DNA of 43,172 bases from Planctomycetota bacterium (GCA_003576845.1 QEVJ01000038.1:1-43172); one strand, 5' to 3'; positions 1 through 43,172 are shown, counted from the first letter of the stretch. The notes: generated by a model not told the origin, from the sequence alone. Program-made: numbers and translations.

Positions 1-124
1 GAATGTCAACGAAGTAGGTCTTCACTACATCGCATTCCGCCGTCACACCACCCATCAACATTCGACTTACGTCCAATCTCAGCCCCAAAAAACCCAAAAT
101 CGATGCCCAACTCTCTAACTTGGG
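1..124. other. Window edge, no gene seen
   Basis: This is the 3' flank of fabF. I see no convincing open frame, hairpin terminator or repeat here. The sequence is AT-richer than the genes. Confidence 0.5.
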
Positions 125-1366
125 TTAATCGCGGAGCTTGCCGAGAATGACCGAGGCGTTGTGGCCGCCGAAGCCGAAGCTGTTGGATTGGGCGAACGTC
201 ACGCGGCGTTCGCGGAGCTTGTTCGGCGTGTAGTCGAGATCGCACTCGGGGTCGGGCGTGTCGAGGTTGATCGTCGGCGGAATGAGGCCGTCGCGGATGG
301 CGAGGGCACAGATGACGAACTCGACGCCGCCGGACGCGCCGAGCATATGGCCGAGCTGGCTCTTGGTGCTCGACACGCTGAGCTTCTTGGCGTGGTCGCC
401 GAAGACGTGCTTGACGGCGAGCGTTTCGGCCTTGTCGCCCAAGGGCGTGCTCGTGCCGTGGGCATTGATGTAGTCGATGTCGGTCGGGTTCAGGCCGGCG
501 GCGGCGAGGGCGCTTTGCATCGCGCGGGCCGCGCCGGCGCCGCGCTCGTCGGGCTGGGTGATGTGGCCGCCGTCGCCGGTCGCGCCGTAGCCCACGAGTT
601 CCGCGTAAATCTTCGCGCCGCGGGCCTTGGCGTGTTCGAGTTCTTCGAGGAGGAAGACGCCGGCGCCTTCGCTGATGACGAAGCCGCTACGGTCTTTGTC
701 GAAGGGGCGGCTGGCTTTGGTCGGCTCGTCGTTGCGTTCGGACAAGGCGTGCATGTTCGAGAAGGCGGCGACGCCCATCGGCGTGATGGCCGCTTCGGCG
801 CCGCCGGAGATCATGACGTCGGCTTCGCCGTATTGGATCGCCTTGAGGGCGTCGCCGATGGCATTGGTGGCGCTGGCGCAGGCGGTGGCGACGGCGGTGT
901 TCGGACCGCGGAGGCCCCATTGAATCGAGACGTGGCCGCTGGCCGCGTTCGCCATGAGCTTTGGAATGGTGAACACCGAGACCTTGTCCGGGCCTTTTTC
1001 GAGGAGCCGGCGGTGCTGGTCCTCGATTTCGTGGAGGCCGCCGATGCCCGAGCCGAGTATCACACCGCAGCGGAAGGAGTCCTCGCGCGAGAAGTCGATG
1101 CCGCTATCGCGGACGGCGTCGATGGCGGCGACGAGAGCGAACTGCGCAAAGCGATCCATGCGTTTCGCCTCTTTCGAGCCGAAGTACGCGCTCGCATCCC
1201 ATTCGGTGATTTCGCCGCCGAATCTGACGCTGAATCTGGCCGTGTCGAACAGCTTGATGTCGCGGATGCCGCTTTCGCCGGCGAGGAGCCGCTTCCACAG
1301 GTCTTCGACCTGGCAACTGATCGACGTAACCGCGCCGAGTCCGGTGACGACAACGCGCCGTTTCAT
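125..1366 (-). CDS. fabF: Beta-ketoacyl-ACP synthase II
   Basis: This is a condensing enzyme of type II fatty acid synthesis: it extends acyl-ACP with malonyl-ACP by a decarboxylating Claisen reaction in the cytoplasm. The 413-residue length is typical of FabF. The active-site Cys163 lies in TACASATNAIGD, His303 in NAHGTSTPLGD, Lys335 and His340 in KSQLGHMLGASGG, and the glycine-rich NSFGFGGHNAS is near the C-terminus. The start is ATG. It follows acpP by 13 bases on the same strand, so the two are almost certainly cotranscribed, an arrangement widespread in bacteria. KAS I/FabB is less likely, given the acpP linkage and length. Nothing is missing or truncated. Confidence 0.97.
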   Translation of the reverse strand: MKRRVVVTGLGAVTSISCQVEDLWKRLLAGESGIRDIKLFDTARFSVRFGGEITEWDASAYFGSKEAKRMDRFAQFALVAAIDAVRDSGIDFSREDSFRCGVILGSGIGGLHEIEDQHRRLLEKGPDKVSVFTIPKLMANAASGHVSIQWGLRGPNTAVATACASATNAIGDALKAIQYGEADVMISGGAEAAITPMGVAAFSNMHALSERNDEPTKASRPFDKDRSGFVISEGAGVFLLEELEHAKARGAKIYAELVGYGATGDGGHITQPDERGAGAARAMQSALAAAGLNPTDIDYINAHGTSTPLGDKAETLAVKHVFGDHAKKLSVSSTKSQLGHMLGASGGVEFVICALAIRDGLIPPTINLDTPDPECDLDYTPNKLRERRVTFAQSNSFGFGGHNASVILGKLRD

Positions 1367-1379
1367 GGACTCGCTCGTG

Positions 1380-1625
1380 TTACGCGACGGATTGTTGCGC
1401 CTTTTCGATGTACTCGACGGCCTGGCCGATCGTCTGGATCTTCTCCGCGGCGTCGTCGGGAATGGTGATGTCGAACTCTTCTTCGAGTTCCATCACCAAC
1501 TCGACCACGTCGAGGGAGTCCGCGCTCAGGTCGTTGACGAAGTGGGTGTCCTTCGTGATTTTCTCTTTCTCGGCGCCGAGCTGTTCGGCGACGATTTCCA
1601 CGACGCGATCGTAAACCGATGCCAC
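1380..1625 (-). CDS. acpP: Acyl carrier protein
   Basis: This small acidic protein of 81 residues carries growing acyl chains as thioesters on 4'-phosphopantetheine. The attachment serine is Ser37 in the DSLDVVELVMELE helix, the hallmark of bacterial AcpP. The start codon is GTG; a GGAGG nine bases upstream supports it, and the encoded ASVYDRVVEIV matches the usual AcpP N-terminus. It is the first gene of the acpP-fabF pair. The 563-base region upstream is divergent to the DUF1559 gene and should hold its promoter. Confidence 0.96.
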   Translation of the reverse strand: MASVYDRVVEIVAEQLGAEKEKITKDTHFVNDLSADSLDVVELVMELEEEFDITIPDDAAEKIQTIGQAVEYIEKAQQSVA

Positions 1626-2188
1626 TTTGTAAATCCTCCGCAGTTATCGCTCGATTACCTGCGTAACGATGTTGTCAGGCAACGAACATGGGGACGTGAG
1701 CGAAAATCTCCGACAGCCAATGCTCCGAATTGGGCGACGCGCACGAAAAACTCGCCATGCCGCGGCGCGAGAGCTTCGTGCCGACCGGTCTCTGCGGCCT
1801 CTCCCAGGCCGGCGGCGGCGTGGCAAAGCGACACGGTAGCCGGGCACAAAATGGAGAGGTTCCGCAAGACAGGTCAATGGTATACCCGGTTTGATGCATT
1901 GTGTCCAGAGCTATTTGCGAGCGCTATCTTGGTTCACAGCCACGACTTGGGGCGTTTGGGGGCGGCGGTTTGGCGGTTTGCGTGCCGGGGACGGGCAAAG
2001 CTCGATCACAGCCGCACACCCGGTTGCCGGCCGAGCCCGACCCAAGTTTCTACGGCGGGCCGCGGCGGCGGGTTCGGCCAGCCGATTGCGCGCCAGGCGA
2101 AAGCGGTTTCGGTTGACTCCCGCCGAGCGGTGGCCCTACGCTCAGGGTATTCATTGCTCCTCATTCTTTTTGTAACGGGAGGTGTTCG
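1626..2188. other. Divergent intergenic region, no gene
   Basis: About 560 bases separate acpP (leftward) and the DUF1559 gene (rightward). Open frames exist on both strands but show no recognisable protein. The region must hold both promoters. I see no convincing -35/-10 pair, hairpin or repeat array. The ends carry good ribosome binding sites: GGAGG for acpP and GGGAGGT for the DUF1559 gene. Confidence 0.5.
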
Positions 2189-3250
2189 ATGGTACGCAGA
2201 TGCTGGCGGGGTGACCCGCGCGAGCGAGTGGGGTTGACGCGGCTGGAATGGGTCGTGGTGGCCGTGGTAATACTGGCGGCGTGTATCTTGTGGCTTCCAT
2301 ATTTTCTCTCCAGCGTCGATGGTCCCGCGCGGTTCAATGGGTGCGCGAACAACCTATCGTCGTTTGGCAAGGCAATCGCCGTCTATCAGACGACGAGCGG
2401 GGCTTGGCCGGTGGTGTCGACGGAGCCCGTTGACACCATCCCGGGGAATCCTGAGAAAGTCGCCGGGTATAGCTGGATCGTGGGGTTGTTGCCGAACTTG
2501 GACGAGAACAACTTATACATGCGAATCGAGACGAAGAGCGACCGGTTCAAGCGGGTGGCGTTCGATCCGGCGCTCGTCGACGACGAAGGCAAGCACTTCT
2601 CCCAAACGACGCTCAAGGTGCTGCAATGCCCGGTGTCGGGAACGACGGGATCGCAAGCGCCGGAGTATCGCGCGATGGCGCAGAAACTGGCCGATAAGAA
2701 CGCGCGGGAGCTGCCGGTGGCCGTGACCAACTTCGTGGCAATATCCGCGACGCAGTTGTCGCTGGTGATGGACGACACGACAAGCGGACCCGACGGCGTG
2801 ATCTACTTCTCGAAGAGGGGAATCACGAAGATCAACGACGGCGAGACGAACACGATCGTGCTCACGGAGACGTGCGAGCCGAACTACGCCGCCTGGTTCG
2901 ACGGCACAACGGCGTGGGTCGTAGCACACGATCCGAATTCAACGCCGCCGGTGCAACGGAACGGCCGTTGGGAATGCGACGAAGCAACAGGGTGTCGGAC
3001 TTCGCTGACTTCGTCGACGGAAGCGCTTGCCAACGACGACGAGACGACGTTTTACCGGCGAAATTGGGCGGGCAAAGAACCGTGGCGCTATGGCCCGAGC
3101 AGTCAGCACAACGGCGGTCTCGTCAATCACCTGTTTGGCGACAAGCGGGTCGTGACGATTCGCGCGACGGGACCGACGCGGATCGACGCGAGCGTCTACC
3201 TGGCCCTCGTCACGCGCGACGGCGGCGAAAAAGACCGAGTACCGGAGTAG
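2189..3250 (+). CDS. DUF1559-type pseudopilin-like protein
   Basis: This 353-residue protein has an N-terminal segment resembling a type IV prepilin cleavage/methylation site. A basic leader is followed by GLTRLEWVVVAVVI, in which the Glu has the +5 position of the usual GFTLVE, and then a single hydrophobic helix to about residue 46. The globular part fits the planctomycete DUF1559 family: GCANNLSSFGKAIAVY resembles the family's usual NNLKQIGLALHNYH, and HNGGLVNHLFGDKRV is a variant of the C-terminal H-GG-LF-DG motif. Planctomycetes often carry dozens of paralogues; substrate and role are unknown. GGGAGGT six bases before the ATG fixes the start. The next gene converges on its 3' end. The family call rests on motif recall, so it is good but not certain. 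Confidence 0.8.
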   Translation: MVRRCWRGDPRERVGLTRLEWVVVAVVILAACILWLPYFLSSVDGPARFNGCANNLSSFGKAIAVYQTTSGAWPVVSTEPVDTIPGNPEKVAGYSWIVGLLPNLDENNLYMRIETKSDRFKRVAFDPALVDDEGKHFSQTTLKVLQCPVSGTTGSQAPEYRAMAQKLADKNARELPVAVTNFVAISATQLSLVMDDTTSGPDGVIYFSKRGITKINDGETNTIVLTETCEPNYAAWFDGTTAWVVAHDPNSTPPVQRNGRWECDEATGCRTSLTSSTEALANDDETTFYRRNWAGKEPWRYGPSSQHNGGLVNHLFGDKRVVTIRATGPTRIDASVYLALVTRDGGEKDRVPE

Positions 3251-3293
3251 CCGACCGGCATGCGATCACCAGCCCTCAGCCTCCAGCCAAGGT

Positions 3294-4007
3294 TCATTCA
3301 TCGGCCAGGGAAAGTCGCAACATGTAGAACATCGACCGCCGCATCGTGCGAACCTTGGAACGCCAGGTGGCCGCCCAGTTCGAGACGCCGTATTGCCGCG
3401 GCGGGAACTTCACCGGAAACGCCTCGACGCGCCAGCCGTGCCGCTTGGCCTTGTACAGGACGTAGACGTCGAAGTTGAAGTCCTTCGGCGGCCGCGTGAG
3501 GTACACGAGCAGGTCGCGGTGGAACAGCTTGGGCTGGGCGTTGATCTCGTACATCCGCATCCAGAAGAACAGCGACGAGAGCGTTTGCATCGACCAGGAG
3601 ACGAACTGCTCGCTCCAGCGCCGGCCGAAACGCTGGCCCTTGATGAGCGTCCGAGTCGGATCGGGTGAACGGCGGTAGATCGACAGCGCGCGGAACACGT
3701 CGCCGGGATCGGTCTGCATGTCGGCGTGCGACCAGCAGAGGAGCTCGCCCTCGGCCGCTTGCAAACCCGTGTACAGGCCGTGGCCGTAGCCTTGATTGAT
3801 TTCGACGCGAACGCTGCGGGCGAACTTGTAGTCCTTTAGGAGGCGTTCGAGGACGCGCGGCGTGTCGTCGGTCGAACCGTTGTCGACGAGGATCAGCTCG
3901 AAGTTCTCGCCGGCGCCGACGTGGGCGTAGCGGTCGAGAATCGCCTGAAGACCGCGCGATTCGTTGTAGCAGGGGAGGATGACGGACAATTCAGGAGAGC
4001 GCGACAT
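3294..4007 (-). CDS. Family 2 glycosyltransferase (polyprenyl-P sugar type)
   Basis: This 237-residue GT-A fold enzyme is probably cytoplasmic and membrane-associated. ELSVILPCYNESRGL opens the nucleotide-binding fold, LILVDNGSTDDTP follows, and WSHADMQTDP is the DXD-like metal/donor segment (DADxQ-DP type). That pattern resembles dolichyl/undecaprenyl-phosphate sugar transferases (DPM1/ArnC/GtrB-like). There is no C-terminal transmembrane hairpin, so it is the short soluble-type form. The ATG at 4007 begins immediately before the strand-1 motif; reading further upstream gives an Arg/Pro-rich non-native stretch that overlaps araD. It is the third gene of a likely operon after the GtrA-epimerase fusion and araD, which suggests it builds a polyprenyl-linked sugar for GtrA. 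Donor and acceptor cannot be read from the sequence. Confidence 0.88.
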   Translation of the reverse strand: MSRSPELSVILPCYNESRGLQAILDRYAHVGAGENFELILVDNGSTDDTPRVLERLLKDYKFARSVRVEINQGYGHGLYTGLQAAEGELLCWSHADMQTDPGDVFRALSIYRRSPDPTRTLIKGQRFGRRWSEQFVSWSMQTLSSLFFWMRMYEINAQPKLFHRDLLVYLTRPPKDFNFDVYVLYKAKRHGWRVEAFPVKFPPRQYGVSNWAATWRSKVRTMRRSMFYMLRLSLADE

Positions 4008-4017
4008 GACGGAGCGG

Positions 4018-4046
4018 GAGGTTGGAGGTTGGAGATTCGGGAGGAG
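4018..4046. repeat. Heptanucleotide array, GAGGTTG unit
   Basis: Two exact GAGGTTG units are followed by degenerate GAGATTC and GGGAGGA units, filling the spacer between the araD stop and the glycosyltransferase start. Its inverted counterpart is at 4714-4753, on the other side of araD. Confidence 0.75.
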
Positions 4047-4048
4047 CG

Positions 4049-4708
4049 TCACGCCGCTTTCTTTTGGCCGTATCTTGTGTGATAGCGGGTGTGGTATTTT
4101 TCGGCGGCTTCGATCGGGAGCATTTGCGGTTGGCCGATTTGCAGGCTGAGGTGGACCGTCTTGGCGACGTCTTCGGTCATCACCGCGGCTTTGAATGCCG
4201 CGGCGGCGCTCGGTCCCCAGGCGAACACGCCGTGGTTCGCGAGCAGAATCGCCGGGGCGCGGGTTCTGGCGGCGAGGATCGAACGGCCGAGGCTTTCGTC
4301 GTCGCATTCGGCGAAGTCGGCGCAGGGGATTTCGGAGCCGAACTCGTCCGCGATTGCAGTAAGGCACAATGGAATCGGTAGATGGCACGCAGCGAACGCG
4401 GTCGCGTAGTTGCTGTGCGTGTGCACGATGCCGCGGACGCCTTCGAGATGACGGTAAAGAAACAGATGGTGCGGCAGATCGACGCTGGGCCGGAGCTTCG
4501 AGCCGGTGACGCGGCCAGTGGCGAAGTCGACCTCGACGAGCATTTCGGGTGTGAGCTTCTCGTAATCGACGCCGGACGGCTTGATGACCACGAGGCCGGA
4601 TTCGGGATCGAAGCCGCTGGCATTGCCGGAGTGCATCGTCACTAGACCCGCCAGAGGCAAACGGCGGTTCGCCTCGCAAACTACTTCGCGCAATTCCACA
4701 ACCGACAT
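4049..4708 (-). CDS. araD: AraD-type L-ribulose-5-phosphate 4-epimerase / class II aldolase
   Basis: This class II aldolase-fold enzyme (219 residues, the usual length) is closest to L-ribulose-5-phosphate 4-epimerase, which interconverts L-ribulose 5-P and D-xylulose 5-P. Visible motifs are SGNASGFD and KPSGVDY (phosphate/substrate loops), Asp77 in PSVDLPHH, metal ligands His96 and His98 in HTHSNYAT, Asp121 in IADEFG, the third metal ligand His159 in LLANHGVFAWG, and a C-terminal RYGQ. By comparison with E. coli AraD (from memory), Asp76, His95, His97, Asp120, His171 and the C-terminal Tyr all have counterparts. Fuculose-phosphate aldolase is the alternative, but Asp121 and the Tyr tail favour AraD. 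No araA or araB is nearby, so a role in arabinose catabolism is not supported. The gene lies between two inverted heptamer arrays. Confidence 0.88.
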   Translation of the reverse strand: MSVVELREVVCEANRRLPLAGLVTMHSGNASGFDPESGLVVIKPSGVDYEKLTPEMLVEVDFATGRVTGSKLRPSVDLPHHLFLYRHLEGVRGIVHTHSNYATAFAACHLPIPLCLTAIADEFGSEIPCADFAECDDESLGRSILAARTRAPAILLANHGVFAWGPSAAAAFKAAVMTEDVAKTVHLSLQIGQPQMLPIEAAEKYHTRYHTRYGQKKAA

Positions 4709-4713
4709 AACAC

Positions 4714-4753
4714 CGACCTCCCTAACCTCTAAGCGCTAACCTCCAACCTCCCG
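4714..4753. repeat. Heptanucleotide array, CTAACCT/CCAACCT unit
   Basis: Degenerate 7-base units (CTAACCT twice, CCAACCT, GACCTCC) fill the spacer between the araD start and the stop of the upstream gene. CTCCAACCTCC is the exact reverse complement of GGAGGTTGGAG in the array at 4018-4046. Confidence 0.75.
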
Positions 4754-4756
4754 CAA

Positions 4757-5962
4757 TCACGCCGCACGGCGTTCGTATTTTGCGCCGGTGCGCAGCAAAT
4801 GCGCTACACCGATCGGGTTCTCTGCTTTGAGCACGGCCGAAGCCGCGACGATGTATTTCGCCGGGACGCGGCTAACGTTTGTTTCTTTGACGCCGCCGTC
4901 GAACATCACGTCGAAGCCATAGCGGGCGCGAAGCCGGTCGAGCGTGCCGGCGACTTCGATCGCTCTCGGCGACATCGTCTGGCCGGAGACGCCGGGCTGG
5001 CGGATGCCGAGGACCACGACGAAATCGACATGAGGCAAGTACGGCACCAGCGCGGCGATCGGAATGCCGTCGCGCCACACGAGGCCGACGCGCTTCTCGC
5101 GCTCGCGGCAGGCGTAGATCAAGTCCCACAGATCGTCTTGCGCTTCGACGTGGAACAGATACCAGTCGACGCGGTCCCAAGTCTCGTCGGCCCAGTGGCG
5201 CGGGTAGTGCGACATGACGTGCAGCGACACCGGCACGTTCGGCCAGAGCGCGCGGACTTCGTCGAGCACGTCGAGGCGAACCGGCCAGGCCGTCGGAAGC
5301 ATCGTTTCGTCGATCAGGTCCACGTGGACGTGATCGCAATTGCGGCCCACGCGGCGGTAGATTTCGGGCACGTCCTCGGCTTCGTGTGCATAGACCGCAA
5401 TGCCGAAGTCGCGGGCCATGTCGAACGTAAAGCGGCGGTGGAGCGAGTACCCGACGATGAACAGCACGCCGGCGGTGATGAGCCGCAAAAGTCCATAGTG
5501 ATCGCCGACGACGAGCGCCGCCGAGCGGACGACGGCCATGTTGAGCGCGAAGGAAAGACCGGAGATCGCCGCGAACCACCCGAACGTGCGGACGAGATGT
5601 TCCCAGGGGACGCGGAAGTTGACGGCCGCGTTGAGCACGAAGCTCACCGACATCCCGACGAGAAAGGCCATCGTCGACGCGGCGGGCCAACTCCACGCTT
5701 TCGGCCAGACGTACCGGATGAGGGCCAATTCCACGAGGATCGACGCGAAGCCGATGAGCGTGAAACAGGCGAGATAGCGATAACGGTAGACGAGGTACGT
5801 CCAGCCGCCGTGGCGGAGGGCGTCGAGAGCCGACCGGGCAGTGGAATTCGAGGCCGGCGTTGAGCCAACCGCCCGGCGCATCGCCTCAGTCGCGCCGGCG
5901 TCGCTAGCGGCGCGCCGCGGGTCGCGGTGGGCGTCGATCTGATTCAAAACGCCGCCATCCAT
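4757..5962 (-). CDS. GtrA-like membrane domain fused to ribulose-phosphate 3-epimerase-like domain
   Basis: This 401-residue two-domain protein starts with an N-terminal tail and then a GtrA-like region (about residues 62-180) with four hydrophobic helices; typical features are the first helix FTLIGFASILVELALI, FVLNAAVNFRV after helix 2, and the final HRRFTF. About residues 186-397 form a TIM-barrel domain of the ribulose-phosphate 3-epimerase type. HVDLID supplies the His and Asp equivalent to RPE His35/Asp37, LHVMSHYP the second His, FHVEA the usual strand, and FDGGVKETN the second catalytic Asp; the phosphate-binding end reads VAASAV. The conserved catalytic set suggests an active epimerase tethered to a flippase-like domain. 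The ATG at 5962 is preferred because the longest frame would begin inside the terminator of the upstream gene; ATG 6037 and ATG 5881 are alternatives. It is the first gene of the operon with araD and the glycosyltransferase. I recall no characterised protein with this architecture. Confidence 0.83.
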   Translation of the reverse strand: MDGGVLNQIDAHRDPRRAASDAGATEAMRRAVGSTPASNSTARSALDALRHGGWTYLVYRYRYLACFTLIGFASILVELALIRYVWPKAWSWPAASTMAFLVGMSVSFVLNAAVNFRVPWEHLVRTFGWFAAISGLSFALNMAVVRSAALVVGDHYGLLRLITAGVLFIVGYSLHRRFTFDMARDFGIAVYAHEAEDVPEIYRRVGRNCDHVHVDLIDETMLPTAWPVRLDVLDEVRALWPNVPVSLHVMSHYPRHWADETWDRVDWYLFHVEAQDDLWDLIYACREREKRVGLVWRDGIPIAALVPYLPHVDFVVVLGIRQPGVSGQTMSPRAIEVAGTLDRLRARYGFDVMFDGGVKETNVSRVPAKYIVAASAVLKAENPIGVAHLLRTGAKYERRAA

Positions 5963-6144
5963 GCCGGCAACGACTCTTGTGTGAACTGCGTGGCTTGCGC
6001 GATCTTCCCGACGTGTCGGCGTGGGGCGCCGTCGCATCGAAAACTGCGAACATGATCGGCGCGACGTCGGCGATGGCTTGAACGCGGGTGGTAAGATTTG
6101 CGGATTTCGCAGGCTGCGCCGACGTGTCACACCTTCGGGTGCGC

Positions 6145-6182
6145 GCAAAAAGCAAACCGCCCCGGTTCGACCGAGGCGGTTT
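6145..6182 (-). terminator. Rho-independent terminator of the PEP-CTERM gene
   Basis: On the minus strand an AAACCGCC/GGCGGTTT stem, continued by CGG/CCG after one mismatch around a five-base loop, is followed by GCTTTTTGCG. It lies about 55 bases after the stop of the PEP-CTERM gene, in the right orientation. It also shows that the downstream operon must start to the left of it. Confidence 0.85.
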
Positions 6183-6237
6183 GCGTACCGAACCACATCG
6201 CGGCCCGCAATGCCGCTTGCGATTGTTCGAGAAGCCG

Positions 6238-7050
6238 CTAGGCGGCCAGCTTACGTCGGCGACGCCACGCAGCCGCGCCGGCGAGGACAAAGCCGATGCA
6301 GGCGGTCGCCACGGTCGCAGGTTCCGGAACGGCGGCGATGTTCTTCAGATTGAAGTCGACGGCCGGGTCAGGACCACCAACGCCGTTGTTGAAGATGAAC
6401 CGAACGCTTGTCGCGGCGGAGAGCGGCGCTTGGCTGCTGAACGCGGCGAACGGAATCTGGTAAGTGGATTCCGAGCTGGACTCGGGGATCATTCCATCGT
6501 AAGTCGCCGTGCCGCCCGCGCTCGTGACCTCGACGCGGATGGCGACGCCCGTTTTGGCCGGTGCCGGGTCTACGCTGCGGAAGACGAGGGCGAAGGCGTT
6601 ATTGCCGCCGGCCGTAAAGTTGATCGCCCCGAGGTTCAAAGCATTGGTGAGTGCGCCCGCCGCGACTTCGCCGGGATCGACGCCGTCGTATTCGAGGATC
6701 GCGGTCACCATCGCAGTTGCCGACGAGCCGAACTCGAAGACGCCCTCGATTCCAGGATCTTCTTCATCCACGTCGCCGATCACGCCGTTGGCCGAAACGC
6801 CCTTGGGCGTGGTCGTCACGTTGATCTGGGCGTCGCGCTCGCCGCCGAGGATCGTGCCGATTTGTTGGGTGTGTTCCATGATGAACGGGTTGGCCTGCGT
6901 GAACAGCGGGATCGCCCATCCTTGCTGACTTTCCGGAAGCGGGAAGTGATTCGCGTCGCGGAAGTCGTCAATCAGGATCGTGGCAGCGTGGGCCGGCGCG
7001 CCGCAAAAGGCGACGGCCAGCAGGGCGAGTGCGGTGAGCGTCTGTTTCAT
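6238..7050 (-). CDS. PEP-CTERM sorting-domain protein
   Basis: This 270-residue secreted protein has a classical signal peptide (MKQTLTALALLAVAFCGAPAHA, cleavage near residue 22). The extracellular beta-rich body has many Gly/Ala/Thr and no recognised catalytic motif. The C-terminus is a canonical PEP-CTERM tripartite tail: VPEP, a hydrophobic helix (about residues 243-261), then RRRRK. Such proteins are handled by exosortase/archaeosortase-like enzymes and commonly belong to the exopolysaccharide-associated envelope; no exosortase is in the window. The gene stands alone, with its own terminator downstream and about 800 non-coding bases upstream. The body may be a lectin-like jelly roll, but I cannot name a family. 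Confidence 0.9.
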   Translation of the reverse strand: MKQTLTALALLAVAFCGAPAHAATILIDDFRDANHFPLPESQQGWAIPLFTQANPFIMEHTQQIGTILGGERDAQINVTTTPKGVSANGVIGDVDEEDPGIEGVFEFGSSATAMVTAILEYDGVDPGEVAAGALTNALNLGAINFTAGGNNAFALVFRSVDPAPAKTGVAIRVEVTSAGGTATYDGMIPESSSESTYQIPFAAFSSQAPLSAATSVRFIFNNGVGGPDPAVDFNLKNIAAVPEPATVATACIGFVLAGAAAWRRRRKLAA

Positions 7051-7856
7051 GGGTGGTTCTCTCGCGGGTTGTTCAGGTGGTTCGGTTGTTGGGTTCGGTA
7101 CGGTTTTGGTCGAGGGACAACGCGCCGTTCTGTTCCGCTCTCGGGTCGCGGCAGGCGCGCAGCGCGAGCGCGGCGGTGGAAGTGCGATTTCGACGAACGA
7201 CCGACGCCCGGTACGCCGTGAGACGCGGGGGCGCGGCGATGCCGTCGAGTGCGCGAACCGCGGACTCAGGCCGGAGCCGGCAACGGGGATGGAAAGAAAC
7301 GCGCGCGGCGAGAACCGCTAGCTAGTACGGGGCCGAGCGCCGACGAAACGAACATCGCAAGGACTAGCGTCACAGCGACGAACATTCGTGGGTCAAGGCC
7401 GTGCTACCAGGAACGCCACCGCAGAAAGAAATTTGCGGGATGGTGGCGTCGGCTCTCGCCTGGTTGTCACTAGCAGCCTTGAAGGGGTCAGAAGTTCCGG
7501 CGGCGAAAAACGCTGAAAATGCCGGTATATTTCGACGTATCGAAGGAACTCCGCGCACAATGCGCCGAAGCCATGACATCAGACTAACCACGCCAAGGGG
7601 CCTTGTCAAGCAAGTGGGGGAGAAATTTCGCCAAGTGGCCTCCGGCAGCGACAGCGGAAGGCCGGCTGCAACCCACAGCGCCGGTAGAATAGAGCGTGGG
7701 CGTCCTGGCAGAAGTTTCAAGTTCCAAGTATCAAGGTTCAAATAACGCTTAAGGTTCAAGGCCGAAGGTTGGACTATGACCCGACTTAAGAATTGAGCCT
7801 TGAACCTGATTTGAAACTTGAAACTTCGACCTCCAAGCACCTGGTGGCGGATAGGT
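7051..7856. other. 806-base intergenic region ending in a repeat array
   Basis: This lies between the divergent PEP-CTERM gene and the hydrolase gene. A short open frame at 7401-7745 on the plus strand and a longer one on the minus strand have no recognisable protein motifs and run into repeat sequence, so I do not call them. The right part (7711-7829) is a heptamer-type array listed separately. No tRNA or riboswitch is visible. Confidence 0.55.
7711..7829. repeat. Inverted heptamer array (CAAGTTT family), copy 1 of 29-base core
   Basis: The left half has 7-base units of CAAGTTT/CAAGGTT type. The right half has the same units on the opposite strand (TTGAAAC/CTTGAAC), giving two imperfect inverted arms around about 25 unrelated bases. 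Positions 7726-7754 hold a 29-base core starting AAGTATCAAGG and ending GCTTAAGG. That core recurs at 12683-12711 and 26585-26613 on the opposite strand. Confidence 0.8.
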
Positions 7857-15492: not shown

Positions 15493-15537
15493 TCAAATCT
15501 GAGATCTGAAATCTCAAATTTCGAATCTCAGATTCCG
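15493..15537. repeat. AATCTGA/AATCTCA heptamer array
   Basis: Six degenerate 7-base units (CTCAAAT, CTGAGAT and variants) occupy the leader directly upstream of dapA, ending about 30 bases before the ATG. Confidence 0.8.
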
Positions 15538-15569
15538 CGAGAAACAATCCAGACTCGCTCGGAATCCCC

Positions 15570-16457
15570 ATGAAAACCCGCGCCGAAGCCTTCGCCGGCC
15601 TGTCCGTCGCCGTCGTCACGCCCTTCAAGAACGGCGAGGTCGACTACGCCAAGATCAAAGAACACGTCGAATTCCAAATCGCCGCGGGCACGACTTGCCT
15701 CGTCCCTGTCGGCACGACCGGCGAGTCGCCCACGCTCTCGCACGAAGAGCACGATCGCGTGATCGCCGCGTTCATCGAAGCCGCCGCAGGCCGCGTCAAG
15801 GTCATGGCCGGCACCGGCTCGAACAGCACGGCCGAAGCCCTCCGCCTCACCAAAGCCGCCGCCAAAAACGGGGCCGACGCCGCGCTCGTCGTCTCGCCCT
15901 ATTACAACAAGCCCACGCAAGAAGGCTTCTATCAGCACTACAAAGCCCTCGCCGAAGCGGTCGACATCCCGATCTGCGTCTACAACATCCCCGGCCGCTC
16001 GGCCAAGAACATCGAGCCGGAAACGATCATCCGCCTCGCCGAGCTAAAGAACATCACGATGGTCAAGGAAGCGACCGGCTCGATGGATCAGGCGTCGCAG
16101 ATCATCAACCACACCGACCTGACGCTGCTCAGCGGCGACGACAGCCTCACGCTCCCGTTGCTCGCTCTCGGCGGCCGCGGCGTCATCTCGGTCGTCGGCA
16201 ACATCGTCCCCGGCGACATGCTCGCGCTGCTCAACGCCTTCGACGCCGGCAACCTCGCCGAAGCCCAACGCCATCACTGCAAGCTCTTCGCCCTCTGCCG
16301 CGACATGCTCTCCCTCTCCACGAACCCCATCCCCATCAAAGCCGCCATGAAAATGCTCGGCCGCGACACCGGCGAAATGCGCCTCCCCATGACCCCGCTC
16401 TCGCAAACCGAAGAAGCAAAGCTAAGGGCAACGCTGACCGCCTATGGCCTGCTGTAA
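15570..16457 (+). CDS. dapA: 4-hydroxy-tetrahydrodipicolinate synthase
   Basis: This enzyme is the first committed step of the lysine/diaminopimelate branch, condensing pyruvate with aspartate semialdehyde. It is a TIM-barrel aldolase of 295 residues, the normal length. The Schiff-base Lys166 is in TMVKEATGS, Tyr138 in CVYNIPGRS, and the [13 protein letters not shown] loop carries the conserved Thr pair and substrate contacts. [18 protein letters not shown] is the other signature. The N-acetylneuraminate lyase subfamily shares the fold, but the TTGE and NIPGR motifs favour DapA. The composite repeat lies immediately after its stop. Confidence 0.96.
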
Positions 16458-16462
16458 TTTCC

Positions 16463-16550
16463 GTGTTTCAACAAAATGTTTGGTTGTGGCCGATTGGTCA
16501 CTCTGCGACCTCCGCGCATCCTCCGCGACCTCTGCGTTAAAAAGCGAACC
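16463..16550 (+). repeat. Composite repeat, copy 2
   Basis: A TTTGGTTGTGGC lead is followed by a hairpin, GTGGCC (16486-16491) with GGTCAC (16496-16501), and a four-unit CTCTGCG/CTCCGCG array ending in GTTAAAAAGCG. The ATCTGTG module is missing. It starts a few bases after the dapA stop and could serve as its 3' structure. Confidence 0.82.
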
Positions 16551-16631
16551 CGCTCGTTTTTTCGTCGCGGCCGCGCACCGCGCTGGCTCTCCGTGTTCAA
16601 GGCACAAGTTCATCGGCCCAAGCGCCGGATG

Positions 16632-19610
16632 CTAACGCACGTACTTCCCCGCCAGCTCGCGATACCGCGCCAGCAACCTCGGCAATTGCCAACCTCCCGC
16701 CTCTTCCTCGCCGACCGGATCATCCTTGGGCCGAATCGCGCACTGCCGGTGAAGCCCCTGCGCGAGCTTTCGCTTCGTCTCGGCGTCCATCGCTCCGTCG
16801 GGCATTTCGAGAAACCATTGGCCGACGAACAGCAGCAATTGCAATTCGTCCCGCAAAACGTCCGCCGGTTGCCGGTGAAACTGATCCAGCAACCGCCGCA
16901 TGCCGGTGTCCTTTGTTTCCCCGCCGCCGGACTGCCAATCGAGGCACGCCGCTGCGATCTTCTGCGTCGCGTCGAAGCTCGGCGGCCGGCCGCTGCGTCC
17001 CGTGCGCGCGGACCGGGCCACAACGCCCTCCTTGGCGAAGTCGGCCGCCTCGCGCTCGGCGTCCGCAAACGTCTTCCGTGCCCCTGCCCCATCCCCGACG
17101 AGCAGCGACAGCAGCGCCAACTTGAACTTAAGCCGCACCAGAATCGTCCACCGCCCGTCCGCGCGGAAGTTATCCACGTCTTCGGCAATCCGCACCGCGC
17201 TCGTCAAATGTCCCACCGCGTCCCGCCGCGTGTCCGGGTCGATCCATTTCGCGTCCGCCAGCCGCTCAAGCAAGTTCGGCTGCCGCGCCCGCAACTCGCG
17301 GATCTGCCGATCCGTAAAGTTGTGCGTCGTCTCGGCCATGCCTTCGGGAAGCAGGCTTTCGATCGCGTCGACGCACGCCGCCGCGTCGTCGAGATAGAAA
17401 TCGGCCATCGCTTGCCCTTGGCGATTCCACCACACGAAATGCACCGCCCGCTCGTTGCCGTCGCGATCGTTCTGCTCGCGAATCGCCAGTCCCGTCGCGA
17501 ACTCCCGCTTCGCCCGATCGACGCGCCACACGTCGAGATGATAGAAACCGCTCCGCTCGTGGAAGAACGCCCGCAGCGGATGACTTTCCGGCAGCGCCGC
17601 CGCGATCGGCGCCGCCCGCTCCAAATGTTCCCGCGCGCGCTCCCAGTTGTTGTAACCGCGGTGCGCATCCGCTTCGCCGCAGAGCGAATCCAGCTCGAAC
17701 AGCCGCAAGACCTCGCGCGGCGTTTGCGATTGCTGGAACAGAATCTCGCGGGCCCGATTGAACTTCTCCTGGGCCAGCGCCGGTTTGCGCTCCTGCAACC
17801 GCAATTGCCCCCAATCCGAAAGACACAGCGCCGCCAGACCGTGTCGCCCTTCGCCTTGATACGCCGCCAGCGCCGACTCGTACGCCGTCGCCGCGTCGGC
17901 GAACTCGTCGTGCTGACGGCGCATAATCGCGAGCAGATGCCACTGGGCGCCGTCGAGCGCCGCTTCGGCCTGTTTCTCCGTAAGCTGCGACGCGATCTGA
18001 TTCATCACGTCGCTGACCGCTTCCTCCGTGAGCTTCTCCGGATTGAACGCCTTGAGCAGCCGAAACCGTGATCGCGTTTCTTCCGGCCACGCTTGCTGCG
18101 ATTCTTCGATCGTCGTTCGCAGCAATTCATAAAACGCCGGCACGTCGCCCGAATTCGCCGCCGCCGCAAGTTCGCCGAATCCCGACCAGAACCCGAGCGA
18201 CTGCGACAGATGCCACCGCACGTCCGGCAGGAACCACGGCACTTCGTCGAACCACCACCGCCCGTTGAGTCCCGGCAGCGATCCGAAAAAATCGGCGGCC
18301 GCCGCGCGTCGTCGCGACCAGGCGATGCCCCCCGCCGTCGCCGCGCCGACGGCGCCGAGCGCCCCGATCGCCAGAAAGCGCCGCCGCGTCAATTGCCTCC
18401 GCAACACCCGCGTCGCCGAGCCGAATCGCGAACTCCCGGCCGAACCCTCCGCCGGCCGCGAGAGCAAAACCCCGAGCGCCCCTTCCGTCCGCGTGTTCGT
18501 TACCCGCCGCGTCTGGTACGCAACCGTCGAGTGGCTTTCCGACTCGATCGTTTCGCGGATCCGCTCGGGTGAATGCTTGACGAGCACGTCGAGCTGCACG
18601 TCCCGACCCAGCGGCCGCAGCGCCGCGACGACTTCGCCGAGCCTGGCATACCGCTCGCCGCGGTCCTTGGCCGTCATCCGTTCCATCACCGCGATCAGCG
18701 TCGGATCGACGTCGCTTCGCGCGAGCGGCGGCAACGCGTCTTGTTGATGCGCGTTGAGCTTCTGAAAAATCGACTTCGCCGCGGCAAACGGCGGTTCGCC
18801 CGCAAGCAGGAAATACAGCGTGCAGCCGAGCGCGTAGATGTCCGCCCGCAAATCCACGTGCTCCTCTTCGCGGCATTGCTCCGGCGACATATAGTCGAAG
18901 CTGCCCACCAAACCCGGCATCGACACGACCGACGCTTGCCGATCCGACTCGATCACGCGGGCCAATCCCAGATCGAGCACGACTACCACGCCGTGCTTCG
19001 AGATCATGATGTTCGACGGCTTGACGTCGCGATGCACGAGGCCCTTTTCGTGCGCATGGGCAAGTCCCGCGGCGGCGTCGTGAACGATCCGCGCCGCAAC
19101 GGCCGACGGCAACGGCCCGCACCGCTCGACGACCTGCTTGAGGTCCAGCCCTTCGATATAGTCCATCACCAGGTACGGCACGCCGTCGTCGCTCGTGCCC
19201 GTGTTGGTGACGTTGACCAGATTCGGATGATGCTCGAGCCGCCCGCAGGCCTCGATCTCGCGGCGAAAGCGCTTCTCGAACTCCGCGCGATCGCTGTTCC
19301 GCAGGCATTCGAGCTTGATCTCCTTGAGGGCGAACTCGCGGCCCAGCGCCACGTGCCGCGCCAGAAACACCTCGCCCATCCCCCCGCCGCCGAGCCGCCG
19401 CATCTTCACGTACTCGCCGCGAACGACCTCGCGCCGGACGAGATCCATCTCCTTGCGCAGATATTCGAGCTGGCTGCCATGATAGTCGCCCAAAAACTCG
19501 TCCGCCGAAGGAAGCGACCCAGCCCGGCTATCCTTGAGCGCCCGATCGAAGCGATCCAGAATCTCCTCCAGATGCTGCCGCTCCTTCGCCGTTAGCGTCT
19601 GCGATTCCAT
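16632..19610 (-). CDS. Ser/Thr protein kinase with single membrane segment and helical C-terminal region
   Basis: This protein of about 992 residues has an N-terminal eukaryotic-type kinase domain at about 67-337. The P-loop is LGGGGMGEVFLA, Lys96 is in FALKEI, Asp195 is in LVHRDVKPSNIM, the metal Asp213 is in VLDLGLARV (DLG rather than DFG), and MSPEQ replaces the APE region. A basic RRQLTRRRFLAIGALG stretch leads into one hydrophobic helix (about 411-431), so the kinase is cytoplasmic and the C-terminal 560 residues are probably periplasmic. That region is Ala/Arg/Glu-rich with TPR-like helical repeats. ATG 19610 precedes MESQTLTAKERQ; an upstream in-frame start at 19649 is weaker. This layout is typical of planctomycete signalling kinases. 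Input and target are unknown. Confidence 0.92.
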   Translation of the reverse strand: MESQTLTAKERQHLEEILDRFDRALKDSRAGSLPSADEFLGDYHGSQLEYLRKEMDLVRREVVRGEYVKMRRLGGGGMGEVFLARHVALGREFALKEIKLECLRNSDRAEFEKRFRREIEACGRLEHHPNLVNVTNTGTSDDGVPYLVMDYIEGLDLKQVVERCGPLPSAVAARIVHDAAAGLAHAHEKGLVHRDVKPSNIMISKHGVVVVLDLGLARVIESDRQASVVSMPGLVGSFDYMSPEQCREEEHVDLRADIYALGCTLYFLLAGEPPFAAAKSIFQKLNAHQQDALPPLARSDVDPTLIAVMERMTAKDRGERYARLGEVVAALRPLGRDVQLDVLVKHSPERIRETIESESHSTVAYQTRRVTNTRTEGALGVLLSRPAEGSAGSSRFGSATRVLRRQLTRRRFLAIGALGAVGAATAGGIAWSRRRAAAADFFGSLPGLNGRWWFDEVPWFLPDVRWHLSQSLGFWSGFGELAAAANSGDVPAFYELLRTTIEESQQAWPEETRSRFRLLKAFNPEKLTEEAVSDVMNQIASQLTEKQAEAALDGAQWHLLAIMRRQHDEFADAATAYESALAAYQGEGRHGLAALCLSDWGQLRLQERKPALAQEKFNRAREILFQQSQTPREVLRLFELDSLCGEADAHRGYNNWERAREHLERAAPIAAALPESHPLRAFFHERSGFYHLDVWRVDRAKREFATGLAIREQNDRDGNERAVHFVWWNRQGQAMADFYLDDAAACVDAIESLLPEGMAETTHNFTDRQIRELRARQPNLLERLADAKWIDPDTRRDAVGHLTSAVRIAEDVDNFRADGRWTILVRLKFKLALLSLLVGDGAGARKTFADAEREAADFAKEGVVARSARTGRSGRPPSFDATQKIAAACLDWQSGGGETKDTGMRRLLDQFHRQPADVLRDELQLLLFVGQWFLEMPDGAMDAETKRKLAQGLHRQCAIRPKDDPVGEEEAGGWQLPRLLARYRELAGKYVR

Positions 19611-19944
19611 CGAACTACCACGAACCTGCCGCATGCGTCGCGGCCGCAAGAATCCGGTCCGAGCCTGCCAGAAAGGGGGATTGCCAACGGCATTTTACTC
19701 GCCGTGCAAACGTCCGACAACGAACCGGCTTGCGCCTCCAAAACCTTTCCCCGGAAAAACTTGCGTCGCCGACCGGCGGACGCTATCGTAAGGCGATTCC
19801 GGCCGCATTTGCTCGCCGCGACGATCCCGGGGCCGTGTTGGTGCGTAGCGTCAGTATGGCCGACGTCGCGATCCGCCGGCGTCTTGCGGTTCCTGCCCAT
19901 TTATTCTCCCACCTTCTCTCAAGTTTTCGAGGAGCGCGCGAACC
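19611..19944. other. Divergent promoter region, no gene
   Basis: This 334-base region lies between the kinase gene and the oxidoreductase gene, which point away from each other. No repeat array, terminator or recognisable operator is seen. GAGGAG about 10 bases before the oxidoreductase ATG is a plausible ribosome binding site. Confidence 0.5.
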
Positions 19945-21273
19945 ATGTCCAAACACGTTCATCGCCGTCGGTTCATGCAGACCACGGCCGCTACAATCGG
20001 CGCCGGCTACTTCGCGGCCGCCGGACTCCAGGCTCAAGACAGCAAATCGCCCAACGAGAAGATTCGGTTCGCGTGCGTGGGCGTGGGTGGCAAGGGTTCG
20101 AGCGACTCCGACGACGCCGGGCGCCGCGGCGACGTCGTCGCCATCTGCGACGTCGACGACAACACGCTTCGCGGCGGCGGCAACCGCTTCAAAGACGCCA
20201 AGCAATACGCCGACTTCCGCAAGATGCTCGAAGAGAACGCCAAGAACATCGACGCGGTCACGGTCAGCACGCCCGACCATTGCCACGCGCCCGCGGCGCT
20301 GATGGCCATGCGGATGGGCATGCACTGCTTCTGCCAGAAGCCCATGACGCACACGATCTACGAAGCCCGCTTGATGGGCCAGGTCGCCCGCGAGAAGAAG
20401 CTCGCCACGCAAATGGGCAACCAGGGCACGTCGATGAGCGGCCTCCGCCATGCCGCCGCGCTCTTGAGGAAGGGTTTTCTGGGCAAGGTCCACGAAGTGC
20501 ACATCTGGACGAATCGCCCCATCTGGCCGCAAGGCGGCGAGCGACCTGCCGCCGCGACACCGCCGGCTCACTTGCACTGGGACGAATGGCTCGGCCCGGC
20601 GAAGGAACGGCCGTTCGGCAACGGCTATCATCCGTTCGCCTGGCGCGGCTGGTGGGATTTCGGCACCGGCGCCTTGGGCGACATGGCCTGCCACACGGTC
20701 AACATGCCGTTCATGGGCCTGAACCTGCGCGACCCGATTTCCGTGCAGGCGACGACCTCCGGCCACAACGGCGACAGCTATCCGAAGTGGTCGATCATCA
20801 CGTTCGAGTTCGGCGCGACCGATAGCCGCCCGGCCTTGACGTTTACGTGGTACGACGGCGGCAAGCGCCCGCCGAAGGAACTCTTTGACGGCAAGGATCC
20901 CAAGGGCAGCGGCGCGCTCGTCATCGGCGAGAAGGGCAAGATTTACTCGCCCGACGATTACGGCGCCGAGTTCAGCGTGATCGGCGATCTCGAAAAGGAA
21001 GCCGCCGACTATCCCAAGTCGCCCGGCCACTTCGACGAGTGGACCCTGGCGATCAAGGGCGGCGAACAGCCGATGTCGAACTTCCCCGACTACGCCGGCC
21101 CGCTCACCGAAACGATCCTCTTGGGCAATCTCGCCGTTTGGGCCGCGCCCGAAAAGGAAACGCCGGGCAAGAAGATCGAGTGGGACGCCAAGGAACTCAA
21201 GGCCAAGAACGCCCCCGAAGTCGCCCACATCATCAAGCCCGAATACCGCAAGGGCTACACGCTCGACGCGTAA
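19945..21273 (+). CDS. Tat-exported Gfo/Idh/MocA family oxidoreductase
   Basis: This 442-residue NAD(P)-dependent oxidoreductase-type protein begins with a twin-arginine signal (HRRRFMQTTAATIGAGYFAAA, cleavage near residue 31), as in many planctomycete paralogues. The Rossmann domain follows: IRFACVGVGGKGSS, VVAICDVDD, AVTVSTPDHCHAPAA and CFCQKPMTHTIYEAR, the last being the EKP-type motif with Gln in place of Glu. The C-terminal domain contains HWDEWLGPA, FAWRGWWDFGTGALGDMACH and a final EYRKGYTLD. Such proteins probably act on sugars or inositols in the periplasm; the substrate is unknown. A strong terminator lies 37 bases after the stop. The gene is monocistronic. Confidence 0.92.
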   Translation: MSKHVHRRRFMQTTAATIGAGYFAAAGLQAQDSKSPNEKIRFACVGVGGKGSSDSDDAGRRGDVVAICDVDDNTLRGGGNRFKDAKQYADFRKMLEENAKNIDAVTVSTPDHCHAPAALMAMRMGMHCFCQKPMTHTIYEARLMGQVAREKKLATQMGNQGTSMSGLRHAAALLRKGFLGKVHEVHIWTNRPIWPQGGERPAAATPPAHLHWDEWLGPAKERPFGNGYHPFAWRGWWDFGTGALGDMACHTVNMPFMGLNLRDPISVQATTSGHNGDSYPKWSIITFEFGATDSRPALTFTWYDGGKRPPKELFDGKDPKGSGALVIGEKGKIYSPDDYGAEFSVIGDLEKEAADYPKSPGHFDEWTLAIKGGEQPMSNFPDYAGPLTETILLGNLAVWAAPEKETPGKKIEWDAKELKAKNAPEVAHIIKPEYRKGYTLDA

Positions 21274-21309
21274 GACCATTTGCGATGGATGCAGTTTAAG
21301 TCAACAATG

Positions 21310-21353
21310 AACGCCACGCGCGCTCGCCCCGGGCCGCGTGGCGTTTGCTTTTT
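21310..21353 (+). terminator. Rho-independent terminator of the oxidoreductase gene
   Basis: An 11-base perfect stem AACGCCACGCG (21310-21320) with CGCGTGGCGTT (21335-21345) is followed by TGCTTTTT. It lies 37 bases after the stop codon. Confidence 0.93.
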
Positions 21354-21385
21354 CGGCGGGTGCCTTGAGGGAAAACAAGCGGGTT

Positions 21386-21495
21386 GATTTTTTAGCGCAG
21401 AGGACGCGGAGGATTGCGCAGAGGACGCAGAGTGGCGAGTGGCCACAACCAAATAACCATCCACAGATGGCGCAGAAGTTCGCAGATGAGAAAGG
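21386..21495 (-). repeat. Composite repeat, copy 3 (reverse orientation)
   Basis: Read on the minus strand it has a CATCTGCG/CATCTGTGG array, GGTTGTGGC, a hairpin (GTGGC at 21432-21436 with GCCAC at 21442-21446), a CTCTGCG array of four units and the tail GCTAAAAAA. The same order as copy 1 holds, with a different hairpin loop. Confidence 0.82.
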
Positions 21496-21515
21496 ATCGC
21501 GTCGAACGCCATTCA

Positions 21516-21550
21516 TCAGCGGCCATCTGCGCAATCTGTGGATGAGTTTT
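21516..21550 (+). repeat. ATCTGCG/ATCTGTGG array, forward
   Basis: CATCAGCG, CATCTGCG and AATCTGTGGATG units face the reverse copy 3 about 20 bases away, so the two form an inverted pair. Confidence 0.7.
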
Positions 21551-21711
21551 CCTCCGGTTTTGCCGATGGCCCTCTTACTTCCGCATGTGTGGAACGAGAA
21601 ATCTCATCAGGATGCGAAGACTTGGACTGTTAGCAGTGCAGAGAGGATTCCCAATCTGAGATCGTCGCGAACGATTGAAGTACCGACTATCGCGCTCCCA
21701 CTTCCTCCGTT

Positions 21712-21766
21712 AAAACTCTTCTCCGCGCCCTCCGCGAGACCTCTGCGCCCTCTGCGTTAAAAAACA
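21712..21766 (+). repeat. CTCTGCG array, forward, with TTAAAAAA tail
   Basis: CTCCGCG/CTCTGCG units at 9-10 base spacing end in GCGTTAAAAAACAACC, with a shorter CTCCGTTAAAA before it. It lies about 60 bases upstream of the C45 gene. Together with copy 3 it makes an inverted arrangement across 21386-21766. Confidence 0.8.
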
Positions 21767-21824
21767 ACCGACCCAACTTCACGCACGATCAAGAAGCGCC
21801 AAACGGGTTCGAATCGAGATTCGC

Positions 21825-23003
21825 ATGACGCCCAAAATCGACGTTGTCGCTTCCGGATCGCCGCGGGCGATGGGCTACGCTCAAGGCGAAGCCCTGCGCG
21901 ACCGAATCGCCGGTTCGCGGCGGATGCTCGCCGAACTCGAAGCGTTCCGCTTGCTCCAACCGCGCTGGCTGCCCTATCCGCTCTTCTTGCGATCGGCCCA
22001 GCGGCGGGCGCGGGCGGCGCTCGAAGCGGCCGTGCACCGCGACGCGCCGGAGTCGGCCGCGCGGCTTGCCGGCATCGCCGCCGGATCGCGGATGCGGCTC
22101 GATGCGCTGTATCTGCTCAACGGACTCGAAGCGTTCATGTGTTCGCTCTCGGGCAATCTCGCGCAGGCCGCCCGGATGGAAGCGGCTGCGAGCGTTGCGT
22201 CGGCCTGCTCGGCCGTGGCGGTTCGCGGCTGCCGCACGCGCGATGGCAACACGATCGTCGCCCGCAATTTCGATTACCTGCCGCTCGTCCAGCCGTTTTA
22301 CATCCTCCGCCAGTGCCGCCCCGACAACGGCTTTCGCTCGATCGAATTCACCGCCGCCCCACTCGCCGGCGCGATCGACGGCATCAACGAACACGGGCTG
22401 TGCATCGCGTACAACTACGCCTACGCGATGGACCCGGGCCTGGCCGCCGCGACGATTTCAATGGCGATTAGCGCCGCGCTCGCCCATTGCGCGACCGTCG
22501 ACGAAGCGGCGACGCTCATCGCGAACCACCGCCGCAACGGCGCGGGCCTGCTGATGCTCGCCGACGCCGAGGGCGACATCGCGTCGGTCGAGCTATCGAG
22601 CAACCACACCGCCATCCGCCGCGCAAGCGCAGGCGAAGACGTCCTCTGCCACTCAAACTCCTACGCCACCGCGGCGATGCAACAGATCGAAGCCCCGCCG
22701 AACGCATACTATTCCCAGCGCGTCCCCAAACCGCTCCGCGGCCGCCGCGTCCTGGAATCCTCCGACCGCCGCGACGATCGCTTCGCCGAACTACTCGCCC
22801 AAACCGGCCAGTTCGACGCCGACAACCTCCAAACCCTCATGTCCGACCACGGCCCCCACAACCAACCCTCCGCCTGCACGCCGTGCATGCACAGCGACTA
22901 CTGGAACACCACCGCCTGCGTGCAGTTCTATCCGAAGGAGCGAAGAATGCGCATCGCCTACGATTCGGCGTGCCGAGCGCGGTTCGTTGGTTTTGCTCTT
23001 TAG
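21825..23003 (+). CDS. C45-type Ntn hydrolase / acyl-CoA:6-APA acyltransferase-like protein
   Basis: This 392-residue protein resembles the C45 family (penicillin acyltransferase/AAT-like). ATGxPRAMGYAQGEALR-type sequence near the N-terminus is usual for the family. The nucleophile is probably Cys128 in ASACSAVAVRG, immediately before TRDGNTIVARNFDYLP, which matches the autocatalytic cleavage site. INEHGLCIAYNYAY and CHSNSYAT fit the alpha-beta-beta-alpha core. Such enzymes cut or transfer acyl groups on amides; natural substrates in this group are unknown. The C-terminal CTPCMHSDYWNTTACVQFYP fits the family end. There is no signal peptide. ATG 21825 starts directly at the conserved region. 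Confidence 0.82.
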   Translation: MTPKIDVVASGSPRAMGYAQGEALRDRIAGSRRMLAELEAFRLLQPRWLPYPLFLRSAQRRARAALEAAVHRDAPESAARLAGIAAGSRMRLDALYLLNGLEAFMCSLSGNLAQAARMEAAASVASACSAVAVRGCRTRDGNTIVARNFDYLPLVQPFYILRQCRPDNGFRSIEFTAAPLAGAIDGINEHGLCIAYNYAYAMDPGLAAATISMAISAALAHCATVDEAATLIANHRRNGAGLLMLADAEGDIASVELSSNHTAIRRASAGEDVLCHSNSYATAAMQQIEAPPNAYYSQRVPKPLRGRRVLESSDRRDDRFAELLAQTGQFDADNLQTLMSDHGPHNQPSACTPCMHSDYWNTTACVQFYPKERRMRIAYDSACRARFVGFAL

Positions 23004-23098
23004 TCGGACGGCACAGGAGGTACTGAATCGGCACTTTCGAAAAACATCGGTAAGGGGTTACGACTGCCCAGATTTCCGCCTGCATGTGACGTATCAAA

Positions 23099-24628
23099 GT
23101 GGACGCGACAATAACATCACTGATTGCCGCACTGGCCGACGTCGAACATCCCGACGTAAGGGAAATCGAAGTGGCGCTGCGAGCGTTGCCCGCGGTCGGG
23201 GCACTGCCTTCGCCGTGGGATACGTGGACGCTACTCAGCCTAATTCGACATCGTGAGCGACAGAAGTGGGTCGCGGAAGTCGTTCGCACCCGCCTAGGTG
23301 GAGATACTGCCAGGCTCGCATCAAGAGGAGCGTTCGCTCATCCGCGGCATCTGCCCGACCGCGGCAGCGTCCCTGGGATTCCCGAGTGGGAGTATGAATT
23401 CCACGGCATCGGGTGCTGCCTTCGCCACAAGGTCAGTGGTGAGTCCATTGACGTGGATTTTTTTGAGAACTCCGCGGAATACTTTGATGCGTACATCTAC
23501 ATGAACTTTCTTGAATCGTTGCGATGTCCGCAAGTGCCGGAGGAGCAACTATGCAGTCTGCATCCGTCGCGACGCACCGTTAATATCTCCATTAGCGACT
23601 TAATTGAAGCTGGCGCACTTGTTTGCAAGGAAGGGTCCGATACGCACGCCTTTCGGCTTGCGGAAGAAATCGTCGATGCTGGGGATCGATTCTTGATCTT
23701 TGGCTCAGCATGGAACGATGAACGGAACCGTTTATGGCTGGCTGCGCTGATCGGCGACTGGCCGGCCGCCGATGCCATTGCCCATAGCAATCATCAACTT
23801 GCCGCGATAACTGGCCCTCGCGCGAAGCATTGTCGCGAACTGAGGTTCGGGCGGCTGCGAAATGCGCTTGACCGTTCGATATATTCGGCCGATGCTTTGC
23901 GCGCGATGGCAGATTTGCGCGACCCCGACCTCGACAACTTCCTGAGTGCGATTCTGCGGAGCGATCGAAGCCAGCTAATTCTCGCGGCCTTGGAGATAAT
24001 TGCTCAACTCGGCGATCCTCGTTGGTGTCTCGAAATCTTTGAGCTATTCAAGCGTCTGAGTCCGCGACATGTTGTTCCTGCACCGCCAAATTGGATGCGT
24101 TGCCTCAAGTTTTTGATCCAACACGGCTTCCGCCATTCGGAGACCATTCCGCGCCTCGTTGATGCACAGCGAACCGACATTCCGGAAGCAGTTTGGTTGG
24201 CACTTGAATTCGCGCCGCAACTGGCTTTGCCTCTCGTCCGTAGAGGGCTCGCCTGCGAAGTTCCGATGTGCCGAATAGAAGTAGCGGCAGGCCTTGCGCT
24301 TATTAACGCGCCGTGGAGTCGACAGGAATTGCTAAGAATCTTGTCGGAATCCGATTCGCAAGAGGTGACCGCGGAAGTTCGCGCAGCATTGCTAGAGACC
24401 GGCGATGAATCGGCTGAGAAAGCTGTCCATGCATGGCAACATCGCTATCCGCACCACATCGAAGAAAAATTCTGCGAGGGTGACGATGGCGTGCGCTATC
24501 CCGTGTACTCTGCCGATGAAGTGTTGTTGATGAACAAAGGCGCGTTCGTGCAGTATGAAATGGAAGGATTACTCGCGCGAATCGATCGAATCAGGCATGT
24601 TGTGCCGCCCGAGCCAGAGATTAAATAG
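23099..24628 (+). CDS. Helical-repeat protein with a possible DUF6896-like domain
   Basis: This 509-residue soluble protein starts with GTG. About residues 100-190 (YEFHGIGCCLRHKVSGESID, then VDFFEN) resemble what I remember of DUF6896, a domain seen in single genes and near polymorphic toxin systems; this is a low-confidence match. The rest is alpha-helical and HEAT-like (for example LILAALEIIAQLGDPRWCLEIFELFKRL, LACEVPMCRIEVAAGLALINAP and EVRAALLETGDESAEKAV), suggesting a scaffold. Codon use is visibly richer in A/T third positions than its neighbours, which points to recent acquisition. It lies between the C45 gene and convergent fabG. No function is assigned. Confidence 0.75.
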   Translation: MDATITSLIAALADVEHPDVREIEVALRALPAVGALPSPWDTWTLLSLIRHRERQKWVAEVVRTRLGGDTARLASRGAFAHPRHLPDRGSVPGIPEWEYEFHGIGCCLRHKVSGESIDVDFFENSAEYFDAYIYMNFLESLRCPQVPEEQLCSLHPSRRTVNISISDLIEAGALVCKEGSDTHAFRLAEEIVDAGDRFLIFGSAWNDERNRLWLAALIGDWPAADAIAHSNHQLAAITGPRAKHCRELRFGRLRNALDRSIYSADALRAMADLRDPDLDNFLSAILRSDRSQLILAALEIIAQLGDPRWCLEIFELFKRLSPRHVVPAPPNWMRCLKFLIQHGFRHSETIPRLVDAQRTDIPEAVWLALEFAPQLALPLVRRGLACEVPMCRIEVAAGLALINAPWSRQELLRILSESDSQEVTAEVRAALLETGDESAEKAVHAWQHRYPHHIEEKFCEGDDGVRYPVYSADEVLLMNKGAFVQYEMEGLLARIDRIRHVVPPEPEIK

Positions 24629-24639
24629 GTTCGTTAGTG

Positions 24640-25410
24640 TCAGCACGTCATCCCGCCATCCACCACCAGCGTCGTCCCCGTGATATACCCCGCCGCCCCG
24701 CTAACCAGAAACAGCACCGCATCGGCGATTTCCTCCGCCTTGCCGAGCCGCTTTGCCGGAATCCGCTTCTTCGCTTCCTCCATCACCACGTCGCCGAGGG
24801 CCGCGGTCATATCCGACTCGATAAAGCCGGGAGCAACCGCGTTGACCGTGATCTTCCGCCCGGCCAGTTCCCGCGCAACCGTCTGCGTAAACCCAATCAG
24901 ACCCGCCTTCGACGCCGAATAGTTCGCTTGCCCCGGGTTGCCGATCAAGCCCGAGACGCTCGAAATGTTGATCATCCGCCCGTAACGTTGTTGCATCATC
25001 GGCCGCGTCGCCGCGCGGGTGAAGAAGAACGCGCCGCGGAGGTTCGTATCGAGCACGTCGTTCCACTCGTCGTCGCCCATCCGCGGAATGAGCGTGTCCC
25101 GCGTGACGCCGGCGTTGTTGACCAGAATATCGAGCCGCCCAAACCGCTCGACCACGGCCTCGACGGTCTTCTGCACGCTTTCGCCGCTCTTCACGTCGCA
25201 CGACCAGGCTTCGGCTTCGCCCCCGGCCGCTTTGATCGCCTCCACGGTCGCCGCGAGCTTCTCGGCATTGCGAGCAATGCAAGCCACCTTCGCCCCCGCC
25301 GCGCCGAGCCGCAGCGCGATCGCCCGCCCGATGCCCTGCGAAGCGCCGGTAACCAGCGCGACTTGCCCCGAAAGATTCACGCTAAGATCGGACGAAGCGG
25401 CGTTGGACAT
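24640..25410 (-). CDS. fabG: 3-oxoacyl-ACP reductase
   Basis: This enzyme performs the NADPH-dependent reduction of 3-oxoacyl-ACP in fatty acid elongation. It is a short-chain dehydrogenase of 256 residues. The nucleotide-binding TGASQGIGRA is at 21-30, NNAG at 98-101, and the catalytic Ser151, Tyr164 and Lys168 lie in ISSVSGL and YSASKAG. VNAVAPGFIESDM and ITGTTLVVDGGM close the family pattern. ATG 25410 is chosen; the longer frame from 25500 would be encoded by a repeat array and reads as hydrophobic non-native sequence. It is the last gene of rpmF-fabD-fabG. Confidence 0.95.
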   Translation of the reverse strand: MSNAASSDLSVNLSGQVALVTGASQGIGRAIALRLGAAGAKVACIARNAEKLAATVEAIKAAGGEAEAWSCDVKSGESVQKTVEAVVERFGRLDILVNNAGVTRDTLIPRMGDDEWNDVLDTNLRGAFFFTRAATRPMMQQRYGRMINISSVSGLIGNPGQANYSASKAGLIGFTQTVARELAGRKITVNAVAPGFIESDMTAALGDVVMEEAKKRIPAKRLGKAEEIADAVLFLVSGAAGYITGTTLVVDGGMTC

Positions 25411-25444
25411 GGCAGTGGCCCCTGTGGCGAGAATGTGCGGCAGT

Positions 25445-25575
25445 GAGTGCAGAATGCAGAATGCAAAATGAAGAATGCCGTCGAATAGCCAGCCATTCAT
25501 TTTTCATTCTTCTTTTTTCATTTTGCATTCTGCCTTTTGCATCTCCTCCGTGTCTCCGCGTCTCCGTGTTTCGAA
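25445..25575. repeat. Inverted AATGCAG heptamer arrays plus CTCCGTGT octamer array
   Basis: The left arm (25445-25477) has GAATGCA units, and the right arm (25494-25543) has the same units on the opposite strand (CATTCTG/CATTTTG). Directly beside the right arm, three CTCCGTGT-type units (period 8) run to 25573. The whole fills the fabD-fabG spacer. The left arm shares a 25-base core with 42851-42875. Confidence 0.85.
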
Positions 25576-25581
25576 ATCGTG

Positions 25582-26490
25582 TCAAACGACGACCGTCTCG
25601 CACGGCGTCTTCCGATTGATCCGCTTGAGCAGCCCCTTGAGCACCGTGCCCGGGCCGATTTCATAGAACTGGTCGAAGCCCCCGTCGAGCAGATACCGTA
25701 TCGACGCCTCCCAGCGGACCGGCTCGACGACCTGCCGCACCAGTAAGGCGCGAATCTCCTCCGGGTCGTCGTGCGGCTGGGCATCGACGTTCGACACCAC
25801 CGGCACGCGCGGCCGGTTCATCGGCACATCGGCGAGCGCCGCCGACAGCTTCTCGACAGCCGGCTGCATCAGCGAGCTGTGAAACGCCCCGGCCACCTTG
25901 AGCGGTATCACCTTCATCGCCCCGGCCGCGTTCGCCGCTTTCGCCACGCGCTCGCAAGCGGCAAGCGAACCCGAAACGACCGTGTTGCCGGGACAAAGGT
26001 AGTTCGCCACGACCAGCACGTCGTCGCCGCGGGCTTGCTCGACCAGCGCGTCGATCTGCTCGACCTCCAATCCAAGCAAGCTGACCATGCCGCTTGCCGC
26101 TGCATCGGCCGCCGCCTGCATCGCTTCGCCGCGCTGCTGCACGACGCCCAGCCCCGCCTCGAATTCCATCACGCCCGCGAACACCAGCGCCGTGTACTCG
26201 CCCAAGCTCAACCCGGCCGCCCCCTGAAAGCCCGTCACGACATCGGGCGAAGTCGACCGCAGCCATTCGAGCGCCGCGATGCTCGTCACGAAGATCGCCG
26301 GCTGGCTCACCGCCGTCGAATCGAGCCGTTCCGCCGGCCCATCGAGGCAAACGGCCAGCAGGTCGTAACCGAGAACGGAACTCGCCCGTTCGAAGATGCC
26401 GCGAGCGTCCGGCCAAGCCTCGAGCAAAGCGCGGCCCATGCCAATGCTCTGCGCTCCTTGCCCCGGAAATAGACAGGCGAGCTTGGACAC
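25582..26490 (-). CDS. fabD: Malonyl-CoA:ACP transacylase
   Basis: This enzyme loads malonyl units onto ACP for fatty acid synthesis. It has 302 residues and starts with GTG, followed by SKLACLFPGQGAQ, the standard N-terminus. The nucleophile Ser95 is in GLSLGEYTALVFAG; most bacteria have GHSLGEY, whereas GLSLGEY is what I recall in Chlamydia and plant plastid enzymes, consistent with PVC-group ancestry. The catalytic His is in GAFHSSLM, Arg follows in VVQQRGEAMQ, and QPAIFVTS and VPVVSNVDAQP complete the pattern. The inverted heptamer array abuts its start codon, so the ribosome binding site is unusual; none is clear. Confidence 0.95.
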   Translation of the reverse strand: MSKLACLFPGQGAQSIGMGRALLEAWPDARGIFERASSVLGYDLLAVCLDGPAERLDSTAVSQPAIFVTSIAALEWLRSTSPDVVTGFQGAAGLSLGEYTALVFAGVMEFEAGLGVVQQRGEAMQAAADAAASGMVSLLGLEVEQIDALVEQARGDDVLVVANYLCPGNTVVSGSLAACERVAKAANAAGAMKVIPLKVAGAFHSSLMQPAVEKLSAALADVPMNRPRVPVVSNVDAQPHDDPEEIRALLVRQVVEPVRWEASIRYLLDGGFDQFYEIGPGTVLKGLLKRINRKTPCETVVV

Positions 26491-26491
26491 G

Positions 26492-26630
26492 GGAGAAGTC
26501 TCAAGGTCTAAGTTTCAAGTCTCAAATAATATTCAAGGCTCAAGGTCAATGGCTGGTTAAGGCTCGACCAGGTCTTGACTAATGCCTTAAGCCTTATTTG
26601 AGCCTTGATACTTGAAACTTGAACCTTCAC
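26492..26630. repeat. Inverted CAAGTTT-family array with copy 3 of the 29-base core
   Basis: The left arm (26496-26545) has CAAGTTT/CAAGGCT units, and the right arm (26585-26626) has the complementary units. The central part is not periodic. The core (26585-26613, minus strand) agrees with 7726-7754 at 27 of 29 bases by my count. It fills the whole rpmF-fabD spacer. Confidence 0.87.
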
Positions 26631-26813
26631 CTATTCCTCGCCCATCTCGACCACCGTCCGCCCCATGTAGCTGCCGCACTTCGGGCAGATCACGTGTGAC
26701 GGCTTGATCTCGCCGCAGCGAGGACAGTTCTGCAACTGCTTCGGCGTGATGAAATGGTGCGCCCGGCGGGTACGCGACCGGCGGTTCGACGTGCGTCTCT
26801 TGGGAACGGCCAT
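26631..26813 (-). CDS. rpmF: Ribosomal protein bL32
   Basis: This is a component of the large ribosomal subunit, 60 residues long. MAVPKRRTSNRRSRTRRAHH is the characteristic start. A zinc-binding ribbon follows with CPRCGE and CPKCGSYMGR (two CxxC pairs), the zinc-containing form of L32. In many bacteria rpmF heads the plsX-fab cluster; here it directly leads fabD and fabG, linking ribosome and lipid synthesis genes. Confidence 0.96.
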   Translation of the reverse strand: MAVPKRRTSNRRSRTRRAHHFITPKQLQNCPRCGEIKPSHVICPKCGSYMGRTVVEMGEE

Positions 26814-27059
26814 GACCGACTCTTTCGTGTGGCTTCGAAGGCAAGGCTATCCGGCGAGCGCTACACGCCCCCGCACGCCCCGCGAATGGGAAATCGCAGC
26901 AATACCGCCAGCGCTCCCGAACCGAGTTGGGAATTCAGCATAATAGGGCTAGCCCGAGAGCATGTCAACGGCCGGATGCGAGCGAAAAACGCCTCAAAAA
27001 AACGCCCAAAAAACGCGGCCCTCAATCACCTCCCCCGCGCCTTCCGCGCCGCGCGCCCT

Positions 27060-29600
27060 TCACTCCGCCGGCCGAATCGTCTCCGCCTTTTCCAGCCGAA
27101 ACGCCTCGACGCCGCCGCTCTTCCTCGCCACGACGAGCGCCGGCTTCCCGTCGATCGTCGTCGGCGCCAGTCCCGCGAGCAGGCTACCCAAGGCGAAATA
27201 ATCGAGCGAATTTCCGTCGGCCGCCAAAAGGTGAATCGACCCATCGGGTGCGGCGATCGTCCAATGGTCCGACTCGCCAACCGCGCGGCCCCAGGTCACG
27301 GCCTCGACCTGCGTCCCGGGAACGCCCGGCGGAAGCGGGTATTGCCACAGCGCCTGCCCGCTCGGCGTCAGCCCCACGACGGCAAACTGGTCGTTGCGGA
27401 TCATCGCCATTCCGAGATACGCCCGCTTTGTCTCTCCCGCCGGAACCTTGACCGGCGTAGCGAGCGGCGGCGAAATCGCCAGGCCCGACAATCCCGCCGC
27501 CTCCGCCGGCCATCGGCCCAATTCTTTCCCGCGTCCATCGAACATTGCCGGCGGAGCGCCGATCGCCGCGGCGTAAACGAGCGTCTTCTCGTCTTCGCCC
27601 GGACCGGTCGCCAATCGCGAAACCTGCGACACCGACCGGTTCCGCCAAACGCCCACGCTTTCCGGCGACACGAGATGCACTCCGTGGATCCCCGCATACC
27701 CAACGACGATCTCGTCGCCGCCGTCGAGATCGCTGTCCGCCACGAGCACGTCGCCGACCGCCGGATTGTCCTCGTTCGCGGGAATCGGTCCGTCGGGATA
27801 CGTCGCCGAAACCCGCCATTGGCCGTCGAAGATGTACACCTTCGGCAAGAACAACCGGCTGCCCACATAAAACCGTGTTCCATCGCGCTTCTTGCCCGCG
27901 CGGACGAATCCGATTTCGCCGCCGTCCGGCAACTTCAGCTCGTGCCGCGTGGCGACGCTGCCGACCGCGTCGATTTCGACGACCGTCCGCGGCCCGTCGA
28001 GCACGAGCAGCGTCGTCTTGCCGTCGCGTTCGTCGACCAGAATGTTCCCCGGCTCCTTGAGTTCGCCTTGCTTCCAGAGCGAAACGAGGCGATGTTCCCG
28101 CGGCGGAATCTGCGGCGCCGCTTCCGCCGGCGCAACCCGTCCCGTCTTGGCCACGACGAGCTGTTTCTCAAACACGCGGCGATCTTCCTCAATGCGCCCG
28201 AGTGCCCGCGGATGCCAAGGCTTGTCCGCCAGCAGCGTCGCGAAAATCTCGGGAGCGAACTGCACCGCGCCGAACGTGTCGAGCAGGATCGCGTCTTCGA
28301 CGACGCCTTCCTTTCCGAGAAAGATCGCCGCCGAGGGCGACAGAATCCCGAACGCCGCCGTCGCGTTCGTCGCCCGTGCCACCGTATACGCGGGAGCACG
28401 CCCTTTCATCGCCGCGCGAAGTTCCGCATCCGGCAGTTCGTCCGGCGAATCGCTAATCACGGCCACAAGCGCCACGTCGCTACGATCGCGATACTGCTTC
28501 GCCAGCGCATCGAGCGCGGCCAGCGCCCGGCCATCGCGATTTGCCGTGAGCAGCAACATCGCCGCCTTCCCCCGCAGGCTTTCGGCCGTCAATTTGCCCG
28601 CGGCCTTGTCGGCGAAATCCTTGCCGCCGAAGGTGTCGAACGCAAACGCCGGCGATGCCTCGCCAACCAGCTTGTCCGGAGGCAACACGGGCGGGGGAAC
28701 GAGAATCTTCACGCGCTCGGCGTTCTCCGCAATCTCCAGCGAGAAGCGTTCGTCCGCCGGGGCGGAAAATGCCGCCTCATGGAAGTCGGCAACCAGCGAA
28801 ACTTCGCTCGGCACGAGGTTATATTGCTGGGCAAACCCATTCACCGAATACTCGACCCGCCGCATGAGCGAGTTCTCTTTGTCGATCCACCACACGCTCC
28901 GGCCGTCGTCGTCTTCGATCTGCACGACGTGGCAATCCCGGCCCTCAAGCGACTGCGAAGGCAACACGGCGACCCGCTCGGCCGCCTTGAACTGCTGCTC
29001 GAATTGGCCTCCCAACAGCAGTAGCATTGCCGACATCGGCCAGGCATTGATCCCCGAGAGTCCCCGCTGCAACACCTCGTCGAACTGCGCGACGGCCTCG
29101 GCGGTCACTTCCGCCGGCGCGTCGAGCACGAGCACCTGACCCTGAAAATCGTTCGTTTCCGGCGACGCGATCTTGCCGACCACCGTCTTGCCGTCGCTCG
29201 CCAGCGTGGTCGAATATGCCTCGATGCGAAGCTTGTTGGGCCGCGCGAATTCGACCGAATACGGACACGTCTCGGTGTGCGGGCTATTCGGGCTGCGGAC
29301 CGTCAGCTTCAGTTCCCCGCGATCGCGATAGGCCGGTGCGTTGCGATACGCCGCCGCCATTTGCAAGAGAATCGTCTTGCCCGCCTCGGCGCCGGACACG
29401 ATCTCCACCGACGTCCCGTCAACTGGCTTGACGCCGTCGGTGTCCGTCGACGTATTGCAGCCCGCAAGCCCCACGATCAACGCGCCCGCGGTCAAAGACA
29501 CCGACACAACCAGCGACCGCGACCGACGAATCGCGGCGGCGAGCACGGCGGTCCTCGCGACCAACGACGCAGCAGAACAAGCGTTCGAATCAAGCTCCAT
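27060..29600 (-). CDS. Multidomain lipoprotein: LolA-like, thioredoxin-like and beta-propeller-like regions
   Basis: This large exported lipoprotein of about 846 residues has a hydrophobic stretch ending in LIVGLAGC, giving a lipobox Cys near residue 48; the long n-region means the real start may be further in. About residues 65-290 resemble the LolA/DUF2092 type fold (YRDRGELKLTVRS, WWIDKENSLMRRVEY). About 320-480 resemble a thioredoxin-fold region (ASPAFAFDTFGGKDF, LRGKAAMLLLTANRDG) without a CxxC pair, so it is not a typical redox enzyme. The rest contains FG-GAP/VCBS-like repeats (VADSDLDGGDEIVVGYAG). Planctomycetes carry such chimeric proteins, but this exact architecture is unfamiliar to me. 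The function is unknown. Confidence 0.78.
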   Translation of the reverse strand: MELDSNACSAASLVARTAVLAAAIRRSRSLVVSVSLTAGALIVGLAGCNTSTDTDGVKPVDGTSVEIVSGAEAGKTILLQMAAAYRNAPAYRDRGELKLTVRSPNSPHTETCPYSVEFARPNKLRIEAYSTTLASDGKTVVGKIASPETNDFQGQVLVLDAPAEVTAEAVAQFDEVLQRGLSGINAWPMSAMLLLLGGQFEQQFKAAERVAVLPSQSLEGRDCHVVQIEDDDGRSVWWIDKENSLMRRVEYSVNGFAQQYNLVPSEVSLVADFHEAAFSAPADERFSLEIAENAERVKILVPPPVLPPDKLVGEASPAFAFDTFGGKDFADKAAGKLTAESLRGKAAMLLLTANRDGRALAALDALAKQYRDRSDVALVAVISDSPDELPDAELRAAMKGRAPAYTVARATNATAAFGILSPSAAIFLGKEGVVEDAILLDTFGAVQFAPEIFATLLADKPWHPRALGRIEEDRRVFEKQLVVAKTGRVAPAEAAPQIPPREHRLVSLWKQGELKEPGNILVDERDGKTTLLVLDGPRTVVEIDAVGSVATRHELKLPDGGEIGFVRAGKKRDGTRFYVGSRLFLPKVYIFDGQWRVSATYPDGPIPANEDNPAVGDVLVADSDLDGGDEIVVGYAGIHGVHLVSPESVGVWRNRSVSQVSRLATGPGEDEKTLVYAAAIGAPPAMFDGRGKELGRWPAEAAGLSGLAISPPLATPVKVPAGETKRAYLGMAMIRNDQFAVVGLTPSGQALWQYPLPPGVPGTQVEAVTWGRAVGESDHWTIAAPDGSIHLLAADGNSLDYFALGSLLAGLAPTTIDGKPALVVARKSGGVEAFRLEKAETIRPAE

Positions 29601-29739
29601 CTCGATCTCGCAAAAAAGCAACCAGGAAGGAGGACAACAGATAGAACCGGATTATGCCCCACGTCCCGAGCGCTCGTAAAGCTCGACTTGGGCTCGGTCC
29701 ACGCGGGGGCGCTTTCCCCGGCAATTGGGGACTGAGCCA

Positions 29740-29774
29740 TCTGCCCGCTGCCCACTGTTCGCCGCCCACAGCCA
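29740..29774. repeat. CTGCCCA/CCGCCCA heptamer array
   Basis: Five degenerate 7-base units (GCTGCCC, ACTGTTC, GCCGCCC, ACAGCCA) lie between the lipoprotein gene and the YhaM-like gene. They are the complement of the GTGGGCG array at 40284-40317. Confidence 0.65.
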
Positions 29775-29809
29775 CTCAACCCGAGCTCTCGTTGCGGCCA
29801 ACGACCAAG

Positions 29810-30841
29810 TTACGCCTGCTTCGCCGTCTCGCCGCGGAACAGCTCCGTTTGCAGCAAGTTTTTGCTCGACGTGAACGGCCCCTCCGTCTTGTCGCCCGAG
29901 AGCACGGCTTGCAGCATGTCGAACCGCGCGTCGAGATCGTCCGCCGCCTGAACGAGCAATGCTTCCGGCGTCATCGCGGGCCGCACGCCGCCCCACTCCG
30001 CTTGCCGCTCGTGCGAAACGAGAATGTGTTCCAGCCGCAACAGCTTTTCCGGAGCGATCTGCGACCCGACGTCGGGATCGGCCGCCGCTTCGCGCACCAT
30101 GTCGCGGCCGAGCACCACGTGGCCCAGCAGACTTCCGCGAATCGAGCGCGCGGCGCCGGCGGGAGTCTGATCGAGTTCGCGCAGCTTGCCGATGTCGTGC
30201 AAAACGGCGCCGGCAAGGACGAGGTCCGCATCGAGCGGCGGCGAAAGGTCCGGATACTGATCCCGATATTTCGTGGCGAGAAAGTCGGCCGTCCTGACCA
30301 CGCTCAGGGCATGTTCGACGAACCCGCCCAAATAGGCGTGATGGTGCCTTAGCGACGCCGGCCAGCGCAGCACCGCCGGCCGGTGCGCTTCGAGGATTCC
30401 CAGCACGAGCCGCCGCACGCCCTCGTCCGCGATCCGCTCGCGAATCAGCGCACAAAGCTCGGCGTACATCGACTCCGCGTCGCGCCGCGAGCGCGGCAAC
30501 AGCATCCAGCGGTCGAAGCCTTCCGCCGCGTCTTCGTCGGTCGCCGGGCGAACGCGGCGAATCTCAAGCTGCGGCCCGTAGCTCGTTTCGCGAAACGCGG
30601 CCCGAAGCTTGTAGAAATCGCCGACATTCCACGACTTCAGACACGGTTCGTACCACGGTGAATCGGACCAGATTGGAAACTGCACGTCCCGTTCGGCATC
30701 GCGAAACCCGACGCGGACATAAGGCTTGCCGTCGCGCGTCGTATGCGCTTCCTTCGCCGAAAGCTGGGCGAAGAAGTCCGCTTCCTGGTTGTTCTTCAAG
30801 TCGCACAATCGGGCCGGGTTTGCCGAACGAGACGCCGTCAT
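29810..30841 (-). CDS. YhaM-like OB-fold/HD-domain 3'-5' exoribonuclease
   Basis: This 343-residue protein has an N-terminal OB-fold nucleic-acid-binding domain (about residues 10-95; FFAQLSAKEAHTTRDGKPYVRV is strand 1) and an HD domain (about 140-330). The HD metal ligands are in HHHAYLGGFVEHALSVV, GAVLHDIGKLREL (the HD pair) and the later HILVSHE. This is the layout of YhaM/CBF1-type 3'-5' exoribonucleases, which degrade RNA. GGAGG seven bases before the ATG at 30841 fixes the start. The Trm112-like gene lies just upstream, with 21 bases between, so both may be cotranscribed. Confidence 0.88.
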   Translation of the reverse strand: MTASRSANPARLCDLKNNQEADFFAQLSAKEAHTTRDGKPYVRVGFRDAERDVQFPIWSDSPWYEPCLKSWNVGDFYKLRAAFRETSYGPQLEIRRVRPATDEDAAEGFDRWMLLPRSRRDAESMYAELCALIRERIADEGVRRLVLGILEAHRPAVLRWPASLRHHHAYLGGFVEHALSVVRTADFLATKYRDQYPDLSPPLDADLVLAGAVLHDIGKLRELDQTPAGAARSIRGSLLGHVVLGRDMVREAAADPDVGSQIAPEKLLRLEHILVSHERQAEWGGVRPAMTPEALLVQAADDLDARFDMLQAVLSGDKTEGPFTSSKNLLQTELFRGETAKQA

Positions 30842-30862
30842 CAATTTGCCTCCGCGCGCTGC

Positions 30863-31129
30863 TTAAACGGCCGCGTCGAGTTGTTCGAGTGAGATCGCCT
30901 GGTCGATAGTCAGATGCGGGATACCGCGGATCACGGGATAAAGAACCTGAGCGTCCGCGCGGAGTAACCCGGCATCGAGCCGCTCGGCGACGGTTTCTCC
31001 GTCTTGAAACTTCAACCGGCCGTGTGTCGCTGCCGCGTTGAGCCGGTCCACGAGTGCCGCGTCGGCGTGCGACAGCGGTTGGTGCGTCTGGGGACAAACC
31101 AATCCCGGCAAAACGAGCATACGGCTCAT
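30863..31129 (-). CDS. Trm112-like protein
   Basis: This 88-residue protein resembles the Trm112/UPF0434 family. The start LVLPGLVCPQTHQPL has the family's CPxTxxPL motif, the middle DAGLLRADAQVLYPVIRGIPHL ends in the typical YPxxxGIPxL, and an acidic tail follows. Trm112 proteins are zinc-binding partners or activators of methyltransferases; only one Cys is present here, so metal binding may be lost. ATG 31129 is preceded by AGGACCAGG. It probably forms a pair with the exoribonuclease gene downstream. Confidence 0.85.
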   Translation of the reverse strand: MSRMLVLPGLVCPQTHQPLSHADAALVDRLNAAATHGRLKFQDGETVAERLDAGLLRADAQVLYPVIRGIPHLTIDQAISLEQLDAAV

Positions 31130-31402
31130 GCGACCTGGTCCTGAAATCGTGCTGCGATGCGTTCGCGGCCCTGCGGAATACCGATAGTTTCGCACCCATT
31201 CTATCACAACGCTTACCCCGCGGTGGGAGACCCGCCACGTTCGGCCGGAGAGACTCTGACGCCGCGGGCCCTTCCGGTTAAACCGGCCTTGCCGGCCCTT
31301 CCGATAACCGTGATGGTTCGCCGCGCCGCCTGGCGCCAGCAATGCTGGCCAACGCGGATCGCCAACCCGCCAGCGGAACTTCGCCACGGAGGGCAAGATA
31401 CG
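31130..31402. other. Divergent spacer, no gene
   Basis: This 273-base region lies between the Trm112-like gene and the next plus-strand gene. It contains a GCCCTTCCGG repeat pair near 31268-31301 with a CCGGTTAAACCGG palindrome between. Possible promoters are not resolved. Confidence 0.45.
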
Positions 31403-32032
31403 ATGATGTCGCGCTGCAAACTCGCCGTGATTTGCCTGGCCCTCGTCCCCGCCCTTACGGCCGACCTCGCGGGCGACGAAGTGACCGAGTACGACCAGAA
31501 CGGCCTCCGCTACCGCGAAACCAAGCGCATCGTGCCGCGGCCCGTCTATGAAACCCAGTGGGTCGAACAGACCCGCGAAGTCCATCGGCCGACATTCACG
31601 ACCCAGTCGCAGCCCACCACCCGCACGGTCTATGTCCCGATCACGGAATATCGCACTCAGCCCGTGCTGGTAGGCCGCTGGAATCCGTTCATCGAGCCGT
31701 ATTACGAGTACCGCTTGGTTCCGGTCACGCGCTGGGAGACGAGGCAAGAGACGGTAAACGTTCCGATCGTGCGGCAACAGAACTCGGCCGAAAAACAGAT
31801 CGTAAAAGTACCCGTCACCAAAATGCGGTACGAAAACGAGGAGTTCATCCGCCGCGAAATCGTGGGGCGCGCGACCGGGCAACCGGCGACAGGGCAGCCG
31901 GCGACCGCGCAGCCGGCATCGGCCGCCGCGTCCACCGCCGCCCGCGAGAATCCCACGGTCCGCCGCGACGGTCGCATCGGCGGCATCTCGCTCCAAGGCG
32001 ACCCGCCCCGATACGGCACGAGCACGCACTAG
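31403..32032 (+). CDS. Secreted repeat-rich planctomycete-type protein
   Basis: This 209-residue protein has a signal peptide (MMSRCKLAVICLALVPALTA, cleavage near residue 20). The body is rich in Tyr, Arg, Thr, Val and Pro, with internal quasi-repeats such as VPITEYRTQPV, LVPVTRWETRQETV and VPVTKMRYENEE, and resembles the YTV-type cell-surface proteins I recall from planctomycetes. A short GQPAT tandem repeat (three units plus a variant) lies near residue 156. GGAGGG nine bases before the ATG supports the start. No enzymatic motif is visible. A structural envelope role is inferred. Confidence 0.78.
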   Translation: MMSRCKLAVICLALVPALTADLAGDEVTEYDQNGLRYRETKRIVPRPVYETQWVEQTREVHRPTFTTQSQPTTRTVYVPITEYRTQPVLVGRWNPFIEPYYEYRLVPVTRWETRQETVNVPIVRQQNSAEKQIVKVPVTKMRYENEEFIRREIVGRATGQPATGQPATAQPASAAASTAARENPTVRRDGRIGGISLQGDPPRYGTSTH

Positions 32033-32071
32033 CGCCCTGTCTACATGAGACTGACAAGTGCTAGCGGCGAT

Positions 32072-32097
32072 GTAGGACGGATTGCAATCCGTCCTAC
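32072..32097. repeat. Perfect 26-base palindrome
   Basis: GTAGGACGGATTG is followed without spacer by its exact reverse complement CAATCCGTCCTAC. It lies between two convergent genes, has no T tail, and resembles other GTAGG...CCTAC palindromes (see 34045-34131). Confidence 0.9.
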
Positions 32098-32151
32098 GAA
32101 TGCTATCGCCTATCAAATTCGCCGAGACGGGCCATCGGCGGCGGCCCAATG

Positions 32152-32448
32152 CTACGCCTGCGTCGTCCGGCGGCTGCGGCGGCGCGACGAACCGCCCGTT
32201 CCCCATTCCTTCGTGATCGACTCGAACACTTCCGGCGACTCGTAACGCACGATGTTTGCCCCTTCGGGAATCGGCCCGATCAGGCCACGAAACACGGGCA
32301 TGCCGCGAAGTCCCAGGTCCGTGCTGCAATCGTCGATGCCGATCTGCGAGTGCCGCCGGCGGATCGGTTCGTCGCTGGCGTAGTCGCGAATCCGGAGTTT
32401 GCCGTCGGCCTCGCGGGTCACGACGCGAAACGTGTCTTTGTCGGCCAT
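32152..32448 (-). CDS. Small conserved-type hypothetical protein
   Basis: This 98-residue soluble protein starts MADKDTFRVVTREADGKLRI. It contains a GIDDCSTDLGLRGMPV segment, IVRYESPEVFESITKEWG and a basic Arg-rich tail. I do not recognise a family. A GAGGAG is upstream of the ATG. It converges with the secreted repeat-rich protein gene, with a perfect palindrome between the stops. The ordered hydrophobic pattern and ribosome binding site support a real gene. Confidence 0.7.
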   Translation of the reverse strand: MADKDTFRVVTREADGKLRIRDYASDEPIRRRHSQIGIDDCSTDLGLRGMPVFRGLIGPIPEGANIVRYESPEVFESITKEWGTGGSSRRRSRRTTQA

Positions 32449-32958
32449 GCTGGGGATGCTCCTCTCGGAAGGACAATCAAGCGCTGGGCCGGTACTGCTG
32501 CACACCGACCCAGCGCTGCGTAATTGCTCGCTGCTGTAGTCGTATCGGAGCCCGAACGCATCGAGCCGCGAGCATTCTCGTGCGCCGCGCGCTCGCGGCA
32601 CGTTCCCAAGAATGCACAGGAAGCGCGAATGCCGCGCTACGCGCAACACCGCGCCGCCGCCCACATGCCGATCCTCGCGCGCATCGAGCGCAACCGTTGT
32701 GACCGTGCGCGATACGACCGGCAGATTCGCCACCATGCCGACGTTCCGGCCATTCGGAGGAGAATTCCCAGAGCGCAGGCCGTCATCGGTGGGGAAACCG
32801 AGCTATGGTTCCCAATAGGAAATCCTGTCTCGCACCGGCTCGGACGCCGATCGCCGGAATAACCGCGATTTTTCCGCGGTCGGCGAAGCAGCAATACGTC
32901 ATTTCGTCCGCCGCCGCGCCGCCCGAGAACCGGCCGCGCCGGCGAGAGTGAGGTCGCC
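32449..32958. other. Divergent spacer upstream of the Tad genes
   Basis: This 510-base region has no recognised protein. It contains an ACCGCG/CGCGGT hairpin near 32862-32880 just before tadE, perhaps regulatory. It should hold promoters in both directions. Confidence 0.5.
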
Positions 32959-33438
32959 ATGAATCGCAATCGCGCCGCCGCCCGCCGCCATCGTTCCGGC
33001 ACCACCGCCGTCGAAATGGCCGTCGTCTTGCCCGTCATTCTCGTCGTCTACTTCGCGATGATCGAGTTCGGGCACGTGTATCTTTCGACGAACGTGATCA
33101 AGTCCGCCGCCCGCTACGCCGGCCGGCTTGCCGTGACCAACGGCACGACGAACGACCAGGTGATCGCCGAGGCGAATCGCGTCCTCGGCACGATGATGAA
33201 TCCGGCTCTGGCCACGATCGTCATCAAAGACGGATCGAGTTTCGACACCAACGGCACGCCGCCCACGGACTACAGCGCGCTACCCGACGTGCAGGTGGAA
33301 GACATCGAAGAGCGCAACCTGTTCATCGTTCGTATCACTGTCCCCTACAACTCAATTAGTTTGTTTCCCAGCGGATTCTGGCACACGTACGTTCACGACC
33401 TGACGCTTTCGGGCCAGGCCGTGATGCGCCACGAGTAA
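32959..33438 (+). CDS. TadE-like pilus assembly protein
   Basis: This 159-residue protein has a short basic leader and one hydrophobic helix (about 14-40, GTTAVEMAVVLPVILVVYF), the TadE signature with the invariant Glu. The rest is a periplasmic domain without catalytic motifs. TadE/TadF are pilin-like minor subunits of Flp/Tad secretion-adhesion systems. GAGG upstream supports the ATG. It is the first of three Tad genes in order tadE, tadE-like, tadG. Confidence 0.9.
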   Translation: MNRNRAAARRHRSGTTAVEMAVVLPVILVVYFAMIEFGHVYLSTNVIKSAARYAGRLAVTNGTTNDQVIAEANRVLGTMMNPALATIVIKDGSSFDTNGTPPTDYSALPDVQVEDIEERNLFIVRITVPYNSISLFPSGFWHTYVHDLTLSGQAVMRHE

Positions 33439-33527
33439 CGCCGGACGCGCCGAACGTTCGCGGTCGCCGCCGCGGCTTCCGCGATTCGAGAACATCTACC
33501 CGATCATTGGAGTCTTCGAGGTTTCCC

Positions 33528-34028
33528 ATGCGAGCGAAAATGCGAACGAGGGCCAGGAAGTCGGGCCGCAACCGCCGCGGTTCGGCGATGATCGAGCTTG
33601 CCGTCACGCTGCCGATGCTATTTGTCCTCGTGTTCGGCGTGATGGAAGTCGGCCGGGCGCTCGAGGTCTTTCAGATTCTCACCACCGCCGTTCGCGAAGG
33701 CGGCCGCTTCGGCGCGACCGACAAACAGGGCTTCATCCCCGACGGCGAGACCGCCAACGAGAAAATCTCGGCCGACGTGATGAATTTTTTAGAGGCCAGC
33801 GGAATTCCGACCGGCTTTGCCGACGTCGAAATTCTGACCGTTCCCGCAAGTGGGGGCACGGCCGTGCCGTTCGACTTCGAGGATCCCAACAATCACTTGC
33901 AGAATTTTCAAGTGAAGGTTTCCGTTCCGTACTCGGCGGTGTCCAACTGCCCGCCGCAGATTCTCGCCTACTTTGCCCCGACGGAGATCATCGTGGCCCA
34001 GGCCACGTTCCGGAATTACCACAAATAA
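33528..34028 (+). CDS. TadE/TadF-like pilus assembly protein
   Basis: This 166-residue protein has a basic leader, then RGSAMIELAVTLPMLFVLVF (helix to about residue 41) with the TadE/F Glu. ATG 33528 has GAGG seven bases upstream and is preferred over a TTG at 33507. The extracellular part is short and beta-rich. It is a paralogue of the previous gene and probably a minor pseudopilin of the same Flp/Tad system. Confidence 0.88.
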   Translation: MRAKMRTRARKSGRNRRGSAMIELAVTLPMLFVLVFGVMEVGRALEVFQILTTAVREGGRFGATDKQGFIPDGETANEKISADVMNFLEASGIPTGFADVEILTVPASGGTAVPFDFEDPNNHLQNFQVKVSVPYSAVSNCPPQILAYFAPTEIIVAQATFRNYHK

Positions 34029-34044
34029 CCCGACATCCACGATG

Positions 34045-34131
34045 TAGGGTGGGTCGAGCAAAGCGAGGCCCACCGCAAACGAAAAACACGGTTGAACCCG
34101 GTGGGCCTCGCTTCGCTCGACCCACCCTACA
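34045..34131. repeat. 31-base inverted repeat (GTAGGGTGGG...), between tadE and tadG
   Basis: The arms are 34045-34075 (starts GTAGGGTGGGTCGAG) and 34101-34131 (ends CGACCCACCCTAC). They are complementary except for one base and are separated by a 25-base loop. There is no transposase and no T tail. It would fold into a long hairpin in the operon mRNA. Confidence 0.93.
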
Positions 34132-34260
34132 AGTACAAACCACCAACTCATTTCCCGGCCGCGATTTCGGCCCTGATGCTGCTTGGACGCGGTCAGTTCC
34201 CTTCACGGAAAGAGCCCCTGCCCGCCAACCAGCACATCGCCAGCGCTTCGGAGGTGCCTC

Positions 34261-36204
34261 ATGACCCGTGCTTCTTACCGCGCCGTCGGCCGCAAACAGC
34301 CGGCGCGACGCCACGCTCGCCGCGGCGTCGTCCTCGTGATGACCGCCATCTCGATGATCATGATCATCGGGTTCATCGCCTTGTCGGTGGATATCGGCAC
34401 GATTTCGCTCACGCAGTCGCGGATGCAGACGGCCGTGGACTCGGCCTCGCTTGCCGCGGCTCAGGAAGTGACGCAGGCCGTCGCCGAAGCCGGCGAGAAC
34501 GGCGAAAGCGGCGGCGACGCCGCCACCGCCGCCGCGGAAGCCGCCCGCGCCAAGGCCGTCGAAATTGCCGCCCTCAACGGCGTCTATCTCGATCCGGACC
34601 GCGACGTGATCTTCGGCAACCGGACGTTCGACGACGTCTCCGATACCTGGAGCATCGCCTGGGGCCAAACGCCGTACAACGCCGTGCGCGTCATCGCCCA
34701 TCGCGACGGCACGGACACCACGCAGCCCGACGGCCGATTGCCGCTCGCGTTCGCCTGGGTGTTCGGCAAGTATTCGCAAGACTTGCTCGTCCAAGCCACG
34801 AGCTACGTGAAGCCCCGCGAAATCGTGCTCGTGCTCGACTACTCCGGTTCGATGAACGACGACAGCACGTACGTCGCCCACAGCAGCTTGGGTAAAGCGG
34901 CCGTCGAAACCAACCAGGCCGACATCTACAACGCGCTCGTCGCCACCGGAAATATGTCGGCAATGGGCTCGCTACCGGTCGTTCCAACGTATCTGACCCT
35001 CGAAGGCCAAGCTGCCAGCGGCACGATCCCGCACATCACCGTCACGTTCGGCGCCGACGAAAACTCGACGGCCAAGAACTGGGTCGACGTCACCTCGACC
35101 ATGACGCTGACCAACGTCATCCTGCGGTTCGATAACGGTAACGAGTACAAGCACACAGGCCTTTCCGGGACCACCGGCAAGTTCTATCCCAATAGCACCA
35201 ACGCCAGCCGCCGCATCGACCGCGTGTGGGTCAAGTCGGGCACGAATAGCACGACCGCGCCGGGAACCGCCTACACCTCTTCGGACTACGGCGAACGGTT
35301 CATGGATGATACCGCGACGATCAAGACGGCGTTCGGCCTCAGCGGAACTTATGGCCCTTATAGCGTGAATTGGGACACCTGGTTCAGCTACTGTAAGACG
35401 AACTCCTCGGTGAAGTCCGGCGGCTACTGCAAGAAGTACGGCGGGTACAACTTCGTCAACTACTTGCTGACCAGCCGCGCGGCGTATAGCCAGACGAACG
35501 ATCTTTGGAAAACGCCGCACTACCCGACGCACGCCCTCAAGCTGGGTACCACGCAGTTCTGCAACTTCGTCGACGACCTGAACTACAATGACCGGCTCGG
35601 CCTGGTGATCTACGCCACGACGGCCAAGATCGAAAAGGACAACACCGGCACGTCCAATGGAACGGCCGTCAGCCTCGGCAGCGATTGGTTGACGTACAAC
35701 ATCGGCGCGATCAACACGATCCAGTCGCAAAAGCAAGCCGGCCACTACGACTCGACGACGGCGATCGGCTTGGGCCTCAAGGAGGCCAGAACGCTGCTCG
35801 ACAGCAAGGCCCGGCTCAACGCCAAGAAGGTGGTCGTGCTGATGACCGACGGTTTGGCGAACGTGTATCCGAGCGGCTGGTCGCTGCCCAGCGGGTTTGC
35901 CTGGACGAGCATGACCGACCTCGACAACGACGGCGACTCGGACTATTCGACGAGCAACAAATCGGTGCAGTACACGCTCTACGAAGCCAAGCAGTTGATC
36001 GATCAGGGCGTGATTATCCACACGCTCGCCGTTGGGTCCGGCGCCGACGTCACACCGATGCAGTGCATCGCCAATGCCTCGGGCGGGATTTGCGTGGTCG
36101 TCCCGGGAGGAACGAGTCACGCCCAGATGGAAGCCGACCTGCTCGACGCCTTCAACGAAATCGCCGGCAAGCTCTCGCCCCCGGAATTGACGAACGACCA
36201 GTGA
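34261..36204 (+). CDS. TadG-like protein with von Willebrand type A domain
   Basis: This 647-residue Tad-locus protein has an N-terminal transmembrane helix (about 23-48, GVVLVMTAISMIMIIGF), then the TadE/G-type SVDIGTISLTQSRMQTAVDS segment. A vWA domain follows with MIDAS DYSGSM at 193-198 and KKVVVLMTDGLANVYP near 527. Between these motifs lies an insertion of about 200 residues (roughly 210-420), rich in Thr/Ser/Gly/Tyr, which splits the vWA fold. TadG proteins probably anchor or tether the pilus to the envelope. GGAGGTG six bases before the ATG fixes the start. Downstream is a strong terminator, so the Tad operon ends here. No TadA/TadB/RcpA is in the window. Confidence 0.9.
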   Translation: MTRASYRAVGRKQPARRHARRGVVLVMTAISMIMIIGFIALSVDIGTISLTQSRMQTAVDSASLAAAQEVTQAVAEAGENGESGGDAATAAAEAARAKAVEIAALNGVYLDPDRDVIFGNRTFDDVSDTWSIAWGQTPYNAVRVIAHRDGTDTTQPDGRLPLAFAWVFGKYSQDLLVQATSYVKPREIVLVLDYSGSMNDDSTYVAHSSLGKAAVETNQADIYNALVATGNMSAMGSLPVVPTYLTLEGQAASGTIPHITVTFGADENSTAKNWVDVTSTMTLTNVILRFDNGNEYKHTGLSGTTGKFYPNSTNASRRIDRVWVKSGTNSTTAPGTAYTSSDYGERFMDDTATIKTAFGLSGTYGPYSVNWDTWFSYCKTNSSVKSGGYCKKYGGYNFVNYLLTSRAAYSQTNDLWKTPHYPTHALKLGTTQFCNFVDDLNYNDRLGLVIYATTAKIEKDNTGTSNGTAVSLGSDWLTYNIGAINTIQSQKQAGHYDSTTAIGLGLKEARTLLDSKARLNAKKVVVLMTDGLANVYPSGWSLPSGFAWTSMTDLDNDGDSDYSTSNKSVQYTLYEAKQLIDQGVIIHTLAVGSGADVTPMQCIANASGGICVVVPGGTSHAQMEADLLDAFNEIAGKLSPPELTNDQ

Positions 36205-36230
36205 TGTCGTTCCGAACGATGTCTTACGCG

Positions 36231-36275
36231 ACGCGGCGCGGCCGGACGATCCGACCGTGCCGCGTTTCTTTTTTG
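36231..36275 (+). terminator. Rho-independent terminator after tadG
   Basis: A GC-rich stem-loop has outer arms ACGCGGC/GCCGCGT and inner CGG-CGGA/TCCG-CCG, followed by TTCTTTTTT. It starts about 26 bases after the stop codon. Confidence 0.9.
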
Positions 36276-36342
36276 GGCCGCGCCAATCGACTCTCGACCG
36301 CCGGCGCGCTAGAATCTCTCCCGCTCCCGGCGTCACGAACCG

Positions 36343-36376
36343 CCCCGACCCCTGATTCCTGACCCCCGACCCCTGC
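36343..36376 (+). repeat. CCCGACC/CCTGACC heptamer array upstream of the PGK-like gene
   Basis: Four 7-base units (CCTGATT, CCTGACC, CCCGACC and a variant) end three bases before the start codon. CCCGACCCCTG (36365-36375) is shared exactly with the array inside dnaG, on the opposite strand. Confidence 0.8.
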
Positions 36377-36379
36377 GCC

Positions 36380-37819
36380 ATGTCTCCCGACTCCATGCAA
36401 CGCTGGTGCGAGCGGATTCTCGCTCCCGCTGCCGACGACCGCGTTTCGCTCCAACAGTTTCTCGCCGATATTCCGTCGCTCGACGCCCTGGCCGATTTGC
36501 CCAGCGGCACGCCGGTGGTCATCCGCGGCGATGTCGACGCCAAACCGGGTAAGACCGTCGGCGATGGCGATATCCGCCTCCGCTCGATGAAGGAAACGCT
36601 CGACTACGGCCGGCAGCGCGGCTGGAAACAAATCGTCTTCGGCCACATCGGCCGCGACCCGACCGCCACGCTCGAAAAGGTCGCCGCCCGGCTCGGCGAA
36701 ATTCTCGGCGCCCCGGTCCCGCTGGTCAAAGGCTGGCTGAACGAAACCGTCAATCGCACGCAGGACGCGGCCGGCAAAGAAAAGGTCGAAGTCGTCGACG
36801 TGTCGATCGACGACGATGCCGCCGCGACGATCGCGGCCGCCGCCCCCGGCAGCGTGCTGATGCTGGAAAACACCCGGCAATATGAGATCGAGCGCGTCCT
36901 GTGGAAGGCCAAGCCCGCGGACCTGGCAAAGCTCGCGCCGCCGCTGGCGAAGCTGGCCGATGAGTTTCGCGCGAAAGTCGCGAAGCACTACGTCAACGAA
37001 GCCCTCTCGGCCGGCAGCCTCGACGCTTCCACGCTCGTCGCTCCTGCCGCGATGGATCGCGCGGTTCTCGGCGCGTATGTCCGGCAGCAATTCGCCGAAC
37101 CGATGATCGATTGCTTGAAAGCCGATCTCGTCGTGTTCAGCGGTCTCAAAACCGACAAGCTCGACGACCTCGAAGCGATCATCTCTCGCGGCCGCGTGCG
37201 GTGGGTGTTCGCAGCCGGTTCGCTGGCGATGGCTTTGTCCAAAGCGCAGGCCCTGCTCGACGGCGGGCAATTCTCGATCGGCAAGCAAGAAGACCCGCAA
37301 TATGCCAAGGAAGGCTTCTACGTGAGTCCCGAGCGCGTCGAGCAGGCCCGGCGCATGATTGCCAAAGGCCGCACGCAGGGGATCGCGTTCGTATTGCCGG
37401 TCGATTTCCGCTTGCAGGACGGCCGCGTGTCCGACACGATCGGCTCTGGCGATCAGCAGTTCGACATCGGCCCAAAATCGTCCGCCCTGTTCGCACAGAA
37501 GGTCGACGAGTTCATCGCCGCGTCCCAGGGCAATTCCGCGGTCGCCTTCCACAACGGTGTGTTCGGCTTCGTCGAATGCAAGGAGCAGAACTTCGCCGAA
37601 GGCACGAAGGCGTTCATGAAGGACCTCAAGCGGATGAAGGACGCGGGAATCCGCGTCTACATCGGCGGCGGCGAAGGAGGCAAGGCCCTCGACGACTACG
37701 GCCACGCCGACTGGGTGACGCACGTGTTCACCGCTGGCGGCACCGTGCTCAACGCCCTCGGCAGCGAGCCGGTCCCGTATCTGGTCGCGCTGCGCATGGC
37801 GGCGGCGCGCGGCAAGTGA
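36380..37819 (+). CDS. Divergent phosphoglycerate kinase homologue
   Basis: This 479-residue protein, longer than typical PGK (about 390-400), has a PGK fold. Its parts are VVIRGDVDAKPG (for RVDFNVP), GDIRLRSMKETL, FGHIGRDP (for SHLGRP, His and Arg kept), MLENTRQY (for LLENVRF, Arg kept), VFSGLKTDKL (for GAKVSDKI, Lys kept), YIGGGEGGKAL (for GGGD) and FTAGGTVLNAL (for the final Thr/Gly loop). The segment around canonical Arg170 reads YVNEALSAG, with no Arg. About 35 extra residues precede the first motif. It may be a second, specialised PGK or a non-catalytic relative; either way it should not be taken as the main glycolytic enzyme without a test. A heptamer array occupies the leader up to 3 bases before ATG 36380. 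Confidence 0.85.
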   Translation: MSPDSMQRWCERILAPAADDRVSLQQFLADIPSLDALADLPSGTPVVIRGDVDAKPGKTVGDGDIRLRSMKETLDYGRQRGWKQIVFGHIGRDPTATLEKVAARLGEILGAPVPLVKGWLNETVNRTQDAAGKEKVEVVDVSIDDDAAATIAAAAPGSVLMLENTRQYEIERVLWKAKPADLAKLAPPLAKLADEFRAKVAKHYVNEALSAGSLDASTLVAPAAMDRAVLGAYVRQQFAEPMIDCLKADLVVFSGLKTDKLDDLEAIISRGRVRWVFAAGSLAMALSKAQALLDGGQFSIGKQEDPQYAKEGFYVSPERVEQARRMIAKGRTQGIAFVLPVDFRLQDGRVSDTIGSGDQQFDIGPKSSALFAQKVDEFIAASQGNSAVAFHNGVFGFVECKEQNFAEGTKAFMKDLKRMKDAGIRVYIGGGEGGKALDDYGHADWVTHVFTAGGTVLNALGSEPVPYLVALRMAAARGK

Positions 37820-37861
37820 CGATTGACGACAGATGAGTGCTAGGCGCTGAACGGAACGCGC

Positions 37862-40273
37862 TCAATGTGCTTCGCGGAATCGCACGACGATCTCCGTCTG
37901 CGAAACGACGGGCCACTTGCCGTCTTCGAGCGCGGTCGCCGTCAGCGTCAACGGCCAATCGCCCGAGAGCCGCGCGTCGCGCTTCGTCGCGATGCGCAGC
38001 GTGTCGCGGTCGTCCTTCGCAGAGAGCGTGAGCGGCTCCGCGGAAAGGACGCCCGCGAGTTCCTCAGGCACGACCAGTTCGACCGTCGCCTCCGCCGGGA
38101 ACTTCGCCGACCGCGCCACCGCCACCGGAACTTCGAAGCTCTCGCCCGGTCGCGCGGTCAACTCGCCCGCTTTGGACGTGAGCTTCATAAGCGCCCCTTC
38201 CATAATCATCGTGATCCGGCCCGTCCCCGGCTGCACGAGATGCCGCGGCGTTCCTTTCGGATCGGGCACGACGGCCACGCCGTTCACGACCACGCGCCGC
38301 GTCAGGTCCGTCGAAAGCCACTCCGGCATGAAGCACGGATAGACCACGCGACTTGCATCCGGCGGCACCGCGACGATCGCCCCGCGCACGCCTTGCCGCT
38401 GTCGGTCCTGTTGCGCCGCCATTTCGATCCGCAACTCGCCCGCAAAACCGTTCTTGCGAACGACGTCGAACTCGGGCCGGCACGTCGTGCCGCGCGGGAC
38501 GTCGCGCTGCCGTTCGCCATCGACCAACTTCAATTCCACCGGCGGCGTCATCGTCATTGCTAGCAGCACGCGGTCAATGCGCTGCTCGTCGGAAATGCGT
38601 GGTGCGAGGTTGCCGTTGGCGGTCGCCGTTGCCGTGCGGGTGACCGCCTTGTCGCCGAGCATCGCCGTCCCCCGAATCGCCAGCGGCGCAGCAACGACCG
38701 CTGCGTCGGCCGCCGACACGAGCGCAATCTTCGCCTCGCTCTTCCCGGCGGCGATCGCCAGCTCGCCCTCGGTCGTGACACCTGCCGGCAACCCGTCGAT
38801 GGCGAGCGCGATCGGCCCGTCAAACCCGCCGGTTCGCACGGCTTGCAGGGCGATTTCGGCTTTGCCTCCGAGCGGCAGGTTAACTTGCTGAGTCGTCGAA
38901 AGCGCAAAATCCGCCGCCGGTTGCACGACTTCGAGGCGATACACATCGTCGAGCGCACCCGCCGCCGACATCGCTCGGACGACGCACGTGTACTCGCCCG
39001 CGGTCGTCGTGCGGACCGTTACCGCCGCGTCGGTCGAGACTCCCGCGTCGTCGTTCTCGGCGACGAGCTTGCCGTCCGGACCGAGCACGGCGACCGCCAC
39101 GTCCAGGCGGCAGCCGATCGACCGCGACATCGCCGCGAGGCTCCACGTCTGGTCCTTCTCCGCGCGCCACGTGTAGCGATGCTCGGACTCGCCCGCCTTG
39201 AAGCGTGCCGTCACGCCAGAGGGGACAGCCAACGCAACGGTTGTCGCTTTCGTCTCAGCGAGCGCCTCGTCGCGCGTCCGTTCGGCCATTTCCGAGATCG
39301 GAATCTCAACGTCGATCGGTCCCACGGCAGTTTGCAGCCGGTGCGCATAAACCTTCAGCGCGGGATCGCTCGGAAACGTCACCGTCTGCCGAACCGACTC
39401 GACGCGGGCTTGCCCCGTCGCCGCGCCGATGCTCACGAACTCCACCTCCCGCGTCGTGCCGCGCTGTCCAATCGCCGGAAACGTGGCAACTACCCGCGGG
39501 CCGTAGCGAAACGCCAGGTGATAGACGTATGCCCGGTCGCCGCGAAAATCGGCGTCGTGCAGCGAAACGGAGTAGACTTCGCCCTTGCGCACCGCGAACG
39601 CGATTGCCCCGTCGATGCCAAGCGTGTCGGCGTGGTCGGCCAGCAGCTTGCCCTCCGCGTCGCGGGCTTCAAGCACGCCATTGAAATTCGCGCCCAACCG
39701 CGTCGCCATCAGTTCCACCGTCGCCAGCGAGTCGCGGTCGGCCACGAACTCGTAGCGGTCGACTTCGGTGAATCGGCTCAAGCGGCCCGACACGCCGATG
39801 GGAAGGGCATCGAGCCGCTGCGGCAGATCGCGCGAGCGGCGTTCGACGATTTCGCGGTCGCGGCTCACCATCAGCATCGCCGTGCCGCTCGAGCCGTTAG
39901 CGTTCGCCACTTGCCAGCGGACGAAACCAGCGTTCGGCTCCGCGGCGACGGCGACCCGTGCGGGAACTTCCCGCGGAATCGGCGGCGCCGCCGTGATCGC
40001 CCGCGGACCGAACCAATACGGCGGCGGCGGCAAATGATAGTCTCCCGGCGGTCCAAGAATTTCGAGCTTCACGCGCGCGTCGTGTACGAACCACTGCATG
40101 TCGGGCGTGAAATCGAAGCCGCCGAGCTGAACCTCGGTCGTTTGCCCCGCCGCCACGACCGGCGGAAACGCATACCCGAGTCCCGGCGACTTCTGGGCCC
40201 ACGCCGGCCCTACAGAAGAACTCGCCAGCAAGGTAACTGCGCCGAGAGCGATTCGGGTGAGATTGCGCGGCAT
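37862..40273 (-). CDS. Large secreted domain-rich planctomycete protein
   Basis: This 803-residue protein has a clear signal peptide (MPRNLTRIALGAVTLLASSS, then VGPAWA, cleavage near residue 26), so it is exported. The body has repeated beta-sandwich-like segments, including pre-peptidase-C-type stretches such as FTEVDRYEFVADRD and FKAGESEHRYTW, and Ig-like regions (LRIEMAAQQD, VELVVPEELAGV). No catalytic motif or C-terminal anchor was recognised. Such proteins are common in planctomycetes and often lack known function. ATG 40273 has no good ribosome binding site, and the region upstream is a GTGGGCG array. It faces dnaG divergently. Confidence 0.8.
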   Translation of the reverse strand: MPRNLTRIALGAVTLLASSSVGPAWAQKSPGLGYAFPPVVAAGQTTEVQLGGFDFTPDMQWFVHDARVKLEILGPPGDYHLPPPPYWFGPRAITAAPPIPREVPARVAVAAEPNAGFVRWQVANANGSSGTAMLMVSRDREIVERRSRDLPQRLDALPIGVSGRLSRFTEVDRYEFVADRDSLATVELMATRLGANFNGVLEARDAEGKLLADHADTLGIDGAIAFAVRKGEVYSVSLHDADFRGDRAYVYHLAFRYGPRVVATFPAIGQRGTTREVEFVSIGAATGQARVESVRQTVTFPSDPALKVYAHRLQTAVGPIDVEIPISEMAERTRDEALAETKATTVALAVPSGVTARFKAGESEHRYTWRAEKDQTWSLAAMSRSIGCRLDVAVAVLGPDGKLVAENDDAGVSTDAAVTVRTTTAGEYTCVVRAMSAAGALDDVYRLEVVQPAADFALSTTQQVNLPLGGKAEIALQAVRTGGFDGPIALAIDGLPAGVTTEGELAIAAGKSEAKIALVSAADAAVVAAPLAIRGTAMLGDKAVTRTATATANGNLAPRISDEQRIDRVLLAMTMTPPVELKLVDGERQRDVPRGTTCRPEFDVVRKNGFAGELRIEMAAQQDRQRQGVRGAIVAVPPDASRVVYPCFMPEWLSTDLTRRVVVNGVAVVPDPKGTPRHLVQPGTGRITMIMEGALMKLTSKAGELTARPGESFEVPVAVARSAKFPAEATVELVVPEELAGVLSAEPLTLSAKDDRDTLRIATKRDARLSGDWPLTLTATALEDGKWPVVSQTEIVVRFREAH

Positions 40274-40800
40274 GATCGGGAAGGGAGCAGTGGGCGGTGG
40301 GCGGTGGGCGGTAGGTACTGAGGAGGACGCTGCGGCCGCTCCATTGTCGATGAAGCACGAGTCGTGCGGAAGTCTCCGGCGGCGTAGGACATCGGCGCGC
40401 CGGCGTGTCTCGGCAATTCGGCAACGACGACGCCCGCGTGCTAGCACCGTCGCCCGAACGGACAAAATCTCGGCTTGACGGTCGCCGAGCGACGTATTAG
40501 GACTATGCTCTGTCTGCCCGACCGACCGCAAGTATCGGCGCCGCGGCGGACCGGTTTTTGCGAGGTTTTCGGCCGTTTTTCGGACGAATCGCTTCGCCAA
40601 GCCGCTTGCCGCAGCCAATGGATTGGCCGCGCCGGTTCTCTCCCGCATGGGCCGGTGATATGATCGGGTCAAGGATGACGTGGTCACGGAATGACCGAGC
40701 GGTTGCCGCCTCGCGAGCGCGCCGCTTTCGACCCATTCGCATTCGACGATCGTGCTCCGCGCCGATGGATTGCCGTCGGGCCGCGCGGAAGGAGTCCCCG
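40274..40800. other. Divergent 527-base spacer before dnaG
   Basis: It holds the GTGGGCG array and several short inverted repeats. An open frame continuing dnaG upstream (from 40558) is Arg-rich and not conserved in type, so it is not called. Promoters are not resolved. Confidence 0.5.
40284..40317. repeat. GTGGGCG heptamer array
   Basis: Three exact GTGGGCG units are flanked by GGGAGCA and GTAGGTA. The array sits immediately upstream of the secreted protein's start. It is complementary in type to 29740-29774. Confidence 0.9.
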
Positions 40801-42771
40801 GTGGCTGGCCCGTTTTCGGACGATAAGGAGCGCGTCAAGCAGGCGATCGACATCGTCGACCTGGTCGGCAGCTACCTGTCGCTCCGCCGCCAGGGCCGCA
40901 ACTACGTCGGACTTTGTCCCTGGCACGACGACAGCCGCCCCAGTCTGCAAGTCAATCAAGAACGCCAGACCTTCAAGTGCTGGGTCTGCAATCTCGGCGG
41001 CGACATCTTTTCGTTCATCATGCAGAAAGAGGGCGTCGAGTTTCGCGAAGCCCTCGAAATGCTCGCCGAGCGGGCTGGAATTGTGCTGGAGTCGCGGAGC
41101 CGGGGATCGGGGGGCAGGGGTCGGGAGAGCACTGGCCGCTATTCCGACGATGAACTCGACTACGCCACAAGCGAGTACGACGATTCGCCGAATGTCGGTT
41201 CGTCGCCGCAACAATCGCCGACGCGCGACGATCGCGACGCCGGTCCCGACAAACCGACCATGTTCCGGGCGATGGCGTGGGCCGTGAGTTTGTTTCACGA
41301 CGCGCTGTTGAATCTGCCCGAAGCCGTACCGGCCCGCGATTATCTCGCGGAGCGCGGCATTTCCGCCGAAAGCATCGAGACTTACAACCTCGGCTTCGCG
41401 CCCGATCGCTGGGACTGGCTCGTCGAGAAAGCACAGGGCAAACCGTCCGCCCTGCGAACGCTGGAGCGCGTCGGCTTGCTCGGCAAGTCCGAACGCGGCA
41501 CGTACTACGACCGCTTCAAGGGCCGCGTGCTGTTTCCGATCCGCGACGCCCAAGGCCGGCCGATCGCGCTCGGCGGCCGCGTGCTGCCGCAATTGGTCGC
41601 CGCGCAAAAGAGCGAACGTCCGCCGGCAAAATACATCAACTCGCCCGAGACGCCACTGTTCTCGAAGAACCGCGAATTCTACGGACTCGACCTGGCGCGC
41701 GAAGCGATCGCCAAGACCGGACAGGTCCTCGTGATGGAAGGCTACACCGATTGCATCGTCGCCCGGCAGTACGGCTTTCACAACGTCGTCGCGGTGCTCG
41801 GGACCGCTCTGGGCGAGAACCACGTCCGGCGATTGCGATTCGCCGATCATTGCCGCGTCATTCTCGTGCTCGACGGCGACGAAGCCGGCCGCAAGCGGGC
41901 GAACGAAGTTCTCGAACTGTTCGTGGCCGCACAAGTCGATCTGCGAATCCTCACGCTGCCGGACGACCTCGATCCGTGCGATTTTCTCCAGCAGGGCGGC
42001 GCGGAGGAATTCGCAGTCCTCGTCGAGCAGTCGGTCGACGCTTTGGAGCACAAGATTCAACTCGTTACGGCGGACCTCAATCCGAACGACACGCACGCGG
42101 CGCACCTGGCGCTCGAAGATATCATGTCGACGCTCGCGGCCGCGCCCATCGGCAGCCTGCATGCACCGAGCGAGGCCCACGTGCGGCAGCAGCAGCTTTT
42201 GACGCGGCTCGCCCGCCGGTTTCGGCTCTCCGAAGAAGAATTGCGCGGCAGGCTGTCGGCGCTGCGCCGCAGACCGCAGCGCGCGCCGCGGGCCAGCGAC
42301 GTGCCAAGCGTACAAGCCAAGCTCGAACCGCTCGCCCCCTGGGAGCGCGAATTGCTCGAACTCGTGCTCCTCGTGCCCGATGCGATGCCGCGGGTGATGG
42401 ATGCGGTTCGCGTCGAGCGGATGTCGTCGCTCGCGGCGCGGCAAGTTTATGTCGCGTGTTGCGAGCTGTGGCGGCGGGGCATACCGCCCGCGCTCGATCG
42501 CCTGCTCAACGAATTCGAGCAACCCGCCATCCACAATTTGCTCGTCGAGCTCGCCGAACATGGCCACGCCCGCGGCGTCGCGGACGCGACGACGCGGCTG
42601 GACCGATTGCTGGAAACACTTCGCATCCGCGAAGAACAACGCCGGCACCGCGAACAGGTCGCGGCGCTGGAAGAAAAACGACTCGACGAACGGGAAGAAA
42701 TGAAGTCGGTTCTGCAAATGATCGAGCAGAAACGCAACCGGCAAGGTATTTCCAAGCCCACGGATGGGTAA
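40801..42771 (+). CDS. dnaG: DNA primase
   Basis: This enzyme makes RNA primers at the replication fork. It has 656 residues from a GTG start with AAGGAG six bases upstream. The zinc domain has Cys39, His42, Cys60 and Cys63 (CPWH and CWVC). The RNA polymerase domain has YINSPETPLFSKNREFYG, and the TOPRIM segment reads VLVMEGYTDCIVARQYG with LVLDGDEAGRKR; a C-terminal helicase-binding region ends the protein. A Gly/Arg/Ser-rich stretch at residues 101-110, between the zinc and polymerase domains, is encoded by a heptamer array (41101-41128) and is followed by an acidic linker. rpoD follows, as in the classical macromolecular synthesis gene order (without rpsU here). Confidence 0.95.
   Translation: MAGPFSDDKERVKQAIDIVDLVGSYLSLRRQGRNYVGLCPWHDDSRPSLQVNQERQTFKCWVCNLGGDIFSFIMQKEGVEFREALEMLAERAGIVLESRSRGSGGRGRESTGRYSDDELDYATSEYDDSPNVGSSPQQSPTRDDRDAGPDKPTMFRAMAWAVSLFHDALLNLPEAVPARDYLAERGISAESIETYNLGFAPDRWDWLVEKAQGKPSALRTLERVGLLGKSERGTYYDRFKGRVLFPIRDAQGRPIALGGRVLPQLVAAQKSERPPAKYINSPETPLFSKNREFYGLDLAREAIAKTGQVLVMEGYTDCIVARQYGFHNVVAVLGTALGENHVRRLRFADHCRVILVLDGDEAGRKRANEVLELFVAAQVDLRILTLPDDLDPCDFLQQGGAEEFAVLVEQSVDALEHKIQLVTADLNPNDTHAAHLALEDIMSTLAAAPIGSLHAPSEAHVRQQQLLTRLARRFRLSEEELRGRLSALRRRPQRAPRASDVPSVQAKLEPLAPWERELLELVLLVPDAMPRVMDAVRVERMSSLAARQVYVACCELWRRGIPPALDRLLNEFEQPAIHNLLVELAEHGHARGVADATTRLDRLLETLRIREEQRRHREQVAALEEKRLDEREEMKSVLQMIEQKRNRQGISKPTDG
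41101..41128 (+). repeat. Heptamer array inside dnaG
   Basis: Four 7-base units (CGGGGAT, CGGGGGG, CAGGGGT, CGGGAGA) encode part of the linker. CAGGGGTCGGG is the exact complement of the core in the PGK-leader array. Confidence 0.78.
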
Positions 42772-42822
42772 GGATGCTTTGTCCGGCGGATCGCTGCGTG
42801 CGACCCACGCCTTGGGCACTTG

Positions 42823-42882
42823 ACCGCAAAGGCGCGATGACGCAAAGGGGAATGCAGATGGCAAAATGAAGAATGAAAAATG
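42823..42882. repeat. CGCAAAGG array plus AATGCAG heptamer array
   Basis: CGCAAAGG/CGCGATGA/CGCAAAGG units (period 8-10) are followed by the AATGCAG heptamers. Positions 42851-42875 match 25453-25477 at 23 of 25 bases by my count. The order (8-10 base array, then AATGCAG array) is the same as the right arm and octamer pair at 25494-25573. It lies between dnaG and rpoD. Confidence 0.82.
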
Positions 42883-43049
42883 TGGCCGATGTACTCGCTG
42901 AGGCGAGTTGCGGCATCAAACCCGTGACATTCTTCGTTTGCTTATTCTGCGTCGACGCGCGTCGAGGTTCACCCCATGCCAACCGTGCACGCCACGATCG
43001 CACTCGCCGCCACCGCCAGAGCGCAGGGATGCGCAGGAGGATGTTTACG

Positions 43050-43172
43050 GTGGAACTTCAAGACCTCGAACTCGCCAATCTCATCGCCAAGGGCAAGACG
43101 CAAGGCTATCTGACCTACGACGACGTCAATGCCTATCTCCCCGACGAAGCCAACAATCCCGACAAGCTCGAC
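43050..43172 (+). CDS. rpoD: RNA polymerase sigma factor RpoD (N-terminal fragment)
   Basis: Only the first 41 codons are in the window. The sequence begins VELQDLELANLIAKGKTQGY, followed by LTYDDVNAYLPDEANNPDKLD, which is region 1.1 of the primary sigma-70 factor. The adjacency to dnaG supports this. AGGAGG lies nine bases before the GTG at 43050, the preferred start; an in-frame ATG at 43041 lies directly on that site. The remainder continues past the window. Confidence 0.9.
   Translation, partial: MELQDLELANLIAKGKTQGYLTYDDVNAYLPDEANNPDKLD

Follow-up and report, generated by a model that had tools for sequence, protein, structure and literature searches.

The three adjacent genes at positions 3294 to 5962 of the window, i.e., the 43,172-nucleotide stretch of Planctomycetota DNA analysed here, are part of a larger conserved set of eight genes that occurs in some planctomycetes and of which we know no previous description. 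The product of this set is probably an unusual lipid-linked cell-surface sugar. The best-supported reading is that of a dedicated nucleotide-sugar branch feeding a Gtr-like polyprenyl-phosphate-sugar system, and an origin of the sugar from a pentulose phosphate is likely.

The window (contig C248) belongs to a planctomycete-type genome (G000) of 7.05 Mb that is 99% complete. The group lies on the minus strand and consists of genes for a protein of 401 amino acids in which GtrA is fused to a ribulose-phosphate 3-epimerase (RPE) domain (4757..5962), an AraD-type 4-epimerase of the class II aldolase family (4049..4708, 219 amino acids) and a short GT2 glycosyltransferase (3294..4007, 237 amino acids), separated by gaps of 48 and 41 bp. 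The true start of the fusion gene may lie as many as about 50 codons inside this ORF. Going by sequence labels, the group is flanked upstream by a PEP-CTERM gene and downstream by a convergent DUF1559-like gene. ORF calls and Pfam scores above cut-off bore out the coordinates and gene content reported for this region in an earlier note, including the fusion of a membrane GtrA domain to an RPE-type domain and the AraD-type and GT2 genes beside it. Thus, the fusion protein matched GtrA (PF04138) at residues 67-180 (5423..5764, minus strand) with 48.4 bits against a cut-off of 26.1 and Ribul_P_3_epim (PF00834) with 69.2 bits against a cut-off of 21.1, while the AraD-type protein matched Aldolase_II (PF00596) with 158 bits and the glycosyltransferase matched PF00535 with 78 bits.

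Both domains of the fusion were present in 12 of the 13 orthologs scanned, PF00834 in all 13 and PF04138 in 12. In an AF2 model built from these 13 orthologs, four membrane helices (residues 62-85, 92-114, 120-152 and 156-178) were followed by the eight strands (185-373) of a (beta/alpha)8 barrel that occupies residues 183-397 (4772..5416, minus strand), and mean pLDDT exceeded 90 across most of the barrel. The presence of both domains in 12 of 13 orthologs, together with a model in which membrane helices precede a full eight-stranded barrel, shows that the fusion is not an accident of assembly. The fused GtrA domain may act as a transporter or as a mere membrane tether. In fold searches the barrel was closest to solved RPEs such as 2fli, 3ovq and 5umf, which aligned over 207-209 residues with Z about 26-27 and rmsd 2.0-2.1; for 2fli, Z was 26.8 and rmsd 2.1 over 209 residues. 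D-allulose-6-phosphate epimerase grouped with the RPEs (Z 25.1), whereas 3-hexulose-6-phosphate synthase, keto-gulonate-phosphate decarboxylase and others scored clearly lower (Z 20 or less).

Comparison of the RPE domain of the 13 fusion orthologs with ten canonical planctomycete RPEs indicated that the metal ligands H213, D215, H248 and D355 are invariant in the former and align with those of the latter; the Met that follows the second His (M250) is also kept. In all 13 fusion copies, the Ser of the beta-1 PSxL motif is replaced (AVYA-type), the Met of HxDxMD is replaced by I or V and three residues before the last strand are deleted. The canonical proteins, by comparison, have the HxDxMD Met in 10 of 10 cases and the PSxL Ser in 9 of 10, the exception being PALL. 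The earlier description of the domain as catalytically intact thus held for the four metal ligands and not for the beta-1 Ser and HxDxMD Met. By these residues, the site of chemistry appears intact and the substrate shell unlike that of a standard RPE. The domain scored 63.0 bits against the rpe equivalog TIGR01163, far below the cut-off of 212.6, and this score and the loss of Ser and Met suggest that its substrate may differ. A separate canonical RPE (230 bits) is encoded elsewhere in the same genome.

The AraD-type enzyme was aligned to 1jdi, and its Tyr was assigned through the C-terminal YGQ motif (Y213-G-Q). Residues D77, H96, H98, D121, H159 and Y213 were invariant in 11 orthologs; the corresponding reference sites of E. 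coli AraD, which comprise its metal ligands and its catalytic Asp and Tyr, we take to be D76, H95, H97, D120, H171 and Y229. Fuculose aldolases have Glu where AraD epimerases have Asp, and the orthologs, as judged from alignment, carry the epimerase signature rather than that of an aldolase. Scores were 250.6 against PRK06557 (cut-off 251) and 148 against the araD equivalog TIGR00760 (cut-off 389). L-arabinose isomerase (AraA) was not found in the genome, which makes arabinose catabolism unlikely and favours a biosynthetic over a catabolic AraD. The GT2 protein has no membrane anchor of its own; its H-A-D-[ML]-Q-T motif, which takes the place of D-x-D, and its NAQP motif are conserved and are shared by relatives from the proteobacterial cassettes described below.

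Joint inheritance of the set was evident from searches of 246 genomes of the order and of 392 genomes sampled evenly across the phylum. At 33-77% identity, the fusion was found in 12 of the 246 genomes, from six families, and in two further carriers from outside the order, one in another family of the class and one in another part of the phylum. A gene for a nucleotidyltransferase-phosphatase protein occurred in exactly the same 12 genomes, for which the odds by chance are 1/C(246,12), or about 1e-20, before correction for kinship. Kinship inflates these raw odds; the carriers still span six families and two genomes outside the order, and most genomes lack both genes. Identical distributions over six families rule out a chance neighbourhood. 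In the phylum sample, every genome with the fusion also had a GDPD-like gene and vice versa, apart from the genome of the window, where a contig ends. The earlier note had proposed a search for the fusion and its neighbours in other genomes, and the fusion, AraD and GT2 genes indeed recur together across planctomycete families. A search of plasmids for the fusion returned only ordinary RPEs, at about 30% identity or less over the RPE part.

Reading of 10-20 kb around the fusion genes of relatives revealed a recurrent operon for the fusion, the AraD-type enzyme, a 2H phosphodiesterase, a nucleotidyltransferase-histidine-phosphatase, a MobA/RmlA-like NTP transferase, a GtrA protein, a GDPD/PLC-like protein and the GT2, and all eight families occur within single operons. 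Gene order differs between relatives. In three relatives, 2H and nucleotidyltransferase-phosphatase form a single fused protein, the operon GtrA is fused to a methyltransferase in one case and the AraD-type gene of G474 is less similar (40%) and lies on the opposite strand. Membrane proteins of the AZOBR_p60025 family, GT-C-like in appearance, often flank these operons. In the genome of the window, genes for the 2H, nucleotidyltransferase-phosphatase, NTP transferase and GtrA proteins lie together at a second locus (contig C201, about 47,356-51,162), and this contig ends 45 bp past the GtrA gene. In a sister genome (G008), the same four genes follow a GT2 gene 89% identical to that of the window, and the GDPD-like gene comes next. 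What the window contains is therefore half of a split operon. No GT-C gene was identified at these two loci, while GtrA and GT2 genes are present in the window.

The NTP transferase keeps the GxGxRF...PKPL signature and best matches sugar-1-phosphate nucleotidylyltransferases, with a weak IspD-type match in addition. The phosphatase half of the nucleotidyltransferase-phosphatase protein is clearly a histidine phosphatase close to PhoE, CobC and phosphoserine phosphatase. For its N-terminal half, hints of a nucleotidyltransferase come from a GS...DxD motif and from a single Pfam match below threshold (19.6 against 21); among the structural matches listed, all of which were to the phosphatase half, none was separate to this half. 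The 2H protein has both HxT motifs and resembles the LigT-like DUF1045/TIGR03223 family named after phosphonate operons. Such operons handle ribosyl cyclic phosphates, and a pentose cyclic phosphate is therefore a reasonable guess for its substrate. The HR...E.D...H residues of the GDPD-like protein are conserved; profile searches of the PDB turned up no informative relative for either this family or the 2H family, and a search of phages for the GDPD-like protein gave no match.

A search of plasmids with the GDPD-like protein led to related cassettes in Hirschia baltica, Azospirillum brasilense and E. coli (IncR), which encode a class II aldolase, a tandem NTP transferase, GtrA, GT2, a PLC/GDPD-like protein, a fusion of a membrane GT87-like protein with phosphoribulokinase, and HAD. 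These cassettes resemble the planctomycete set in their GT2 (40-45% identity), GDPD-like (48-51%), NTP transferase (37-40%) and GtrA (34-39%) proteins but differ in that the RPE fusion, 2H and nucleotidyltransferase-phosphatase proteins are absent and a kinase and HAD phosphatase are present. Their class II aldolase, as read from its sequence, has Glu at the position of the AraD Asp. The kinase has a phosphoribulokinase/uridine-kinase domain, which may hint, as a second and independent pointer, at a pentulose-phosphate substrate. The Azospirillum cassette also includes an AZOBR_p60025-family gene above the curated cut-off ("cell surface glycopolymer formation"). No description of the cassette was found in open-licence literature.

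From the gene identities, folds, active sites and joint inheritance observed, we infer a series of chemical steps, their order and that the sugar is a pentose. Pentulose phosphates are the likely entry since both families of epimerase use them as substrates and the catalytic residues at the metal site are retained in each. The membrane-tethered RPE-type enzyme and AraD would reshape a pentulose 5-phosphate (D-ribulose-5-P, D-xylulose-5-P or L-ribulose-5-P) at C3 and C4, its phosphates would be rearranged by the 2H phosphodiesterase together with the nucleotidyltransferase-phosphatase and the NDP-sugar-pyrophosphorylase-like protein would provide an NDP-sugar. The GT2 would then transfer the sugar to polyprenyl phosphate, one or more GtrA domains would carry it across the membrane and a GT-C enzyme would use the lipid-linked product. 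Among the genes of the conserved set we saw no isomerase or mutase that would convert the pentulose to an aldose 1-phosphate. On balance we lean, by a little, towards a pathway of this kind split between two loci, by which an uncommon sugar is made, activated with a nucleotide, put on polyprenyl phosphate and exported for a surface glycan. A more specific version is offered tentatively, as a possibility: a pathway without previous description in which a lipid-linked pentulose-derived sugar (such as D-xylulose, L-ribulose or an L-pentofuranose) would be made from pentose-phosphate ketoses via a nucleotide sugar, an epimerase fused to its own transporter domain would couple reshaping with export, and the same core would also occur in Proteobacteria, where a kinase and a phosphatase take the place of other members.

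The types of GT2 and GtrA present, which are those of polyprenyl-phosphate-sugar synthases and transporters, count in favour of such a pathway, as do the AZOBR_p60025-family genes beside the operons of several relatives and in Azospirillum, while the roles of the GDPD-like and 2H proteins are not accounted for by a plain NDP-sugar route. The lipid-linked pentose pathway of the earlier note was supported in part: the conserved NDP-sugar-pyrophosphorylase-like protein, phosphatase, second GtrA and GT-C-like neighbours fit a lipid-linked sugar, and the RPE domain, whose substrate shell is altered, is a possible rather than a certain epimerase of D-ribulose 5-phosphate. This alteration, in which 13 of 13 orthologs have lost one Met as well as the beta-1 Ser and share the three-residue deletion, also agrees with a doubtful alternative in which the same system operates but the RPE-like and AraD-like enzymes have been recruited to other substrates, such as hexulose, tetrulose or modified-sugar phosphates, rather than to a simple pentose. 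The AraD score, just below the PRK06557 cut-off and well below that of the araD equivalog, and the apparent presence in the proteobacterial cassette of another class II aldolase, in which Glu stands for Asp, point the same way. Invariance of the RPE metal ligands and of the complete AraD signature argues against recruitment to another sugar, and so do the nearest structures, which are D-Ru5P/D-Xu5P enzymes with Z about 26 as opposed to 20 for other phosphate barrels, D-allulose-6-P epimerase being nearly as close.

Two phosphodiesterase-type families in one set, both with their motifs kept, and the weak IspD-type match of the NTP transferase would be expected if the product were a phosphodiester-linked substituent, with an NDP-pentulose made via the 5-phosphate (compare CDP-ribitol) and phosphodiesters trimmed or recycled by the GDPD-like and 2H proteins. 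We consider this unlikely given that the NTP transferase best matches sugar-1-phosphate enzymes, that a polyprenyl-phosphate sugar is suggested by the GT2 and the two GtrA domains and that no teichoic-type polymerase is included in the conserved set. AraD and RPE are classic enzymes of catabolism and of the pentose-phosphate pathway, and their genes could in principle belong to ordinary sugar catabolism with the GT2 gene nearby by chance. Joint conservation in distant families, a genome without AraA, a separate canonical RPE and the fusion to a membrane GtrA make this very improbable, and arabinose catabolism in particular was rejected from the absence of AraA and the joint conservation.

The eight-gene set, with its intact pentulose-phosphate epimerase metal sites, is a direct and testable candidate for the route to an unusual surface pentose, and it connects planctomycete envelopes with little-studied plasmid cassettes of Proteobacteria. 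Xylulose, a ketopentose, occurs in several bacterial glycans (PMC8707391); in the open-licence literature searched, no biosynthetic route for ketopentoses in glycans was described, and no paper on this gene combination or on AZOBR_p60025 was found. The fusion resembles the RPE family in fold and in its four metal ligands but differs from it in the attached GtrA domain, in the lost beta-1 Ser and Met and in that the housekeeping RPE is encoded elsewhere in the genome. The AraD of the window, similarly, has the full metal and acid-base signature of L-ribulose-5-phosphate 4-epimerases (PRK06557 subfamily) but a probably biosynthetic setting in a genome in which AraA was not found.

The prototype Gtr-type system consists of a GtrA flippase, the polyprenyl-phosphate-glucose synthase GtrB and a GT-C Gtr enzyme (PMC11127046). 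Resemblance to these three-component systems was noted in the presence of GtrA and GT2 in one operon and of GT-C-like genes beside the operons of several relatives, and a polyprenyl-monophosphate donor is, by analogy, likely to be common to both. In contrast with Gtr systems, the operon carries dedicated sugar genes (RPE fusion, AraD, NTP transferase, nucleotidyltransferase-phosphatase, 2H and GDPD-like), GtrA is fused to an epimerase and the GT2, unlike GtrB as described, has no membrane anchor. The lipid-linked pentofuranoses described in the open-licence literature, namely mycobacterial decaprenyl-P-arabinose (Rv3806c, Rv3807c, DprE1/E2 and Rv3789) and undP-Ribf/Xylf of Citrobacter, are made from PRPP by unrelated enzymes: a polyprenyl-phosphoribose synthase is used, the sugar is epimerised on the lipid by an SDR enzyme or DprE1/E2, and a MATE protein or Rv3789 exports it (PMC11127046). 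Beyond their own enzyme and the analogous DprE1/E2, the Citrobacter authors were aware of no epimerase in systems for O-antigen side chains (PMC11127046). No polyprenyl-phosphoribose synthase, DprE or SDR epimerase was present among the conserved operon families, and a PRPP-type DPA/undP-Ribf pathway was rejected for want of these marker enzymes. The planctomycete set would, by analogy, share with PRPP-based systems a probable lipid-linked pentose, cytoplasmic epimerisation and a GT-C end step, and the small GtrA-like Rv3789 that mediates export in mycobacteria has its counterpart here in GtrA. Unlike those systems, however, the set is predicted to follow a nucleotidyl-transfer route with ketose-phosphate epimerases.

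In three families, the nucleotidyltransferase-histidine phosphatase and the 2H phosphodiesterase were present as a single protein, encoded at L036:3869-6142, L048:5506-7647 and L061:30-2252 (L-numbers denote the DNA stretches read), and this fusion is predicted to combine three activities in one protein. At the second pathway locus of the window's own genome (G000:C201), the gene immediately upstream of the 2H gene encodes a 653-aa protein (about 45,217-47,175, equivalent to L059:3218-5176) with a pretoxin-HINT domain in its C-terminal part.

The ortholog of the GtrA-RPE fusion in the related genome G608 (L048:9300-10583) retained the RPE barrel, but its N-terminal membrane part aligned poorly to GtrA, and this protein is probably the single one among the 13 orthologs to have lost its match to the GtrA profile. 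In the relative G043, the operon's second GtrA was fused to a class I methyltransferase (L035:6265-7734), which suggests that the lipid-linked sugar is methylated in this lineage.

An unusual fusion, in which a phosphoribulokinase/uridine-kinase domain follows a membrane N-terminal half, was noted at three loci (L064:15576-17693, L062:15587-17686 and L063:9456-11438) as proteins of about 660-705 aa; the membrane half of the Azospirillum protein was GT87-like. The 9-kb surface-glycan-type cassette of E. coli (L063, NZ_CP145712.1, 6022-14984), on a plasmid typed IncR, contained genes for an aldolase, a tandem NTP transferase, GtrA, GT2, a GDPD-like protein, a kinase and a HAD protein. Among 5426 complete genomes of E. 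coli, no more than two carried this cassette, at 100% identity.
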